This document shows, piece after piece, positions 1 to 64,000 of a stretch of DNA of 64,000 bases. The notes beneath the pieces were generated by a model. That model was not told the origin of the DNA. It did not search any database and saw only the letters and a program-made list of their open reading frames with translations. Each line of letters opens with the position of its first letter. Positions within the stretch are counted from its first letter, which is position 1. This DNA comes from Crenalkalicoccus roseus (lineage in GTDB: Bacteria; Pseudomonadota; Alphaproteobacteria; Acetobacterales; Acetobacteraceae), in assembly GCF_004761865.1 (NCBI RefSeq), contig NZ_SJDM01000006.1, positions 62,001 to 126,000 of the forward strand, given 5' to 3'. The position numbers and the translations under genes were made by a program.

Positions 1-1029
1 ATCCTCGCCGGGCGGCAGGGTGGCGAGGCGGAGGCTGCGCCCGGGCCGCAGCCGCGGCAGGGCGAGCTCCGCGGCCCGCGCCGCCGCCCGCGCGCCGGCG
101 GCGTCGCCGTCGAAGCAGAGCACCGGCTCGGGGCTGAGCTGCCACAGCGCCTCGAGCTGCTCCTCCGTCAGCGCCGTGCCCAAGGGGGCGACGGCGCCGG
201 CGAAGCCCGCCTGGTGCAGGGCGATGACATCCATGTAGCCCTCCACCGCCACCACCGCGGCGCCGCGGAACGCCCCCTCCCGCGCCAGATCGAGGCCATA
301 GAGGCTGTGCCGCTTGCGGAACAGCGCCGTCTCCGGCCCGTTGACGTATTTCGGCTGCCCCTCGCCGAGGATCCGCCCGCCGAAGCTGACGGTGCGCCCG
401 CGGCGGTCGCGGATCGGGAAGATCACGCGCTGGAAGAACAGGTCCACGAGGCCGGAGCGGGGGTCGTCGGGATCGCGCGGCTTCATCAGCCCCGCCGCGA
501 CGAGCTGCGCCGGCTCGATCCCCTCCGCCTTCAGCTCCGCCGCCAGCGCCCCCCGCCCCTCCCCGGCCCAGCCGAGGCCGAAGCGGGCGATGGTTTCCTC
601 CGTGAGGCCGCGGCGGCGCAGGTAGTCGAGCGCGGCGCGCCCTTCGGGCAGGCGCAGGCGGCGGCGGAAGGCGGCCTCGGCGGCGGCGAGCACGGCATGG
701 AGATCGCGCGCCCGCGCCTCCCGCGCCGCCGCCTCGCGCGAGGGCTTCGGCACCTCGATCCCCGCCTCGGCGGCGAGGCGCTCCACCGCCTCGGGGAAGG
801 AGGCGCCCTCGGCGCGCATGACGAAGCTGATCGCGTCGCCATGGGCGCCGCAGCCGAAGCAGTGGAAATGGTCGTCGTAGACGTAGAAGCTCGGCGTCTT
901 CTCGTTGTGGAAGGGGCAGCAGCCCTTCCACTGCCGCCCGTTGCGCACGAGGCGCACCTTCCGCCCGATCAGCGCCGGCAGCGGCGTGCGGGCGCGCAGC
1001 TCGTCGAGGAAGGCGGGAGGCAGGGCCAT
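1..1029 (-). CDS. dnaG: DNA primase DnaG, C-terminus cut off by window edge
   Basis: DNA primase makes RNA primers at the replication fork and works with the replicative helicase. About 343 residues are visible from an ATG at 1029. The N-terminal CHC2 zinc ribbon is intact, with Cys38, His41, Cys57 and Cys60. A Toprim-like segment follows from about residue 260, with the EGYMD motif and a later DGDAAG aspartate motif. The C-terminal helicase-interacting part lies outside the window. The gene is 72 bp downstream of yqeY on the same strand, an order common in Alphaproteobacteria, where rpoD often follows. Identification is secure from the zinc-ribbon and Toprim motifs. Confidence 0.95.
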   Translation of the reverse strand, partial: MALPPAFLDELRARTPLPALIGRKVRLVRNGRQWKGCCPFHNEKTPSFYVYDDHFHCFGCGAHGDAISFVMRAEGASFPEAVERLAAEAGIEVPKPSREAAAREARARDLHAVLAAAEAAFRRRLRLPEGRAALDYLRRRGLTEETIARFGLGWAGEGRGALAAELKAEGIEPAQLVAAGLMKPRDPDDPRSGLVDLFFQRVIFPIRDRRGRTVSFGGRILGEGQPKYVNGPETALFRKRHSLYGLDLAREGAFRGAAVVAVEGYMDVIALHQAGFAGAVAPLGTALTEEQLEALWQLSPEPVLCFDGDAAGARAAARAAELALPRLRPGRSLRLATLPPGED

Positions 1030-1101
1030 GCGAGGGGAAGTCTAGCGCCTGCCGCGCCCCCCGCCAGGGGCGGCCCGCAAAAGAAGGGAGAAACCGCGGG
1101 T

Positions 1102-1569
1102 TCAGCCGCCGAGCGCCTCCTTCACCAGCGGCCCCGCCCGGGAGAGGTCCATGCTCGCCGCGTGCCTGGCCCGCAGCAGGGCCATCACCTTGCCCATCTC
1201 CTTCACCCCGCTCGCCCCGGATTCGGCGATCGCGGCGCGGATCGCCTCCCGCATCGCCGCCTCGTCCATCTGCCGCGGCAGGAAGGATTCGATGACGCGG
1301 ATCTCCGCCTCCTCCTTCTCCGCGAGTTCGGGGCGGTTGCCCTGGCGGTAGAGCTCGGCGCTCTCCCGCCGCGACTTCACCATGCCCCGCAGCATGGTGG
1401 CGATCTGCTCGTCCGGCACCCTTTCCACGCCCGAGGGGCGGGCGGCGATGTCGGTCTCCTTCAGCTTCGCCATGATCATGCGGATGGTGGAGGTGCGGGC
1501 GGCATCGCCCGCCTTCATCGCCGCCTTCATCTCCTCGCTGAGGCGGCTGCGCAGGTCCTCGGCCATCAT
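1102..1569 (-). CDS. GatB/YqeY domain-containing protein
   Basis: A 155-residue protein matching the stand-alone YqeY family, which resembles the tail domain of the GatB amidotransferase subunit. Its exact role is not established, though tRNA-related functions are often suggested. The helical pattern with conserved stretches MKAGDAARTSTIRM and EIRVIESFLP is typical. Two consecutive ATG codons are possible starts (1569 or 1566). An AGGAAGGAG ribosome-binding site lies 5 to 8 nt upstream and fits both. The gene reads into dnaG and is divergent from carA, with 127 bp between them that hold a palindromic promoter region. Confidence 0.9.
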   Translation of the reverse strand: MMAEDLRSRLSEEMKAAMKAGDAARTSTIRMIMAKLKETDIAARPSGVERVPDEQIATMLRGMVKSRRESAELYRQGNRPELAEKEEAEIRVIESFLPRQMDEAAMREAIRAAIAESGASGVKEMGKVMALLRARHAASMDLSRAGPLVKEALGG

Positions 1570-1632
1570 GCGGTCTCCTTCCTGCCCTTCTCTATAGGGC
1601 GCCCCCGTGGGCGGCGCACGGGGCCGCGGACG

Positions 1633-1645
1633 GGAAACGCTTTCC
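1633..1645. promoter_or_regulatory. Upstream GGAAA-N3-TTTCC inverted repeat, candidate second operator
   Basis: A 13-bp inverted repeat with arms GGAAA and TTTCC around CGC. It has the same half-sites and the same 3-nt spacer as the longer palindrome centred 37 bp downstream at 1676. Both lie in the yqeY-carA divergent region. Function is inferred from this resemblance. Confidence 0.4.
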
Positions 1646-1661
1646 GGACCCATCAGGCGGC

Positions 1662-1690
1662 TTGTATTGGGAAATATTTTCCCACATAGT
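1662..1690 (+). promoter_or_regulatory. carA promoter with a 17-bp palindromic operator in the spacer
   Basis: A plausible -35 element TTGTAT (1662-1667) and -10 element CATAGT (1685-1690) are separated by exactly 17 bp. Those 17 bp are a perfect inverted repeat, TGGGAAA-TAT-TTTCCCA. The expected transcription start falls at about 1697, the A of the carA ATG, so the message may be leaderless. A protein bound to the palindrome would block RNA polymerase. The N-terminal DNA-binding domain of the downstream CarA is the obvious candidate. The inverted repeat is seen directly; the promoter and binder are inferences. Confidence 0.55.
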
Positions 1691-1696
1691 GGGGCC

Positions 1697-3091
1697 ATGC
1701 GGACGGTCGAGGACATCATCGCCCTGCTCGGCGGCCCGGAGGCCGCGGCGCAGCGCTGCGGCATCGGCACCGAGGCGGTGCGCAAATGGCGCCAGGCCCG
1801 CGCCATCCCGCCGAGGCACTGGCCGGCGATCCTCGCCGCCACCGGCCTCTCCCTCTCCGACCTTCCCGGCGCCCCCGTTGCGGAGACCCCTGCCCCCATG
1901 GCCCATCCGGACAGCCCCCCCGACGGCACGGCCCCCACCCGCGCACCCGACGGCGCGACCGCCTGCCTCGTGCTCGGCGACGGCACGGTGCTCTGGGGGG
2001 TGGGGTTCGGCGCCCACGCCACCACGGTGGGGGAGGTCTGCTTCAACACCGGCATGACCGGCTACCAGGAGACGCTGACCGACCCCTCCTATGCCGGGCA
2101 GATCATCACCTTCACCTTCCCGCACATCGGCAATGTCGGCGCCAACCCCGAGGACATCGAGGCGACGACGCCGGCCGCCCGCGGCCTCGTGGTCCGGCAG
2201 GACCTGACCGAGCCCTCCAACTGGCGCGCCACCCGCCACCTCGACGACTGGCTGAAATCCCATGGCGTCCCCGGCATCGCCGGGGTAGACACCCGCGCGC
2301 TGACCGCCCGCATCCGCGACGGCGGTCCGCCCAACGGCGTGCTCTGCTTCCCCCCGGACCGGCGCTTCGACATCGGGGCGCTGCGGGCCCGGGCCGCTGC
2401 CTGGCCCGGCCTCGAGGGCATGGACCTCGCCCGCGAGGTCTCCTGCCGCCAGTCCTACCGCTGGGACGAGACGGAATGGGCCTGGCCGCAGGGCTACGGC
2501 CGCCAAGCCGCGCCGCGGCACAGGGTGGTCGCCGTGGATTACGGCGCCAAGCGCAACATCCTGCGCTGCCTCGCCTCCGCCGGCCTCGACGTCACCGTGG
2601 TGCCGGCGACCGCGACGGCGGAGGAGATCCTGCGCCACGCGCCCGACGGCGTGTTCCTCTCGAACGGTCCCGGCGACCCGGCCGCCACCGCCGAATACGC
2701 CGTGCCCGCCATCCGCGGCGTGCTGGAGAAGCGGGTGCCGCTGTTCGGCATCTGCCTCGGCCACCAGCTCCTCGCCCTGGCGCTCGGGGCCAGGACCTAC
2801 AAGCTCGACCGCGGGCATCGCGGCGCCAACCAGCCGGTGAAGGACCTCGCCACCGGCCGGGTCGAGATCACCAGCCAGAATCACGGCTTCGCGGTGGATG
2901 AGAAGACGCTGCCCGCGGGCGTGCGGGCGACGCATGTCTCGCTGTTCGACGGCTCGAACGAGGGGCTGGCCTGCGAGGACCTGCCGGCCTTCTCCGTGCA
3001 GTACCATCCGGAGGCCGCGCCGGGCCCTTCCGACAGCCGCCACCTGTTCCACCGCTTCGTGGAGCTGATCGAGAAGCACAAGGGAGGATAG
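1697..3091 (+). CDS. carA: Carbamoyl phosphate synthase small subunit with N-terminal HTH domain
   Basis: Glutaminase subunit that feeds ammonia to CarB for arginine and pyrimidine synthesis. From the ATG at 1697 the protein is 464 residues, about 65 longer than usual. Residues 1 to about 58 form a Cro/YdaS-like helix-turn-helix (motifs GGPEAAAQRCGI and EAVRKWRQ). A Pro/Ala-rich linker follows, then the CarA domain from about residue 85. The class I amidotransferase nucleophile is Cys353 in GICLGHQ, and the His-Glu pair is in QYHPE. There is no stop codon between HTH and enzyme. An ATG at 1898 (residue 68) could start a conventional CarA, but its nearest GGAG is 12 nt away. Fusion, or two products from one frame, are both possible. 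Confidence 0.9.
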   Translation: MRTVEDIIALLGGPEAAAQRCGIGTEAVRKWRQARAIPPRHWPAILAATGLSLSDLPGAPVAETPAPMAHPDSPPDGTAPTRAPDGATACLVLGDGTVLWGVGFGAHATTVGEVCFNTGMTGYQETLTDPSYAGQIITFTFPHIGNVGANPEDIEATTPAARGLVVRQDLTEPSNWRATRHLDDWLKSHGVPGIAGVDTRALTARIRDGGPPNGVLCFPPDRRFDIGALRARAAAWPGLEGMDLAREVSCRQSYRWDETEWAWPQGYGRQAAPRHRVVAVDYGAKRNILRCLASAGLDVTVVPATATAEEILRHAPDGVFLSNGPGDPAATAEYAVPAIRGVLEKRVPLFGICLGHQLLALALGARTYKLDRGHRGANQPVKDLATGRVEITSQNHGFAVDEKTLPAGVRATHVSLFDGSNEGLACEDLPAFSVQYHPEAAPGPSDSRHLFHRFVELIEKHKGG

Positions 3092-3096
3092 CGGGC

Positions 3097-3855
3097 ATGT
3101 TCGACCTCACCGGCCGCGTCGGCCTCGTCACCGGCGGCAATGGCGGAATCGGCCTCGGCCTCGCGCGTGGCCTGGCCAGGGCGGGCGCCGCCGTGATGGT
3201 CGCCGGCCGCGACGCCGCGAAGAACGCGGCCGCCGTCGCCGAGCTCCGCGCCCTCGGCGCCGAGGCGGAGGCGGTGATGGTGGACGTCACCTCCGCCGAC
3301 AGCGTCGCCGCCATGGTGGCGCGCACGGTGGAGCGCTTCGGCCGGCTCGACATCCTGGTCAACAATGCCGGCACCAACATCCGCAACCGGCCCGAGGTCT
3401 ACCGGCCGGAGGACTGGCACACGGTGCTCGCCACCAACCTGACCAGCACCATGCTGGCGAGCCAGGCGGCCTGGCCGCACCTGAAGGGAGGCGGGCACGG
3501 GCGCGTCATCAACAACGGCTCCATGCTCTCGATCTTCGGCCTGCCCCTGCACGCCGCCTACGGCGCCTCGAAGGGCGGGGTGGTGCAGCTCACGAAGTCG
3601 CTCGCCGTCGCCTGGGCGGCGGACGGCATCACCGTGAACTGCATCCTGCCCGGCTGGATCGACACGGAGCTGACGCGCAAGGCGCGGCGCGACATGCCGG
3701 CGCTGCACGACAACGTGCTGGCCCGCACGCCGAAGGGCCGCTGGGGCGACCCGGCGGATTTCGAGGGCATCGCCGCCTTCCTCGCCTCCGATGCCGCCGC
3801 CTTCATCACCGGCGTCGCGATCCCGGTGGACGGCGGCTTCTCGATCCAGGGCTGA
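3097..3855 (+). CDS. SDR family oxidoreductase
   Basis: A 252-residue classical short-chain dehydrogenase/reductase, cytosolic and NAD(P)-dependent. The cofactor motif TGGNGGIG is at residues 12-19, NNAG is in the middle, and the catalytic Tyr155/Lys159 pair is in YGASK. The C-terminal PVDGG is typical. Overall it resembles the gluconate or 2-keto-3-deoxy sugar dehydrogenase branch (KduD-like), but the substrate cannot be read from the sequence. It starts 5 bp after carA and is followed 11 bp later by a LysE-type exporter. It is therefore probably co-transcribed inside the carA-carB interval although not obviously linked in function. Confidence 0.9.
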   Translation: MFDLTGRVGLVTGGNGGIGLGLARGLARAGAAVMVAGRDAAKNAAAVAELRALGAEAEAVMVDVTSADSVAAMVARTVERFGRLDILVNNAGTNIRNRPEVYRPEDWHTVLATNLTSTMLASQAAWPHLKGGGHGRVINNGSMLSIFGLPLHAAYGASKGGVVQLTKSLAVAWAADGITVNCILPGWIDTELTRKARRDMPALHDNVLARTPKGRWGDPADFEGIAAFLASDAAAFITGVAIPVDGGFSIQG

Positions 3856-3866
3856 GCGGAAGCGCC

Positions 3867-4493
3867 ATGCCCTCCGCGGAGACGCTGCTGGTCTTCGCCG
3901 CCCTCTCGCTCGGCCTTGCGCTGACGCCGGGGCCGAACATGCTCTACCTCGTCTCGCGCGCGCTGGCGCAGGGCACGGGGATGGTGTCGCTGCTCGGCTG
4001 CCAGGCGGGATCGCTCGCCATCATGCTGGCGGCCGCGGCGGGCATCACCGCGGCGCTGCTGGCGATCCCGCACGCCTGGGACGTGCTGCGCCTGGCCGGC
4101 GCCGCCTACCTCGCCTTCCTCGCCTGGCAGTGCCTGCGCCCGGGCGGGCGGCCGCTCTTCGCCCCGCGGCCGCTGCCGCGCGAGCCGGCCGCGCGGCTGT
4201 TCGGCATCGGCCTCGCCACCGCGGCGCTGAACCCGAAGGTGGCGCCGTTCTACATGGCGGCGCTGCCGCCCTTCCTCGACCCGGTCCGCGGCGACGTGTT
4301 CCTGCAGGGGATGGTGCTCGGCGCGGTGCAGATCGGCGTCGCCGTCCTGTTCGACGCGCTGCTCGTGCTCGGCGCCGCGGGCGTGGCGCGCTTCCTCGGC
4401 GCGCGGCCCGGCTGGATGGCCGCCCAGCGCTGGCTGCTCGGCGGCGCGCTGGCGCTGCTCGCGGCGAGGCTCGCGGCCGAAAGCCGCCCCTGA
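3867..4493 (+). CDS. LysE family translocator
   Basis: A 208-residue inner-membrane protein of the LysE/RhtB family, which exports amino acids and related small molecules. The N-terminal signature LALTPGPNML, the following Gly-rich helix and about six hydrophobic segments are typical. The length matches the family. It lies 11 bp after the SDR gene and 36 bp before carB in the same direction. The exported compound is unknown. Its place between the two carbamoyl phosphate synthase genes, which feed arginine synthesis, is suggestive but not evidence of an arginine substrate. Confidence 0.88.
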   Translation: MPSAETLLVFAALSLGLALTPGPNMLYLVSRALAQGTGMVSLLGCQAGSLAIMLAAAAGITAALLAIPHAWDVLRLAGAAYLAFLAWQCLRPGGRPLFAPRPLPREPAARLFGIGLATAALNPKVAPFYMAALPPFLDPVRGDVFLQGMVLGAVQIGVAVLFDALLVLGAAGVARFLGARPGWMAAQRWLLGGALALLAARLAAESRP

Positions 4494-4529
4494 CCCCCAC
4501 CCTTCCGCCGCCCGACACGGACGATCCCC

Positions 4530-7775
<3,246 letters not shown>

Positions 7776-7780
7776 AAAGC

Positions 7781-7808
7781 GCGGGGGTTGCCGGAACCGG
7801 CCCCCCGC
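7781..7808. terminator. GC-rich hairpin between carB and greA
   Basis: The segment starts GCGGGGGTT and ends AACCGGCCCCCCGC, so it can fold into a stem with an inner GGTT/AACC pair and an outer GCGGGG/CCCCGC pair. No T-run follows, so it is a weak terminator candidate. It could equally be a structured leader before greA. Confidence 0.3.
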
Positions 7809-7892
7809 CCTTGTCGTTTCCCCCGCCGCCATAATGGGCCCGCTGCCGGATCGGTGACGGGGGCAGTCGAGGATACGAAGGAAGGGTCTGCC

Positions 7893-8366
7893 GTGCAGAA
7901 GTTCCCCATGACCGCCGAGGGTCTGGCGAAGCTTGAGGAGGAGCTGAAGCAGCTCAAGACCGAGGAGCGCCCGGCCGTCATCCGCGCGATCGCGGAGGCC
8001 CGCGCGCATGGCGACCTTTCGGAAAATGCCGAGTACCACGCCGCGCGCGAGCGTCAGTCCTTCATCGAGGGCCGTATCGCCGAGCTCGAGGCCATCATTC
8101 CGGCCGCCGAGGTGATCGACGTCTCCCGGCTCTCCGGCGACCAGGTGAAGTTCGGCGCCCGCGTCACCATCCTCGACGAGGAGACCGAGGAGCAGAAGAC
8201 CTACCGCATCGTCGGCGCGCACGAGGCCGACATGAAGGAAGGCTCCATCTCCATCTCCTCTCCGCTCGCCAAGGCGCTGATCGGGCGCAAGGTCGGCGAC
8301 TCCGTCGAGGTGCCCGCCCCGGGCGGCGCGCGCGCCTACGAGATCACCGACGTCCGGTACGGCTAG
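7893..8366 (+). CDS. greA: Transcription elongation factor GreA
   Basis: GreA rescues stalled RNA polymerase by stimulating cleavage of the transcript 3' end through the secondary channel. The 157-residue protein has the N-terminal coiled-coil (start [20 protein letters not shown]) with the acidic tip segment DLSENAEY, then the C-terminal FKBP-like globular domain. The start is a GTG at 7893. It gives the canonical length and N-terminus with a GGAAGGG purine run upstream; an open frame extends further upstream but lacks family similarity. The gene follows carB at 117 bp and is 6 bp before ilvA. Confidence 0.95.
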
Positions 8367-8372
8367 CCCGCC

Positions 8373-9623
8373 GTGCCCCCCCGCGGACTCGCCCCGGCGC
8401 TCGCCGAGCCGCCGGCGGCCGCGCCTGTCACCCTCGCCGAGGTGCGGGCCGCCGCCGAGCGCATCCGCGGCGCCGTGCTGCGCACGCCGACGCTGTTCTC
8501 GGACGCCGTCTCGCGCGTCGCCGGCAGCAGGGTCTGGCTGAAGCTCGACAACCTGCAGCCGACCGGCGCCTTCAAGGAGCGCGGCGCCGCCAACCGCATC
8601 GCGCTGCTCACGCCGCGCGAGCGCGCGGCGGGCGTGATCGCCATGTCCGCAGGCAACCATGCCCAGGCGGTGGCGCGCCACGCGAGCCTCGCCGGCATCG
8701 CCGCCACCATCGTCATGCCCCGCTTCACCCCCGCCACCAAGGTGGTGCGTACGGAGGGCTGGGGCGCGCGCGTGGTGCTGCACGGCGAGACGCTGGCCGA
8801 GGCCGCGGCGCATGCGCACGAGCTCGCGCTGCGCGACGGCCTCACCTTCATCCATCCCTACGACGATCCGGGCGTGATCGCGGGCCAGGGCACGCTTGCC
8901 CTCGAGATGCTGGAGGACGCGCCGGAGACCGACACACTGGTCATCCCGGTCGGTGGCGGCGGCATGCTCGCCGGCTGCGCTGCCGCGGTGCGCGAGCTGC
9001 GCCCCGATGTCGCGATCTTCGGCGTGGAGGTGGAGGGCTATCCCGCCATGTGGCAGCGTCTGCACGGGCTGCCGGTGCAGGTGGGCGGCCCGACCATCGC
9101 CGAGGGCATCGCCGTGCGCGACATCGGCGAGGTGCCGATGGCGCTGATCCGCCGCCTCGGCATCGAGGTGCTGGTGGTGCCGGAACGCGCGGTGGAGCAG
9201 GCGATCGCCCTGCTCGCCGAGGGCGCCAAGGTGGTGGCGGAGGGCGCCGGCGCCGCCGGGCTCGCCGCCCTCCTCGCCTTTCCCGAGCGCTTCGCCGGCC
9301 GCGCTGTGGGCACGCCGGTGTGCGGCGGCAACATAGACGCGCGCATTTTGGCGAACGTGCTGCTGCGCCAGCTCCTGCGCGACGGGCGCATCCTGCGCCT
9401 GCACCTCTCCATTCCCGATCGCCCGGGCGTGCTGGCCGATATCGCGGCGCGCGTCGCCGCTGCCGGCGGCAACGTGATCGAGGTGAGCCACCAGCGCCTC
9501 TTCGCCGCGCCCTCGGTGCAGAGCGCCGAGCTCGAGCTGATGATCGAGGTGCGGGACGCCGCCCAGGGGGCGGCGATCATCGCGGCGCTGGAGGCGGGGG
9601 ATTACGTGGTGCGGCGCGGCTGA
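8373..9623 (+). CDS. ilvA: Threonine ammonia-lyase (threonine dehydratase)
   Basis: A PLP enzyme converting threonine to 2-oxobutanoate and ammonia, the first step of isoleucine synthesis. The 416 residues (GTG start) comprise a fold-type II catalytic domain with PLP-binding Lys in PTGAFKERGAANR (about residue 68), SAGNHAQ, and the phosphate-binding loop VGGGGM. A short C-terminal ACT-like regulatory domain follows from about residue 330 (LSIPDRPGVLADIAARVAAAGGN). The single ACT-like domain is typical of the shorter enzyme type. It starts 6 bp after greA, so the two are probably co-transcribed. Confidence 0.92.
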   Translation: MPPRGLAPALAEPPAAAPVTLAEVRAAAERIRGAVLRTPTLFSDAVSRVAGSRVWLKLDNLQPTGAFKERGAANRIALLTPRERAAGVIAMSAGNHAQAVARHASLAGIAATIVMPRFTPATKVVRTEGWGARVVLHGETLAEAAAHAHELALRDGLTFIHPYDDPGVIAGQGTLALEMLEDAPETDTLVIPVGGGGMLAGCAAAVRELRPDVAIFGVEVEGYPAMWQRLHGLPVQVGGPTIAEGIAVRDIGEVPMALIRRLGIEVLVVPERAVEQAIALLAEGAKVVAEGAGAAGLAALLAFPERFAGRAVGTPVCGGNIDARILANVLLRQLLRDGRILRLHLSIPDRPGVLADIAARVAAAGGNVIEVSHQRLFAAPSVQSAELELMIEVRDAAQGAAIIAALEAGDYVVRRG

Positions 9624-9700
9624 GGGCCGGCCGCGCCGCCTGTCCTCCGCGGGTCGCGCGCGCCGTTGGCGGATCCGCCTGCCAGGGTCGCGCCTGGGGC

Positions 9701-9750
9701 GGAGCGCGGAGGGCTGGAGCCGCTTCCGCGGCTGCCTGGACGGAAACGGT
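9701..9750 (+). repeat. Short dispersed repeat (family 2) between convergent genes
   Basis: This stretch begins GGAGCGCGGAGGGCTGGAGC and continues into CCGCTTCCGCGG and a trailing GGAAACGG. Close variants recur at about 52443-52477 (opposite strand), 53627-53658 and 54400-54501. It lies in the gap between ilvA and the convergent LpxR gene. It can form a hairpin, so a terminator role is possible. Confidence 0.5.
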
Positions 9751-9751
9751 C

Positions 9752-10747
9752 CTAGAACGCGATCGCCAGGGAGATGGATCCGAACTGGTGCGGCCTCGTC
9801 TGGCCGACGAATTCCTTGCTGCGCCAGTCATGGGTATAGCTGAGCCGGATGTTGCGCCAGAACACCGAGGCGCCGAGCTCCAGATCGCCCACGAAGGGGC
9901 GGTGATCCACCGAGGGGCTGTCCCGCCAGGTGTTGCCCGCGAGGAACACGTCACGCGCGACCGCACGTCCCCCGGCGCCGGCGAACAGATACCAGCCGAA
10001 GCCCTCGCCGATCGGCGCGGGCGCGTCGGCGATCGCGGGCCGGATGCGCGCCGGGCCGAAATCGCGCTCCAGCCCCTGGCCGATGCGCAGCCGCGCTCCC
10101 AGGGCGGCATAGATCTGCACGGTCCCCGCGGCCAGGGTCGCCGCCGGCAACGCGTCGATGCTCAGCCCCCCCGGCAGGGTCGCCATGCCGACCCGCCAGA
10201 TCCGCTCCCAGCTCAGGTTCAGCGCGGGCTCGTCGCGCAGCTGGTATCCCCAGCCGCGGGCCTTCGGGTCGCCGAGGATGCGGTGCACGACATCCTGCGT
10301 GCCCCTCGCCAGCGCGCTCGGGCCGATCACGCCCGCCTGCACCGAGAAGCGGTCGAGGTGGTGCTGCGTGCGCCGATCGAGGCTGAGTTCGAGGAACAGG
10401 TGGCCGGCATAGGGACGGTCGCGCGGGTCGGGCAGGCGCGCCCGCTTGTTCACCGGGGTGAACATCGTCTGGCCCAGCGCCAGGCCCCACCGCGCCCTCG
10501 CCGGCCCGAACACGCCTTCCGCCTGCCGGTCCAGCCAGAGCAGGGGTGATGGCAGCCTCTCCTCCGCGGAGTGCCAGGAGAGGCGGAAGCCGTTCGTGTA
10601 CCAGCGGTCCGTATCCCCGGCATAGGCATCGTTCTCGGTGATGATCCCGATGGTCTGGCGTGTGTCCGGCGACGGCAGGCCCTGCCCGGACGCGGCCACG
10701 GGCATCAGCGCGACGCCTGCCAGCAGAAAGGCGGCACGAAGGCACAT
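9752..10747 (-). CDS. LpxR family lipid A 3'-O-deacylase (DUF2219)
   Basis: A 331-residue outer-membrane protein. A signal peptide covers about residues 1-22 (cleavage near ASG-QG). The mature start carries the family signature ENDAYAGDTDRWYTNG and later DRPYAG. Amphipathic strands alternate to a C-terminal phenylalanine, as expected for a beta-barrel. In Salmonella, LpxR removes the 3'-acyloxyacyl group of lipid A and so alters endotoxin. The Asn-Asp of ENDAY corresponds to its active-site region. Here the gene stands alone between ilvA and tRNA-Ser. A tandem GTAAAGAG repeat lies just upstream (10771-10786). Confidence 0.85.
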   Translation of the reverse strand: MCLRAAFLLAGVALMPVAASGQGLPSPDTRQTIGIITENDAYAGDTDRWYTNGFRLSWHSAEERLPSPLLWLDRQAEGVFGPARARWGLALGQTMFTPVNKRARLPDPRDRPYAGHLFLELSLDRRTQHHLDRFSVQAGVIGPSALARGTQDVVHRILGDPKARGWGYQLRDEPALNLSWERIWRVGMATLPGGLSIDALPAATLAAGTVQIYAALGARLRIGQGLERDFGPARIRPAIADAPAPIGEGFGWYLFAGAGGRAVARDVFLAGNTWRDSPSVDHRPFVGDLELGASVFWRNIRLSYTHDWRSKEFVGQTRPHQFGSISLAIAF

Positions 10748-10770
10748 CCTTTGTTTTCCCTGAATTCTTG

Positions 10771-10786
10771 GTAAAGAGGTAAAGAG
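10771..10786. repeat. Two tandem 8-bp repeats upstream of the LpxR-like gene
   Basis: GTAAAGAG occurs twice in a row at 10771-10778 and 10779-10786, 24 bp upstream of the start codon of the divergently read LpxR-like gene. A regulator-binding site is possible, but chance duplication cannot be excluded. Confidence 0.3.
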
Positions 10787-10837
10787 GTCGGACCTTTCCC
10801 TCAGGCGAAAGGCCTCGCTTGCAAAATGGCACAGTCC

Positions 10838-10927
10838 GGATGGGTGGCCGAGTGGTTTAAGGCACCGGTCTTGAAAACCGGCGTAGGAGTCCTCCTACCG
10901 TGGGTTCGAATCCCACCCCATCCGCCA
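10838..10927 (+). tRNA. tRNA-Ser (anticodon UGA)
   Basis: A 90-nt class II tRNA with encoded CCA. The acceptor stem GGATGGG/CCCATCC pairs fully. The anticodon stem CCGGT/ACCGG encloses loop CTTGAAA with anticodon TGA at 10872-10874. The long variable arm GTAGGAGTCCTCCTAC is typical of serine tRNAs. The T arm is GTGGG-TTCGAAT-CCCAC. It reads UCA codons and, by wobble, UCG. Confidence 0.97.
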
Positions 10928-10929
10928 CG

Positions 10930-10954
10930 GCGCTGCCGGAGGCTGCGGCAGCGC
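10930..10954 (+). terminator. Hairpin immediately after tRNA-Ser
   Basis: A perfect 9-bp stem GCGCTGCCG/CGGCAGCGC with a 7-nt loop begins 3 nt after the encoded CCA. No T-run follows. Position and perfect pairing suggest a tRNA terminator or processing signal. It also lies at the 3' end of the convergent kinase gene. Confidence 0.5.
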
Positions 10955-10970
10955 AGGCCCATCCGCCCGT

Positions 10971-13472
10971 TCAGCCATCGCCGGCGGCGGAAGCACGCCT
11001 GCCGCCCGGGGCGTGGGAGGCGCCCATTGCCGGGAAGGCCGCCTCCGCCCGGGCGGGCGGGCAGGTCCGGCCGGCCAGCAGCGCCGCGACGCGGTCGGCG
11101 ATGTCGCCGGGCGAGGCCGGCTTGCGGCCGAGCGCGAAGGGGCCTCCCCCCGCCGCCTCGCCATGGACCAGCGCCGCGACATCGTTGACATAGCCGGTGA
11201 GCAGCAGGACCGGCAGGCCGGCATGGCGGCGCCGCGCCTCCCGGATCAGGGAGAGGCCGTCCACCCCGGGCATGGCGAGGTCGGTGACCAGGAGATCGAA
11301 GGGCGCGGTCCCGTCGAGGCGGTCCAGCGCCGTCGCCCCGCCTTCCGCCTCGACGACGTCGTAGCCCCGCTCGCGCAGGGCCGCGGCGAGAACCGTGCGC
11401 ACCGCCGGCTCGTCATCGACCAGCAGGATGCGACAGGCGGTGGCGGGAGCGGCTGGAACCGCCTCGCCGAGGCCGGGCGCCTGCGCCACCTCCTCCGTCG
11501 CCTGCGGCAGCCAGAGGCTCACCTTCGTCCCCCGCCCCGGCGCGCTCTCGAGGGCGAGGGCGCCGCCGGACTGCTCGGCAAAGCCCTTGGCCATGGCCAG
11601 CCCGAGCCCCGTGCCCTTCCCCTGGGGCTTGGTGGTGAAGAAGGGCTCGGCCGCGCGCGCCAGCACCTCGGGCGCCATGCCCTCGCCCGTGTCGCTCACC
11701 ATGATGCGGAGATAGGCGCCGGGCGCGAGGCCCGGCGGGACCTGACCCGCCTCGGCGCCGGCGATCTCCTCGGCGGCGACCGTCAGGGTCAGGGTTCCGC
11801 CGCGCGGCATGGCGTCGCGGGCATTGGCCGCCAGGTTGACGAGGACCGCTTCGAGCTGCCCGCGATCGGCCTGCAGCGGCGGCACTCCGGGAGGCACCTC
11901 GGCCTCGACCCTGATGGTCCCGCCGAGCGTGTGCGCCAGCACCTCGCGCAGCCCGAGGAGGAGTTCCGCCGTGTCCACCGCCTCGGCGCGCAGCAGCGTG
12001 TCGCGCCGCGCGAAGGCAAGCAGGCGGCGGGCCACCGATGCCCCCCGCTCCGCCGCCTCCACCACCAGCGTGGCGAACTTGACCACGGCCTCCGCATCCG
12101 TGGGCCGGCGCAGGATCATGCGGGCGCCGCCCAGCACGGCCTGCAGCACGTTGTTGAAGTCGTGCGCGACGCCGCCGGCGAGCTGGCCCAGCGCCTCCAT
12201 CTTCTGCGCCTGGCGGAGGCGGTCCTCGGTCTCGGCCAGCCGCGCCTCCTGCCGCAGCCGGTCGGTGACGTCGCGCCCGTATTTCAGGGCGCCGATCCGG
12301 CGGCCGTCGCGGTCGCGCAACACGCTGAAGCGGAACTCGTAGCGTGGCGTCTCCGGCGCCTCCGGGCCGAAGGGCTCGATGACGCTGAACTCCTCCCCGG
12401 ACAGGGCCCGCCTCCAGAGCGCCTCGATCCTCGCGCGCTGGGGCTGCGGCAGGAGGGAAAGCATCCCGGGCAGGCTGTCCCCGACCCCGGGGCGGATGCC
12501 GTAGCCGCGCTCGAGCGCCTGCGCGCAGGCGCGGTTGATGGCCATGAAGCGCCCCTCGAGGTCGAGCGCGCAGATCGCCGCATCGGTGGTCTCGAAGATG
12601 TCGGCCCAGACCTTGCGCTCGGCCAGCGCCTCGCCGACGCGACGCTCCAGCGCCTGCTTGTCCTGCCGCAGCACCTCCTCGGCGCGCCGGCGCTCGGTGA
12701 CGTCGAGGGAGACGCCCGCCAGCTCCCGCCCCGCCGCCCCGAGGCGGCGGCCTCGCATCTGCACCCAGCGTTCCGGCCCGGACCCGGCGAGGCGGAACTC
12801 GATCTCGCACTCCCCGCCCCCGTCGAGGGCGGCGCGCAGGCGGGCCCGGTCCTGCGGATGCGCCGCGCCGAGCAGGTCGTCGAGCCGGAGATCGGAGGTC
12901 GGCGCCAGCCCCGTGTGCCGGCGGAACACGGCGCAGGCCCTGAGCACGCCCGAGGCCGGCTCGATCTGCCAGGAGCCGAGGCCCACCGCATTGGCCGCGA
13001 GGTGGAAGCGCGTCTCGCTCTCGCGCAGCGCCGCCTCGGCGCGGCGCCGCTCGTCATGCGCGCGCCGCTCGGCCAGCACGCGGTGGACCGCGACGGGCAG
13101 GCGGCCAAGGCGGTGCTTCACGACGTAGTCGGCGGCGCCGTCCTTCATCGCCTCCACCGCCGCCTCCTCCCCGAGCGCGCCGGAGACGAAGATGAAGGGC
13201 GTGCGCGGCGCCGCCCGCCGCGCCATGGCCAGCGCCTCCAGCCCGTCGAAGCCCGGCAGCGAGTGGTCGGCGAGAATGACATCGTACCCGCCCCGGGCCA
13301 GCGCGGCGGCGAGGTCCTCGCGCGTGTCCACCCGCTCGATCTCCGCCACGATCCCCGCGGCGGCCAGCACCTCGGCGACCAGCTCGGCGTCGATCGCACT
13401 GTCCTCGAGGTGCAGGATCCGGCAGGGCTCCATGCGCGCCTGCGCGTCCGCGGCGGGGGGGGAAGCGCTCAC
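10971..13472 (-). CDS. Hybrid sensor histidine kinase (REC-PAS-PAS-HisKA-HATPase-REC)
   Basis: An 833-residue soluble signalling protein with receiver domains at both ends. The N-terminal REC (about 17-130) has its phospho-Asp in LADHSLPG. Two PAS-like sensory segments (about 165-430) follow, with VTERRRAEE and DVTDRLRQEA linkers. The kinase core has its phospho-His in GGVAHDFNNVLQ (about 437) and an ATP domain with DTGEGM and GTGLGLA. The C-terminal REC has Asp in VTDLAMPG (about 730). No membrane segment is visible. The GTG start at 13472 overlaps the TGA of the upstream response regulator by 4 bp; ATG 13433 is the alternative. It is the fourth gene of the bacteriophytochrome cassette and may relay its signal. 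Confidence 0.9.
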   Translation of the reverse strand: MSASPPAADAQARMEPCRILHLEDSAIDAELVAEVLAAAGIVAEIERVDTREDLAAALARGGYDVILADHSLPGFDGLEALAMARRAAPRTPFIFVSGALGEEAAVEAMKDGAADYVVKHRLGRLPVAVHRVLAERRAHDERRRAEAALRESETRFHLAANAVGLGSWQIEPASGVLRACAVFRRHTGLAPTSDLRLDDLLGAAHPQDRARLRAALDGGGECEIEFRLAGSGPERWVQMRGRRLGAAGRELAGVSLDVTERRRAEEVLRQDKQALERRVGEALAERKVWADIFETTDAAICALDLEGRFMAINRACAQALERGYGIRPGVGDSLPGMLSLLPQPQRARIEALWRRALSGEEFSVIEPFGPEAPETPRYEFRFSVLRDRDGRRIGALKYGRDVTDRLRQEARLAETEDRLRQAQKMEALGQLAGGVAHDFNNVLQAVLGGARMILRRPTDAEAVVKFATLVVEAAERGASVARRLLAFARRDTLLRAEAVDTAELLLGLREVLAHTLGGTIRVEAEVPPGVPPLQADRGQLEAVLVNLAANARDAMPRGGTLTLTVAAEEIAGAEAGQVPPGLAPGAYLRIMVSDTGEGMAPEVLARAAEPFFTTKPQGKGTGLGLAMAKGFAEQSGGALALESAPGRGTKVSLWLPQATEEVAQAPGLGEAVPAAPATACRILLVDDEPAVRTVLAAALRERGYDVVEAEGGATALDRLDGTAPFDLLVTDLAMPGVDGLSLIREARRRHAGLPVLLLTGYVNDVAALVHGEAAGGGPFALGRKPASPGDIADRVAALLAGRTCPPARAEAAFPAMGASHAPGGRRASAAGDG

Positions 13473-13933
13473 GGCGCCGGCAGGCTTTCCTGCTGCGGCG
13501 GCGCCTCGTTCAGCACCGCCCAGAACACGCCGAGGTCGCGCACCGCCTCCAGGAACTCTCGGTAGCCCACCGGCTTCACCACGAAGGCGTTGACGCCGAG
13601 ATTGTAGCTCCGCACCAGGTCCTGCTCCTCGCGGGAGGAGGTGAGCATCACCACGGGCAGGGTGCGGGTGTCCGGGTCCTTGCGGATCCGCTCCAGCACC
13701 TCGAGCCCGTCGAGCTTCGGCAGCTTGATGTCGAGCAGCACCACCACGGGCAGGCTGCGCCGGGCGCCGACCTCCGAATTGCCGCGCCGGGACAGGTAGT
13801 CGAGCGCCTCCACGCCGTCGCGCACCACCACCACCTCGTTGGCGAGGCGGCTCTTCTCGAAGGCCACGAGGGTCAGCTCGATGTCCTTGGGATTGTCCTC
13901 GACCAGGAGGATGGGCTTCAGGTCCGGCGGCAT
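13469..13933 (-). CDS. Single-domain response regulator (Rcp1-like receiver)
   Basis: A 154-residue stand-alone receiver with no output domain. The acidic pocket is LVEDNPKDIE, the phospho-Asp is in LLDIKLPKLDG, the Thr/Ser switch is in MLTSS, and the conserved Lys is in VVKPV. The inserted stretch with LSRRGN and the overall pattern resemble Rcp1-type regulators that serve cyanobacterial and bacterial phytochromes. A GGGAGAGAG ribosome-binding site precedes the ATG at 13933. It lies 103 bp downstream of the bacteriophytochrome kinase and overlaps the next kinase gene by 4 bp. It is therefore the likely phospho-acceptor linking the two kinases. Confidence 0.92.
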   Translation of the reverse strand: MPPDLKPILLVEDNPKDIELTLVAFEKSRLANEVVVVRDGVEALDYLSRRGNSEVGARRSLPVVVLLDIKLPKLDGLEVLERIRKDPDTRTLPVVMLTSSREEQDLVRSYNLGVNAFVVKPVGYREFLEAVRDLGVFWAVLNEAPPQQESLPAP

Positions 13934-14036
13934 GTCTCTCTCCCAAGGCGCCCCCACGCGCCTGCCCGCGAAAGGTGGTGGGGACCTCCGGCACGGCAGG
14001 AAGCCGGCGGCCCGAGGCGGACCGGGCGGAGCCGGC

Positions 14037-16310
14037 TCACTGCCCGGCCTCCCCATCCTCGCCCTCCTGCGCCTCCGCCTCCTCCCTGCGCGGCAGGGTG
14101 AAGAAGAAGGTCGCTCCCCGGTCCGGCTCGCCCCTGGCCCATACTCGCCCGCCATGACGCTCCACGATGCGGCGCACATTGGCGAGGCCGATGCCGATCC
14201 CCTCGAATTCCTCCATGCGGTGCAGGCGCTGGAACACGCCGAACAGCTTGCCGGCATAGGCCATGTCGAAGCCGGTGCCGTTGTCCTGGACCGAGAAGAG
14301 GAATTCCCTCTCGCCAAGCTCGCAGCCCACCGCGATTACCGCCTCGTCCCGCCCCCGGGTGTACTTCACCGCGTTGGACAGCAGGTTCTGGAACACCTGG
14401 CGCAGCATCACGGGATCGCCCCGCACCATCGGCAGCGCCCCCACCCGCCAGGTGACGCGCCGTTCCCCGATGTCCTGGGCAAGGCTGCGGATCACCTCGG
14501 CCACCAGGACCTCCGTGTCCACCATCGCCCGGTTCAGCCTGGCGCGCCCCATCTGGGAGAAGGCCAGGAGGGCGTCAACCAGCGCGCCGGCATTCTCCGC
14601 CGCCTCGGTGATGGTGGCGAGGAAGCGTCGCCCCTTCTCGGACAGCTTGTTCCCCTCCAGCTCCCGCAGCAGCTCGGCGAAGCCGATGATGTGACGGAAC
14701 GGCGCGCGCAGATCGTGCGAGACCGAGTAGGAGAAGGCGGTCAGCTCCTCATTGATGCGTTCCAGGCGATCGGTCAACGCCGCGCGCTCCTCGGCGTGGC
14801 GCAGCACGATGCGCAGGATGGCGGAGCGCAGGTCGCGCGCCGCCTCGATCTCGGCCGCGGACCAGGGCGCCGCCCGCCGGCGCACCGTCTCCTTCCAGAT
14901 CTCGAAGGACCGCCGGGGGTGCAGCCGGTCGGGGGCGGGCGCGGCCGGCTTGCGCGGATCCCCGCCCCAGGAGACGGTGCGCACGAGCTCCGGCCGGAAC
15001 CACATCACGTAGCTCGGGTGCAGGCGCGAGACGGGCACCGCCAGCAACCCGCTCGCCCGGTCCGCGATCTCCGCCATCTCCGGCAGTTCGGCGGCGAGGT
15101 GGATGGTGTGGAACACCTCCTCCACGCCCCGCTCCGACAGCCAGGCGGCGATGCGCCGCACCGCCGCCTCCGGCGGCGCGCGCCCGACGAGGATGCAGCC
15201 CTCCATGGTCAGCACCGCCGCGCCGGTAGCGCCGGCGAGGCCGAGGAGATCGGCCGGTACCGCGGCGAGCCCCTCGGGGAAGCGTGCGCTCATCGCCATG
15301 CGGGCGAGCAGCCGCCCCTCCAGCCCCTTCAGCCGCGAGCGCGCCTCCGCATGGGCCGTCGCCTCCTCCGCCGCCACGCGCACCGACAGCATCTGCCCGA
15401 TCAGGTCGCAGGCATTGCGCAGCGCGAAGGGCACGCGCCGCGGCGCCGCGTGATGGCAGGACAGCAGCCCCCAGAGCCGGTCCTCGCGCAGCAGCGAGAT
15501 GGACATGGAGGCCGGGGTACCCATGTTGCGCATGTATTCCAGATGCACGGGCGAGACGCTGCGCAGCGTGGCGAAGGTGAGATCGAGCGGCGGCGCCTCC
15601 GCCCTCGCGGCGAGGATCGGCACCGGCGCGTAGTCCATGTCGGCGATCAGGCGCTGCGGATTGAGCTCATAGAGCCGGCGGGCCGGCGCCGGGATGTCCG
15701 AGGCCGGAAAGCGAAGGCCAAGATAGGAGGGAAGCCGGTCGTTGCGGTCCTCGGCCACCACCACGCCATCCCAGTTCGGCTCGAAGCGGTAGGCGAGGAC
15801 ACGGTCGAAGCCGGTCAGCCGCCGCACCTCGGCCGCGGCCACGGCCGTCAGCTCCTCGATCGAGATGGCCCGCCGCAGGCGGTCGAAGGCGTCGCGGATG
15901 GCAGGGTAGAGCGCCTCGGGCGCCACGCCGCCTGCCTGCGAGTCTTCGGGCATGGTCTCGAGTTCCAGCACCACGAAGCCGTCGGGCGAGCGGTGGGCGA
16001 TCGCCTGGAACGCCTCGCCCGAGGCGCCGCACAAGGGGCCGAGCTGCCGCGCCACGCCGGGGTTGGGCAGCGCCCGCAGCGCCGCCTCGAAGGTCGGTGC
16101 CGCCTCCGCGGCAAACAGCTCCGCAAAGCGCCGGCCGAAGGCCTGGGCCGGATCGCGGCCGAGCACCGGCCCCGCAGCCGCGCTGGCATGAGCGAGGCGG
16201 AGCTCCCGCGGCTCGAAGGCCAACAGATGGCCATGCGGCTGGATGCTGCCGGGGATGTGGATCGGCTCGCGGTCGCAGGCGGCGAAAGGGTCCTCCGCGT
16301 GCACGGTCAT
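14037..16310 (-). CDS. bphP: Bacteriophytochrome histidine kinase
   Basis: A red/far-red light receptor of 757 residues with PAS-GAF-PHY-HisKA-HATPase order. The biliverdin-binding cysteine is Cys12, followed by the IPGSIQPHG motif. The GAF PASDIP motif is at about residue 201 and the PHY tongue motif PRRSFEIWKE at about 463. The phospho-His is in HDLRAPF (about 531). The ATP domain has QDNGTGFD and GIGIGLA. All residues needed for a photoactive, kinase-competent phytochrome appear present. The ATG at 16310 overlaps the TGA of the heme oxygenase gene, so chromophore supply and apoprotein are translationally coupled. A response regulator follows. Confidence 0.95.
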   Translation of the reverse strand: MTVHAEDPFAACDREPIHIPGSIQPHGHLLAFEPRELRLAHASAAAGPVLGRDPAQAFGRRFAELFAAEAAPTFEAALRALPNPGVARQLGPLCGASGEAFQAIAHRSPDGFVVLELETMPEDSQAGGVAPEALYPAIRDAFDRLRRAISIEELTAVAAAEVRRLTGFDRVLAYRFEPNWDGVVVAEDRNDRLPSYLGLRFPASDIPAPARRLYELNPQRLIADMDYAPVPILAARAEAPPLDLTFATLRSVSPVHLEYMRNMGTPASMSISLLREDRLWGLLSCHHAAPRRVPFALRNACDLIGQMLSVRVAAEEATAHAEARSRLKGLEGRLLARMAMSARFPEGLAAVPADLLGLAGATGAAVLTMEGCILVGRAPPEAAVRRIAAWLSERGVEEVFHTIHLAAELPEMAEIADRASGLLAVPVSRLHPSYVMWFRPELVRTVSWGGDPRKPAAPAPDRLHPRRSFEIWKETVRRRAAPWSAAEIEAARDLRSAILRIVLRHAEERAALTDRLERINEELTAFSYSVSHDLRAPFRHIIGFAELLRELEGNKLSEKGRRFLATITEAAENAGALVDALLAFSQMGRARLNRAMVDTEVLVAEVIRSLAQDIGERRVTWRVGALPMVRGDPVMLRQVFQNLLSNAVKYTRGRDEAVIAVGCELGEREFLFSVQDNGTGFDMAYAGKLFGVFQRLHRMEEFEGIGIGLANVRRIVERHGGRVWARGEPDRGATFFFTLPRREEAEAQEGEDGEAGQ

Positions 16311-16927
16311 GCAGCGGCTCCCGCCTCCGCCAGGGGTGCTGCGACCTGCTCCACGAAGAGGGCGAACACCGCCCGGGCGCGGGGCAGCAGCGCCGCTTCC
16401 TCCTTGGGCGCGAGCGGCGTCTCCTCCAGCGCTTCCAGGAAGAGGCGCCACATCCGCCCGCGCTCCTCCCCATAGGGGTCGAGGAAGCGACCACCCCGCT
16501 CCCTGCGCAACCCGAGATCGCCCAGGCGGCGAGCCAGGACCGCCCCACCCAGGGTGGCGCCCTCCAGCACGTAGAGCGTGCCCAGCACATCCCCCGCGCG
16601 CCAGCCGGCAAGGCCGGGAAAGGGGCGCGGGAGCGGGGCCGGCGGCGGGCCGCCCAGCGCGCGCAGATCGGCCGCGATCAGGGAGGCCTTGCGCCGCCTC
16701 GGCCAGTCGGGCAGCAGCGCCTCGGCGCCTGCCGCCTCCAGCGCGCCTTCCAGCGCCGCCTGCAAGGGAGCGATCCGCCGCAGATAGCGGCGGTAGCCGT
16801 CGAGGGAAGCGAAGCACCCCGCCGAGTCGAGCAGATGGTCGAGGCGGCGATGGGCCTCGGCGGTGCCCGCCCGCAGGCGGCCGCGCCGCGGCTGCCACGG
16901 AGGCGTCCGAGGGATCGGCGGCCGCAT
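16307..16927 (-). CDS. bphO: Biliverdin-producing heme oxygenase (BphO-like)
   Basis: Opens heme to biliverdin IX, the chromophore of the bacteriophytochrome encoded next. The 206-residue helical protein has the proximal His region TAEAHRRLDH near the N-terminus and the family motif YVLEGATLGGAVLA in the second half. Its stop codon overlaps the bphP start by 4 bp (ATGA), strong support for its role. Starts at 16945 or 17014 are also open. I chose 16927 because it leaves a short N-terminal tail before the first conserved helix, as is usual. Iron release could be a side benefit, but the coupling argues for photoreceptor assembly. Confidence 0.88.
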   Translation of the reverse strand: MRPPIPRTPPWQPRRGRLRAGTAEAHRRLDHLLDSAGCFASLDGYRRYLRRIAPLQAALEGALEAAGAEALLPDWPRRRKASLIAADLRALGGPPPAPLPRPFPGLAGWRAGDVLGTLYVLEGATLGGAVLARRLGDLGLRRERGGRFLDPYGEERGRMWRLFLEALEETPLAPKEEAALLPRARAVFALFVEQVAAPLAEAGAAA

Positions 16928-17246
16928 CAGGATCCGTGCTGGCATGGCATCCGGAAATGCTGCCGCTTCATCGCTGCACCGCCTCGATACTCGCGCGGGC
17001 CGGTTCTTGCGCACATGCGCTTGTCCAGACCAATCAGCAAGTTGTCAACCCGACGCGCCTCCTCGCGGGCAACCCCTCGGCGCGGAGATGGGAGCGGCGG
17101 CGATGCGCGCCAGAGGGGGGCCGGAGCGAGGCCGCCTTTCCCGAAGCGGAAGCGGCGCCGCCCGCCGGGCTCCCGATGCCGCGGGGTGACAGGCCGGATG
17201 GCGCACCCCACCTGAAGCCCTTGCCGGAGCAGTGCCCGAGGCCCCC
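16928..17246. other. 319-bp divergent intergenic region, bphO / pirin
   Basis: This gap separates the leftward photoreceptor operon from the rightward pirin gene. It holds a TTGACA -35-like element on the minus strand (17048-17043), but no convincing -10 follows. Its right half is GC-rich with several short palindromic patches. I see no protein-like frame and no RNA gene. Confidence 0.4.
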
Positions 17247-18221
17247 ATGAGCTGGCAGCCCGCCGAGGACCCCGAATGCCCCTCTACCCCGCCCCGGGGC
17301 GTGGAGCTGGTGATCCTGCCGCGCGCCCATGACGTGGGCGGCTTCGAGGTGCGGCGCGCCCTGCCGGCGCGGGAGCGGCAGATGGTCGGCCCCTTCATCT
17401 TCTTCGACCAGATGGGGCCGGGCGAGTTCCTCACCGGCCGTGGCCTCGACGTGCGGCCGCACCCGCATATCGGCCTCGCCACCGTCACCTACCTGTTCGA
17501 GGGCGAGATCCTGCACCGCGACAGCCTCGGCACCGCCCAGCCGATCCGCCCCGGCGACGTCAACTGGATGACGGCGGGGCGCGGCATCGTCCATTCCGAG
17601 CGGACCGACCAGGCGAAGCGGGACCGCATCAACCGCCTGTTCGGCATTCAGAGCTGGGTGGCGCTGCCGCGGCCGGCGGAGGAGACGGCGCCCGCCTTCG
17701 CCCACCACGCCGCCGCCGCGCTGCCGGTGGCGGAGGAGGGCGGCCTGCGCCTGCGCCTGATCGCCGGGGAGGCATGGGGGCTGCGCGCCCCGGTCGCCGT
17801 CTCCTCGCCGCTGTTCTACGCCGACGCGGCGCTCGCGCCCGGCGCTGCCCTGCCCCTTCCCGAAGGCCACGAGGAGCGCGCGGCCTACATCGTGCAAGGA
17901 GAGGCGGAGGTCGCGGGCACCGTCTTCGCGTCAGGGCGGATGCTGCTGTTCCGCGCTGGCGATGCGCTGGCGCTGCGGGCCGGCCCGCAGGGGGCGCGCC
18001 TGCTGCTGCTCGGCGGCGCGGCGATGGACGGGCCGCGCTACCTCTTCTGGAACTTCGTCGCCTCCTCCCCCGAGCGGATCGAGCAGGCGAAGGCGGACTG
18101 GCGGGAGGGGCGGTTCGGCAAGGTGCCGGGCGACGAGGCGGAGTTCATCCCCCTGCCCGAGGGGCGCACGACGCAGCGCGCGGAGGGCCGGCATGTCGGC
18201 GAGGGCTCGCCCACGAGCTGA
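17247..18221 (+). CDS. Pirin family protein
   Basis: A 324-residue bicupin protein. The N-terminal cupin carries the pirin metal-binding set RPHPHIGLATVTY and GDVNWMTAGRGIVHSER. A conserved C-terminal cupin ends in FWNFVASSPERIEQAKADW. Pirins are iron-binding proteins. Some, such as YhhW, act as quercetin dioxygenases; others are redox-sensitive regulators, so the role here is open. The ATG at 17247 gives the usual N-terminus; a GTG five codons upstream is possible. It is the only rightward gene between the photoreceptor operon and the convergent glycosyltransferase. Confidence 0.9.
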   Translation: MSWQPAEDPECPSTPPRGVELVILPRAHDVGGFEVRRALPARERQMVGPFIFFDQMGPGEFLTGRGLDVRPHPHIGLATVTYLFEGEILHRDSLGTAQPIRPGDVNWMTAGRGIVHSERTDQAKRDRINRLFGIQSWVALPRPAEETAPAFAHHAAAALPVAEEGGLRLRLIAGEAWGLRAPVAVSSPLFYADAALAPGAALPLPEGHEERAAYIVQGEAEVAGTVFASGRMLLFRAGDALALRAGPQGARLLLLGGAAMDGPRYLFWNFVASSPERIEQAKADWREGRFGKVPGDEAEFIPLPEGRTTQRAEGRHVGEGSPTS

Positions 18222-18227
18222 GGCGGC

Positions 18228-18262
18228 GCGCCGGGCCGGCCCCCTCCCGGCCGGCCCGGCGC
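18228..18262. terminator. Bidirectional hairpin between pirin and glycosyltransferase genes
   Basis: A perfect 12-bp stem, GCGCCGGGCCGG with CCGGCCCGGCGC, lies 6 bp after the pirin stop and 13 bp before the end of the convergent gene. TTTCCCC follows on the plus strand. It is well placed to end both transcripts. Confidence 0.6.
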
Positions 18263-18275
18263 TTTCCCCTGCCCC

Positions 18276-19340
18276 CTACTCGGCCGCGATCGCCGGCACC
18301 CGCGGCAGGGCGGCCGCGCCGGCCAAGGCGCGATAGAGCGCGACGTAGTCCTCCGCCATCCGGCGCGCGGTGAAGCGCTCCTCGAAGCGGCGGCGGATGG
18401 CCCCGCGCGAGAGCGCCGGCAGGCGCCGCACCGCCGCCACGGCGGCGTCCACATCGTCCACCACGAAGCCGGTCAGCCCGTCCTCGACCACCTCCGGCAC
18501 GGAGCCGCGGTTGAAGGCGATGACGGGCGTGCCACAGGCCATCGCCTCGATCATCACCAGCCCGAAGGGCTCGGGCCAGTCGATCGGGAACAGCAGGGCC
18601 TGCGCGCCGGACAGGAACGCCGCCTTCTCGGCGTCGCCGATCTCGCCGATGAACTCGACATGGCCCTGCGCCATCAGCGGCCGGATGCGCTCCTCGAAAT
18701 AGTCGCGGTCCACGCGGTCCACCTTCGCCGCGACCCGGATCGGCAGGCCGGCGCGCGCCGCGATCTCAATCGCGCGGTCCACCCGCTTCTCCGGGGCGAT
18801 GCGGCCGAGGAAGGCGAGGTAGGAGGGGCTGGCGCCGGGGTGCGGCGCGAGCAGCCGCTCCGGCAGGCCGTGGTGGATGGTGCGCGCCCAGTTCGCCCAG
18901 GGCATCGGCGCCCGCTGGGCATCCGAGATGGAGACGAGCGGCGCCCGCGCATGGGCGCGGTAGAGCGGCCAGAGCTCCGGCAGGTCCAGCCGCCCGTGCA
19001 GGGTGGTGAGGAAGGGCGTGGGCTGGCGGCCGAACAGGGAGAAGGGCCAGTAGTCGAGGTGGAAGTGCAGCACGTCGAACTCGGCGGCGCGGCGGAACAC
19101 CTGCTCCAGCATCAGGAAGTGCGGCGCCATGGCGTCGCGCACGCCGGGATCGAGGCGCAACGCGCGCGGGCACATCGCCTCGAGCCGGGCGGAAGTCACC
19201 GAATCGCCGCTGGCGAACAGCGTCACGTCATGCCCGAGGGCAACGAGCTCCTCGGTGAGGAAGGAGACGATCCGCTCCGTGCCGCCGTAGAGCAGCGGAG
19301 GGACAGCCTCGGTGAGTGGCGCAATCTGCGCGATGCGCAT
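18276..19340 (-). CDS. Glycosyltransferase family 4 protein
   Basis: A 354-residue cytosolic GT-B glycosyltransferase. The N-terminus has the acceptor-side signature APLTEAVPPLLYGGTERIV. The C-terminal donor-binding region has the GT4 E-x7-E motif in EPFGLVMIEAMACGTPVIAF and the core LAFLGRIAPEKR. The acceptor and sugar are unknown; this subfamily is often found with trehalose- or capsule-related clusters but no such genes are adjacent. It is divergent from an ABC exporter, with 170 bp between their starts, and ends at a hairpin shared with the pirin gene. Confidence 0.9.
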   Translation of the reverse strand: MRIAQIAPLTEAVPPLLYGGTERIVSFLTEELVALGHDVTLFASGDSVTSARLEAMCPRALRLDPGVRDAMAPHFLMLEQVFRRAAEFDVLHFHLDYWPFSLFGRQPTPFLTTLHGRLDLPELWPLYRAHARAPLVSISDAQRAPMPWANWARTIHHGLPERLLAPHPGASPSYLAFLGRIAPEKRVDRAIEIAARAGLPIRVAAKVDRVDRDYFEERIRPLMAQGHVEFIGEIGDAEKAAFLSGAQALLFPIDWPEPFGLVMIEAMACGTPVIAFNRGSVPEVVEDGLTGFVVDDVDAAVAAVRRLPALSRGAIRRRFEERFTARRMAEDYVALYRALAGAAALPRVPAIAAE

Positions 19341-19510
19341 CGGCAATCTCCAGCCCGTGTTGAAGGATTTCGTGATCGGAAACCGTGATACGCCTTGATC
19401 GTGCGGGAAGAACGCCACGATTTCGTCGAGAAGATGGCGTTTCGTCCGGGCGAACACGCGGCAGGGCGCGATCACGCGCCTTTGCACCCAACCGAACCGA
19501 CGGTGTCTGG

Positions 19511-21325
19511 ATGAACGCTATCGTCAGCGATTGCCCCATCGCGCTGCCCAGGCCGACGCAGCGGGCCCGTCCGGAGCCCGTCCGCTGCCCGCGCCGCCCG
19601 CTGGGATTCCTGCTGCACTACGTGCGCCGACGCGCCGTGGCCCATGCGGTGGTGTTCGCCGCGGTGCTCGCCGCCGTCGCCTGCTCGGTCGGCACGCATT
19701 ACGCGGTGAAGAACCTCGTCGACACGCTCGGCGCCGGGCCGGGCGCGGCGGCCTGGGCCGCCTTCGCCCTGCTCGCCCTGGTGCTGGCGGCGGACAACCT
19801 GCTCTGGCGGATCGGCGGCTGGGTGGCGGCGGGCGCCTTCCCGGCCGTGACCGCGGACATGCGCGCCGACCTGTTCCGTCACCTCGGCGGCCACGCGCCG
19901 GCCTATTTCGCCAGGCGCTCGCCCGGCGTGCTGGCCAGCCGCGTCACCGCCACGGCCAACGCCTCCTACATCACGCTGCACAATTTCACCTGGCACACCC
20001 TGCCGCCGGCGGTCGCGGTGGCCTTCGCCATCGCGCTGCTCGCCAGCGTGGATCCGGCCATGGCCGCCGCCCTGATCGTCCTCGCGCTGCTGCTCGGCCT
20101 CCTCATCGCCCGGCTGGCGCGGCGTGGCCAGCCGCTGCACACCGCCTATGCCGAGCGCGCCGCCGCCGTGGATGGCGAGATCGTGGACGTGGTGCAGAAC
20201 ATCAGCCTGGTGCGCGCCTTCTCGGCCTTCGGACGGGAACAGCAGCGGTTCCAGCGCGTCGTCGCGAACGAGGTCGCGAGCCGCCAGCGCAGCCTGCGCT
20301 ACCTCGAGAAGCTCCGCCTCGTGCACGCGGTGACCACGGCGGTGCTGACGGCGGCGCTGCTCGCCTGGGCGATCTGGCTGTGGGAGCAGGGGCGCGCCAC
20401 CACGGGCGACATCGTGCTGGTCTGCTCGCTCGGCTTCACCATCCTGCATGCCAGCCGCGACCTCGCCCTCGCCCTTGTGGACCTGACGCAGCACATGGCC
20501 CGCCTGGCGGAGGCGCTGGCGACGCTGCTCGCCCCGCACGAGATGCCGGACGCGCCGGATGCCCGCCCCTTTCGGCCCCAGGGCGGCAGGGTGGAGTTCC
20601 AGCGCGTCTCCTTCGCCTATCCCGGCAGCCGCTCGGTGCTGCGCGGCCTCGACCTCGCCATCCGGCCGGGCGAGCGGGTCGGGCTGGTCGGGCGCTCGGG
20701 GGCGGGGAAGTCCACCGTGCTGGCCCTGCTGCAGCGCTTCGCGGCGCCGCAGTCGGGCCGCATCCTGCTCGACGGGCAGGACATCGCCGCCATGACGCAG
20801 GAGAGCCTGGCCGGGGCGATCGCGGTGGTGGCGCAGGACGCGCCGCTGCTGCACCGCTCGATCATGGAGAACATCCGCTACGGCCGCCCGGACGCCACGG
20901 ATGAGGAGGTGCTGGCGGTGGCCGAGGCCGCCTGCTGCCGCGACTTCATCGAGGCCCTGCCGCAGGGCTTCGACACCGTCGTCGGCGACCGCGGCGCCAT
21001 GCTCTCGGGCGGGCAGCGCCAGCGCATCGCCATCGCCCGCGCGCTCCTCAAGGATGCCCCGATCCTGGTGCTGGACGAGGCGACCAGCGCGCTCGACAGC
21101 GAATCCGAGGCGGCGGTGCAGCGGGCGCTCGACCGCCTGATGCGCGGCCGCACCGTCATCGCCGTCGCCCATCGGCTGGCCACGCTCAGCGGCTTCGACC
21201 GCATCCTGGTGATGCAGGACGGGCGGGTGGTGGATGAGGGGGCGCCCGGGCTGCTGGCCCGGCGCCCGGGGCCCTACCGCGACCTGCTGGAACGCCAGGC
21301 GGCGCCGCTGAGGGAGGCCGCCTGA
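19511..21325 (+). CDS. ABC exporter with fused permease and ATPase domains
   Basis: A 604-residue half-transporter. About six membrane helices span residues 25-320, then a nucleotide-binding domain. The Walker A is GRSGAGKST, the Q-loop VVAQDAP, the signature LSGGQRQRIAIARAL, the Walker B ILVLDEATSALDSE, and the H-loop AVAHRL. It is of the MsbA/ATM1 exporter type and presumably works as a homodimer. The substrate is unknown; lipid-linked products of the divergent glycosyltransferase are one idea. Its last 52 bp overlap the 3' end of a convergent MFS gene. Confidence 0.9.
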   Translation: MNAIVSDCPIALPRPTQRARPEPVRCPRRPLGFLLHYVRRRAVAHAVVFAAVLAAVACSVGTHYAVKNLVDTLGAGPGAAAWAAFALLALVLAADNLLWRIGGWVAAGAFPAVTADMRADLFRHLGGHAPAYFARRSPGVLASRVTATANASYITLHNFTWHTLPPAVAVAFAIALLASVDPAMAAALIVLALLLGLLIARLARRGQPLHTAYAERAAAVDGEIVDVVQNISLVRAFSAFGREQQRFQRVVANEVASRQRSLRYLEKLRLVHAVTTAVLTAALLAWAIWLWEQGRATTGDIVLVCSLGFTILHASRDLALALVDLTQHMARLAEALATLLAPHEMPDAPDARPFRPQGGRVEFQRVSFAYPGSRSVLRGLDLAIRPGERVGLVGRSGAGKSTVLALLQRFAAPQSGRILLDGQDIAAMTQESLAGAIAVVAQDAPLLHRSIMENIRYGRPDATDEEVLAVAEAACCRDFIEALPQGFDTVVGDRGAMLSGGQRQRIAIARALLKDAPILVLDEATSALDSESEAAVQRALDRLMRGRTVIAVAHRLATLSGFDRILVMQDGRVVDEGAPGLLARRPGPYRDLLERQAAPLREAA

Positions 21326-22668
21326 GCCGCGGCCGGCGCCAGGATCGGCGCGGCGGGCAGCACGCCGCCCGCCCGCCCGCCGCCGGCCAGCGCCAGCGAC
21401 GCCGGCAGCGCGATGGCGCAGAGCAGCGCCATCGCCCAGAACCCCCCGGCGCCGAACTGGCCGTAGAGCGGCCCGGCGGCGAGGGTGAGCACCGCCCCGG
21501 CCAGGCCGGGGCCGAGCGAGGCCTGCACCCCGAAGGCCGTGGAGCTGAGGCGCTCGGGCACGTTCTCGGCCAGCAGCCGCATGGTCGCCAGGTGCAGCGC
21601 CGCGAAGGTGAAGCCGTGCAGCGGCTGGATCAGGAACTGCGCCGGCAGCCAGGCGGTGTTGGCCATCACCACCCAGCGGATGACGCCGGCGGCGGCGCAG
21701 ACCGCCGCCAGCCCGCCCGGCCCCAGGCGCGCCAGGAGCGGCCGGCCGAGCAGGAAGAACATCACCACCTCGGAGGCGACCGCGACCGACCAGAGCAGGC
21801 CGATCATTTCCGGCGCAATGCCGGCCTCCATCCAGCGCAGGGTGGCGAAGGCGCCGTAGAGGGCGTGGCTGCCCTGCACCAGCCCGGTCACCAGCAGCAG
21901 GCGGCGGAACAGGGGCATGGCGAGCAGGGTGCGGAACGCGCCGGGCTCGGCATCCGGCCGCCGTGGCCGCGGCAGGGCCGGCAGCGCACCGCCCGGACGC
22001 GGCAGGAGGGCGACCGCGAGGCCGGCCAGCAGGAGCAGGCCGGCATTGGCCCAGACGACGGACACCAGGCCGAACCCGGCCACCAGCGGCCCCGCCGCCA
22101 TGGCGCCCAGGATGAAGGCGGCGGAGCCGAAACCGCGGATCAGGCCGTAGTCGAAGCCGCGGCGCGATCCGCCGCCCGGGCCTGCGCTGGCCACCGCCGC
22201 GCGGGAGGCGAGGGAATCGGCCAGAGGGTTGATCGGCGCCAGCGCCATGGAAACCAGCACGCTCACGATCAGCAGCGCCACGAAGCTGCCCGCCAGGGCG
22301 AAGCCGCAGCCGATCAGCCCCGCCGCCAGGATCGCGCCGGCCAGCACCGCCCGGGGCACGCCCAGCCGGTCCGCCATCGAGGCGGCGATGGGAGCCGAGA
22401 CGAGCCGCGCCGCAGTGCCGGCCGCCAGCAGCAGGCCGATCCCCTCCGGCGAGATGCCGCGCTCGGACAGAAGAGCGGGCAGGAACGGCCCCTCGATGCC
22501 ATAGGCGGCGAAGAGGAGGACATAGACCAGCAGGAAGCGCGGCAGAGGCGCCTCGCGCAGCGCGTCGCCCCAGCCCCCCGCGCGGGTGCCGCCCCGATCG
22601 TTTCCGATCCGGCCGGACTCCGCGCAATTCCCCCTGTTGCGCCCAAAGGCGCATCCCAAACGCGACAT
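21274..22668 (-). CDS. MFS transporter (HcaT / nucleoside symporter-like)
   Basis: A 464-residue inner-membrane permease with about 12 hydrophobic segments. The N-terminal region FAAYGIEGPFLPALLSERGISPEGIG and helix-loop SMADRLGVPRA resemble the MFS_1-like group that includes the 3-phenylpropionate transporter HcaT. A strong GGGGAGG ribosome-binding site 4-5 nt before the ATG at 22668 fixes the start, giving an unusually polar 38-residue leader before the first helix. The 3' end overlaps the convergent ABC exporter gene by 52 bp. Confidence 0.85.
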   Translation of the reverse strand: MSRLGCAFGRNRGNCAESGRIGNDRGGTRAGGWGDALREAPLPRFLLVYVLLFAAYGIEGPFLPALLSERGISPEGIGLLLAAGTAARLVSAPIAASMADRLGVPRAVLAGAILAAGLIGCGFALAGSFVALLIVSVLVSMALAPINPLADSLASRAAVASAGPGGGSRRGFDYGLIRGFGSAAFILGAMAAGPLVAGFGLVSVVWANAGLLLLAGLAVALLPRPGGALPALPRPRRPDAEPGAFRTLLAMPLFRRLLLVTGLVQGSHALYGAFATLRWMEAGIAPEMIGLLWSVAVASEVVMFFLLGRPLLARLGPGGLAAVCAAAGVIRWVVMANTAWLPAQFLIQPLHGFTFAALHLATMRLLAENVPERLSSTAFGVQASLGPGLAGAVLTLAAGPLYGQFGAGGFWAMALLCAIALPASLALAGGGRAGGVLPAAPILAPAAAQAASLSGAAWRSSRSR

Positions 22669-22814
22669 AAGCCTCCCCTATTGCCTACCGCCGCGCGAAT
22701 ATTGTGGCCACATCGTGGCACGCTGGGCGGCTTTATGGCAACGGGCGAGGCCGAAGCCGGTTGCCGGGGGTTGCCCTGCGGCAACACCCTCGGGGCAGGC
22801 AGAGCGTGGCCATG

Positions 22815-22844
22815 AAAAATGCCGGCCGCGGGGAGCGGCCGGCA
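22815..22844 (-). terminator. Rho-independent terminator of nrdAB
   Basis: Read on the minus strand, a perfect 10-bp stem TGCCGGCCGC/GCGGCCGGCA with a 5-nt loop is followed by five T. It begins 24 bp after the nrdB stop. This is the clearest intrinsic terminator in the window. Confidence 0.85.
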
Positions 22845-22868
22845 CGATATCGAAGCCGGAGCGAGCGT

Positions 22869-23930
22869 TCAGTGGCGGGCCGTGGCCGGAAGGATCTCGC
22901 CGCTTGGCTGCGGCGTGGAGAAGGTGCTGTCGGCGAAGGCCTCCTCCCAGGTGCCGGTCGTCGAGGCGCGGGAATACTCCGTGGCCCGGTTCTCGAAGAA
23001 GTTGGTGTGCTCGATGGCGTTGAGCATCTCGTCAAGCCAGGGCAGCGGGTTCTTCTCGATGTGGTAGAGGGGTTCGAGGCCGAGCTGCTGCAGCCGCCGG
23101 TCGGCAATAAAACGAATGTAGCGCTTGGTCTGCGGCGCATCGAGCCCCTCCACCCCGCCGAGCTCGAAGGCGAGGTCGATGAAGGCGTCCTCGTGCTCCA
23201 CGATGGTGGCGCAGATCCCGGTGATCTCGCGGCGCAGCGCCTCGGTCCAGATCTCTGGGTTCTCTTGCACGAAGGTGCGGAACAGGCGAATGACGGAGAG
23301 GCAGTGCAGCGTCTCGTCCCGCACCGACCAGGAGACGATCTGGCCCATCCCCTTCATCTTGTTGAAGCGCGGGAAATTCATGAGGATGGCGAAGGAGGCG
23401 AAGAGCTGCAGCCCCTCGGTGAAGGCGCCGAAGGCGGCCAGGGTTTTGGCGATCTCCTCCTTGCTGTCCACCGAGAAGGACTGCATGTAGTCGTACTTGT
23501 CCTTCATCTCCTTGTACTTGAGGAAGGCCTGGTACTCCACCTCCGGCATGCCCACGGTGTCAAGCAGGTGCGAATAGGCGGCGATGTGCACCGTCTCGAT
23601 GTTGGAGAAGGCCGAGAGCATCATCAGCACTTCGGTCGGCTTGAACACCTGGGCGTAGTGCCGCATGTAGCAGTTGTTCACCTCGACATCCGCCTGGGTG
23701 AAGAAGCGGAAGATCTGCGTCAGCAGGTTCCGCTCGGCGGGGGTAAGGTTCTTCTGCCAGTCCTTCACATCGTCGGCGAGCGGCACCTCCTCCGGCAGCC
23801 AGTGCAGGCGCTGCTGCGTCAGCCAGGCGTCATAGGCCCAGGGGTAGCGGAAGGGCTTGTAGACCGGGTTGGCGGTGAGGAGGTCGAGGCGCGCCGGGTG
23901 CTCCTCGGGCGGGTGGTGTCCGTCGGCCAT
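22869..23930 (-). CDS. nrdB: Ribonucleotide reductase class I beta subunit
   Basis: The small subunit holds the diiron centre and tyrosyl radical used by NrdA to reduce ribonucleotides. The 353 residues show the full ligand set: an Asp in QADVEVNN, Glu and His in ETVHIAAY (about 107-114), Glu in FTEGLQLF, and Glu/His in RDETLH. The radical tyrosine is the last residue of ETVHIAAY. The flexible C-terminal tail for NrdA binding is present. The ATG at 23930 was chosen; ATG 23942 has no ribosome-binding site at usable distance. It follows nrdA by 51 bp and ends in a strong terminator. Confidence 0.95.
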   Translation of the reverse strand: MADGHHPPEEHPARLDLLTANPVYKPFRYPWAYDAWLTQQRLHWLPEEVPLADDVKDWQKNLTPAERNLLTQIFRFFTQADVEVNNCYMRHYAQVFKPTEVLMMLSAFSNIETVHIAAYSHLLDTVGMPEVEYQAFLKYKEMKDKYDYMQSFSVDSKEEIAKTLAAFGAFTEGLQLFASFAILMNFPRFNKMKGMGQIVSWSVRDETLHCLSVIRLFRTFVQENPEIWTEALRREITGICATIVEHEDAFIDLAFELGGVEGLDAPQTKRYIRFIADRRLQQLGLEPLYHIEKNPLPWLDEMLNAIEHTNFFENRATEYSRASTTGTWEEAFADSTFSTPQPSGEILPATARH

Positions 23931-23981
23931 GATGCGGGTCATCCTGGGTGATGCGTGGTGCGGGGGCGAGTCCCGGCCTGC

Positions 23982-25886
23982 CTACTGGCAGGCCAGGCAT
24001 TCCTCGTAATCCGTGGGCCCCGCCTTCGCGCGCGGCGGCGCCAGCGGCAGCGAGGGCTGCGCCGGCTCCTCCGCCGCCGCGAGGCCGAGGCTTGGCTGCA
24101 CCGCCACCTTCTCGCTGATCGCGTCGGCGCGCTGGATGGAGAGGCTGCGGCAGTAGTAGAGCGACTTCACGCCGCGCTTCCAGGCCATCATGTGGATCTG
24201 GTGCAGGTCGCGCTTGTGCACGTTGGCGGGCAGGAACAGGTTCACCGACTGGCTCTGGCAGATGTAGGTCGCACGGTCGGCGGCGTGCTCGACCACCCAG
24301 CGCTGGTCCAGCTCGAAGGCGGTCTTGAAGGTGGCCTTCTCCTGCTCCGTCAGGAAGTCGAGGTGCTGCACGGAGCCCTTGTTGACCGTGATCGAGGTCC
24401 AGGTCTCCTCGTCGTCGCGCCCGTGCCTCGCCAGCACCTTCTTCAGGTACGGGTTGCGCACGATGTAGCTGCCGGACAGCGTCTTGTGGTTGTAGACATT
24501 GGCCGCGATCGGCTCGATGCCGGGCGAGGCGCCGCCGCAGATGATGGAGATGGAGGCGGTAGGCGCGATCGCCATCTTGTTCGAGAAGCGTTCCATGAAG
24601 CCGTATTCGGCGGCGTCGGGGCAGGGGCCGCGTTCCTCGGCGAGAAGGCGGCTCGCCGCGTCGGCCTGCTCGCGGATGTGCCTGAACATCCGCCTGTTCC
24701 AGACCTTGGCGATCACGCTCTCGAAGGGCACGTTCTGGCTCTGCAGGAAGCTGTGGAAGCCCATCACGCCGAGGCCGACGCTGCGCTCCCGCATCGCGCT
24801 GTACTTGGCCCGCGCCATGGAATCCGGCGCGGTGTCGATGAACTCCTGCAGCACGTTGTCGAGGAAGCGCATCACGTCGGGAATGAAGCGCGGGTCGTCC
24901 TTCCACTCGAACCAGGTCTCAAGGTTCAGGGAGGAGAGGCAGCACACCGCCGTCCGCTCCCGCCCGTGATGGTCCACCCCGGTCGGCAGCGTGATCTCCG
25001 AGCAGAGGTTGGAGGTCTTCACCTCCAGCCCGGCCAGCTTGTGATGCTCCGGCCGGGCGCGGTTCACGTGGTCGGAGAAGATCAGGTAGGGCTCGCCGGT
25101 CTCGATCCGCGCCGTCAGGATGCGGATCCAGAGCGCGCGCGCCGGGATCCTGCGCACGATGGCGCCGTCCTTCGGCGAGGTCAGCGGCCATTCCTCATCC
25201 GCCTCGACCGCGCGCATGAAGGCGTCCGGCACCAGGATGCCGTGGTGCAGGTTCAGCGCCTTGCGGTTGGGATCGCCACCGGTGGGGCGGCGGATCTCGA
25301 TGAACTCCTCGATCTCCGGATGGCTGACGGGCAGGTACACGGCGGCCGAGCCGCGGCGCAGCGAGCCCTGGCTGATGGCCAGCGTCAGGCTGTCCATCAC
25401 CCGGATGAAGGGCACGACGCCGGAGGTCTTGCCGTTCTGCCCGACCTTCTCGCCGATCGAGCGCAGGTTGCCCCAGTAGGAGCCGATGCCCCCGCCCTTC
25501 GCCGCCAGCCAGACATTCTCGTTCCACAGGCCGACGATGCCCTCGAGGCTGTCCGTGGCCTCGTTGAGGAAGCAGGAGATGGGCAGGCCGCGCGTGGTGC
25601 CGCCGTTCGAGAGCACCGGCGTCGCCGGCATGAACCACAGGCGGGAGATGTAGTCGTAGATCCGCTGCGCATGCGCCGCGTCGTCGCCGAAGGCGGAGGC
25701 GACGCGCGCGAACAGGTCCTGATAGCTCTCCCCCGGCATCAGATAGCGGTCGGCCAGCGTCGCCTTGCCGAAATCCGTCAGCAGGGCATCCCGCGTCCGG
25801 TCCACCTGGACCCGGTGATGCCCTTCCAGCTGCACCGCGTCGAACACGGCCACTTCCCTTCCGATGGCGCGGGCCGGAGCATGCAT
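23982..25886 (-). CDS. nrdA: Ribonucleotide reductase class I alpha subunit, no ATP-cone
   Basis: Catalytic subunit reducing ribonucleoside diphosphates. Active-site residues are present: Cys in LPISCF, Asn-Cys-Glu in SNLCSEI (about 292), the partner Cys in AVCCLSSLNL, the radical-transfer pair in SLYYCRS, and the C-terminal redox pair ECLACQ. The 634-residue protein starts almost directly with the catalytic region. It lacks the roughly 90-residue N-terminal ATP-cone of E. coli NrdA, so overall dATP inhibition is probably absent or altered. ATG 25886 has GAGG 9 nt upstream. Upstream ATGs at 25895 and 25901 lack a spaced site, and 25901 lies inside a NrdR-like box. Confidence 0.95.
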   Translation of the reverse strand: MHAPARAIGREVAVFDAVQLEGHHRVQVDRTRDALLTDFGKATLADRYLMPGESYQDLFARVASAFGDDAAHAQRIYDYISRLWFMPATPVLSNGGTTRGLPISCFLNEATDSLEGIVGLWNENVWLAAKGGGIGSYWGNLRSIGEKVGQNGKTSGVVPFIRVMDSLTLAISQGSLRRGSAAVYLPVSHPEIEEFIEIRRPTGGDPNRKALNLHHGILVPDAFMRAVEADEEWPLTSPKDGAIVRRIPARALWIRILTARIETGEPYLIFSDHVNRARPEHHKLAGLEVKTSNLCSEITLPTGVDHHGRERTAVCCLSSLNLETWFEWKDDPRFIPDVMRFLDNVLQEFIDTAPDSMARAKYSAMRERSVGLGVMGFHSFLQSQNVPFESVIAKVWNRRMFRHIREQADAASRLLAEERGPCPDAAEYGFMERFSNKMAIAPTASISIICGGASPGIEPIAANVYNHKTLSGSYIVRNPYLKKVLARHGRDDEETWTSITVNKGSVQHLDFLTEQEKATFKTAFELDQRWVVEHAADRATYICQSQSVNLFLPANVHKRDLHQIHMMAWKRGVKSLYYCRSLSIQRADAISEKVAVQPSLGLAAAEEPAQPSLPLAPPRAKAGPTDYEECLACQ

Positions 25887-25899
25887 CGCGGACATCCTC

Positions 25900-25947
25900 A
25901 TACAATATCTTGGCGTCTGGCGCCTATCCTAACACCATATAGGGTAG
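25900..25947 (-). promoter_or_regulatory. Pair of NrdR-box-like sites upstream of nrdA
   Basis: Two 16-bp segments resemble the NrdR box (ACACWATATATWGTGT): ATACAATATCTTGGCG at 25900-25915 and ACACCATATAGGGTAG at 25932-25947. Each matches about 11 positions. Their 32-bp start-to-start spacing, three helical turns, is the typical arrangement for NrdR. This suggests repression of nrdAB by NrdR when dATP is high. Confidence 0.6.
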
Positions 25948-26311
25948 AGGGTTGCGGGGATTCGCAAGGAGGGAAGCGGCACGCTTCAGCCATGTTCGCG
26001 CTGCGTTCAGGATGGTGGGCAAACTCCTTTCCGGGCGTTGCCAGGCGGCCACACCCGGCGGCGGGGAGGGTGCCATGAGATCATCGCCTGCGGGTTTGGA
26101 TCCCCGTATGTCTCCGCCTGTCACGGCACGATTCGGCTTCGCCCGGCGCCTCCCCAAAGCCCCTGCGGATCGCGATGCCGCGCGAAGACCTGCCCCGCGG
26201 CGCATCCTATGATGCGAACCTCGGATGCCGGCCGCGTGACCGCCCTCCATCCGCGCGGAACGCGGCGGCGCCGCGCAGGCCAGCCCACCCCGTCGCCTCC
26301 CCGGAGCATGT
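25948..26311. other. Intergenic stretch between nrdA control region and repeat C
   Basis: Nothing protein-like is visible on either strand, and no RNA gene could be recognised. Small open frames here show arginine-rich composition typical of random GC-rich sequence. The left end contains the distal nrdA upstream region. The right end abuts the 94-bp dispersed repeat. Confidence 0.4.
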
Positions 26312-26405
26312 TCCGTCCGCTCCGGCTCATGGAAGATGCTCCGGCTCGTTGATGGCGCGAGTATCTTCACCCGTTCAGGAGAGGCCACCCGAACGGGACC
26401 GCTCT
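26312..26405 (-). repeat. 95-bp dispersed repeat, copy C
   Basis: Read on the minus strand it runs AGAGCGGTCCCGTTCGGGTG through CCTGAACGGGTGAAG and ATCAACGAGCCGGAGC to a GGACGGA end. The same order of blocks occurs at 50094-50188 (plus) and 57585-57679 (minus). The ATG of the methyltransferase gene starts 12 bp after its edge, with the ribosome-binding site in between. It may therefore provide a promoter or simply flank the gene. Confidence 0.7.
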
Positions 26406-26416
26406 AGGAGATCGTC

Positions 26417-27244
26417 ATGGAGCTGGAGCAGCGCGTCGTCGCCCACTACAGCCGCGGCAACCTGCTGGCCGCGATGCTGGAGGCGGTCCGCGCCGCCGGC
26501 GGAGATCCCGACCATCCGAGCGAGGAGGCGCTCGCCGAACTCGGCGAGTTCCATACCCGCGGCCGCGAGGCGACGGCGGAGCTCGGGCGCGCCCTGGCCC
26601 TCGCGCCGGGCGAATCGGTGCTGGATGTCGGCAGCGGCATCGGGGGACCGTCGCGGCACCTGGCACGGGCGCATGGCTGCCATATCACCGGCATCGACCT
26701 GACGGAGGAATACTGCCGCACGGCCACGGCGCTGGCCGAGCGCCTCGGCCTCGCCGACCGGGTCGCCTACCGGCACGGCTCGGCCCTCGCCATGCCCTTC
26801 GCCGACGCCTCCTTCGACGCCGCCTACACGCAGCACGTGGCGATGAACATCGCCGACAAGCCGCGCCTCTACGCCGAGATCGCGCGGGTGCTGAAGCCCG
26901 GCGGGCGCTTCGGCCTCTACGACCTGCTGCAGGGTCCGGGCGGAGAGCCGCACTACCCCGTCCCCTGGGCGCGCGACGCGGCGACGAGCTTCCTGATCAC
27001 GCCCGAGGCGCTGCGCGACCTGCTCGTTCAGGCCGGCTTCGCGATCCTCTCCTGGCGCGACACCGGCGCCGAGGTGCGCGCCTGGCTCGACGAGCTGCGC
27101 GCGCATCAGCGGCGCGGGGAGGCCGTCGCCTCGCCGCTCCCCGTGCTGTTCGGCGCGGACTTCCCGAACATTGCCCGCAACCTCGCGCGCAACCTGGAAG
27201 AGGGCCGCGTGGTGCCGGCCGAGGTCATCTGCCGCCGGGGCTGA
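26417..27244 (+). CDS. SAM-dependent methyltransferase (class I)
   Basis: A 275-residue Rossmann-fold methyltransferase. The SAM-binding motif I is VLDVGSGIGGPSRHLA, followed by the acidic GIDLTEEY and the substrate-side QHVAMNIADK. The pattern is closest to the sarcosine/dimethylglycine or tocopherol-type small-molecule methyltransferases rather than rRNA or protein enzymes. Glycine betaine synthesis is therefore one possibility, but no partner gene is present. AGGAG lies 6 nt before the ATG at 26417. The gene stands alone, flanked by a dispersed repeat upstream and a convergent small secreted-protein gene downstream. Confidence 0.85.
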   Translation: MELEQRVVAHYSRGNLLAAMLEAVRAAGGDPDHPSEEALAELGEFHTRGREATAELGRALALAPGESVLDVGSGIGGPSRHLARAHGCHITGIDLTEEYCRTATALAERLGLADRVAYRHGSALAMPFADASFDAAYTQHVAMNIADKPRLYAEIARVLKPGGRFGLYDLLQGPGGEPHYPVPWARDAATSFLITPEALRDLLVQAGFAILSWRDTGAEVRAWLDELRAHQRRGEAVASPLPVLFGADFPNIARNLARNLEEGRVVPAEVICRRG

Positions 27245-27253
27245 GCCGCCTCC

Positions 27254-27553
27254 TCACTGCGGCGGCACGCCGGCGCGTCCGCGCGGCGCGGCGCCGCCCC
27301 GGCGCGCCGGCACCTCCTCGGCGCGGCGGGCGGCCCGGCGGGCGTCGCGCTCCTGCCAGGCGCGCACATCCGCCCAGATGTCGCCCGGCTCCGGCCGCAG
27401 CGGCTCGAAGCCGCGCTCGGGCAGGCGAAGTTGCGGGGTGGAGGGCCGGGTCTGCGCCTCGGCCGCTCCCGGCAGCAGCGGCGCGCCGCACAGGAGGGCG
27501 GCGATGGCCAGGACCGCTCCTCTTCCTCCACGCGCATCCCGGATCCGCGGCAT
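27254..27553 (-). CDS. Small secreted hypothetical protein
   Basis: A 99-residue protein of unknown function. It begins with a typical Sec signal peptide: positively charged start RDARGGRG, hydrophobic LAIAALLCGAPLL, and a probable AEA cleavage site near residue 34. The mature part is Pro/Arg/Ala-rich with one conserved-looking segment PGDIWADVRAWQERD. A strong AAGGAGG precedes the ATG at 27553. It lies 59 bp downstream of an M20 hydrolase gene on the same strand. I recognise no family; the signal peptide and ribosome-binding site are the reasons to call it real. Confidence 0.65.
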   Translation of the reverse strand: MPRIRDARGGRGAVLAIAALLCGAPLLPGAAEAQTRPSTPQLRLPERGFEPLRPEPGDIWADVRAWQERDARRAARRAEEVPARRGGAAPRGRAGVPPQ

Positions 27554-27612
27554 GGTCCCCTTCCCTCCTTCGCACCCCGCGCGCGCGGCCTGATGCCCCC
27601 GCGAATGCGGGT

Positions 27613-28902
27613 TCAGCCCCGGCGCTCGCGCACGCCGCACCAGTCGGCGATGAAGGCGGCGATCGCCAGCGTGGTCCGGCGCAGGTGATCGAGGTCGGTG
27701 TGCTCGTCGAAGGCGTGCGCCCCCTCCCCCCTCGGCCCGTAGCAGAGGCCGGGGATGCCGAAATAGAGGCCGTAGAAGCGCGTGTCGTTCACCGCCGTGG
27801 TGCGGCGCTCCTCCATCGGGGCACCGAAGACCTGGGCGTGGGCGGCGGCGAGCACCCGCTCCGCCTCGCTGCCCGGCTCCAGCACGTAGCCGTCGGCGAG
27901 GAAGCCGTGCCACTGCACCTCAGGCGGGTTGTTGGCGAGGAAGTGGTCGCTCCGCGCCGCTGCCGCCACCGCCTGCTCCACCCCGCGCCGCGCCTCGGCG
28001 ACATCGGTGCCGGGCAGCAGGCCGAGGCGGCAGTCCACCTCGCACCAGGCGGGGGTGGAGCTGGCCCAGTCGCCGCCGCGAATGATGCCGGGGTTGAACT
28101 TGATCGGGTCGGGGATGTCCCGGTACCAGGGGTGCTCGCGCGCCGCGCGGTTCAGCGCCCTGGTGTGCTCCTGCAATGCCTGGATGAGGTGGTAGGCGGA
28201 GAGGATGGCGTTCGATCCGCTCTGCGCCACCGCCACATGCACCGGCACGCCACGCACGCGCAGACGGAACCACAGCGTGCCGGTGTGGCAGCGGGTGATG
28301 GTGCCGCCCGTGGGCTCCGGGATCAGCGCCGCGTCGGCGCGGTAGCCGCGCAGCAGCGTGGCCAGCGCGCCGTTGCCGGTGCTCTCCTCCTCCGTCACGG
28401 TCTGCAGGTGCACGTCGGCCGCCGGCTCCAGGCCGGCGCTGCGCAGCGCGTCCAGCGCATAGACCATGGCCGCGACACCCGACTTCATGTCGTGCGCGCC
28501 GCGCCCGTACATCCAGCCGTCGCGGATGACAGCGGCATAGGGCGGGTGGGTCCACATCTCGGCGGGGCCCTCCGGCACCACGTCGATGTGGCCCTGCAGG
28601 ATCAGGCTGCGGCCGGCGGGGTTCTCCGCCCGCTGCGTGGCGACCACCTGCACGGAGCGCGCCGGCTCGGCCCCGACCATCGGGCTCGCCTTGGGATGAT
28701 CGGCGAGCGGCACGTCGGCGAGGGTGAAGCGGTCCACCGCGTAGCCGCGCGCGGCGAATTGGCGCGCCAGCCAGTCCTGCAGCGGCGCCTCATTGCCGCG
28801 GGTGGAGGGGAAGCGGACGAGATCGGCGAGGAAGGCGGTCTCGGCGTCGAAATTCGCGTCCACCGCGGCGGCGAGCCGGGCGAGCAGGGCAGCGTCGGGC
28901 AT
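27613..28902 (-). CDS. ArgE/DapE family deacylase (peptidase M20)
   Basis: A 429-residue metallohydrolase with two zinc ions. The metal and catalytic motifs are GHIDVVP and GRGAHDMKSG, and the general-base pair is in VTEEESTGNG. The dimerisation insert (about residues 190-300) and the final His-bearing GEGAHAFDEHTD are in place. Members cleave N-acyl amino acids or N-succinyl-diaminopimelate. The sequence does not distinguish these, and the absence of biosynthetic neighbours favours a catabolic amidase. It is followed by a small secreted protein and preceded, 88 bp away, by a peptide-type binding protein that could bring in its substrate. Confidence 0.88.
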   Translation of the reverse strand: MPDAALLARLAAAVDANFDAETAFLADLVRFPSTRGNEAPLQDWLARQFAARGYAVDRFTLADVPLADHPKASPMVGAEPARSVQVVATQRAENPAGRSLILQGHIDVVPEGPAEMWTHPPYAAVIRDGWMYGRGAHDMKSGVAAMVYALDALRSAGLEPAADVHLQTVTEEESTGNGALATLLRGYRADAALIPEPTGGTITRCHTGTLWFRLRVRGVPVHVAVAQSGSNAILSAYHLIQALQEHTRALNRAAREHPWYRDIPDPIKFNPGIIRGGDWASSTPAWCEVDCRLGLLPGTDVAEARRGVEQAVAAAARSDHFLANNPPEVQWHGFLADGYVLEPGSEAERVLAAAHAQVFGAPMEERRTTAVNDTRFYGLYFGIPGLCYGPRGEGAHAFDEHTDLDHLRRTTLAIAAFIADWCGVRERRG

Positions 28903-28990
28903 CCGGGAGCGTCCTGGAAGGGCGTGGCGCGGGCCAAGGCTGGCGCCACGCCGCCGGCGCCGTCAAGCGCGGCGCCGGCGGCCCGCCGGT

Positions 28991-30571
28991 TCAGTTCACC
29001 GGCCTGGCGTAGATCGCGCTGGTATGGTTGTAGGGCGAGGGATCGTAGGTGACGCGGTCGCGCCGCCCGGCCCAGGAATTCTTCAGGTAGATGATCGGCA
29101 GCACGCCCTTGTCCTCGAGCAGCGCGCGCGCCGCCTGCTGCGTCAGCTCCCTGCGGCGCTCCTCGTCCATCGTCACCAGCGCCTTCGCCAGCGGCTCGTC
29201 CATCGCGGGGTTGGAATAGCGCTGGCGGTTGAACGGCCCGTAGCCCAGCTCCGGGTTGCGCGTCATCACCACCTGGCGCATCGGGTTGATGGTGAGGACG
29301 CTGCTGAAATAGGTCATGAACAGCGAGAAGTCGCGGTTGGTGGCGCGGGTGAACAGCGTCGCCGGCGGCAGGGTCTGCACCTGGGTCTCGACTCCAATGC
29401 GGGTGAAGGCCTGGGCGATCGCCTGCAGGAGGCTCTGGTCCGAGGGGAAGAAGCCGTTCGGCCCGTGAATGGTGAGGCGGAAGCCGTCCGGATAGCCGGC
29501 CTCGGCCAGCAGGGCGCGGGCCCGGGCCGGGTCGTGCGGCAGCGGCGGCAGGTTCTCCAGGCGGTGCTCGGCCTGCGGCGCGGCGAACTGATCAGCCGGG
29601 CTGGCGAGGCCCGAATAGAGCCGCTCCGCGATCACCTGGCGCGGAATTGCAAGGGACAGCGCCTCGCGCACCCGCCGGTCGGCGAGCGGGTTGCGGTCGA
29701 GCGGCCGCCCCTGCTTGTCGGCTACGAAGGGCGAGGTCTCCCGCATCGAATCCGGGAACAGGTAGACGAAGGTGACGCTGTCGATGGTGAACAGCGTGAA
29801 GCGCGGATCGCGCTGGATCATCGCCACGTCCTGCACCGGGACATAGTCGATCAGGTCCACCTCGCCGGCGAGCAGCGCCGCGGTGCGCGCCCCGGCCTGC
29901 GGGATGTAGCGGTAGATCACGCGGTCCCAGGGCTCGGCCGGGCCCCAGTACTCCTCGTTGCGCACCAGCTCCAGCCGCTCGTTGTGGGCGAAGGAGGCGA
30001 AGCGGTAGGGGCCGGTGCCGATGGCGAGCCTGCCGCTGTTGAAGTCGGGGGTGCTGGGGTTCTCCCCATGCACGCGGCGGGACAGGATGACCGGCCCCGT
30101 CAGGTCGAAATGCATCAGCGGGTTCGGCTCCCGCGTGCGGATGATGATGGTCTCAGCGTCCTTGATCTCGATGGCGCTGATGGTGCGCACGTTGGGGGTG
30201 AACAGGGCGGGGCTGTTCGGCACGGTTGGCACGCGTGCGAAGGTGTAGGCCACGTCGTCGGGCTCGAAGGGCGTGCCGTCGTGGAAGCGCACGCCCTGGC
30301 GCAGCTTCACCTCCCAGGTCAGGTCGTCGATCAGCCGGATGCTGGTGGCCAGCGCCGGCTCCTTCTCCGCCCTGTTGTTCAGCATGAACAAGGATTCGAA
30401 GATCTGCCCGCGCAGCACCATGTTGTTGTTGGTGGTATTGTGGTAGTGCGGGTCGATCGCGCTCGGCGGCGTCTGCGCGCCGATGGTGAGGGTGCGCTGT
30501 GCCCCGGCGGGCGTGGCCAGGGCAAGGGCGAAGGCGGCCGCCAGGGCGGTCGCGCGCGGCATCCGGGTCAT
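28991..30571 (-). CDS. ABC transporter substrate-binding protein (family 5)
   Basis: A 526-residue periplasmic binding protein of the dipeptide/oligopeptide/nickel type. A signal peptide covers about residues 1-25 (hydrophobic ALAAAFALALATPAGA). The family signature around WEVKLRQGVRFHDGTPFEPDDVAYTF is clear. A GGGAGG ribosome-binding site precedes the ATG at 30571. No permease or ATPase gene is nearby, so its transporter must be encoded elsewhere or it serves several transporters. Its M20 hydrolase neighbour suggests peptide or acyl-amino-acid uptake, which is an inference from position only. Confidence 0.92.
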   Translation of the reverse strand: MTRMPRATALAAAFALALATPAGAQRTLTIGAQTPPSAIDPHYHNTTNNNMVLRGQIFESLFMLNNRAEKEPALATSIRLIDDLTWEVKLRQGVRFHDGTPFEPDDVAYTFARVPTVPNSPALFTPNVRTISAIEIKDAETIIIRTREPNPLMHFDLTGPVILSRRVHGENPSTPDFNSGRLAIGTGPYRFASFAHNERLELVRNEEYWGPAEPWDRVIYRYIPQAGARTAALLAGEVDLIDYVPVQDVAMIQRDPRFTLFTIDSVTFVYLFPDSMRETSPFVADKQGRPLDRNPLADRRVREALSLAIPRQVIAERLYSGLASPADQFAAPQAEHRLENLPPLPHDPARARALLAEAGYPDGFRLTIHGPNGFFPSDQSLLQAIAQAFTRIGVETQVQTLPPATLFTRATNRDFSLFMTYFSSVLTINPMRQVVMTRNPELGYGPFNRQRYSNPAMDEPLAKALVTMDEERRRELTQQAARALLEDKGVLPIIYLKNSWAGRRDRVTYDPSPYNHTSAIYARPVN

Positions 30572-30696
30572 CCATCCTCCCGTCTGTGGCCGGTCTTCGG
30601 GCCGGGTTCGGTGCCGCAAACCTCCCGTGCCGCGGCGCTGCCGTCAAGCGCTTCAGAGGCCAGCAGACGGAAAGAACCTTCTCTTGCCGCTTGGAT

Positions 30697-32262
30697 TCAC
30701 TCCCACTCGATCGTGCCGGGAGGCTTGGAAGTGATATCGTAGGTCACGCGGTTGATGCCGCGCACCTCGTTGACGATGCGGTTCGCCACCCGCGTCAGGA
30801 ATGCCATGTCGAAGGGGTAGACGTCGGCGGTCATGCCGTCGGTGCTGGTCACGGCGCGCAGCGCGCAGGCCTGGTCGTAGGTGCGCCCGTCGCCCATCAC
30901 GCCGACGCTGCGCACCGGCAGCAGCACCGCGAAGGCCTGCCAGATGGCGTCGTAGAGCCCGGCGGCACGGATCTCCTCCAGGTAGATCGCGTCCACCTTG
31001 CGCAGCAGGTCGCACTTCTCCCGCGTCACCTCGCCCGGGATGCGGATGGCGAGGCCCGGTCCGGGGAAGGGATGGCGGCCGACGATCGCCTCCGGCAGCC
31101 CCAGCTCCCGCCCCAGCGCCCGCACCTCGTCCTTGAACAGCTCGCGCAGCGGCTCCACCAGCGCCATGCGCATGTGCGCGGGCAGGCCGCCCACGTTGTG
31201 GTGGCTCTTGATGGTCACGCTCGGCCCGCCGGTGGCCGAGACGCTCTCGATCACGTCCGGATACAGCGTGCCCTGTGCCAGGAAGTCGGCGCCGCCGAGC
31301 TTCGCCTGCTCCTCCTCGAACACCTCGATGAACAGGCGCCCGATGGTCTTGCGCTTCTCCTCCGGGTCGGTGACGCCGGAGAGCTGGCCGAGGAACAGCT
31401 CGGAGGCGTCGCGGTGCACCAGGCGGATGTTGAACCGGTCGCGGAAGGTGCGCACCACCTCCTCCGCCTCGCCCGCGCGCATCAGCCCGTGATCGACGAA
31501 GATGCAGGTGAGCTGCTCGCCCACCGCCTCGTGGATCAGCACCGCCGCGACCGAGGAATCCACCCCCCCCGAGAGGCCGCAGATGACCCTGCCCTTCCCC
31601 ACCTGGGCGCGGATGCGCGCCACCGCCTCGGCGCGGAAGCCGGCCATGGTCCAGTCGCCGCGGCAGCCCGCCACCTTCAGCGCGAAATTGCGCAGCAGCG
31701 CCGCGCCGTGCGGGGTGTGCACCACCTCCGGGTGGAATTGCAGGCCGTAGAAGCGGCGGGCGTCGTCGGCGATGGCGGCGAAGGGCGCGCCCTCGGTCGC
31801 CGCCACCGGGCGGAAGCCGGGCGGCAGGGCGGTGACGCGGTCGCCATGGCTCATCCACACCTGCTCGCGCGCGCCCTTCTCCCACACCCCCTCGGTCAGG
31901 GCGCAGGTGCCGGTCACCTCCACGAAGGCGCGGCCGAACTCCCGGTGCTCGCTGCCCTCCACCTGGCCGCCGAGCTGGGCGCACATGGTCTGCTGGCCAT
32001 AGCAGATGCCGAGCACCGGCACGCCGAGGGCGAACACCGCCTCCGGGGCGCGCGGGCTCGCCCCCTCGGTCACGCTGGCCGGCCCGCCGGAGAGCACGAT
32101 GCCCTTCGGCGCGAAGGCACGGATGCGCGCCTCCGGGGCGGTATAGGGCCAGATCTCGCAATACACCCCGGCCTCGCGCAGGCGCCGGGCGATGAGCTGC
32201 GTCACCTGGCTGCCGAAGTCGAGGATCAGGATGCGGTCGTGCTGCGGCTGGGAGGCGGTCAT
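30697..32262 (-). CDS. guaA: GMP synthase (glutamine-hydrolysing)
   Basis: Converts XMP to GMP using glutamine nitrogen, the last step of guanine nucleotide synthesis. The 521-residue protein has an N-terminal class I amidotransferase domain (nucleophile Cys in GICYGQQT, partner His-Glu in FHPEV). An ATP pyrophosphatase domain follows, with the P-loop GLSGGVDSS at about residue 223. The C-terminal dimerisation domain ends in the typical [13 protein letters not shown]. The start at 32262 fits the family N-terminus. It lies 58 bp after the end of a GNAT gene on the same strand. Confidence 0.97.
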
Positions 32263-32320
32263 GGCGCCTTCCAGCACGGCGGGGCCGCCCGACGCAAGCC
32301 GAGGGAGGCCGGCGCCCCCC

Positions 32321-32902
32321 TCAGCCCTCCTTCGCCGGCGCGGTCGCTGCCAGCAGGGTCTCGATCGGATCCCAGGCGTAGGCGATCTGCTCCAGGGGCT
32401 GGCCCGCAAAGCGGATGCTCTCCCGCGCCACCGGGCGGCCGCCCAGGCGCTGGTAGAACCAGCGGGTCGGGTTCGCCTCCAGCACCCACAGCATGGCGGA
32501 GCGGCACCCCACCGCCGCGAGGTGGGCCGCCATCGCCCGCATCAGCCGGCGGCCGACGCCGCGGTCGCGGTAGTCGTCCAACACGTAGATCGTCTCGATC
32601 TCGCCCTCCGCGAGGCCGGGGCGCCGCGCCCGCCCCCCGGAGGCGAAGCCGATCACCACCCCCCCCTCGCGCCATTCATGGCCCGGCGGCGCGTCGGCGC
32701 CGGAGGCGATGGCGACGAACACGGCATGGCCGTTGCGGCGGTCCGCCACCGCCTGCTCGTAGCCGGCGGCGTGGCGCATCACCGAAAGGTTGGCGAGGTA
32801 GTGGTCGGGCAGCACGCCGGCATAGGCGCTGCGCCAGGTCGCGACATGCACGGCGCCGATGGCGGCGGCATCGGATGGACGGGCGCGACGGATGGCGATC
32901 AT
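32321..32902 (-). CDS. GNAT family N-acetyltransferase
   Basis: A 193-residue acetyltransferase of the RimI-like fold. The acetyl-CoA binding motif A is [17 protein letters not shown], preceded by the beta-4 strand with EIETIYV and followed by [18 protein letters not shown]. The substrate is unknown. It starts 24 bp downstream of the rRNA methyltransferase gene and precedes guaA, all leftward. The three could share a transcript. Confidence 0.9.
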
Positions 32903-32926
32903 GCGCGCGATCCCCCTTCCGCGGAG

Positions 32927-34234
32927 TCAGGCCCTGCGCCGCAGGACGGCGGCGAAGAAGCCGTCCGTGCCGTGCCGGGCGGGGCTGAGCACCAGATGCG
33001 CGCCCTCCGCCGGGGGCGGGCCGGACAGGCCCGCGGCCCGCCAGGCCTCGGCCAGCGGCACGGGCGCGTAATCGGGCCGCAGGGCGAGCAAGCCTTCCAC
33101 CTGGGCCTCGTCCTCCTCGGGCAGCAGCGAGCAGGTAGCGTAGACCAACAGCCCGCCCGGCCGCACCAGATCCGCGGCCATGACGAGAATTTCACGCTGC
33201 TTTGTCAGCAGCTCACGAAGGTCCTCGGCGGTGGTGCGGATCCTCGCGTCGGGGTTGCGGCGCCAGGTGCCGCTGCCCGAGCAGGGGGCATCCACCAGCA
33301 CACGGTCGAACTGACCGGCACGGCGCTTCGCCCATTTGTCGCCGGGCTGCAGGAGGTGGCGCTCCGCGTTGTCCACCCCCGCCCGGCGCAGGCGCCGGGC
33401 GGCGCCTTCGAGCCGCGGCGCGGAGACGTCGCAGGCGACGATGCGCCCCCGGTTGCCCATGCGCGCCGCCATGGCGAGCGTCTTCCCCCCCGCCCCGGCG
33501 CAGAGGTCGCAGACCCGCAGGCCGGGCCGGGGGTCGGCCAGCAGGGCGACGAGCTGGCTGCCCTCGTCCTGCACCTCGACAAGCCCCTCGCGGAACGCCC
33601 TCGTCCCGGTGATCGGGCGGCGGGCGGAGATGCGCAGCCCCCAGGGCGAGAGGGGCGTGGCCTCGGCGGTGATGCCCTCCGCCGCCAGGGCGGCGGCCGC
33701 GGCCTCGCGCGTCGTCTTCAGCGCGTTGACGCGGAGGTCGAGCGGCGCCGCCCGCTCCATGGCCGCCGCCTCCTCGGCCAGGCGCGCGCCGAACCGAGCG
33801 GTGAGGCCGGGCAGCGCCCAGCCCGGCAGGTTCAGCCGCACCGGCTCGGGCATGTCCGGGTGCAGCAGGGGCTGCCCGGCGAGGGCGCGCAGCGCCTCCC
33901 GCTCCGCCGCCGCGAGCGGGGCGGCGCCGTGCCCTTCCCCGGAGAAGGCCCCCCCGACCGCCGGCAGGGCGGCCCGCTCGACCAGCAGCATGTGCGCCGC
34001 CGCGAGCAGCCGCGGCGTCGGCCGGGCGCCGGCGCGGCGCAGCCACCAGTCGAGGCGCAGCCGCTGGCGCACCACGCCCCAGGCACGCTCCGACACCTCG
34101 CGGCGGTCCCCGGCGCCGGCATAGCGCCGGGCGCGGAAGAAGTCGTGCGCGATGGCGTCGGCCGGGCGGCGGGGATCGGCCTCCAGGGCGGCGAGCAGGT
34201 CGATGGCGGCGGCGAGCCGCGCCGCCGGGGTCAT
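32927..34234 (-). CDS. RsmB/NOP family 16S rRNA cytosine methyltransferase
   Basis: A 435-residue RNA m5C methyltransferase. An N-terminal NusB-like RNA-binding region (about residues 1-140) is followed by a Rossmann methyltransferase domain. The SAM-binding motif is CDLCAGAGGKTLAMAA; the two functional cysteines are in DAPCSGSGTWRRNPD and YATCSLLPEED. It most resembles RsmB-like enzymes that modify 16S rRNA. It is divergent from an SDR gene, with 96 bp between, and followed by the GNAT gene. Confidence 0.9.
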   Translation of the reverse strand: MTPAARLAAAIDLLAALEADPRRPADAIAHDFFRARRYAGAGDRREVSERAWGVVRQRLRLDWWLRRAGARPTPRLLAAAHMLLVERAALPAVGGAFSGEGHGAAPLAAAEREALRALAGQPLLHPDMPEPVRLNLPGWALPGLTARFGARLAEEAAAMERAAPLDLRVNALKTTREAAAAALAAEGITAEATPLSPWGLRISARRPITGTRAFREGLVEVQDEGSQLVALLADPRPGLRVCDLCAGAGGKTLAMAARMGNRGRIVACDVSAPRLEGAARRLRRAGVDNAERHLLQPGDKWAKRRAGQFDRVLVDAPCSGSGTWRRNPDARIRTTAEDLRELLTKQREILVMAADLVRPGGLLVYATCSLLPEEDEAQVEGLLALRPDYAPVPLAEAWRAAGLSGPPPAEGAHLVLSPARHGTDGFFAAVLRRRA

Positions 34235-34330
34235 GCCGGAAGCGCCGGCCTGCGGGCGGGCACGCCCCTGGCCGGAGGGCGGCTTCGCGCGCAGACTGCG
34301 GGGGCCGAATTGTCGGAAGGAGGAGACGCC

Positions 34331-35116
34331 ATGCGCAACCCCATGGAAATGACCGGGCGGACCGTGATCGTGACCGGTGCCGGACAGGGCATCGGCAAGG
34401 CGGTCAGCGAGCTGTTCCTCGATCTCGGCGCCAATGTCGTGCTGGTCGAGCGCAACCCGGAGACGCTGGAGGCGACCGCCGCCGCCATGGACCGCGACCG
34501 CGTCCTCCCCGTGCTCGGCAACGTCGCCGAGGAGGGCTTCGGCGAGGCCTGCGTGGCGCGGGCGGTGGAGCGCTTCGGCGCCGTCCATGGGCTGGTGAAC
34601 AACGCCGGCATCACCCGCCCGGCGATGCTCGAGAAGATGACCATGCAGCAGTGGCAGGCGGTGATCGACGTCAACCTGACCGGCTGCTACCTGATGCTGC
34701 AGGCGGTGGGACGGCACATGCTGGAGCGGGCGCGGAAGGAGTTGCCGCAGCCCGTCGGCACCACCGGCGCCATCGTCAACATCGCCTCCACCGCCGGCAA
34801 GCGCGGCTCGATCGGGCAGGTGAACTACGCGGCCGCCAAGGCCGGGCTGTTCGGCATGACCATGACCGCGGCGCGGGAATGGGCGAAATACGGCATACGC
34901 TGCAACTCGGTCGGCTTCGGCACGGTGGTGACGCCGATGACGGAGACCATCCGCAGCGAACGCTTCGCCGCCCAGACGCTCGCCCGCATCCCCATGGGCC
35001 GCTATGCCGAGCCGCACGAGGTGGCGCCGCTGGTCTGCTTCCTGGTCTCCAACGCCGCCGTCTACATCACCGGCGAGAACATGACGGTCAGCGGCGGCTC
35101 GCACATGCAGCCCTAG
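34331..35116 (+). CDS. SDR family oxidoreductase (FabG-like)
   Basis: A 261-residue NAD(P)-dependent short-chain dehydrogenase. The cofactor motif is TGAGQGIG near the N-terminus, with NNAG in the middle. The catalytic Ser-Tyr-Lys set is in NIASTAGKRGSIGQVNYAAAK, and the end is TVSGGSHMQP. It resembles 3-oxoacyl-ACP reductase relatives, but no fatty-acid genes adjoin, so the substrate is unknown. GGAAGGAGGAG precedes the ATG at 34331. The unusually high number of Met residues around the start makes upstream alternatives easy to dismiss because none has such a site. Confidence 0.88.
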   Translation: MRNPMEMTGRTVIVTGAGQGIGKAVSELFLDLGANVVLVERNPETLEATAAAMDRDRVLPVLGNVAEEGFGEACVARAVERFGAVHGLVNNAGITRPAMLEKMTMQQWQAVIDVNLTGCYLMLQAVGRHMLERARKELPQPVGTTGAIVNIASTAGKRGSIGQVNYAAAKAGLFGMTMTAAREWAKYGIRCNSVGFGTVVTPMTETIRSERFAAQTLARIPMGRYAEPHEVAPLVCFLVSNAAVYITGENMTVSGGSHMQP

Positions 35117-35187
35117 CGGCTGATCCGCAGAGGCGGAAAAAGGCGGAGGCATGATCCGCCGGGGCGCGGGACGCCCCCCGGCCGTGG
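35117..35187. other. Short intergenic region with TGATCCGC motifs
   Basis: The motif TGATCCGC occurs twice (about 35120 and 35152) around a run containing two GGCGGA blocks. It resembles the ends of the inverted-repeat element at 47311-47388. No gene is visible here. Confidence 0.3.
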
Positions 35188-35505
35188 TCAGCGCCGGATC
35201 ACCAGGAAGCGGAAGCCGTCCGCACCGCCCTGCCGGCGCATCCGCCGCACCCGCCACCACAGCGAGACGAAGGCGACCAGCCCCGCCACCAGCGCCACCG
35301 GCAGCAGCAGACCGACGAACAGCACGGCCAGCGCCGCCACCAGGAAGCCGCCCACCACGAGGGTGAGCAGCAGCGCCGCGGCGCCCACCCGGGCCAGCAC
35401 CCGGTCCAGCCAAGTGGCCCGCAGCGGTGCGGGATCGCGGAACTCTCCCTCCGGCGTCATGTCGAGGACGGGCGGGGTCTCGGGGCGGCGCCTGCTCTGG
35501 TCCAT
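35188..35505 (-). CDS. Small two-segment membrane protein, unknown
   Basis: A 105-residue protein of unknown function. A charged N-terminal part of about 35 residues precedes two adjacent hydrophobic segments (AALLLTLVVGGFLVAALAVL and LLLPVALVAGLVAFVSLWW). A basic tail VRRMRRQGG follows. The layout predicts a hairpin in the inner membrane with both ends in the cytoplasm. It is read leftward and lies 58 bp after the attachment-family gene. I recognise no family. Confidence 0.65.
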   Translation of the reverse strand: MDQSRRRPETPPVLDMTPEGEFRDPAPLRATWLDRVLARVGAAALLLTLVVGGFLVAALAVLFVGLLLPVALVAGLVAFVSLWWRVRRMRRQGGADGFRFLVIRR

Positions 35506-35563
35506 GGGCCCGATGTCGCCCCTCTGGCGCCTCCATTCAAGCCTTCCCCGCCCGCGCCGACGG

Positions 35564-36088
35564 TCACTGGGCGCGCGGAATGCCGCCGATCCGTTCCGAT
35601 TCCCGCCGCAGCGTGTCGAGGAGCTCGAACACGTCGGCGGTCGGCCGCTGGGTGAAGTCTCCTGCCTGGCGGCCGATCAGGGCCTGCCGCAGATCGGTCG
35701 GCATCATGTCCTGCAGCCGGTGCAGCAGCGGCGCCGGCGCCGCCAGGTAGAGGCCGGAGAGCTCCTTCCGCCGCAGCGCCTGGGTGAGGTCCTCGACGAG
35801 TTGGTGGAGGAAGTCGCGCTGGGCCTGGCCCTTGGGGGAGGCTTCGGGGGTCTCGGGCTCGATGCCGCTGCGCTGGCTGACGCCGGCCGAGGCGAAGACG
35901 CGGCCCGGCCGGTCCTCGCCGAGATCGGCGCTGCTCATGCGCGCCTCGGGCGCGTCCCATTCGCGGAGGACGTCGTAGCCGGGGCTGCCGATGCGCTGGA
36001 CATAGGCGCGCGCGCGGCTGCCATTGGCGACGACGAACCAGCGATGCGGACCGGGCTCGGCCGGGGAGGGGCTGGGATCCTTGGCCAT
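35564..36088 (-). CDS. Host attachment family protein (AtsE-like)
   Basis: A 174-residue cytosolic-looking protein matching the alphaproteobacterial family named after Agrobacterium AtsE, a protein required for attachment to host cells. The N-terminal WFVVANGSRARAYVQ and the helical centre ending in ELSGLYLAAPAPLLHRL are the typical parts. The fold is thought to be related to ribosome-release-factor-like (eRF1/baeRF) proteins, so the family name may not describe the biochemistry. AGGAGG precedes the ATG at 36088. It is followed by the small membrane protein on the same strand. Confidence 0.8.
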   Translation of the reverse strand: MAKDPSPSPAEPGPHRWFVVANGSRARAYVQRIGSPGYDVLREWDAPEARMSSADLGEDRPGRVFASAGVSQRSGIEPETPEASPKGQAQRDFLHQLVEDLTQALRRKELSGLYLAAPAPLLHRLQDMMPTDLRQALIGRQAGDFTQRPTADVFELLDTLRRESERIGGIPRAQ

Positions 36089-36229
36089 TCTCTGCCTCCT
36101 GATGCTCCGCGGGCCAACGTGCGGGACGCGGCCCCCGTTCAGGTGGGATCGCCAGGGCGCGGCGCGATGGCCGGGAACGGCGCCAATGCTGGCGCGGGCC
36201 GGCGGCACCGGCAAGGCGCCGCCGCGGCG

Positions 36230-36652
36230 TCATTCGGGCCGCACCAGCAGGGTGGTGCCCTCCACCCCCTCGACCCGCACCGGCACCGGCCCCTCCGGCA
36301 CCCGCACCCCGCGCGGCAGCCGCGCCGGCCACTCGGAATCGCCGATGCGCACCCGCGGCCCACCTGCCGCGCCGGGCAGCAGCAGGCCGCTGCGGCCGAC
36401 CAGGCCCGATTCCGGCGTGTTCACGGAGGTGGAGGGCCATTCCCGCCCCATCCGGAGCTGCAGGATCAGGCCGAGCCCGAAGGCGGCAAGGAACAGCACC
36501 AGGGTCTCGGCGAGGGCGAGCGGCACCAGCAGCAGCACGGCGCCGGTGGCGAGCGCCGCCAGCCCGACCCAGAACAGGAAGATGCCCGGCAGCGCCAGCT
36601 CCGCCACCAGGAGCAGGCAGCCGGCAAGGATCCAGATCAGCCCCGGCTCCAT
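36230..36652 (-). CDS. NfeD family membrane protein
   Basis: A 140-residue protein with two or three hydrophobic segments in the first 70 residues and a C-terminal OB-fold-like domain (SGLVGRSGLLLPG to VRVEGVEGTTLLV). NfeD proteins partner with SPFH (stomatin-like) proteins in membrane microdomains. That is supported here: its ATG at 36652 overlaps the 3' end of the SPFH gene by 16 bp. It has no protease domain, so it is the short NfeD type. Confidence 0.88.
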   Translation of the reverse strand: MEPGLIWILAGCLLLVAELALPGIFLFWVGLAALATGAVLLLVPLALAETLVLFLAAFGLGLILQLRMGREWPSTSVNTPESGLVGRSGLLLPGAAGGPRVRIGDSEWPARLPRGVRVPEGPVPVRVEGVEGTTLLVRPE

Positions 36653-37563
36653 GGTCCTCCCTCCGGCGGCGGCGCCGGCGGCATGGCGGGCGAGGCCGGC
36701 CGCAGCAGCTCGAGCGCCGCAGCGACGCCGCCCGCGAGGCCCGACGCCTCCATCGGCACCACCACCAGCTTGTGCGCCGGGTTCGTCCCCAGCGCCTCGA
36801 ACGCCTTCACGTAGCGGTCGGAGACGAAGTAGCGCAGCGCCGCCTCGCCGGTGCCGGAGGCGGCCTCCGCCACCATGCGGGTGGCCTCGGCCTCGGCCCG
36901 GGCCAGGCGCTCCCGCGCCTCGGCGTCGCGCATCGCGGCCTCCCGCCGGCCCTCGGCGGCGAGGATCAGCGCCGCCTTCTCCCCCTCGGCCCGGAGCAGG
37001 GTGGCACGGCGCTCGCGCTCGGCGGTCATCTGCAGGTTCATGGCGCGCACCAGGTTCTCCGGCGGCTCCACCCGGCGCAGCTCCACCCGGCTGACCTTCA
37101 CCCCCCAGGGATCCGTCGCCCCGTCCAGGATCTGCAGCAGGGAGGAGTTGATCCGCTCCCGCCCGGAGAGCGCGGCGTCGAGCTCCATCTCCCCGATCAC
37201 GGCGCGGATGTTGGTCATGGCAAGCGCGGTCAGCGCCTGCTCCAGGTTCTGCACCTGGTAGGCGGCGCGGGCGGGGTCCATGACCCGATAATAGACGATG
37301 CCGTCCACCGCGACCGTGGCGTTGTCCCTGGTGATCACCGCCTGCTCGGGGATGTCGAGCACCACCTCCTGCACGTTCATCCGCCGCCCCACCCGGTCGA
37401 TGTAGGGGATGATCAGGTTCAGGCCCGGCTGCAGCAGGCGGGTGAAGGCGCCGAAGCGCTCCACCGTCCACACCTCGCCCTGCGGCACGGTGCGGATGCC
37501 CTGCCAGGCCGTGAACAGCACCACCAGCAGCAGGACGAGGAGGAGGATCTCGATTCCGGACAT
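36637..37563 (-). CDS. SPFH/band 7 (stomatin-like) protein
   Basis: A 308-residue membrane-anchored scaffold protein. One hydrophobic segment covers residues 5-20. The band 7 domain follows (TVPQGEVWTVERFGAF to WGVKVSRVELRRVEPPENL). An Ala/Glu/Arg-rich coiled-coil then supports oligomerisation (about residues 180-250). This is the QmcA/stomatin pattern. It forms an operon with the overlapping NfeD gene, the usual pairing in bacteria. The divergent SDR gene starts 118 bp upstream. Confidence 0.92.
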   Translation of the reverse strand: MSGIEILLLVLLLVVLFTAWQGIRTVPQGEVWTVERFGAFTRLLQPGLNLIIPYIDRVGRRMNVQEVVLDIPEQAVITRDNATVAVDGIVYYRVMDPARAAYQVQNLEQALTALAMTNIRAVIGEMELDAALSGRERINSSLLQILDGATDPWGVKVSRVELRRVEPPENLVRAMNLQMTAERERRATLLRAEGEKAALILAAEGRREAAMRDAEARERLARAEAEATRMVAEAASGTGEAALRYFVSDRYVKAFEALGTNPAHKLVVVPMEASGLAGGVAAALELLRPASPAMPPAPPPEGGPWSRG

Positions 37564-37681
37564 GACGGTCTCCCGCAGGGGCAGAACGAGCATAGCGCGG
37601 TGGCGGCGGCGGGCGGAGCGGCTTCCCGCCGGGCGGCGCTGCCTGTAGGCAGAGGGAAGCCTGCGGAGGGAGGGTTCGGCG

Positions 37682-38464
37682 ATGCAAGGCCAGACGGCGC
37701 CGCTGACGGTGCGGCTCGACGGGCTTCGGGTGGCGATCACCGCCGGGGCGACCGGCATCGGCCGCGCCATGGCGGACGGCTTCGCGGCCTGCGGGGCCCG
37801 AGTCTTTCTCTGCGACGTGGACGAGGAGGCGCTGGCCGCCTGCCCCCACCCCGCCATGCGCGCCGACATGGAGGCGGTGGAGGCGTGCGAGGGCTTCGTG
37901 GACGCCGCCATCGCCCATCTCGGCGGCCTCGACGTGCTGGTGAACAACGCCGGCATCGCCGGGCCGACCGCGCGCGTCGAGGACGTGACGCCGGAGGCGC
38001 TGCAGCGTACCCTCAGGATAGACCTCGAGGCGATGTTCCACTGCGCCCGCCGCGCCGTGCCGGCGCTGCGCGCGGCGGGCGGGGGCAGCATCGTCAACCT
38101 CTCCTCCGCCGCGGGACGCTTCGGCTTCCCGCTGCGCAGCCCCTACGCCGCGGCGAAGTGGGGCGTGGTCGGCTTCACCAAGTCGCTGGCGATCGAGCTC
38201 GGGCCGGACCGCATCCGGGTGAACGCCATCCTGCCCGGACTGGTCGCGGGCGAGCGCATCCGCCGCGTGCTGGAGGCGAAGGCGCAGGCCAGCGGCCGCT
38301 CCTTCGCCGAGCAGGAGGCGGAGGCGCTCCGCAACGTCTCGCTGCGCTGCTACGTCACGCCCCAGGACATCGCCAACATGGCGCTCTACCTGTGCAGCCC
38401 CTTCGGCGCCACCATCAGCGGCCAGGCGCTGGCGGTGGACGGGGACATCCAGTCGCTGGCATAG
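37682..38464 (+). CDS. SDR family oxidoreductase
   Basis: A 260-residue short-chain dehydrogenase. The cofactor loop reads TAGATGIG, slightly unusual because the first Gly of TGxxxGxG is replaced by Ala. NNAG is present, and the catalytic Ser-Tyr-Lys set is in NLSSAAGRFGFPLRSPYAAAK. The substrate is not evident. It is followed 13 bp later by a MaoC-type dehydratase, suggesting a two-step acyl or hydroxyacyl pathway. The ATG at 37682 is the likely start. Confidence 0.87.
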   Translation: MQGQTAPLTVRLDGLRVAITAGATGIGRAMADGFAACGARVFLCDVDEEALAACPHPAMRADMEAVEACEGFVDAAIAHLGGLDVLVNNAGIAGPTARVEDVTPEALQRTLRIDLEAMFHCARRAVPALRAAGGGSIVNLSSAAGRFGFPLRSPYAAAKWGVVGFTKSLAIELGPDRIRVNAILPGLVAGERIRRVLEAKAQASGRSFAEQEAEALRNVSLRCYVTPQDIANMALYLCSPFGATISGQALAVDGDIQSLA

Positions 38465-38477
38465 GGGGAATCGGGCA

Positions 38478-38921
38478 ATGCGGCCGCTCAACAGCCTCGA
38501 TGAGCTTTCGGTCGGGCAGGAATTCGACTTCGGCGCCTTCACCATGGAGGAGGAGGCGATCCTGGACTTCGCGCGACGCTGGGACCCGCAGCCCTTCCAC
38601 ACCGACCCCGAGCGGGCGAGAAGCACGATCTTCGGCGGGCTGATCGCCAGCGGCCTGCACACCCAGGCGGCGATCTTCGGCCACATCATCCGCACCGGCT
38701 GGGTGGAGAAGGTCTCGCTCGGCGGCACGGAGCAGGTGGTGCGCTGGCTCGCCCCCGTCCGGCCGGGGGATGAGATCGCCGTCACCGCCCGGGTGGAGGA
38801 GGTGGCGCCGAGCCGCAGCAAGCCCGACCGCGGCGTGGCGAAGATCCGCTACACCGGCCGACGGACCGCCGACGGCGCGGTGGTGATCGAGATCCTCGGC
38901 ACGCATTTCTTCAGGCGGTAG
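38478..38921 (+). CDS. MaoC family dehydratase
   Basis: A 147-residue single hot-dog-fold enzyme. The hydratase motif with catalytic Asp and His is in RRWDPQPFHTDPE. It likely adds water to an enoyl-CoA or works on a related thioester. It lies 13 bp after the SDR gene, so the pair may process a hydroxyacyl substrate. Its last 11 bp overlap the convergent hldE gene. Confidence 0.88.
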   Translation: MRPLNSLDELSVGQEFDFGAFTMEEEAILDFARRWDPQPFHTDPERARSTIFGGLIASGLHTQAAIFGHIIRTGWVEKVSLGGTEQVVRWLAPVRPGDEIAVTARVEEVAPSRSKPDRGVAKIRYTGRRTADGAVVIEILGTHFFRR

Positions 38922-40353
38922 GCGCCTTCGCCCTGGCGAGGATGCCGGTGGTGGAGCGGCCGGGCAGCAGCTCGACCAGCAGCACCTCGCCCCCCGCCGC
39001 GCGCACGAGATCGGCGCCCACCACGCGGTCGGGCGTGTAGTCCGAGCCCTTCACCAGCAGGTCCGGCATCAGGGCGCGGATCAGCTCGAGCGGCGTGTCC
39101 TCCGCAAAGGGCACCACCGCGTCCACGGCGGCGAGCGCGGCGAGCACGGCGGCGCGGTCGGAGAGGGTGTTGATCGGACGCGAGGGCCCCTTCAGCCGCG
39201 CCACCGATTCGTCGGTGTTCAGCCCCACCACCAGCCGATCGCAGCGCCGCCGCGCGGCGCGCAGCAGCGCGACGTGGCCGGCGTGCAGGATGTCGAAGCA
39301 GCCGTTGGTGAAGCCGACGCGCAGGCCGTGCGCGCGCCACTCCCGCACCAGGCGCGCCGCCGCCGCGCGGTCAAGCAGCGCCTCGCCATTCGCGCCGGCG
39401 CCCGTGGCGTGCAGGGCGTGCGCCAGCTCCTCGGCGCTGACCGTGGCGGTGCCGAGCTTGCCCACCACGATGCCGGCCGCGACGTTGGCGATGCGCATCG
39501 CCTCCTCCAGCGGCCGCCCCGCGGCATGGGCGAGGGCGAGGGTGGCGATGACGGTGTCGCCGGCGCCGGAGACGTCGAACACCTCCCGCGCCTCGGCCGG
39601 AACGCTCGCCACCGATCCGTCGGCACGGACCAGGGTCATGCCCTTCTCGGCGCGGGTGCAGAGCAGGGCGCCGATGCCGGCAGCGGGCATGACGGCGCGG
39701 GCGGCGGCGGCGATCTCGGCCTCGGTCGCCGTGGGCAGCCGGGCGGCGCGGGCGAGCTCCCGCGCATTGGGCGTCAGCAGGTCGGCGCCGCGGTAGAGGG
39801 CGAAGTCGTCGCTCTTGGGGTCGGCCAGCACGGGGATGCCGCGCGCCCGCGCCGCGGCGATCGCCGCCTCGGCCACCGGGCGGGCCAGCACGCCCTTGGC
39901 GTAGTCGGAGAGGATGAGCGCAGCGCAGCCCCCGAGCGCGCCGCGGAGGGCGGCGAGCAGCGCCGCGGCCTCGGCGGCATCGGCGGGCGCCGCCTCCTCC
40001 TCGTCGAGCCGCGCCACCTGCTGGTTGCCGGCGATGACGCGCATCTTGCAGATGGTGCGCCGGCTGGCGCTCTCCGCCATGGCGTCGGTGAGGCGGGGAT
40101 CGGCGGCGATCAGGGCGGCGAGCTCCGCCCCCGCGGCGTCCCGCCCGCGCAGGCCGACCAGCACCGCCTCCCCGCCGAGGGCGGAGATGTTGCGCGCGAC
40201 GTTGCCCGCCCCGCCCGGCATGGCGCGGCTCTCGCGCAGGCGCACCACCGGCACCGGCGCCTCGGGTGAGATGCGCTCCACCTCCCCGTAGAGGAAGCGG
40301 TCGAGCATCACGTCGCCGAGGACCAGGATCCGCAGGCCGGAGAAGTCGAGCAT
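38911..40353 (-). CDS. hldE: Bifunctional heptose kinase / adenylyltransferase HldE (RfaE)
   Basis: Makes ADP-D-glycero-D-manno-heptose for the lipopolysaccharide inner core. The 480-residue protein has an N-terminal ribokinase-like domain (start RILVLGDVMLDRF, GGAGNVARN, catalytic GAGDTVIA). A C-terminal nucleotidyltransferase domain follows, with the HxGH motif in GCFDILHAGHVALL and the SDRAAVLAAL loop. Both activities are therefore expected. The ATG at 40353 gives the standard N-terminus. It is downstream of fusA but separated from it by a strong hairpin. Confidence 0.95.
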   Translation of the reverse strand: MLDFSGLRILVLGDVMLDRFLYGEVERISPEAPVPVVRLRESRAMPGGAGNVARNISALGGEAVLVGLRGRDAAGAELAALIAADPRLTDAMAESASRRTICKMRVIAGNQQVARLDEEEAAPADAAEAAALLAALRGALGGCAALILSDYAKGVLARPVAEAAIAAARARGIPVLADPKSDDFALYRGADLLTPNARELARAARLPTATEAEIAAAARAVMPAAGIGALLCTRAEKGMTLVRADGSVASVPAEAREVFDVSGAGDTVIATLALAHAAGRPLEEAMRIANVAAGIVVGKLGTATVSAEELAHALHATGAGANGEALLDRAAAARLVREWRAHGLRVGFTNGCFDILHAGHVALLRAARRRCDRLVVGLNTDESVARLKGPSRPINTLSDRAAVLAALAAVDAVVPFAEDTPLELIRALMPDLLVKGSDYTPDRVVGADLVRAAGGEVLLVELLPGRSTTGILARAKAPTA

Positions 40354-40390
40354 GGGCGCGGCATAGCCCCTCGGGGCCGGGACGCGCAAA

Positions 40391-40417
40391 CGGCGCGGAG
40401 GGCATCCCTCCGCGCCG
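40391..40417 (-). terminator. fusA terminator
   Basis: A perfect 12-bp stem CGGCGCGGAGGG/CCCTCCGCGCCG with a 3-nt loop lies 18 bp after the fusA stop. On the minus strand it is followed by TTTG. It separates fusA from hldE. Confidence 0.7.
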
Positions 40418-40435
40418 TCCGGCCGGGGTGGCGCC

Positions 40436-42517
40436 TCAGGCGCTCTTCGCCATGATCTCGTCGGCGATGTTGCGCGGCACCGGGTCGTAGTGGTGGAACT
40501 GCATGGAGAAGGAGGCGCGGCCCTTGGTCATGCCCCGCAGGTTGGAGATGTAGCCGAACATCTCCTTCAGCGGCACGTGCGCCCGCACGATGACCGAGGT
40601 GCCGGCCATGTCCTGGCTCTGGATCACGCCGCGGCGGCGGTTGAGGTCGCCCACCACGTCGCCGACATGGTCGGAGGGGGTGGTGACCTCCACGTCCATG
40701 ATCGGCTCCAGGATCACCGGGCTCGCCTTCTTCATGCCCTCCCGGAAGCAGGCCTTGGCGGCGATCTCGAAGGCCAGCGCCGAGCTGTCCACGTCGTGGT
40801 ACTTGCCGTCCACCAGCGTGGCCTTGAAGTCCACGGTGGGGAAGCCGGCGAGCACGCCGGTGTCGGCCTGCATCCGGATGCCCTTCTCGACCGCCGGGAT
40901 GTACTCCTTCGGCACCGAGCCGCCGACGACCTGGTTCTCGAACACGATGCCCGAGTTCCGCTCCAGCGGCTCGAACACGATCTTCACCTCGGCGTACTGG
41001 CCGGAACCGCCGGTCTGCTTCTTGTGGGTGTAGATCTCGGTGTGGCTGCGGGTGATGGTCTCGCGGTAGGCCACCTGCGGCGCGCCGATGTTGGCCTCGA
41101 CGCCGTACTCCCGCTTCAGCCGGTCGATGATGATCTCGAGGTGCAGCTCGCCCATGCCGGAGAGGATGGTCTGCCCCGTCTCCTGGTCGGTGCGCAGGCG
41201 CAGCGAGGGGTCCTCGCCGGCGAGCTTCTGCAGCGCCAGGGTCATCTTCTCGATCGCGTCCTTGGTCCGGGGCTCGACTGAGATGTCGATCACCGGCACC
41301 GGGAAGGCCATGCGCTCCAGCACCACCGGATCGGAGGGATCGGCGAGGGTGTCGCCCGTGCCGGTGTCCTTCAGCCCGACGAAGGCGGCGATGTCGCCGG
41401 CATAGACCTCCTTGATCTCCTCGCGCTTGTCGGCGTGCATCTGGAAGATGCGGCCGATGCGCTCCTTGTGGCCCTTGGTGGTGTTCAGCACCTGGTCGCC
41501 CGAGCGCAGCACGCCCCGATAGACGCGCACGAAGGTCAGGTTGCCGTACTTGTCGTTGATGATCTTGAAGGCGAGCCCGGCGAAGGGACCGTCCTCGGTG
41601 ACGGGGATGACACGCCGCTCGGCGCTCTCGTCCTGGCCCTCCTCGGGCGCGACCTTGATGCCCTCGATGTCCACCGGGGAGGGCAGGTAGTCCACCACCG
41701 CGTCGAGCAGCGGCTGCACGCCCTTGTTCTTGAAGGAGGAGCCGCACAGCACCGGCCGGAAGGCGCCCGAGATCGTGCCCTTCTTGATGCAGCGCTTCAG
41801 CGTCTCGACCGAGACGTCGCCCTTGTCGAAATACTCCTCCATCGCCGCGTCGTCCACGGAGAGCGCGGTGTCGAGCAGGAGCTGGCGGTACTCCGCCGCC
41901 TGGTCCCTGAGGTCCTCGGGGATCTCGGCCTCGTGGAACTTGGCGCCGAGCTCGTCGCCCTCCCAGACCAGCGCCTTCATGGTGACGAGGTCCACCACGC
42001 CCTTCAGCGTGTCCTCGATGCCGATCGGGATCTGCAGCGCGACCCAGGTGATGCCGAGCTTCTCGGTCAGCGTCGCGGCGGCGCGGAAGAAGTCCGCCCC
42101 CGTGCGGTCAAGCTTGTTGATGTAGATGATGCGCGGGACGTTGTAGCGGTCGGCGAGGCGCCAGTTGGTCTCGCTCTGCGGCTGCACGCCGGCCACGCCC
42201 TCGATGATGAACACCGCGCCGTCGAGGACGCGCAGGGACCGGTTCACCTCGATGTTGAAGTCGATGTGGCCCGGCGTGTCGATGATGTTGATCCGGTGCC
42301 CCTTCCACTCGGCGGTGACCGCGGCGGAGGTGATGGTGATGCCCCGCTCGCGCTCCTGCTCCATGTAGTCGGTGGTGGTGTTGCCCTCGTGCACCTCACC
42401 GATCTTGTGGGACTTGCCGGTGTAGTAGAGGATCCGCTCGGTGGTCGTGGTCTTCCCGGCGTCGATGTGCGCCGTGATGCCGATGTTGCGGATCTTTTCA
42501 AGCGGGGTCCGTGCCAC
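40436..42517 (-). CDS. fusA: Elongation factor G
   Basis: The GTPase that drives ribosome translocation and, with RRF, recycling. The 693-residue protein has all domains. G1 is [13 protein letters not shown]3 is DTPGHIDF, and G4 is NKLDRTGAD. Domains II to V follow, ending in [17 protein letters not shown]. The start is a GTG at 42517 with GGAGG 6 nt upstream. This places [13 protein letters not shown] exactly at the family N-terminus; the open frame continues upstream without similarity. It is not beside tuf or rpsL in this window, so it may be a second, stand-alone copy. Confidence 0.96.
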
Positions 42518-42709
42518 GGTGGGCCTCCATACGCAAAAACGGGCCCGGCCGGGGGTTCCGCCCGCGCCGCCCGCACACTGGGTTCCTGAAGCTTGTCGCT
42601 GGTTCCGGGGGACAGATGCGCAATCCGGCCGGATTTTGCAAGTGCGAAGCCGCACGAGGGGGTTGCGCGGGGCGCATCGCGCCCCGGCCGCCGCCCCGCG
42701 GGCGGAGGG
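42518..42709. other. Intergenic region upstream of fusA
   Basis: About 190 bp with the GGAGG ribosome-binding site of fusA at its left end. I see no other gene and no clear promoter elements. A GC-rich stretch near 42675-42710 could form a hairpin at the 3' end of wrbA. Confidence 0.3.
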
Positions 42710-43309
42710 TCACCCCGTCAGGCGCGCCGCGATCCCGGCCACGTGCCGCCCCTGGAAACGGGCCAGCGTCCTTTCGTTCTCCGAGGGCTGCCGCTCCCCC
42801 TTCCCGCCCGCGATGGTCGTCGCGCCATAGGGCGTGCCGCCGGTGACCTCGTCCAGCCGGGTCAGCCCCTCGGCGCTGTAGGGCAGGCCGACCAGCACCA
42901 TGCCGTGGTGGAACAGCATGGTGTGGATGGAGAGCAGCGTCGTCTCCTGCCCGCCATGCTGGCTCGCGGTGGAGGTGAAGGCGCTGCCCACCTTCCCGAT
43001 CAGCGCGCCGCGCGCCCAGAGCCCGCCGGTCCGATCCCAGAACTGCGACATCTGCGCCGCCATCCGTCCGTAGCGCGTCGGGCAGCCTACGATGATCGCG
43101 TCGTAACGGTCCAGCTCATCCGGCTCCGCCACCGGGGCCGCCTGGTCGAGCTTCGCGCCCGCCTTCTCCAGCACCTCCCGCGGCGCGAGTTCGGGCACCC
43201 GCTTGACGACCGCCTCGGCGCCGGCCTCCCGCACCCCCGCCGCCACCTCCCTGGCCAGGGCCTCCACATGGCCGTACATGGAATAATACAGCACCAGAAC
43301 GCGCGTCAT
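42710..43309 (-). CDS. wrbA: NAD(P)H:quinone oxidoreductase, WrbA type
   Basis: A 199-residue flavodoxin-fold FMN enzyme that reduces quinones by two electrons, limiting redox cycling. The FMN phosphate loop is [12 protein letters not shown]. Later conserved parts are [18 protein letters not shown] and [13 protein letters not shown]. Length and motifs match WrbA closely. It lies 70 bp after an ankyrin-repeat gene on the same strand, and the pair may be co-transcribed. Confidence 0.94.
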
Positions 43310-43379
43310 CCGTCCGTCCGCCTCTCCTGCCGGTCCGCCGCCTCAGCGCGGCAGGCGCGCAGGCGTTCCCCGCCCCCCC

Positions 43380-43805
43380 TCAGCCGCCGGTGCCCCCGCG
43401 GGGCGGGGCGCCTCCGGAACCGGCCGAGGCGAGACGCGCGGCAAGGTCGTCATGGCCACCCTCCCGCGCATGGTCGGCGGCGGTCCGGCCGTCGCGGTCG
43501 CGCAGCGCCGGGTCGGCGCCGTGCCGCAGCAGCAGCGAGACCGCCTCCGCCTGGCCGGCGGCAGCCGCCTGCATCAGCGCCGTCGGCGGGCCGGCGGGAT
43601 CGCCCTCCGGCCGGCGCGCCGCCCCGGCCTCGAGCAGCGCCTGCAGCACCTCCAGCCGGCCGGTCCGCGCCGCCAGCGCCAGGGGCGAGCTGCCATCGTC
43701 ATGGGAAAGCCCCACGAGGCTCGGATCCTCCGCCAGCAGGCGCCGCACCGTCTGCGCCTCGCCGTGCTTCACCGCGTTGAGGAAGAGGTTCGCCCGCTCC
43801 GCCAT
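43380..43805 (-). CDS. Ankyrin repeat protein
   Basis: A 141-residue protein of about four ankyrin repeats. Repeat consensus pieces are visible in SPLALAARTGRLEVLQALLEAGA, PTALMQAAAAGQAEAVSLLLRHGAD and RTAADHAREGGHDDLAARLA. There is no signal peptide or membrane segment, so it is cytosolic and probably a protein-binding module. Small ankyrin proteins often accompany catalase or redox enzymes; here the downstream neighbour is wrbA. The exact partner is unknown. Confidence 0.85.
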   Translation of the reverse strand: MAERANLFLNAVKHGEAQTVRRLLAEDPSLVGLSHDDGSSPLALAARTGRLEVLQALLEAGAARRPEGDPAGPPTALMQAAAAGQAEAVSLLLRHGADPALRDRDGRTAADHAREGGHDDLAARLASAGSGGAPPRGGTGG

Positions 43806-43941
43806 CCCCGCTCTTCAGGCCGGTCGCGCCGGACCAACGCCCGGCGGCCTGCCCGGTTGTGCGCGCGGAGCCGGGCCGTGGACCGATTGATTTCGGTCGG
43901 GAACCCCCCGAAGAAGCGGGGCGGAACCAGGGGAGCGGGCG

Positions 43942-45216
43942 ATGGACGAGGCGTCGAAGGCGGCGGCCGCGGTGAGCGAGCGGCGCCAGTGGGAGCGGCT
44001 GATGGCCATGGCGGCGATCGGCGGCTTCACCGATCCGGACGGGCATCGGGGCGTCAACCGTGCCTGCCTCACGCCGCTGGACCGCGAGGCGAGGCGGCTG
44101 CTGCTCTCCTGGGCCGCCCCGCTCGGGCTCGCCCCCTCGGTGGACGCGCTCGGCAACCTGTTCCTGCGGCTGGAGGGCACCGACCCCGCCCTCGCCCCGG
44201 TGCTGACCGGCAGCCACATGGACACCCAGCCCAATGGCGGCCGCTTCGACGGCATCTGGGGCGTGATCGCGGGGCTCGAGGCGGTGCAGGCGCTGCGCGA
44301 GGCCGGGGTGACGCCCCGCCGCCCGATCGAGATCGTCGCCTGGACCAACGAGGAGGGCGGCCGCTTCGCCCCCGGCTGCATGGGCAGCATGGCCTATGCC
44401 GGCTTCCGGCCCCGCGACGCCTGGGATGCGGTGACCGACCGGGAGGGCACCCGCTTCGCCGATGCGCTGCGCGAGCACCTGGCGGAGGAGGCCGACATCC
44501 CCCGCCGCCCCCTCGGGGTGGCGGAGGGCCCCGCCCCCTTCGCCTATGTCGAGGCGCATATCGAGCAGGGGCCGCGGCTGGAGGCGGAGGGGCACGACAT
44601 CGGCGTCGTCACCGGCATCCAGGGCAGCCGCTGGTTCGTGGTGGAGGTCGCCGGCAAGACCGACCACGCCGGCACCGCGCCGCTGTCGCTGCGCCGCGAC
44701 GCGGTGCAGGACATGCTGCGCGCCATCACGGCGCTGAACGCGCTGATGCACGACCCCGAGGACGTGCTGCGCTTCACCGTCGGCAGCGTCGAGGTCTCGC
44801 CCAACACCTCGAACAGCGTCGCCGCCCGGGCGCGCTTCACCATCGATTTCCGCCACCCGGACAATGCGGTGCTGCAGGCCCGCGGCGACGCCGTGCGCGG
44901 CGTGGTCCAGGCGGCGCTCCGCGCCTGCACCGCGGAGGTGACGGAGCGCTTCCACGCCACGCCGGTGGCGTTCCAGCCCCTGGTGCCGGAGGCGGTGGAA
45001 CGCGCCGCCGCCGCCGAGGGGCTGCGCGCCCTGCGCATGCCCTCCGGCGCCTTCCACGACGCGCAATTCCTGGTGCCGGTCTGCCCGACGGGCATGATCT
45101 TCGTGCCCTGCCGCGGCGGCGTCTCCCACCACCCGAGCGAATACGCGGAGCCGGCGGCGCTGGCGGCGGGGGCGCGGGTGCTGGCCCGCACCCTGGCGGC
45201 GCTGGCGAACGGGTAG
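43942..45216 (+). CDS. Hydantoinase/carbamoylase-type amidohydrolase (M20 family)
   Basis: A 424-residue zinc-dependent hydrolase of the group containing N-carbamoyl-L-amino-acid hydrolase, allantoate amidohydrolase and beta-ureidopropionase. Metal-binding motifs are TGSHMDTQPNGGRFDG and WTNEEGGRF. The dimerisation-domain signature is GIQGSRWFVVEVAGKTDHAGT, and the final metal His is in GGVSHHPSEYA. The choice among ureide substrates cannot be made from the sequence. It stands alone and rightward, 136 bp from the divergent ankyrin gene. Confidence 0.88.
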   Translation: MDEASKAAAAVSERRQWERLMAMAAIGGFTDPDGHRGVNRACLTPLDREARRLLLSWAAPLGLAPSVDALGNLFLRLEGTDPALAPVLTGSHMDTQPNGGRFDGIWGVIAGLEAVQALREAGVTPRRPIEIVAWTNEEGGRFAPGCMGSMAYAGFRPRDAWDAVTDREGTRFADALREHLAEEADIPRRPLGVAEGPAPFAYVEAHIEQGPRLEAEGHDIGVVTGIQGSRWFVVEVAGKTDHAGTAPLSLRRDAVQDMLRAITALNALMHDPEDVLRFTVGSVEVSPNTSNSVAARARFTIDFRHPDNAVLQARGDAVRGVVQAALRACTAEVTERFHATPVAFQPLVPEAVERAAAAEGLRALRMPSGAFHDAQFLVPVCPTGMIFVPCRGGVSHHPSEYAEPAALAAGARVLARTLAALANG

Positions 45217-45611
45217 GCCCCGCCGGCGCCTCGGCCGGAGAGCGCCGGCGGCGAGCCGGCCCCCGCGGCCTTCGCGACGGATGGCGAGGCGGAGGCGGCG
45301 CCCGGCGCCGGCCCGCGGCATGATCCGCCCGGCGGATCACGCCCCGCCGGGCGAGCGAGTCACCGCGCTGGCGATCCCGCCTCCGCGGAAACGGCTCCGG
45401 GCCACACCCGGCCGGGCGCTGCTCGTGGCACGGTGCCTTGCGGATCCCGCCGCGGCCCCGGCGGCCGGGGCGCGCCGTTCCGGCGCAGCGGCGGCGCGGC
45501 CGCTTTCCTTCTTGTGAAGAACGCCGGTGAGGCGCTCGCCCGTTCGGAGGCTGGAAGGTGGTGGCTGCGACCTCGAAGGCCGGGTCCCCGCGCCCCGCCA
45601 TCGGGGGTGTC
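45217..45611. other. 395-bp intergenic region with repeat-like sequence
   Basis: No protein-like frame or RNA gene is visible. Positions 45318-45393 begin GCATGATCCGC and end GGCGATCCCGCCTCCGCGGA. They align over their length with the inverted-repeat element at 47311-47388; the ends match well and the middle less so. Next to it, GCGGAAACGGCTCC (about 45386) is the reverse of the GGAGCCGTTTCCGC piece at 54459-54472. The rest is very GC-rich. Confidence 0.4.
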
Positions 45612-46421
45612 ATGAGGACACGACGGAATTCCTGCCCTGCCCGCGTCGCGCCGGCGATGCTGGGCGCGCTCCTGCTCGGCGCCTGCACCGGCGCCGGCGA
45701 GACCGGCCAAACCGTCCGCCCGGCGGGCGAGACCGCCCCGGCGGTGCGGCCCGAGGGGAGCCCGAAGCGGCTGAGCACCCGCGCGCTGGAGGCGGGCGCG
45801 CGTGTCCTGCAGCGTACCCCGCCCCCGCAGACGCTCGACATCTACATCGTCGGCTTCCACCCCATGAGGCACGATCCGACGCACCAGATGGAGGCGCATC
45901 ATTTCTGTCGTCAGGTGAACGAGGACTTCGCGCAGTGCGCCCTCTACGATGGGAACACGCCGGATGCCAACCTGACGGGCATCGAGTTCATCATCTCCGA
46001 GCGCCTGTTCCAGCAGCTTCCTCCGGCGGAGCGGCGCTACTGGCATCCCCACAACGGAGAGATCCTGTCGGGCCAGCTCGTCGCCCCGGGACTGACCGAC
46101 GCGGCCGATGCGGAGCTGATGCGCTCCAAGCTGAACAGCTACGGCAAGACCTGGCACGTCTGGAGCACGGATCGCGGCGACCGCCTGCCCTTCGGCGAGC
46201 CGATGCTCGCCTGGTCCTTCAACCGCGACGGCGAGGCCCGGCCCGGCCTGGTCGAGGACCGCGACCGGCGCATGGGCATCAGCACGGAGGACCGGCGGCG
46301 GGCGCGCCAGCACTTCCTGAACGCGGCGCGCCCGCAGGAGGGCGTGGACGCCCTCAGAGGCGCCTTCCCCTGGCCGACCACGCCCATCCCCGGCGTTGTC
46401 GATAGCGGTGCCGTGCGATGA
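45612..46421 (+). CDS. DUF1264 / oil-body-associated-protein-like lipoprotein
   Basis: A 269-residue protein. The N-terminus is a lipoprotein signal (basic start, hydrophobic AMLGALLLGAC with lipobox Cys near residue 25), so it should be membrane-anchored and periplasmic. The body matches DUF1264, the family of plant and fungal oil-body-associated proteins: EAHHFCRQVNEDFAQCALYD, GIEFIISERLFQQLP, and YGKTWHVWSTDRGD. The biochemical function of the family is not established. Its TGA overlaps the ATG of a predicted outer-membrane barrel gene by 4 bp. An upstream in-frame ATG at 45558 would put the signal internal, so 45612 is preferred. Confidence 0.82.
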   Translation: MRTRRNSCPARVAPAMLGALLLGACTGAGETGQTVRPAGETAPAVRPEGSPKRLSTRALEAGARVLQRTPPPQTLDIYIVGFHPMRHDPTHQMEAHHFCRQVNEDFAQCALYDGNTPDANLTGIEFIISERLFQQLPPAERRYWHPHNGEILSGQLVAPGLTDAADAELMRSKLNSYGKTWHVWSTDRGDRLPFGEPMLAWSFNRDGEARPGLVEDRDRRMGISTEDRRRARQHFLNAARPQEGVDALRGAFPWPTTPIPGVVDSGAVR

Positions 46422-47283
46422 GACGGCAGTCGCGGCGGTCGGCGCCGAGGGGCGCCGGAAGGTTCCCTCCGAAGCCACGGCACCCCAGGCGCGGACAGGC
46501 CGGGAGCCGGATTTTCCTCCGGGCGCCGATCCTTCTCGGCGGCGGCCTGCTCGCCTGCATGGCGGCTCCGGCCCGCGCGGCGGAGCCCGAGCGGCTGAGC
46601 TCGTTCCAGCCGCTCACCATCCAGGACGCCTACCCGACGCGCTTCGGCCAGGTGGAGCTCGAGGCCGCCTTCCGCTGGGACCGGACGCAAGGGGGCAACG
46701 ACCTGTTCGAACCTCGCCCGAGGATCAAGCTCGGCGCCTTTCCCGGCCTGCAGCTCTCGGTCGGGGTCCCGTACCGCCTGGGGAACGCGGCCGGCACGGA
46801 CCAGGGTGATGTGGAGGTGGGCGCGCTGGGTACCAGCTCTCGGATGCGCGCGGCGCCCTCTTCCCCGCGCTCGCCATCGAGGGCGGGGCGCTGTTCCCGC
46901 TCGGCCCGCGCGCAGGCACGGAGACGACCCTGGCGCTGCTCGCGACCAGGCCGCTGACGGCGCGCGGCACCGCGGGGCCGGCGCTGCACCTGAACATCGC
47001 CTGGCGACACATGATCGACGGAGCGCCGGACGAACGCGGGAACCGCGCCATCGCCGCGATCGGCTACAGCCATCCGGTCGGCCGTAACACGACGCTGCTC
47101 CTGGGCTTCCTCCGCGAGGAGGAGCGCCGGCGCGGCCGGGAGTCGAACCTGATCGAGGTGGGCGCGCGCCACAGGGTCGCCGAGGGCTTCATCCTCAGCG
47201 CCGGCGTCGGCTTCGGCATCGGCGACGACTCGCCCGATGCCCGCATCATCCTCGGCATCCAGCGCTCCTTCCGCCTCTTCTGA
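46418..47283 (+). pseudogene. Outer-membrane beta-barrel protein gene interrupted by a frameshift
   Basis: The frame from ATG 46418 encodes a long basic leader, a signal peptide (LLGGGLLACMAAPARAAE), and barrel-like strands up to DQGDVEVGAL. After the GGG at 46828-46830 it turns into nonsense. The next frame then continues smoothly with YQLSDARGALFPALAIEGG and runs to a C-terminal phenylalanine at 47283, typical of outer-membrane barrels. One missing base in the G-run restores a protein of about 288 residues. The pattern resembles putative transporters of the phenol-degradation MetA type. It is translationally coupled to the DUF1264 lipoprotein gene (ATGA overlap). Assembly error, phase variation or a true pseudogene are all possible. 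Confidence 0.7.
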
Positions 47284-47310
47284 AGGACCGCGCGCGGGCG
47301 GCACCCCCCG

Positions 47311-47388
47311 GCGTGATCCGCGAAGGTGAACTCACTCCCGCCCCTCGTTGGACGACCGCCGCGGCGATTCCGCCTTCGCGGATCACGC
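47311..47388. repeat. 78-bp element with perfect 16-bp inverted ends
   Basis: The ends GCGTGATCCGCGAAGG (47311-47326) and CCTTCGCGGATCACGC (47373-47388) are exact reverse complements, with 46 bp between. A degenerate relative lies at 45318-45393. It may be a small mobile-element remnant or a terminator-like fold between the barrel gene and the transaminase gene. Confidence 0.55.
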
Positions 47389-47423
47389 GCTAGACTGCGC
47401 GAGAGAGCCGAGGAGAACCCGCC

Positions 47424-48818
47424 ATGTCCCCGCCCCGCAATTCCACCGCCGCGCGCGACATCGCCTATGCGCTGCATCCCTACACGGACCACAAGGCGCA
47501 TCTGCAGCACGGCCCGCTGGTGATCAGCCGCGGCAAGGGGGTGCGGGTGTTCGACGACCAGGGCAAGGAGTACATCGAGGCGGTGGCCGGCCTCTGGTGC
47601 GCCTCTCTCGGCTTCGACAACGAGCGGCTGGTGGAGGCGGCGACGCGGCAGATGCGCCGGCTGCCCTTCTACCACAGCTTCACCGCCAAGTCGCACGAGC
47701 CGCTGGTGGACCTGGCCGAGATGCTGGTCGAGCGCGCGCCGGCGCCGATGAGCAAGGTGTTCTTCGCCAACAGCGGCTCCGAGGCCAACGACAGCGTCGT
47801 CAAGATGCTGTGGTACATGCACAACGCCATCGGCAAGCCGCGGAAGAAGAAGATCATCGCCCGGCTGAAGGGCTATCACGGCATCACCGTCGCCGCCGCC
47901 TCGCTCACCGGCCTGCCGGCGAACCACAAGCTGTTCGACCTGCCGCTGCCGGGCTTCATCCACGTCTCGACGCCGCACCACTACCACGGCGCCCGCCCCG
48001 GCGAGTCCGAGGAGGAGTTCGCCACCCGCCTCGCCGAGGAGCTGGAGCAGGTGATCGAGCGCGAGGGGCCGGAGACCATCGCCGCCTTCTACGCCGAGCC
48101 CTTCATGGGCGCGGGCGGCGTCATCATTCCGCCCGCCACCTACTTCGAGAAGGTGCAGGCGGTGCTGAAGAGGCACGACATCCTGTTCTGCGCCGACGAG
48201 GTGATCGCCGGCTTCTTCCGCACCGGCAGCTACTGGGGCAGCCAGACCTTCGGCATCCAGCCCGACATCGTGGTCTGCGCCAAGGCGCTCTCCGCCTCCT
48301 TCCTGCCGATCTCGGCGGTGATGGTGAACGAGCGGGTGTTCCAGGGCATCGCCGAGGGGTCGAGCAGCATCGGCACCTGGGGCCACGGCTTCACCTATTC
48401 CGGCCACCCGGTGCCGGCGGCGGTCGCGATCGAGACGCTGAAGATCTACGACGAGATGGACATCCTCTCCCACGTCCGCCGCGTCGGGCCGTACATGCAG
48501 GCGCAGCTCCGCGAGCGCTTCGCCGGCCACCCGCTGGTCGGCGAGGTGCGCGGCGTCGGCCTGGTCGCCGGCGTCGAGCTGGTGGAGGACAAGGCGACGC
48601 GGAAGAACTTCGACCCTGCGAGGAAGGTCGGGCCGCGGCTGGCGAAGCTCGGCGAGCAGCACGGCGTGATCCTGCGCGCCATGGTGAACGACAGCATCGG
48701 CTTCTCCCCGCCCCTGATCATCACCGAGGCCGAGATCGACGCCATGCTCGACCGCTTCGGCGCCGCGCTCGACGCGCTGGCGGTGGAGCTGCGGCGCGAG
48801 CGCATCGCCGCGGTTTGA
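47424..48818 (+). CDS. Aspartate aminotransferase family (class III) omega-transaminase
   Basis: A 464-residue PLP-dependent class III aminotransferase. The PLP-binding region is FFANSGSEANDSVVKM and the Asp pairing with the pyridine nitrogen is in LFCADEVIAGFFRTG. The Schiff-base Lys is in VVCAKALSASFLPISAV, followed by WGHGFTYSGHP. It is closest to omega-amino acid:pyruvate, taurine or putrescine-type transaminases that use pyruvate as acceptor. The amino donor is not known. Its stop codon overlaps a TTG start of an O-antigen ligase family gene, so the two are on one transcript. Confidence 0.92.
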   Translation: MSPPRNSTAARDIAYALHPYTDHKAHLQHGPLVISRGKGVRVFDDQGKEYIEAVAGLWCASLGFDNERLVEAATRQMRRLPFYHSFTAKSHEPLVDLAEMLVERAPAPMSKVFFANSGSEANDSVVKMLWYMHNAIGKPRKKKIIARLKGYHGITVAAASLTGLPANHKLFDLPLPGFIHVSTPHHYHGARPGESEEEFATRLAEELEQVIEREGPETIAAFYAEPFMGAGGVIIPPATYFEKVQAVLKRHDILFCADEVIAGFFRTGSYWGSQTFGIQPDIVVCAKALSASFLPISAVMVNERVFQGIAEGSSSIGTWGHGFTYSGHPVPAAVAIETLKIYDEMDILSHVRRVGPYMQAQLRERFAGHPLVGEVRGVGLVAGVELVEDKATRKNFDPARKVGPRLAKLGEQHGVILRAMVNDSIGFSPPLIITEAEIDAMLDRFGAALDALAVELRRERIAAV

Positions 48819-50125
48819 CCGCGCCGGTCCCGGCACGGCCGGGCGGCGGCGACCCCGCGCTGCCGCTCGGCGTCGCGCTGGCCCTCGCGCCGGTCGCGGT
48901 GGTGCTGCAATCCAAGGCGCTGGCGCCGATCGCCACCGCCGCGCTGCTCGCCGCGGTGCTGCTGCACCGCCGCCGCCACGGCGCCTGGCCCTGGCCGGAG
49001 GGCGCCGCCTTCTGGGCCGCGCTCGCGCTCCTCGCCTGGGCCGCCGTGACCGCGGCCTGGGCACCGGAGCCGCCGCGCGCCCTCCTCACCTCGGCCCAGA
49101 TCGGCGGCTTCATGGCCCTCGGCGCCGCCGCCGCCCGCGCCGTGGCGGCGGCGGAGGCGGCAGCGCGGGCGCGGCTGATGCGCCTCGCCGCGCTCGGGCT
49201 CGGGCTCGGGCTTGCGGCGGCGGCGTTCGACGCAGCGACGGGCCATGCGTTGCGCGCCGGCGTGCGCGGGCTGAGCGAGGTGCCGCCCACCCTCGCCTAC
49301 GGACTCAAGCCGGCGGCCTCGGCCATGGCGCTGTGGCTGCCCCTGGTCGCGGCGGCGCCGCTGCCGCGCTGGCTGCGCGGCGCGATCCTCGCCGCGGGGG
49401 CGCTGGTGCTGCTGGCGCTGCCGGGGGAGTCCCCGAAGCTCGCCGTGCTGGCGGCCGGCGTCGCGGCGAGCCTCGCCTGGCTGGCGCCGCGCCATGGCGT
49501 GCGCGCGCTCGGCCTCGCCGCCGCGGCGGCGGTCCTGCTGATGCCGCTGCTCCTCGGCCCGGTGCTGGCGCGAGGGGTGCCGGCCGGCGACCTGCCGGCC
49601 TCGGCGGCGCACCGCCTGATGATCTGGGACTTCACCGCCGCGCGCATCGCCGAGCGGCCGCTGGCCGGCTGGGGGATGGAGGCGAGCCGTGCCATTCCCG
49701 GCCACGACCTGCCCGCCGGCGAGGCGCGGCTGGCCCGCTTCGGCCTGACCCATCCCGGGGTGGAGCCCTGGCTGGCGCAGGCGCAGATGCTGCCGCTGCA
49801 TCCCCACAACGGCGCGCTGCAATTGTGGCTGGAGCTCGGCCTGCCGGGGGCGGCGCTGGGGGCGCTGCTGGTGGCGCTGCTCGGCCTCGCCGCCGCGCGC
49901 GCGCCCCGGCCCGGCGTGGCGGCGGCGATGCTGGCGAGCGGCCTCGTCACCGCCCTGCTCAGCTTCGGCGCCTGGCAGGAATGGTGGGTGGGCGCGCAGC
50001 TCCTGGCGGTGGCGGCGGCGGCCGGGCTGCCGGCGAGCGGGCCGGAGCGGATCGCCGAGGGCCCGCACCGGCGGGAGGCGCGGACCCCGCTCCAGAGCGG
50101 ATCCCGTTCGGGTGGATTCGCCTGA
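48815..50125 (+). CDS. O-antigen ligase family protein
   Basis: A 436-residue polytopic membrane protein with about 10-12 hydrophobic segments and a large periplasmic loop. The Wzy_C/WaaL signature is in the loop and next helix (RLMIWDFTAARIAERPLAGWGMEAS and LPLHPHNGALQLWLELGLPG). Such proteins join O-antigen or other glycans to lipid A core or polymerise them. The TTG start at 48815 overlaps the TGA of the transaminase gene; no better start exists before the first helix. The last ten codons lie inside a dispersed repeat, so the C-terminal tail is repeat-derived. Confidence 0.85.
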   Translation: MTAPVPARPGGGDPALPLGVALALAPVAVVLQSKALAPIATAALLAAVLLHRRRHGAWPWPEGAAFWAALALLAWAAVTAAWAPEPPRALLTSAQIGGFMALGAAAARAVAAAEAAARARLMRLAALGLGLGLAAAAFDAATGHALRAGVRGLSEVPPTLAYGLKPAASAMALWLPLVAAAPLPRWLRGAILAAGALVLLALPGESPKLAVLAAGVAASLAWLAPRHGVRALGLAAAAAVLLMPLLLGPVLARGVPAGDLPASAAHRLMIWDFTAARIAERPLAGWGMEASRAIPGHDLPAGEARLARFGLTHPGVEPWLAQAQMLPLHPHNGALQLWLELGLPGAALGALLVALLGLAAARAPRPGVAAAMLASGLVTALLSFGAWQEWWVGAQLLAVAAAAGLPASGPERIAEGPHRREARTPLQSGSRSGGFA

Positions 50126-50188
50126 ACGGGTGAAGCGGCTCGCGCACTCAACGAGCCGGAGCCTTTGTCGTGAGCCTGGGCGAACGGA
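50094..50188 (+). repeat. 95-bp dispersed repeat, copy A
   Basis: It starts AGAGCGGATCCCGTTCGGGT, continues with CGCCTGAACGGGTGAAG, CACTCAACGAGCCGGAGC and CGTGAGCCTGGGCGAACGGA. Copies B (57585-57679) and C (26312-26405) share these blocks in the same order. It contains the stop codon of the O-antigen ligase gene. A family-2-like piece (GGAGCGGATCGCCGAGGG) precedes it at about 50044. Confidence 0.75.
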
Positions 50189-50248
50189 CCATGCTGCAAG
50201 GCGCCGAAGCCGCCGCGGGCTGGGCCGGGCGGAAACGGCCCCGGCGCC

Positions 50249-51307
50249 TCAGCGCGCCCGGTCCACGCAGAAGGCGACGATGCCGGCGAGCGCGCGCCTC
50301 TCCGCGCCGTCGGGGAAGGCGGCGAGGGCGGAGAGGGCCGCCTCGCCATAGGCGCGGGCGCGCGCAAGCGTGTCCTCGAGCGCCCGGTGGCGGCGCATCA
50401 GCGCCTGGGCCTGCGCCAGATCCGCCGCCCCCTGCTCGCGCGCCTCCAGGGTGCGGCGCCAGAATTCGCGTTCCTCCGCGTCGCCGCGGGCGAAGGCGAG
50501 CAGCACGGGCAGCGTGATCTTGCCCTCCCGGAAGTCGTCGCCCACCGTCTTGCCCAGCCGCTCCTGCTCGGCGGCGTAGTCGAGCGCGTCGTCCACGAGC
50601 TGGAAGGCGATGCCGAGGTTGCGTCCATAGGCGTCGAGCGCCGCCTCCTCCGTCTCCGGCCGCTCCGCCACCACGGCGCCGACGCGCGTCGCCGCGGCGA
50701 AGAGCGCGGCGGTCTTGCCTTCGATCACCCGCAGGTACTGCGCCTCGGTGGTCGCGGTGTCGTTCTGGGTGACGAGCTGCAGCACCTCGCCCTCCGCGAT
50801 GGTGGCGGCGGCCGCGGAGAGGATGGCGAGCACCTTCAGCGAGCCGTCCTCCACCATGAGCTGGAAGGCGCGGGCGAACAGGAAATCGCCCACCAGCACG
50901 CTCGCCTTGTTGCCGAACAGCGCGTTGGCGCTGGCCTGGCCGCGGCGCAGCGCGCTCTCGTCCACCACGTCGTCGTGCAGGAGGGTGGCGGTGTGGATGA
51001 ACTCGACGCAGGCGGCGAGCGCGACATGGCGCCGCCCGCCGGCGGGGTAGCCGCAGAGCCGCGCGGCGGCGAGGGTGAGCAGCGGGCGCAGCCGCTTGCC
51101 GCCCGCCGCGACGATGTGCGCCGCAAGCTGCGGGATCAGCGCCACCGGGCTCTGCATCCGCTCGACGATCAGGCGGTTGCAGGCCTCGAGGTCGGGGCGC
51201 ACGAGCGCGTTCAGCGCATCGAGCGCGTCCTCGCCGGCGGCGGGCATGGTCGGCGGCGTTCCGGCCCCTGCGCGCAGATGCGCATCCACTTCGCTTGACC
51301 CTGGCAT
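50249..51307 (-). CDS. ispB: Polyprenyl diphosphate synthase (IspB-like)
   Basis: An all-helical trans-isoprenyl diphosphate synthase that makes the ubiquinone side chain. The two Asp-rich motifs are LLHDDVVDE and FQLVDDALDYA. The conserved GGKRLRP and GDFLFARAF are also present. The expected product is an octa- or decaprenyl chain, not resolved here. The start is uncertain: ATG 51307 (352 residues), ATG 51322 and ATG 51247 are in frame, and none has a good ribosome-binding site. It is divergent from the DUF2007 gene, with 65 bp between. Confidence 0.9.
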   Translation of the reverse strand: MPGSSEVDAHLRAGAGTPPTMPAAGEDALDALNALVRPDLEACNRLIVERMQSPVALIPQLAAHIVAAGGKRLRPLLTLAAARLCGYPAGGRRHVALAACVEFIHTATLLHDDVVDESALRRGQASANALFGNKASVLVGDFLFARAFQLMVEDGSLKVLAILSAAAATIAEGEVLQLVTQNDTATTEAQYLRVIEGKTAALFAAATRVGAVVAERPETEEAALDAYGRNLGIAFQLVDDALDYAAEQERLGKTVGDDFREGKITLPVLLAFARGDAEEREFWRRTLEAREQGAADLAQAQALMRRHRALEDTLARARAYGEAALSALAAFPDGAERRALAGIVAFCVDRAR

Positions 51308-51372
51308 GAAGGCCGGCACCATAACGACGCGGCCACAGGGCGGCAAGCGCAGGGAAACCAAGGATTTCACTC

Positions 51373-51585
51373 ATGCAGGTGGTGGCGGCGAGCACCAGCC
51401 CGGTGCGCATCAGCTTCCTTGCGGCCCTGCTGCGGGACGCGGGCATCGCCTGCGTGGTGCTCGACGCGCATATCAGCGCCGTCGAGGGCGGTATCGGCAT
51501 CTTCCCGCGGCGCCTCGCGGTTGCCACCGAGGATGCCGCGCGCGCGCGCCGCGTGCTGCTCGACGCCGGCGAGGATCCGGTTTGA
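51373..51585 (+). CDS. DUF2007 domain-containing protein
   Basis: A 70-residue protein matching the DUF2007 family, small alpha-beta proteins annotated as putative signal transducers. The sequence begins MQVVAASTSPVRISFLAALL and has the central VVLDAHISAVEGGIGIFP. The function is unknown. Its TGA overlaps the TTG start of a TrmN6-like methyltransferase by 4 bp. DUF2007 followed by a tRNA1(Val)-type methyltransferase beside a polyprenyl synthase is a recurring alphaproteobacterial order, which supports the call. Confidence 0.85.
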   Translation: MQVVAASTSPVRISFLAALLRDAGIACVVLDAHISAVEGGIGIFPRRLAVATEDAARARRVLLDAGEDPV

Positions 51586-52322
51586 CCGCCCCCCTCAGCC
51601 TCACCGAGGACCGGCTGCTCGGCGGGCGGGTGGCGCTTTGCCAGCCGCGCGAGGGGCTGCGTGCCGGCCTGGACCCGGTGCTGCTCGCCGCCGCCGTGCC
51701 GGCGCGACCGGGCGAGCGGGTGCTGGAGGCGGGCTGCGGCAGCGGCGCCGCCTTCCTCTGCCTGGCGGCGCGGGTGCCGGGCCTGTCCGTCCTGGCCGTG
51801 GAGCAGGATCCGGAGCTGGCCGCGCTGGCAGCGCGGAACGCCGCCGCCAACGGTCTCGGGGGGCGGGTAGAGGTGATCGCGGGCGATGTCCGCGACCGCG
51901 CGCTGGCCCACCGGCTGCCGCGCTGCGCGCATGCCTTCGCCAACCCGCCCTGGTGGCCCGGCGGCACCGCGCCGCCTGGCGCGCGCCGCCGCGCCGCCAC
52001 GCATGAGGCGGCGGCCGCGCTGGCCGACTGGGCGGGCTTCCTCGCCGCCGCCCTGGCGCCGGGCGGCAGCCTGACGCTGGTGCTGCCGGCGGCGCGTTTC
52101 GACCAGGGGCTTGCCGCGCTCGCGGCGGCAGGCTGCGGCGCGGCGCGGCTGCTGCCGCTGTGGCCGCGGGCTGGCCAAGCGGCAAAGCGGGTGATCGTGC
52201 AGGGCCGGCTCGGACGGCGCGGCCCGGCGCGGGTGGAGCCGGGGCTGGTGCTGCACGGCCCCGGCCAGGGCTTCACGCCGGAGGCGGAGGCGGTGCTGCG
52301 CGGCGCCGCGGGCCTCGGCTGA
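51582..52322 (+). CDS. tRNA1(Val) (adenine-N6)-methyltransferase-like protein
   Basis: A 246-residue class I SAM methyltransferase of the TrmN6/YfiC group. The SAM motif is VLEAGCGSGAAFLCLAARV. The acidic end of the second strand is AVEQDPELAALA, and the catalytic motif of amino-methyltransferases is NPPWWPGG. Conserved EDRLLGGRVALCQPREGLRAGLD at the N-terminus is typical. The TTG at 51582 overlaps the upstream stop codon; no ATG or stronger start precedes the conserved region. Target adenine-37 of tRNA-Val is inferred from the family. Confidence 0.87.
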   Translation: MTAPLSLTEDRLLGGRVALCQPREGLRAGLDPVLLAAAVPARPGERVLEAGCGSGAAFLCLAARVPGLSVLAVEQDPELAALAARNAAANGLGGRVEVIAGDVRDRALAHRLPRCAHAFANPPWWPGGTAPPGARRRAATHEAAAALADWAGFLAAALAPGGSLTLVLPAARFDQGLAALAAAGCGAARLLPLWPRAGQAAKRVIVQGRLGRRGPARVEPGLVLHGPGQGFTPEAEAVLRGAAGLG

Positions 52323-52442
52323 GGCGCGCCGCCCCTCGGGCGAGGGACCGTCTCCCCTCCCCCGCGCGCCGCGGCAGCCCGCCCTTCCGGCCACGCGCGC
52401 GGAGATGGCGCCAGCCCGTCCTTCGCGGGGACGGGGTCATGC

Positions 52443-52477
52443 TCCCGGCCGTTTCCAGCCTTCCGCGCTCCGCTCTG
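52443..52477 (-). repeat. Short dispersed repeat (family 2)
   Basis: On the minus strand this reads GAGCGGAGCGCGGAAGGCTG followed by GAAACGGCCGGGAG. It closely matches 53627-53658 and 54400-54430. It sits at the 3' side of the small protein gene ending at 52481. Confidence 0.5.
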
Positions 52478-52480
52478 GTG

Positions 52481-52765
52481 TCAGGTGTCCTGCGCATCGG
52501 GGTGGCGCAGGTGCCAGAGCCGCTCATGCGCCGCCACCAGGCTTTCCATGTTCCGCCGCCGGTTGGTGTCGGGCGAGACCGGGCGGCGGGTCAGCATCAT
52601 CTCGAGGATGCGCAGGAGCTGTTCCGCCACCTCGTAGTCGCCCTGATCGCAGGCATGATGGAAGGCGATGAGGATCTTGTCGGACAGGCGTCGGCTGTGC
52701 CGCGGCGGCGCCATGCCGCGGGACGCGTCGCGCCGGCTCTCCTGGTCGCCCAACTCGTCAGCCAT
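52481..52765 (-). CDS. Small helical protein of unknown function
   Basis: A 94-residue protein with a polar N-terminus and two likely helices (RLSDKILIAFHHACDQGDYE and VAEQLLRILEMMLTRRP), ending with LVAAHERLWHLRHPD. There is no signal peptide or membrane segment. The balanced helix-friendly composition differs from random GC-rich frames. A GGGGGA stretch precedes the ATG at 52765. I do not recognise the family. It lies 76 bp downstream of the SCO gene on the same strand. Confidence 0.6.
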   Translation of the reverse strand: MADELGDQESRRDASRGMAPPRHSRRLSDKILIAFHHACDQGDYEVAEQLLRILEMMLTRRPVSPDTNRRRNMESLVAAHERLWHLRHPDAQDT

Positions 52766-52841
52766 CCGACATCCCCCGGCCTGACCCCCGGCCGCGATGG
52801 AATGGGGCCGCGGCCGCGACCGACTCGCAGTGTAACAGCCT

Positions 52842-53561
52842 TTATCCAGCCGCGAAATGCTCCTTGGCCGCACGCGCGCCGCGTGTCGCGCCGCGAAGCT
52901 GGGCGGCGACCGCCGCGGCAATGTCCTCCGGCTTGGCTTCCGGCCGGAACAGGGTGCGCACCCGTCCGTCGGGACCGACAAGGTAGATGAAGCTCGAATG
53001 GTCCATGAGGTAGTCCCCCATGTCCGGACGGTGGGCGCGGGCGTAATAGACCCGGTAACGCCGCGCCACCTCGGCGATCTGCTCCGGCGTGCCTGTCAGC
53101 CCGCGCAGGCGCGGATGGAACAGGGCGACGTAGTTGGCGAGGTGCTCGGGCGTGTCACGCTCCGGATCCACGGTGATGAAGACGGGCTCCACCTGCTCGC
53201 CCGCCGGCCCCATGGCGTCCACCGCCGCGGTCATGGTGGCGAGCTCGGTTGGGCAGACGTCGGGGCAGAAGGAGTAGCCGAAGAACACCAGCATCCAGCG
53301 CCCGGCGAAGTCGCGCTCGGTGACAGCGCGGCCGGTCTGGTCCACCAGGTTGAAGGGGCCGCCCAGGGAGACGCCCTGGGCGAGCTGGATGCCGCCGCCC
53401 GCGGAGGGCACCGGCATCTCGCCCCCGAACAGCAGCGCGAGGCGGGCCGCGAAGGCCTCCGCCAGCCCCTCCCCCGGCGCCCGCGTCGCCCAGGCATAGG
53501 CCCAGATCCCGCCAAGGAGCAGCGCCAGCAGCAGGGCGAAGAGACGAATCGTTCGCAACAT
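52842..53561 (-). CDS. SCO1/SenC family copper chaperone
   Basis: A 239-residue inner-membrane-anchored thioredoxin-fold protein that helps assemble the CuA centre of cytochrome c oxidase. One N-terminal hydrophobic segment (residues 6-26) anchors it. The copper-binding CxxxC is in SFCPDVCPTE (about 97-106) and the third ligand His is in YLMDHSSFIYLVG (about 187). All ligands are intact. It is divergent from the receiver-CsbD gene. No oxidase genes are in the window, so it is an orphan chaperone here. Confidence 0.93.
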   Translation of the reverse strand: MLRTIRLFALLLALLLGGIWAYAWATRAPGEGLAEAFAARLALLFGGEMPVPSAGGGIQLAQGVSLGGPFNLVDQTGRAVTERDFAGRWMLVFFGYSFCPDVCPTELATMTAAVDAMGPAGEQVEPVFITVDPERDTPEHLANYVALFHPRLRGLTGTPEQIAEVARRYRVYYARAHRPDMGDYLMDHSSFIYLVGPDGRVRTLFRPEAKPEDIAAAVAAQLRGATRGARAAKEHFAAG

Positions 53562-53626
53562 CGTGCGCTAGATAGGCGCGGCCGCTGGAACCCGCCAGGG
53601 TGACGCGGGCCGGATTCTCCCGCCCG

Positions 53627-53658
53627 GAGCGGATCGCGGAAGGCTGCAGCAGCCGGGG
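53627..53658 (+). repeat. Short dispersed repeat (family 2)
   Basis: The sequence GAGCGGATCGCGGAAGGCTG followed by CAGCAGCCGGGG lies in the divergent SCO / receiver gap. It matches 54400-54430 at most positions. An effect on the two divergent promoters is possible. Confidence 0.5.
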
Positions 53659-53764
53659 GCGCGACTCCGCTCCACCCTGGCAGGCGGGGTTGCCCGGACG
53701 AGGCGGAGCCGGCATCAACCCGCTCCCTTGCGGAGCGTTGGTCGGGCGGCATGGCCGGTGGCGG

Positions 53765-54397
53765 ATGCGGGTGCTGCTGATCGAGGATGATGCGCTGCTG
53801 CGCACGGCACTGGCCGAGAGCCTGATCGAATCGGGCATCGAGCCGGATGCGCTGTCCAATGCCGAGGACGCGCTGATCCTGCTCGGCGCCGGTCAGGTGC
53901 CTGACGTGCTGGTCACCGACATCGATCTCGGCAGCGGGCTGAGCGGCTTCGACCTGATGGACATCGCCCGCAACCGCCATCCCGACGTGGCGGTGATCCT
54001 GATCAGCGGCGCTCCTCCGGCGCCCGACATGACCGGTCCCGGCCGCCATGCCCGCTTTCTGCGCAAGCCCTTCCGGCCGGAGGAGCTGGTTGCCGCCATC
54101 CTTGAGGCCGGCCGCCGCAAAGGGGACGAGGCGCCGGCAACTGTGGGGGAGGCCCCGGCGTTCCCTCAGCGCGCCGCAATGCCGCGGCCCGAAGCAAGGA
54201 GCAGCCACGTGGACAAGGACCGGATCGAAGGCGCCGGCAAGCAGGTCAAGGGCGCGGTGAAGGAAGGGCTCGGCAGCCTGACCGGCGACGAGAAGATGAA
54301 GGCCGAAGGTAAGGCCGACAAGGCCGAGGGCAAGGTCCAGAACACCGTCGGCGGCATCAAGGACTCCGCGCGCGAGGCGCTGGACAAGGACCGCTAA
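53765..54397 (+). CDS. Receiver domain protein read through into a CsbD stress domain
   Basis: The frame from ATG 53765 encodes 210 residues. Residues 1 to about 120 are a receiver domain with acidic pocket LIEDD, phospho-Asp in LVTDIDLGSG, the switch region VILISGAPP, and Lys in FLRKPFRPEEL. After a loose linker the same frame continues, without a stop, into a complete CsbD-like domain (residues 149-210, VDKDRIEGAGKQVKGAVKEG to the end). This is either a true fusion or a receiver gene whose stop codon has been lost. No effector domain other than CsbD is present, and no cognate kinase is adjacent. Confidence 0.75.
   Translation: MRVLLIEDDALLRTALAESLIESGIEPDALSNAEDALILLGAGQVPDVLVTDIDLGSGLSGFDLMDIARNRHPDVAVILISGAPPAPDMTGPGRHARFLRKPFRPEELVAAILEAGRRKGDEAPATVGEAPAFPQRAAMPRPEARSSHVDKDRIEGAGKQVKGAVKEGLGSLTGDEKMKAEGKADKAEGKVQNTVGGIKDSAREALDKDR
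54209..54397 (+). CDS. CsbD family stress protein, internal start within the receiver frame
   Basis: A 62-residue CsbD-like protein can start at GTG 54209, in the same frame as the preceding receiver. AAGGAG lies 7 nt upstream, the best-spaced ribosome-binding site in the area. The product would begin exactly where free-standing CsbD proteins begin (M/VDKDRIEGAGKQ). CsbD proteins are small, hydrophilic and stress-induced, with unknown mechanism. Most likely both a long and a short product are possible, or only the short one represents CsbD. Confidence 0.6.
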   Translation: MDKDRIEGAGKQVKGAVKEGLGSLTGDEKMKAEGKADKAEGKVQNTVGGIKDSAREALDKDR

Positions 54398-54399
54398 GG

Positions 54400-54501
54400 C
54401 GGATCGCGGACGGCTGGAAGCAGCCGGGAGAGCGATTCTGCTTCGCAGGCAAGAGGCTGGAGCCGTTTCCGCGGGCACGGGCGGGTGAAAACGGCTCCAG
54501 C
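54400..54501 (+). repeat. Family 2 repeat with a 13-bp inverted repeat
   Basis: The piece GGATCGCGGACGGCTGGAAG (54401-54420) matches 53631-53646. It is followed by exact inverted arms GCTGGAGCCGTTT (54456-54468) and AAACGGCTCCAGC (54489-54501). The hairpin lies just after the receiver-CsbD gene and could end its transcript. Confidence 0.5.
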
Positions 54502-54856
54502 GCCCGTTCCGCGGAGGCGGATGCGCGATCTTTATTGGCGAATCCCGCTGTGGGACGGGCTCGTTCAGGCGGCATCACCTGATCGAATCCCAGATGAGTG
54601 CCTTCCGGCGAGCCCAAGCGCTTGGCGTAAGCCGGGGCAGGCGGCCGCTGCCCTGAGGGAGCGGGCTTCCGGGATGCCGGACGCGGCATCGGCAACGCCG
54701 ATGCGCAGTGGCGGTGCGGCGGATACTCGCTGCCGGGGAGGTGGCTGCTTGCGGGCCGGCGCGGTTGCGCCCCTCGCCGGGCAGTCCCGCGACCAGCACA
54801 TGCGCGGCGGCTTCGGCGCGGTGGCACGGCGCTGCAGCCCGCCCTAGAAGCGGCGC
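54502..54856. other. Intergenic stretch upstream of the Bcr/CflA gene
   Basis: About 350 bp with no protein-like frame that I trust and no RNA gene. A rightward open frame of 120 codons crosses it, but its composition is not protein-like and it starts inside the repeat hairpin. A short segment near 54542 (AATCCCGCTGTGGGACGGGC) faintly resembles the 95-bp repeat. Confidence 0.4.
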
Positions 54857-56092
54857 GTGAGCCCGCGAGACATTCCGGCCGAACATCAGGCCTTGGCCTC
54901 CCCCACTCCTTCGCCGGCGCGGCCCCGCCCCTCCATCCTCCTGCTGGTGGCGATGACGGGGCTCGGCCCCTTCACCATGCAGATCATCATCCCAAGCCTG
55001 CCGGCGATGGCGATCGCGCTCGCCGTGCCCTACGCGACCGTGCAGCTTACCCTGACCCTCTACCTGGCGGGGGTGGCGGCGGGGCAGCTCGTCTACGGGC
55101 CGCTCTCGGACCGGTTCGGGCGCCGGCCGCTGCTGCTGGGAGGACTGCTCCTCTACCTGCTCGGCACGCTGGCAGCGGTGCTGGCCCCCTCGGCGGGGTT
55201 CCTGATCGCGGCGCGCGTGGCCCAGGCGGTGGGAAGCTGCGCGGGCCTCGTGCTCGGCCGCGCCATGGTGCGCGACTCCTATCCGCGCGAGCAGGCCGCG
55301 AGCGTGCTCGGCATCGTCAGCACCGCCATGGCGGTGGCGCCGATGATCGCGCCCCTTCTCGGCAGCACGCTGGAGGAGAGCTTCGGCTGGCGTGCCAGCA
55401 TGCTCGCCTGCCTCGCCTTCGGCCTGCCGCTCCTCCTCGCTTTGTGGCTGCGCCTGCCGGAGACGCTGGTGCGGCCGGCGCCGCTGCCCGGCCTCGCCGG
55501 ACTGCTCGGCGCCCATGCGCAGCTCGCGCGGCTGCCCTCCTTCCGCGCCTTCGCCGCCGCCACCGCCTTCTCCACCTGCGTCTTCTTCGCCTTTGCCGCC
55601 GGCGGTCCCCTGGTGGTGATCGGCACCATGGGCCACTCCGCCACCACCTACGGCGCGGCGATGATGCTCATCTCCCTCTCCTGGATGAGCGGCACCTTCA
55701 TGACGGCGCGGTTCGCGGCCCGCCTCGGCGTGATGCGCATGATCGAACTCGGCACCCTCGTCACGCTGGGGGGTGGGGTGCTGGCGGTGCTGGCGGCGCT
55801 GCTGCTGCCCCCGAGCCTCTGGGCCTTCTTCCTGCCGATGGCGGTGGTCGCGGTGGGCAACGGGATGACGCAGCCGAACGCCATCGCCGCGGCAGTCAGC
55901 GTCCGCCCGCAGCTTGCCGGCACCGCCTCCGGCATGGTCGGCGCACTGCAGATGGGGGCGGGCGCGCTGATGACCGTGGCGGCGGGGCTGACCGAGACCG
56001 GCAGCGGGCTCGCCACCGCCTCCTGGATGCTGGTGGGCGGCCTCGGCGCGCTGGCAGCCCTGGTGGCGGCGCGCCGCGCCGGAGGGGCGTGA
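54857..56092 (+). CDS. Bcr/CflA family multidrug efflux MFS transporter
   Basis: A 411-residue inner-membrane proton-driven efflux pump with about 12 hydrophobic segments. The family start ILLLVAMTGLGPFTMQIIIPSLP and the loop motif A GPLSDRFGRRPLLLGG are clear, as is the later motif ARVAQAVGSCAGLVLGRAMVRD. Typical substrates are bicyclomycin and chloramphenicol-like drugs or cysteine. GTG 54857 is the likely start. The convergent YqgE gene ends 22 bp beyond its stop. Confidence 0.9.
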   Translation: MSPRDIPAEHQALASPTPSPARPRPSILLLVAMTGLGPFTMQIIIPSLPAMAIALAVPYATVQLTLTLYLAGVAAGQLVYGPLSDRFGRRPLLLGGLLLYLLGTLAAVLAPSAGFLIAARVAQAVGSCAGLVLGRAMVRDSYPREQAASVLGIVSTAMAVAPMIAPLLGSTLEESFGWRASMLACLAFGLPLLLALWLRLPETLVRPAPLPGLAGLLGAHAQLARLPSFRAFAAATAFSTCVFFAFAAGGPLVVIGTMGHSATTYGAAMMLISLSWMSGTFMTARFAARLGVMRMIELGTLVTLGGGVLAVLAALLLPPSLWAFFLPMAVVAVGNGMTQPNAIAAAVSVRPQLAGTASGMVGALQMGAGALMTVAAGLTETGSGLATASWMLVGGLGALAALVAARRAGGA

Positions 56093-56114
56093 GGCGGCGC
56101 CGCGCGGTCCGGGA

Positions 56115-56708
56115 TCAGGCGTGGCCGGCCGTGCCGGAGAGCAGCGTCGGGTCCACCTTCAGCTTGGCCATGGCTTGGTGCCACTTGCGCTCGTCCGCCT
56201 CGTCGAACAGCAGGCTCTCGTCGGGCGGGACGGAGAGCCAGGCGTTGCGCTGGATCTCCTCCTCGAGCTGGCCGGGTCCCCAGCCGGCGTAGCCGAGCGC
56301 CAGGATGCCGCGCCGCGGCCCGCCGCCGCCGGCGATCGCCTTCAGGATGTCGAGGCTCGCCGTCAGCACGAGGTCGCCCGCGACCCGCAGCGACCCCTCC
56401 CCCGACCAGTCGGCGGTGTGCAGCACGAAGCCGCGCCCGCCCTCCACCGGCCCGCCCTGCAGCAGGCGGATGCGCCGCTGCGGCGGCACCGGCTCGAGGC
56501 CGAGCTGGCGCAGCAGGTCGTCGAAGCTCAGGGACTCGATCGCCTTGTTGACCACGATGCCCATGGCGCCCTCCGACGAATGGGCGCAGAGGCAGATCAC
56601 GGAGCGGGCGAAGCGCGGATCCTGCATGCCCGGCATGGCGACCAGCACCTGCCCGCCGAGATAGCCTTCCTGCGTTGCCACACCCCTGTCGCGCGCGAGC
56701 CTGACCAT
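56115..56708 (-). CDS. YqgE/AlgH family protein
   Basis: A 197-residue cytosolic protein of the YqgE/AlgH (DUF179) family. Conserved parts are GQVLVAMPGMQDPRFARSVI, SEGAMGIVVNKA, and the LLQGGPVEGGRGFVLH loop. In Pseudomonas, AlgH is linked to alginate regulation, but the biochemical role is unsettled. It is convergent with the efflux gene and divergent from the peroxiredoxin gene (111 bp between starts). YqgE beside a peroxiredoxin is a frequent arrangement in related genomes. Confidence 0.92.
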   Translation of the reverse strand: MVRLARDRGVATQEGYLGGQVLVAMPGMQDPRFARSVICLCAHSSEGAMGIVVNKAIESLSFDDLLRQLGLEPVPPQRRIRLLQGGPVEGGRGFVLHTADWSGEGSLRVAGDLVLTASLDILKAIAGGGGPRRGILALGYAGWGPGQLEEEIQRNAWLSVPPDESLLFDEADERKWHQAMAKLKVDPTLLSGTAGHA

Positions 56709-56819
56709 GGCGGAAAGATGGCGGCGGGGGACAGGGCGCGCAAGCGGAGGGCCGAGCACGCGGCGGTGACAGCCGGTGCGGCGGCGGCTACATGTGGAGG
56801 GTCGGTCAGGAGGCACCCC

Positions 56820-57302
56820 ATGACGATCAAGGTCGGCGACCCCATTCCCTCGGCGAAGCTGATGCAGGCCACCCCGGACGGCCCGAAGGAGGTCTCGACG
56901 GAGGAGCTTTTCCGGGGGAAGACGGTGGTCCTGTTCGGCGTGCCGGGGGCCTTCACCCCGACCTGCTCGGCCAAGCACCTGCCCGGCTTCGTGCAGCATC
57001 ACGAGGCGCTGAAGGCGAGGGGCGCGGATCTCGTTGCCTGCATGGCGGTGAACGACGCTTTCGTCCTCGCCGCCTGGGCCAAGGATCAGGGCGCCGGCGA
57101 CACGGTGACGATGCTGGCCGACGGCAGCGCCGAGTTCACCCGCAAGCTCGGCCTGGAGCTCGACCTGACCGCCCGCGGCCTCGGCATCCGCTGCCAGCGC
57201 TTCGCCCTGGTGGCGAAGGACGGCAAGGTGGCGCACATCGCCGTCGAGGCGCCCGGCGCCTTCGAGGTGAGCAAGGCCGAGGCGGTCCTGGAGGCCCTGT
57301 GA
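56820..57302 (+). CDS. Peroxiredoxin (Prx5/AhpC-TSA type)
   Basis: A 160-residue thiol peroxidase that reduces hydrogen peroxide and organic peroxides. The peroxidatic Cys49 is in VPGAFTPTCSAKHLPGF, the signature of the Prx5 group. The conserved Arg is in RGLGIRCQRFALV. The glutaredoxin or thioredoxin partner is not encoded here. The ATG at 56820 gives the family length. Its stop codon overlaps the GTG start of the next small gene by 4 bp. Confidence 0.93.
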   Translation: MTIKVGDPIPSAKLMQATPDGPKEVSTEELFRGKTVVLFGVPGAFTPTCSAKHLPGFVQHHEALKARGADLVACMAVNDAFVLAAWAKDQGAGDTVTMLADGSAEFTRKLGLELDLTARGLGIRCQRFALVAKDGKVAHIAVEAPGAFEVSKAEAVLEAL

Positions 57303-57577
57303 CCCCCTTCTCCGCGGCGAGCTTCGCCTGGCAGGCCGGCACGGTGTTCGCCCTGCGCAGCCTCCAGCTCATGATGAACCCGGCGACGGCGCAGCTCCGG
57401 CTCGCGGAATACGCGGTGGAGAAGCAGCGCGCCTTCGCGGCCGGAGCGGTGAAGGCGACGCAGGCGGCGCTCGCGGGCGCCGATCCGGCAGCGGTCATGG
57501 CCGCCGCCCTCAAGCCCGCGCATCTGCGGGTGCGCGCCAATGTCCGGGGCCTCGCCAGGCCGCGCAAGCGGCGCTAG
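57299..57577 (+). CDS. Small phasin-like protein
   Basis: A 92-residue helical protein starting at GTG 57299, which overlaps the peroxiredoxin stop codon (GTGA). The sequence SLQLMMNPATAQLRLAEYAV, then EKQRAFAAGAVKATQAAL and a basic tail LARPRKRR resembles the short phasin-like family in Alphaproteobacteria sometimes labelled antifreeze protein. Phasins coat polyhydroxyalkanoate granules, but this assignment is by pattern only. Its stop codon lies 7 bp before repeat copy B. Confidence 0.6.
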   Translation: MTPFSAASFAWQAGTVFALRSLQLMMNPATAQLRLAEYAVEKQRAFAAGAVKATQAALAGADPAAVMAAALKPAHLRVRANVRGLARPRKRR

Positions 57578-57584
57578 AGCGTTC

Positions 57585-57679
57585 GCCGTTCGCCCTGGCT
57601 CACGGCAAGGGCCCAGCCCATTGAGCGTGCGGGCCTCTTCACCCGTTCAGGCGAGGCCGCCTGAACGGGATTCGCTCCA
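57585..57679 (-). repeat. 95-bp dispersed repeat, copy B
   Basis: Read on the minus strand it has GAGCGAATCCCGTTCAGG, CTCGCCTGAACGGGTGAAG, CACGCTCAATGGGCTGGG, and CGTGAGCCAGGGCGAACGG. It aligns with copy A without gaps over 95 bp and about four in five positions. A family-2-like piece (GGATCGCGGCCAGCCGGAAG) follows at 57683. Confidence 0.75.
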
Positions 57680-57729
57680 GCGCGGATCGCGGCCAGCCGG
57701 AAGCGTGGACCCGAAGGGCCGGGGCGGCG

Positions 57730-58953
57730 TCAGGCAGCCCCCGCCCGCCGCCCCTGCCGGCGCAGCAGCAGCCCGACCAGCGCCAGCTGCACCAGGTTGA
57801 CGAGGATCCCCGCCTCCCACGCCACGGCGTAATTGCCGAACCGGTCGTGGAGCGCCCCCGCGAGCCAAGCGCCGAAGGCCATGCCGGAGAGGCTGAGGAA
57901 GAGCAGCATCGGCATCCGCCAGGCCGCCTCCCGCGCCGGGAACAGCTCCCGCACCGCCAGCATGTAGGCCGGCACGATGCCGCTGAAGCCGAGGCCGTAG
58001 GCGGCGGCGACGAAGAACAGCCCGGCCTCGTCCTGGGTCATCAGGAAGCCGGCCATGCCGACCACCTGCGCCATGCTGCCGAGCAGCACGGTGGGGAGGC
58101 CGCCGATCCGGTCCGAGACCCAGCCCCAGAACTGCCGCGCCAGGAAGGCCGAGACCAGCAGCACCGACAGCATCATCGCCCCGCGCGAGGCGGCGATGCC
58201 GAGATCGGTGCAGAAGGCGACGAGATGCGCCGCCGGCATCGCCATCGGCACGCAGCAGAGGAAGGAGGCGATGGCGAGCAGCGCCAGGGCGAGGTTCGGG
58301 TGCATGCCGAGCACCGGCGCCCCCGCCCGCGGCCCCGCCCACGGGCTGCCCGGCGGCGGCAGGGCGGGGGCGGGCCGCAGCACCAGCAGCGCCAGCGGCA
58401 CCGCGACCGCCAGCACGAACGCCGCATAGACCTGCATGGTCCGCTGCCAGCCGATGCCGGCGACGGCGCGCTCGAGCAGCGCGGGCCACAGCGCGCCGGC
58501 GATGTACTGGCCGGAGGAGACGAGGGCGAGGGCGGTGCCGCGCCTGCGGTCGAACCACTGCGACACGTAGGCCATCATCGGCGGGAACAGCGCCCCGTTG
58601 CCGAGGAAGCCGACCAGTAGCCCGTAGCCGACCAGGAGCTGCCACGCCGCCCCGCCCGAGGCGAGGACGAGGCCGGCAGAGACCATGGCCGCGCCGGCGA
58701 CCGCGACCGAGCGTGTGCCGATCCGCCCCGAGAGCCAGCCCATCAGGATCCCGCCCGCCCCCGCGCCGAGATAGACGAGCGAGGAGGCGAGCGCCGGCAC
58801 CGCCCGCGCCTCGCCGAGATCGGCCGCGATCGGCTTCAGCGCCACCACCACGATCAGCGGCGCCCCGAAGGCGACGGAGAGGATGGCGACGGCGGTGACG
58901 GCAACCACCCAGGAGGCGCGCGATTCGATGCTGGCGCTGCGGTCCGGCCCCAT
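57730..58953 (-). CDS. MFS transporter (OFA/monocarboxylate-like)
   Basis: A 407-residue permease with about 12 hydrophobic segments. The loop after helix 2 is MGWLSGRIGTRSVAVAGAA, and a second such loop is FWGWVSDRIGGLPTVLLGS. Overall it resembles oxalate/formate or monocarboxylate-type MFS carriers. The substrate is unknown. The ATG at 58953 gives a short polar start before the first helix; a longer frame upstream is Pro/Arg-rich and unlikely to be translated. It is divergent from a peptide-type binding protein gene, with 160 bp between. Confidence 0.86.
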   Translation of the reverse strand: MGPDRSASIESRASWVVAVTAVAILSVAFGAPLIVVVALKPIAADLGEARAVPALASSLVYLGAGAGGILMGWLSGRIGTRSVAVAGAAMVSAGLVLASGGAAWQLLVGYGLLVGFLGNGALFPPMMAYVSQWFDRRRGTALALVSSGQYIAGALWPALLERAVAGIGWQRTMQVYAAFVLAVAVPLALLVLRPAPALPPPGSPWAGPRAGAPVLGMHPNLALALLAIASFLCCVPMAMPAAHLVAFCTDLGIAASRGAMMLSVLLVSAFLARQFWGWVSDRIGGLPTVLLGSMAQVVGMAGFLMTQDEAGLFFVAAAYGLGFSGIVPAYMLAVRELFPAREAAWRMPMLLFLSLSGMAFGAWLAGALHDRFGNYAVAWEAGILVNLVQLALVGLLLRRQGRRAGAA

Positions 58954-59113
58954 GGCTCCCGGCGGTCCTCCCTCGTGGCGCCGCCAGGGTGCGGCAGGCG
59001 GGGCGGCGGCGCCAGGACCGCGCCGTTTCCGGCGCATTCCGCCTGGCGAAGCGTTCACACCCCGCCCGGAAATGCTCTAGCCTGCCGCCCCCCACGGGAG
59101 ACGAACCACCCTC

Positions 59114-60688
59114 ATGCGACGCCTCGCCCTCGCCGCCGCGCTGCTCTGCGGTACCGCCCTTTCCGTCCAGGCCCAGGTTCTGCGCTGGGCGAACGACGGC
59201 GACGTGAACTCCATGGATCCCTATACCCGGCAGGAGACCTTCCTGCTGGCCTTCAACTCCCACATCTACGAGCCCCTGGTCCGCCGCGATCGCAACATGA
59301 ACCCGGAGCCGGCGCTGGCCGAGCGGTGGGAGCAGCCCTCCCCCACCGTCTGGCGCTTCCACCTGCGCCGCGGCGTGAAATTCACCGACGGCACGCCCTT
59401 CACCGCCGACGACGTGGTGTTCAGCGCCGAGCGGGTGCGCGCCCCCGGCTCCAACATGCAGTCCGTCCTCGCCACGGTGAAGGAGGTGCGCAAGATCGAC
59501 GACCACACGGTCGAGTTCGAGACCACGCGCCCCGATCCGATCTTCATCCTCGGCATCACCAACTGGGGCATCATGTCCCGCGCCTGGGCGGAGCAGCACA
59601 ACGCCACCCGCCCCGCCGACCTGACGACGCGGGAGGAGAATTTCGCCACCCGCAACGCCATGGGCACCGGTCCCTTCCGGCTGGTGCTGCGCGAGCCCGA
59701 CCGGCGCACCGTGCTGGAGCGCAACCCGGACTGGTGGGACACGCCCAACCACAACATCGAGCGGGCGGAGCTGAACATCATCGCCAACGACGCCACGCGC
59801 GTCGCCGCCCTGCTCTCGGGCGAGATCGACTTCGTCTACACCGTGCCGCCACAGGACGTGGAGCGCATCCGCCGCTCGCCCGGCACCACCATCATCCAGG
59901 GGCCGGAGCTGCGCACCATCTACCTCGGCTTCGACCAGATGCGGCCGGAACTCCTGAAGTCCGACGTCAGGGGGCGCAACCCCTTCCAGGACGTGCGGGT
60001 GCGCCGCGCCATCTACCAGGCGATCGACGTGCAGGCGATCCACCGCACCGTGATGCGCGGCCAGTCCCGCCCGACCGGCCTGCTCTGGGGCCCGGGCGTG
60101 AACGGCTTCCGCGAGGAGGACGACAGGCGCCTGCCGCTCGACCCCGAGGCCTCGCGCCGCCTGCTGGCCGAGGCCGGCTTCCCCAACGGCTTCGGCGTCA
60201 CCATGGACTGTCCGAACGACCGCTACGTGAACGACGAGGCGATCTGCACCGCCATCGTCGCCATGCTGGCGCGGATCGGCGTGCGGGTGAACCTGGTGGC
60301 GCAGACCCGCGCCCGCTACTTCGCCGAGATCAACGCGCCGCGCTACAATACCAGCTTCTACCTGCTCGGCTGGACCCCGGCGACGCAGGACGCGCACAAC
60401 GTGCTGTTCAACCTGCTCGGCACGCGGGACGGCACGCGCGGCGTGTTCAACAACGGCGGCTACTCCAACCCGGAGCTGGACGCGCTGACGGACCGCATCG
60501 CGGTGGAGAGCGACCCGGCGGAGCGCCAGGCGATGATCAGCAGGGCGGCGGAGATCATCCGCGAGGATGTCGCCTACGTCCCGCTGCACCAGCAGCAGAT
60601 CGTCTGGGCCGCGCGCAGCAACGTGGAGATCGTGCAGACGGCGGACAACTACATCCAGCTCCGCCACGCCCGCATCCGCCCGCGCTGA
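59114..60688 (+). CDS. ABC transporter substrate-binding protein (family 5)
   Basis: A 524-residue periplasmic binding protein of the dipeptide/oligopeptide class. The signal peptide is residues 1-20 (LALAAALLCGTALSVQA, cut before QVLRW). The family signature WRFHLRRGVKFTDGTPFTADDVVFS is typical. No permease or ATPase genes are adjacent, making it the second orphan of this class in the window. The ligand is unknown. It ends at a hairpin shared with the convergent regulator gene. Confidence 0.92.
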   Translation: MRRLALAAALLCGTALSVQAQVLRWANDGDVNSMDPYTRQETFLLAFNSHIYEPLVRRDRNMNPEPALAERWEQPSPTVWRFHLRRGVKFTDGTPFTADDVVFSAERVRAPGSNMQSVLATVKEVRKIDDHTVEFETTRPDPIFILGITNWGIMSRAWAEQHNATRPADLTTREENFATRNAMGTGPFRLVLREPDRRTVLERNPDWWDTPNHNIERAELNIIANDATRVAALLSGEIDFVYTVPPQDVERIRRSPGTTIIQGPELRTIYLGFDQMRPELLKSDVRGRNPFQDVRVRRAIYQAIDVQAIHRTVMRGQSRPTGLLWGPGVNGFREEDDRRLPLDPEASRRLLAEAGFPNGFGVTMDCPNDRYVNDEAICTAIVAMLARIGVRVNLVAQTRARYFAEINAPRYNTSFYLLGWTPATQDAHNVLFNLLGTRDGTRGVFNNGGYSNPELDALTDRIAVESDPAERQAMISRAAEIIREDVAYVPLHQQQIVWAARSNVEIVQTADNYIQLRHARIRPR

Positions 60689-60708
60689 GGCGGCGCGTCA
60701 CGCCGCCT
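60688..60708. terminator. Bidirectional hairpin between convergent genes
   Basis: AGGCGGCG and CGCCGCCT form a perfect 8-bp stem with loop CGTCA. It overlaps the stop codons of the binding protein and the regulator gene. The convergent position suggests a shared terminator. Confidence 0.5.
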
Positions 60709-61498
60709 GGCCTTCCCCGGCCAGGCGGTGCAGCGCCGCGGCGGTGGCGGCGTCCGCCGGCAGGAAGGTCTCCAGCATGAGTTCGGCCAGCGTCACGTCG
60801 AGCGGCGTGCCGAAGACGGTGGTGGCGCTGAGCAGGGCCAGCGTGCCCTCCGCGGTGGCGAGGCGCAGCGGCACGGCCGGCGGCAGCTCCGGCGGCGCCG
60901 CCGCCGGGGCGGGCGGCGCGGGATAGCGCCGCAGCTCCTCCAGCAGGGCGATCAGCGCCGCATCCGCCGTCGCCTCCACCTGCCGGCGCAGCCGCTCCAG
61001 CAGGTGGGCGCGCCATTCGCCCAGGTTGCGGATGCGCGGCGCCAGGCCGCCGGGATGCAGGCTGAGGCGCAGCGCGTTGACCGGCGGGCGCAGCAGCTCC
61101 GGCGCGCAGCCGGCCAGCAGCGGCGGCACGGCGCGGTTGGTGGCGACCACGCTCCAGTGCCGGTCCAGCGCCAGGGCCGGCCAGGGCTCGTGCGCGGCGA
61201 GCAGCCGCAGCACCGCCTCCTGCGCCCCGCGCAGCGCCGCGTCGCCGAGCGCCCGCTGCGCGAAGGCCGGCGCGAAGCCGGCGGCGACCAGCAGCAGGTT
61301 GCGCTCGCGCAGCGGCACCTCCAGCCGCTCCGCCAGGCGCAGCAGCATGCCGCGGCTCGGCCTTGCGCGGCCGGATTCGAGGCAGCTCAGGTGGCGCTGC
61401 GAGATGCCGGCCTCGCAGGCGAGGTCGAGCTGGCTGAGGCGGCGGCGCTGGCGCCATTCGCGCAGGAGCTCGCCGACGGGACGGGCGGGGCTGGACAT
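60698..61498 (-). CDS. XRE-type regulator with MmyB-like ligand domain
   Basis: A 266-residue DNA-binding protein. Residues about 8-65 form a Cro/CI helix-turn-helix (LLREWRQRRRLSQLDLACEAG, then SQRHLSCLESGRARPS). The remainder matches the MmyB-like ligand-binding region found in this regulator group (LLAAHEPWPALALDRHWSVV). The ligand is unknown. The divergent NTF2-like gene and a 23-bp perfect palindrome 30 bp upstream of this start make it very likely that it controls that gene and itself. Confidence 0.88.
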   Translation of the reverse strand: MSSPARPVGELLREWRQRRRLSQLDLACEAGISQRHLSCLESGRARPSRGMLLRLAERLEVPLRERNLLLVAAGFAPAFAQRALGDAALRGAQEAVLRLLAAHEPWPALALDRHWSVVATNRAVPPLLAGCAPELLRPPVNALRLSLHPGGLAPRIRNLGEWRAHLLERLRRQVEATADAALIALLEELRRYPAPPAPAAAPPELPPAVPLRLATAEGTLALLSATTVFGTPLDVTLAELMLETFLPADAATAAALHRLAGEGQAA

Positions 61499-61528
61499 GG
61501 CGCCAGCATAGCCCGGGCCGGCGCGGCG

Positions 61529-61551
61529 GCGATGACCTCCGAGGTCATCGC
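61529..61551. promoter_or_regulatory. 23-bp perfect palindrome, probable operator of the XRE regulator
   Basis: GCGATGACCTC and GAGGTCATCGC are exact reverse complements around one central C. The site is 30 bp upstream of the regulator start and 73 bp upstream of the NTF2-like gene. A palindrome of this length between a HTH gene and its divergent neighbour is a typical operator. Binding is inferred. Confidence 0.7.
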
Positions 61552-61624
61552 CCGTAGCCCGTGCCGCGGCGGATGCTGCGCCCCGCCCGGCGATCCCGCC
61601 GGGGACCGCAGAAGGGAGCAGACC

Positions 61625-61990
61625 ATGACCGACCACGACGCGCTGGTGGATTGCTACATCGCCGCCTGGAACGAGCCCGACCCGGCCCGGCGCCGCGACC
61701 TGATCGCGCGGACCTGGACCGAGGAGGCGAGCTATCTCGACCCGAAGCTCTCGGCCCAGGGCCATGCGGCGCTGGATGCCATGCTGCAGGGCGTGCAGGG
61801 CATGTTCCCCGGCCACCGCTTCCGCCGCCTCAGCGCGGCGGAGGCGCACCACGACCGGCTGCGCTTCCGCTGGGCGCTGGAGGCGGCGGACGGCGCGCGG
61901 GTGGTGGAGGGCACGGATGTCGCCGTGCTCTCCCCCGACGGCCGCATGGCGTCGGTGACCGGCTTCTTCGACGCCCTGCCCGCGGGGTGA
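61625..61990 (+). CDS. NTF2-like / SnoaL family protein
   Basis: A 121-residue protein of the cystatin-like NTF2 fold (SnoaL-like). Typical parts are LVDCYIAAWNEPDPARRRDLI and FRWALEAADGARVVEGTDVAVLSPDGR. Family members act as isomerases, hydrolases or ligand-binding proteins, so the role is unknown. GGGAG lies upstream of the ATG at 61625. It is divergent from the XRE regulator and shares the 23-bp palindrome with it. Confidence 0.85.
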   Translation: MTDHDALVDCYIAAWNEPDPARRRDLIARTWTEEASYLDPKLSAQGHAALDAMLQGVQGMFPGHRFRRLSAAEAHHDRLRFRWALEAADGARVVEGTDVAVLSPDGRMASVTGFFDALPAG

Positions 61991-62031
61991 GGCGCCCCCC
62001 CCGGGGCGGCGCGCCGCCCCGGGGAGGCGCC
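61991..62031. terminator. Long GC hairpin between convergent NTF2-like and DctP genes
   Basis: A 41-bp near-perfect palindrome with one mismatch lies directly after the NTF2-like stop. The inner arms are CCCCGGGGCGGC and GCCGCCCCGGGG, the outer arms GGCGCC. It ends 2 bp before the stop codon of the convergent gene and is probably a shared terminator. Confidence 0.6.
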
Positions 62032-62033
62032 GT

Positions 62034-63125
62034 TCAGCGCTGCGCGGTCGCGACCGCGAGGAAATTCGCCAGGCTGTCCTCGGCCACGCGGAACCACGGC
62101 GTCAGGTCGAGGCGGAACTTGTCCCACTCGGCGTGGATGCGTCGGAAGCGCGGGTTCTGCGCGCCGACTTCGGCGTAGAATTCCTGCGCCGCGCGGTAGC
62201 AGGCCGCCATCACGTCGCGCGGGAAGGCGCGGAGCTGGGTGCCGGCGCCGACCAGGCGGCGCAGCGCCTGCGGGTTCAGCACGTCGTAGCGCGCGGCCAT
62301 CCAGTGCCAGGCCTCGGCGCAGGCGCTCTCCAGCACCGCCTGGTAGGGCTTCGGAAGCTGGTCCCAGGCGCGGGCGTTGACCATCAGGTCGATCGAGGGC
62401 GAGTACTCCCACCAGCCCGGGTAGTAGTAGTACTGGGCGACGCGGGCGAAGCCGAGCTTCTCGTCGTCGTAGGGCCCGACCCACTCCGCGCCGTCGATCA
62501 CGCCGCGCTCCAGGGCGGGATACACGTCCGTCCCGCCGAGGAGCTGCGGCACCACGCCGAGCTTCTGCAGCACGTTGCCCCCGAACCCGGCGATGCGGAA
62601 TTTGAGCCCCTTCAGGTCGTCGAGGCCGCGGATCTCGCGGCGGAACCAGCCGCCCATCTGCGCCCCGGTGTTGCCGGCCGGGATGCCGACCACGCCCTGG
62701 TCGCGGAACACCTCGGCATAGAGGGCGCGGCCCGGTCCGTGCGTCAGCCACGCCCAGTGCTGGCGGGAGCTCAGGCCGAAGGGCAGGCAGGTGGCGATCG
62801 CCAGCGAGGGATCCTTGCCCAGGTAGTAGTAGGCGCTGGTGTAGCCGCACTCGACATTGCCCTGGCCGACCGCGTCCATCACCTGCAAGGCCGGTACCAC
62901 CTCGCCCGGTCCGAAGACCTGGATCTGGAAGGCGCCGTCGGTCATCTCCGCCACGCGCTTCGCGATGTGCTCATGCGTGCCGTAGAGCGTGTCGAGGGAT
63001 TTCGGAAAGCTGCCGGGGCAGCGCCAGCGGATGCGCGGCTGGGCGCTGGCGAGGCGCGGCGCGGCGAGCGTGGTGGCGCCGGCGGCGCCTACGGCCCCCC
63101 GGGCGAGGAAGCGGCGGCGGTCCAT
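62034..63125 (-). CDS. TRAP transporter substrate-binding protein (DctP)
   Basis: A 363-residue periplasmic binding protein of the TRAP class. The N-terminus is a twin-arginine signal (DRRRFLARGAVGAAGATTLA, cut near ASA-QP), so it is exported folded. Conserved parts are FGPGEVVPALQVMDAVGQGNVE and LKFRIAGFGGNVLQKLG. The latter contains the Arg that binds carboxylate ligands. The ligand is probably an organic acid. No DctQ or DctM gene is adjacent, so it is also an orphan. Confidence 0.92.
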   Translation of the reverse strand: MDRRRFLARGAVGAAGATTLAAPRLASAQPRIRWRCPGSFPKSLDTLYGTHEHIAKRVAEMTDGAFQIQVFGPGEVVPALQVMDAVGQGNVECGYTSAYYYLGKDPSLAIATCLPFGLSSRQHWAWLTHGPGRALYAEVFRDQGVVGIPAGNTGAQMGGWFRREIRGLDDLKGLKFRIAGFGGNVLQKLGVVPQLLGGTDVYPALERGVIDGAEWVGPYDDEKLGFARVAQYYYYPGWWEYSPSIDLMVNARAWDQLPKPYQAVLESACAEAWHWMAARYDVLNPQALRRLVGAGTQLRAFPRDVMAACYRAAQEFYAEVGAQNPRFRRIHAEWDKFRLDLTPWFRVAEDSLANFLAVATAQR

Positions 63126-63208
63126 GCGGGTGTTCCCCCCTTGTCTGACGATCCCGGCCAGGGAAGACTGCGCGTCCGCAGGGGAGGGCGCAACGCCCGG
63201 GCCGGGCT

Positions 63209-64000
63209 TCAGGCGGGGAAGTCCTTCACCGCGAGCCGGTCGCCGGGATGCAGCAGCCCCGGCGCGCCCTGCCGCAGCAGCGCCGCCGCGGCGGCATCGC
63301 CGAGCAGCGTCATGCGCAGGAACAGGACGGCAAGACCGGCGGCGCGCCCGTGGAAGGCGGATTCGGTCCAGCGCGGCCCGGCCGCCGGCTCGTCGGCGAA
63401 GGCGGCATGGGTCGCGCCCTCCAGCACCGCGAGGGCCTGCGGCACGCCGCCGATGGCGTGGAACGGCCCCTCCCGCTGCTCCGCGGTGGTGCCCTCGATG
63501 TAGCCGTGGTCGCGCGTGCCGGTCACGTGCAGCAGCGGCACCGCCATGCGGGCGAAGGCGAGGCGCGGCGGCAGGCCGCGCGGCGGTACGGGCGAAAGCA
63601 GCACGCCGGCCCTCAGCCGCGGATCGGGCAGGGCGAGCGGCGGCGCGCCGCCCGGCAGCCGCTGGCCGAGCAGGTGCTGCACCGTCCAGGCGCCGTAGGA
63701 ATGCCCTGCCGCCGCCAGGCGCTCCGGATCCACGCGCCCGCGCAGCGGGCCGGGCGCGCGGTTGCGGCGGAGCAGCTCGTCGAGGGCGAAGATCCCATCC
63801 TGCAGCCGCGCCAGGGCCTGCGCCGCGTCGAAGGCGGCCGCAGCCAGGGCGAGGCCGGGCTGCCCCGCGCCGCGCCAGAGCGCCTCGTCGCTTCCCGGGT
63901 GCTGCACGTGCAGGGCGAGGAAGCCGGCTTCCGCCAGCGCCCGGCCGAGATAGCCGAGCCCCTCGCGCGAGCCGCCGAGGCCATGCGAGACCAGCACCGC
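63209..64000 (-). CDS. Alpha/beta hydrolase (dienelactone hydrolase / acetylhydrolase-like), 5' end cut
   Basis: About 264 residues are visible; the N-terminus lies beyond the right edge. The oxyanion strand VLVSHGLGGSREGL and the nucleophile Ser in AAGHSYGAWT are clear. The likely Asp is in GTRDHGYIEG and the His in GATHAAFADEP. The closest groups are predicted dienelactone hydrolases and platelet-activating-factor acetylhydrolase-like enzymes. It starts upstream of the TRAP binding protein on the same strand (83 bp), so the two could be linked. Confidence 0.82.
   Translation of the reverse strand, partial: AVLVSHGLGGSREGLGYLGRALAEAGFLALHVQHPGSDEALWRGAGQPGLALAAAAFDAAQALARLQDGIFALDELLRRNRAPGPLRGRVDPERLAAAGHSYGAWTVQHLLGQRLPGGAPPLALPDPRLRAGVLLSPVPPRGLPPRLAFARMAVPLLHVTGTRDHGYIEGTTAEQREGPFHAIGGVPQALAVLEGATHAAFADEPAAGPRWTESAFHGRAAGLAVLFLRMTLLGDAAAAALLRQGAPGLLHPGDRLAVKDFPA

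Follow-up and report, generated by a model that had tools for sequence, protein, structure and literature searches.

Crenalkalicoccus roseus carries a non-coding repeat of about 107 bp, too short for a transposase gene and present in about a hundred copies. It is probably a MITE that an IS630 (Tc1/mariner)-type transposase mobilises and inserts at the TA of CTAG. Many copies end exactly on the stop codon of an adjacent gene, a stop that insertion by this route would leave in place.

Copies of the Repeat in the Window

The window, the whole stretch of 64,000 nucleotides that was analysed, contains three full-length elements of subfamily A, at 26301-26407 on the + strand (ends CCGG...CTAG), at 50092-50199 on the - strand and inverted relative to the other two, and at 57574-57680 on the + strand. 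They sit where a sequence-only reading of this DNA had placed them, and a blastn search of the whole genome with the first copy recovers the others at E values of 2.5e-22 and 1.1e-9. That reading described a unit of 95 bp; the repeat stands, and its length has to be corrected to about 107 bp with CTAG-like ends. A covariance model scores the three copies at E values of 5.6e-15, 6.8e-14, and 2.8e-15, all three being among the copies from which it was built.

Gene borders given here come from a purpose-written codon-scoring caller and not from published annotation. The first copy ends 9 bp upstream of the start, at 26417, of a methyltransferase gene (26417-27244, +), and its terminal CTAG merges with the AGGAG of the ribosome-binding site of that gene. 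Its hairpin 1 (26302-26343, +; arms 26302-26316 and 26329-26343) overlaps the left terminal inverted repeat with its left arm, and its hairpin 3 (26370-26397, +; CCCGTTCAGG...CCCGAACGGG), the most conserved helix of the element, is the inner inverted pair CCCGTTC/GAACGGG that had been recognized earlier. An O-antigen ligase gene (Wzy_C, 48815-50125, +) runs 34 bp into the second copy, where its stop TGA occupies 50123-50125; the end tetranucleotide of this copy has decayed to CCAG. The 57574 copy had been placed 7 bp after a phasin-like gene, but its first CTAG (57574-57577) contains the stop TAG (57575-57577) of the gene at 57299-57577 (+), which as called here has no Pfam match at E<=0.001, so the phasin label is not supported.

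Two further elements had been missed. A full-length copy of the sister subfamily B lies at 54394-54500 on the - strand; it starts with CTAA on the + strand, and this CTAA contains the stop TAA (54395-54397) of a gene (53765-54397, +) with matches to Pfam Response_reg and CsbD. A weaker, decayed B-type partial lies at 52371-52478 on the + strand (nhmmer E 4.6e-6 in the window).

Family Size and Distribution

The consensus of the element starts CTAGAGCAT and finishes GATCCGCTCTAG. Searched by blastn with the first copy, the genome (4.43 Mb, 127 contigs) returns 41 places, one of which is a palindromic self-overlap. With a covariance model built on 33 copies, the count is 103 at E<=0.01 or 84 at the stricter E<=1e-4; some of these are subfamily B, to which the low-scoring places in part belong. 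The genome-wide non-coding family proposed from the window is thus borne out by 84 places; the idea had been held to fall if the genome contained no further copies, and the genome search clearly finds them. Subfamily B has the length and ends of A and a similar layout with different stems, and a B query finds at least 40 places in the genome, these being the best 40 of 114 candidates.

For the counts below, 71 of 89 covariance-model matches in the DNA examined from this genome score at least 60.8 bits, and 65 were taken as A; left out were the B-like L075, L083, L020 1554, and L063 1455, the contig-end L043 and L077, and all lower-scoring matches. The B set comprises the 35 nhmmer matches that cover at least 86 of 107 positions, minus a duplicate copy in overlapping loci and an A copy; L031, L040, L161, and L022 are weak rows among the remaining 33.

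Of 59 other Acetobacteraceae genomes, 6 have blastn matches to the repeat, among them G016 with 12 matches and G035 with one. Genome G048 has 38 left ends at up to one mismatch against 0 for a reversed-pattern control, and in the named genomes an exact pattern matches 6 times, each time in Plastoroseomonas hellenica LMG 31523. With stricter filters, the R1 query on 133 genomes of the class at E<=1e-4 finds the repeat in the own genome and in G093 (3 places) only. A class-wide pattern search with CTAGAGCATNNTC was rejected as a measure of spread: 51 of 142 genomes match, but the reversed-pattern control is similar in many, and the majority of 20 such places read in 5 genomes are unlike the element.

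Hairpins of about 50 bp that start CTAGAGCAT occur in G068, of another alphaproteobacterial family (loci L125-L128), and may be remotely related to the first half of the repeat. A plasmid collection gives no match for A or B. The second half alone (hairpins 2-3) of the G048 form matches two Komagataeibacter saccharivorans plasmids at 84.7% (NZ_CP023037.1, 178950-179008; NZ_CP036405.1, 33576-33634), as if element halves can travel apart.

Ends and Target Word

Both subfamilies end CTA/GAGC...GCTC/TAG. The TA at positions 2-3 is kept at 94 of 196 ends (98 elements), and 90 of these 94 read NTAG, where N is C in 76, T in 7, G in 4, and A in 3; in G048, CTAG is present at 48 of 58 element ends. 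Many copies have decayed ends and stems. CTAG is a rare word in this DNA: base composition predicts 155 occurrences in the 64-kb window, which has 10, about 15 times fewer. In 408,038 bases of the own genome, a sample with overlaps counted and enriched for element loci, there are 162 CTAGs, which fall in A/B elements (80), other CTAGAGC ends (25), intergenic sites (38), stop codons (10), and coding sequence (9).

A row of single CTAGAGC[AG]GATCGC ends (L205-L214) resembles the right end of B, with no full B seen there, and may represent a short B-related element.

Docking on Stop Codons

The end TAG or TAA of 54 of the 98 elements is the exact stop codon of the adjacent scored gene, which gives 56 docked sides (54 TAG, 2 TAA) with two elements docked on both sides. 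Where an intact YTAR end faces the 3′ end of a gene, it lies exactly on the stop at 51 of 68 sides. For genes whose 3′ end lies no more than 12 bp from an element, the stop is TAG in 60 of 71, compared with 74 of 329 for the other genes (Fisher p 8e-23). The share on stop codons exceeds that of background CTAGs (10 of 57; p 4e-6), so target availability alone may not explain docking. On 5 sides with a decayed end, that of the O-antigen ligase among them, the gene continues for 34 or 42 bp within the element until it meets an internal TGA, and a single element of the 98 is called inside a gene (L076). Among 88 elements with both neighbours called, the flanking genes are convergent in 49, co-directional in 35, and divergent in 4, against 6, 25, and 10 for intergenic gaps of at least 30 bp in the window (p 6e-6).

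Docking also occurs in the other genomes, at 15 of 29 elements in G048, 6 of 6 in G016, 2 of 4 in G023, and 1 of 2 in Plastoroseomonas hellenica; these counts derive from 30 G048 loci (of the 38 left ends), 6 of G016, 3 of G023, and 6 of Plastoroseomonas hellenica, and keep elements with at least 81 aligned positions that are not cut by the end of the locus. The length of open frames was rejected as evidence for docking, since a control frame is open for 100 codons at 60 of 94 sides and the stop frame at 70 of 94, and the G048 docking count by open frames was likewise dropped. Open-frame length being uninformative, the docking claim rests on codon-scored genes and family models. Ten docked proteins, hand-chosen out of 56, all have Pfam matches. 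The model is reached in full at the last residue of a 3-hydroxybutyryl-CoA dehydrogenase (position 292 of 292) and of an enoyl-CoA hydratase (254 of 254), at residue 266 of 267 of an SDR (236 of 236), and at residue 511 of 514 of MetW (193 of 193), so the stops of these docked genes look native.

Proposed Route of Insertion and Nesting

The transposase would act on the GAGC ends and insert the element at the TA of a CTAG, with duplication of TA. In this genome of 73% GC, CTAG is nearly absent from coding sequence, and the available targets would mostly be intergenic sites and stops that read xxC TAG. The element starts with a G, and because this terminal G would follow the duplicated TA, as seen from the end sequence, it would rebuild TAG; the upstream gene would keep its stop and the insertion would be silent; insertion at a TAA stop would turn it into TAG on one side. 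Silent docking together with the loss of harmful insertions would account for the bias toward gene ends. The TA duplication is suggested by the ends and by nested elements, and we infer that insertion took this route at each locus.

Every insertion would leave new CTAGs at its ends, on which later elements or insertion sequences could dock, producing A-CTAG-B tandems and mosaics. Among the seven A/B pairs whose members lie within 60 bp of each other, five have an overlap of exactly 4 nt; three of these share CTAG, and two share GCAG or CCGG. The coordinates C40:147275-147381 and 147378-147467 give a sixth 4-nt overlap. L147 of G048 has the second half of the element twice, repeated over a CTAG, and at L036 a foreign hairpin seems, by eye, to occupy the inner CTAG that separates the units.

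A third palindromic repeat, D, of about 88 bp (GCGTGATCCGCC...GATCGGGCGCCAG) has ends without GAGC and often adjoins A or B over a common CYAG-like word (L026, L216, L043, L030, L072, L022, L009). Two weak D matches lie in the window on the + strand, at 47311-47393 (nhmmer E 0.005), which ends at the CTAG at 47390-47393, and at 45318-45404 (nhmmer E 1.4e-4); better copies adjoin A elements outside it, for example at L026 and L009. At L201 (C1:46500-50500), a decayed IS630-like gene continues directly into the second half of an A element whose first hairpin is absent.

Folding and Compensatory Changes

In 33 own copies, 82.2% of cells are paired under a three-hairpin model, and 52 cells are changed on both sides, compared with 33.9 +- 5.1 after shuffling (0 of 500 shuffles reach 52); two of five measures, the count of both-side-changed pairs and that of pair types, stay within the shuffles. 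The compensatory signal in the own copies alone is modest. It is clear across genera. When 17 copies from three other genera are joined with 22 own copies, the compensatory changes that the earlier reading had proposed to look for amount to 94 both-side cells against 44.3 +- 5.6 (0 of 500), in a test that kinship among copies inflates and whose cells are not independent events. The covariation score of these 39 copies is 0.228 against 0.140 shuffled (0 of 500), and slid controls score much lower. Across the four genera, 94.4% of the cells of hairpin 3 are paired, and compensatory changes occur; for one pair, 21 copies, every one of them own, have U-A, and 16 copies, every one from a relative, have A-U.

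Other measures of folding differ among copies. RNAalifold on A1 gives 19 pairs with a weak covariation term of -0.15, and the folding z-score is -3.3 and -3.8 in two window copies and 0.15, no signal, in the third. The terminal inverted repeats CTAGAGC/GCTCTAG are paired in 81.0% of cells in the 33 copies and in 89.6% in the 39 copies across genera; covariation of this outer 7-bp pairing is not above shuffles, and similarity beyond the outer 7 bp is weak. In A, an inner CGAGC could pair with the end GCTC, but covariation there does not exceed that of the shuffles. The predicted fold of B consists of two hairpins with GAGC near both feet, so that A and B each seem to consist of two successive palindromic units.

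Candidate Transposases

IS630 is known to prefer the TA in CTAG, reportedly an observation by Tenzen and Ohtsubo in 1991. This preference also appears in excerpts of PMC6811581, and insertion by IS630 and Tc1/mariner elements duplicates TA, according to excerpts of PMC2170065. A search of 7 genomes for the IS630-family domain (DDE_3) finds matches in 5. G035 has two IS630-family copies of 1047-1048 bp (L171, L181) with GAGCGGTTTTC at both ends between CTA and TAG, and G023 has one copy (L172) that starts CTAGAGCGGTTTCC, with the left end GAGCGGTTTCC. The own genome has a 44-bp mini-element (L198), again between CTA and TAG, that starts GAGCGGTTTCC and finishes GGAAACCGCCC. Compared with the 11-mer GAGCGGTTTTC, this mini-element matches at 10 positions, the left and right ends of A at 7 and 8, and those of B at 9 and 7. 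Past the shared GAGC, 3-5 of the next 7 bases agree with GAGCGGTTTTC, a likeness of element and IS ends that appears moderate.

Three ends of the form CTAGAGC[GC][GC]TTTTC occur in the own genome (L197, L199, L200); at L199 and L200, but not at L197, the end coincides exactly with the stop of a scored gene. L200 continues with 36 residues that resemble the C-terminus of IS630 and match IS630 proteins at E 5e-7 to 4e-6 without composition correction, a comparison in which unrelated frames of the query loci reach 2e-7. At L197, the likeness consists of about 10 residues at a contig end. A stricter comparison with IS630 proteins gives no match at E<=1e-4 for any of the three, and the DDE_3 search also lists none. 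L200 and L197 are thus weakly supported as possible IS630 ends, and the IS630 identity of L199 finds no support in either the stricter or the laxer protein comparison. These weak matches make the IS630 reading less sure and its IS5 rival slightly more so. No complete IS630 copy with GAGC at both ends was found in the own genome, and an own IS630 gene that adjoins an A element (L019) has different ends. In G048, whose copies look youngest, none of three DDE_3 loci has paired GAGC ends, and G016 and G058 have no DDE_3 match.

Alternative Explanations

The gene-end position and the conserved stems could also mean that the repeat is a functional 3′-end module, its hairpins kept as terminators on both strands or as protectors of mRNA ends, with the stop codon included. 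The excess of convergent over divergent flanks and the compensatory changes in well-paired hairpin 3 agree with such a role; loss of insertions on promoter sides would give an equal orientation bias, docking by the 5′ end is about as frequent as by the 3′ end (25 and 31 sides), and the ends and stems of many copies have decayed. Copies inspected by eye have no T run after hairpin 3, and positions 57300-57900, the sole stretch scanned, contain no terminator-like site. We consider this module unlikely on the whole. A combined version, in which transposition brings a rebuilt TAG together with hairpins that end or stabilise transcripts on both strands and whose stems are under selection, seems quite unlikely; were it true, a selfish element would, going by the copies examined, have come to fix where at least 56 genes finish at the 3′ side in one genome, and would do likewise for other genes in related genera. 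The covariation of three hairpins would also suit a trans-acting or riboswitch-like RNA family, but the compensatory cells represent few events in many copies, with one T-A to A-T exchange separating the own genome from three other genera, and the elements adjoin varied genes on either strand in an insertional arrangement. Rfam assigns only a tRNA to the window at gathering score and nothing to the first copy at E<=1, and such an RNA family is extremely improbable. The earlier reading had left open a MITE or a structured RNA element: the MITE is favoured by the terminal inverted repeats, the TA/CTAG target, the tandems with 4-nt overlaps, and the IS630 ends of G035, while the RNA keeps the compensatory hairpin changes in its favour and has against it the lack of an Rfam match and the nearly equal docking by either end.

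If the element is mobile, its mover need not be of the IS630 type. An IS5-family transposase (IS427/IS711-like, with a YTAR target and TA duplication) could have moved it: the own genome has a DUF4096 insertion sequence of 864 bp (L099, C1:257329 region; ends GCCGCGTGGACAAACC) with TA flanks within CTAA or CTAG, and ends of this type adjoin the CTAG or CTAA of five contig-end elements (L016, L043, L077, L090, L092). IS711 likewise uses YTAR and favours Bru-RS repeats, as excerpts of PMC2266754 describe. Yet the terminal GCCGCGTGGACAAACC matches the IS630-type 11-mer at 4 of 11 positions, and in a survey of DUF4096-bearing insertion sequences the IS5-type element looks like a second user of the target that docks on existing copies, which leaves IS5 as a decidedly improbable mover. 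Palindromic units, a tandem and mosaic layout, and a tetranucleotide at the feet of hairpins also recall repeats of the REP/REPIN type, whose mover is a RAYT (Y1 tyrosine) transposase. This mover was rejected for the own genome, which has no Y1_Tnp (PF01797) match in a search whose control was positive in 5 of 14 genomes, and the element has CTAG and GAGC at both ends instead of a one-sided GTAG; a REP/REPIN origin is highly improbable.

Implications

If the IS630-type MITE is the right reading, the repeat would be a transposon that has found a safe harbour through CTAG, confined by the codon use of its host largely to stops and spacers, and the terminal G that rebuilds the stop would complete a simple route to harmless insertion. 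Insertion sites, nested arrays, and the docking of insertion sequences would become predictable, and more than 50 genes would form a natural set for measuring the effect of inserting a hairpin at the 3′ end.

Comparison with Known Systems

Literature word searches with partial coverage returned, among the matches listed, no description of the family in Roseomonas or Acetobacteraceae and no MITE that docks on stop codons. REPINs are palindromic intergenic units. GTAG/CGTC REPs are so too (excerpts of PMC3733652), and REPs and REPINs differ from the present repeat in that this genome has no RAYT match and the element has CTAG at both ends. IS630 and Tc1/mariner elements share with it the CTAG preference and, in the G035 copies, the GAGC ends, while the element has no transposase. 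MITEPsy1 of Pseudomonas syringae is likewise a short MITE, of 100 bp, that inserts at CTAG or YTAA; unlike the present element, it has a reported 4-nt duplication, a likely parent in ISPsy2 of the IS5 family, and few copies, as excerpts of PMC3189936 describe. Bru-RS1 and Bru-RS2 of Brucella, likened here by description, are palindromic docking sites for IS711 with a YTAR target, and the parts of PMC2266754 at hand do not propose IS711 as the mover of Bru-RS.

The closest known system in size, number, TA target, and IS630 link, likened by description alone, is RUP of Streptococcus pneumoniae, which measures 107 bp, has about 110 copies and no gene, gives a folded transcript, and has terminal inverted repeats like those of IS630-Spn1 with TA at the insertion site (excerpts of PMC3049150 and PMC2229807). 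RUP belongs to an AT-rich Firmicute, whereas the present repeat belongs to GC-rich Acetobacteraceae and has two subfamilies. For RUP, these excerpts describe insertion into or near insertion sequences and not docking on stop codons. The family is best read as another MITE of the RUP-like kind, with docking on stop codons as its notable trait.
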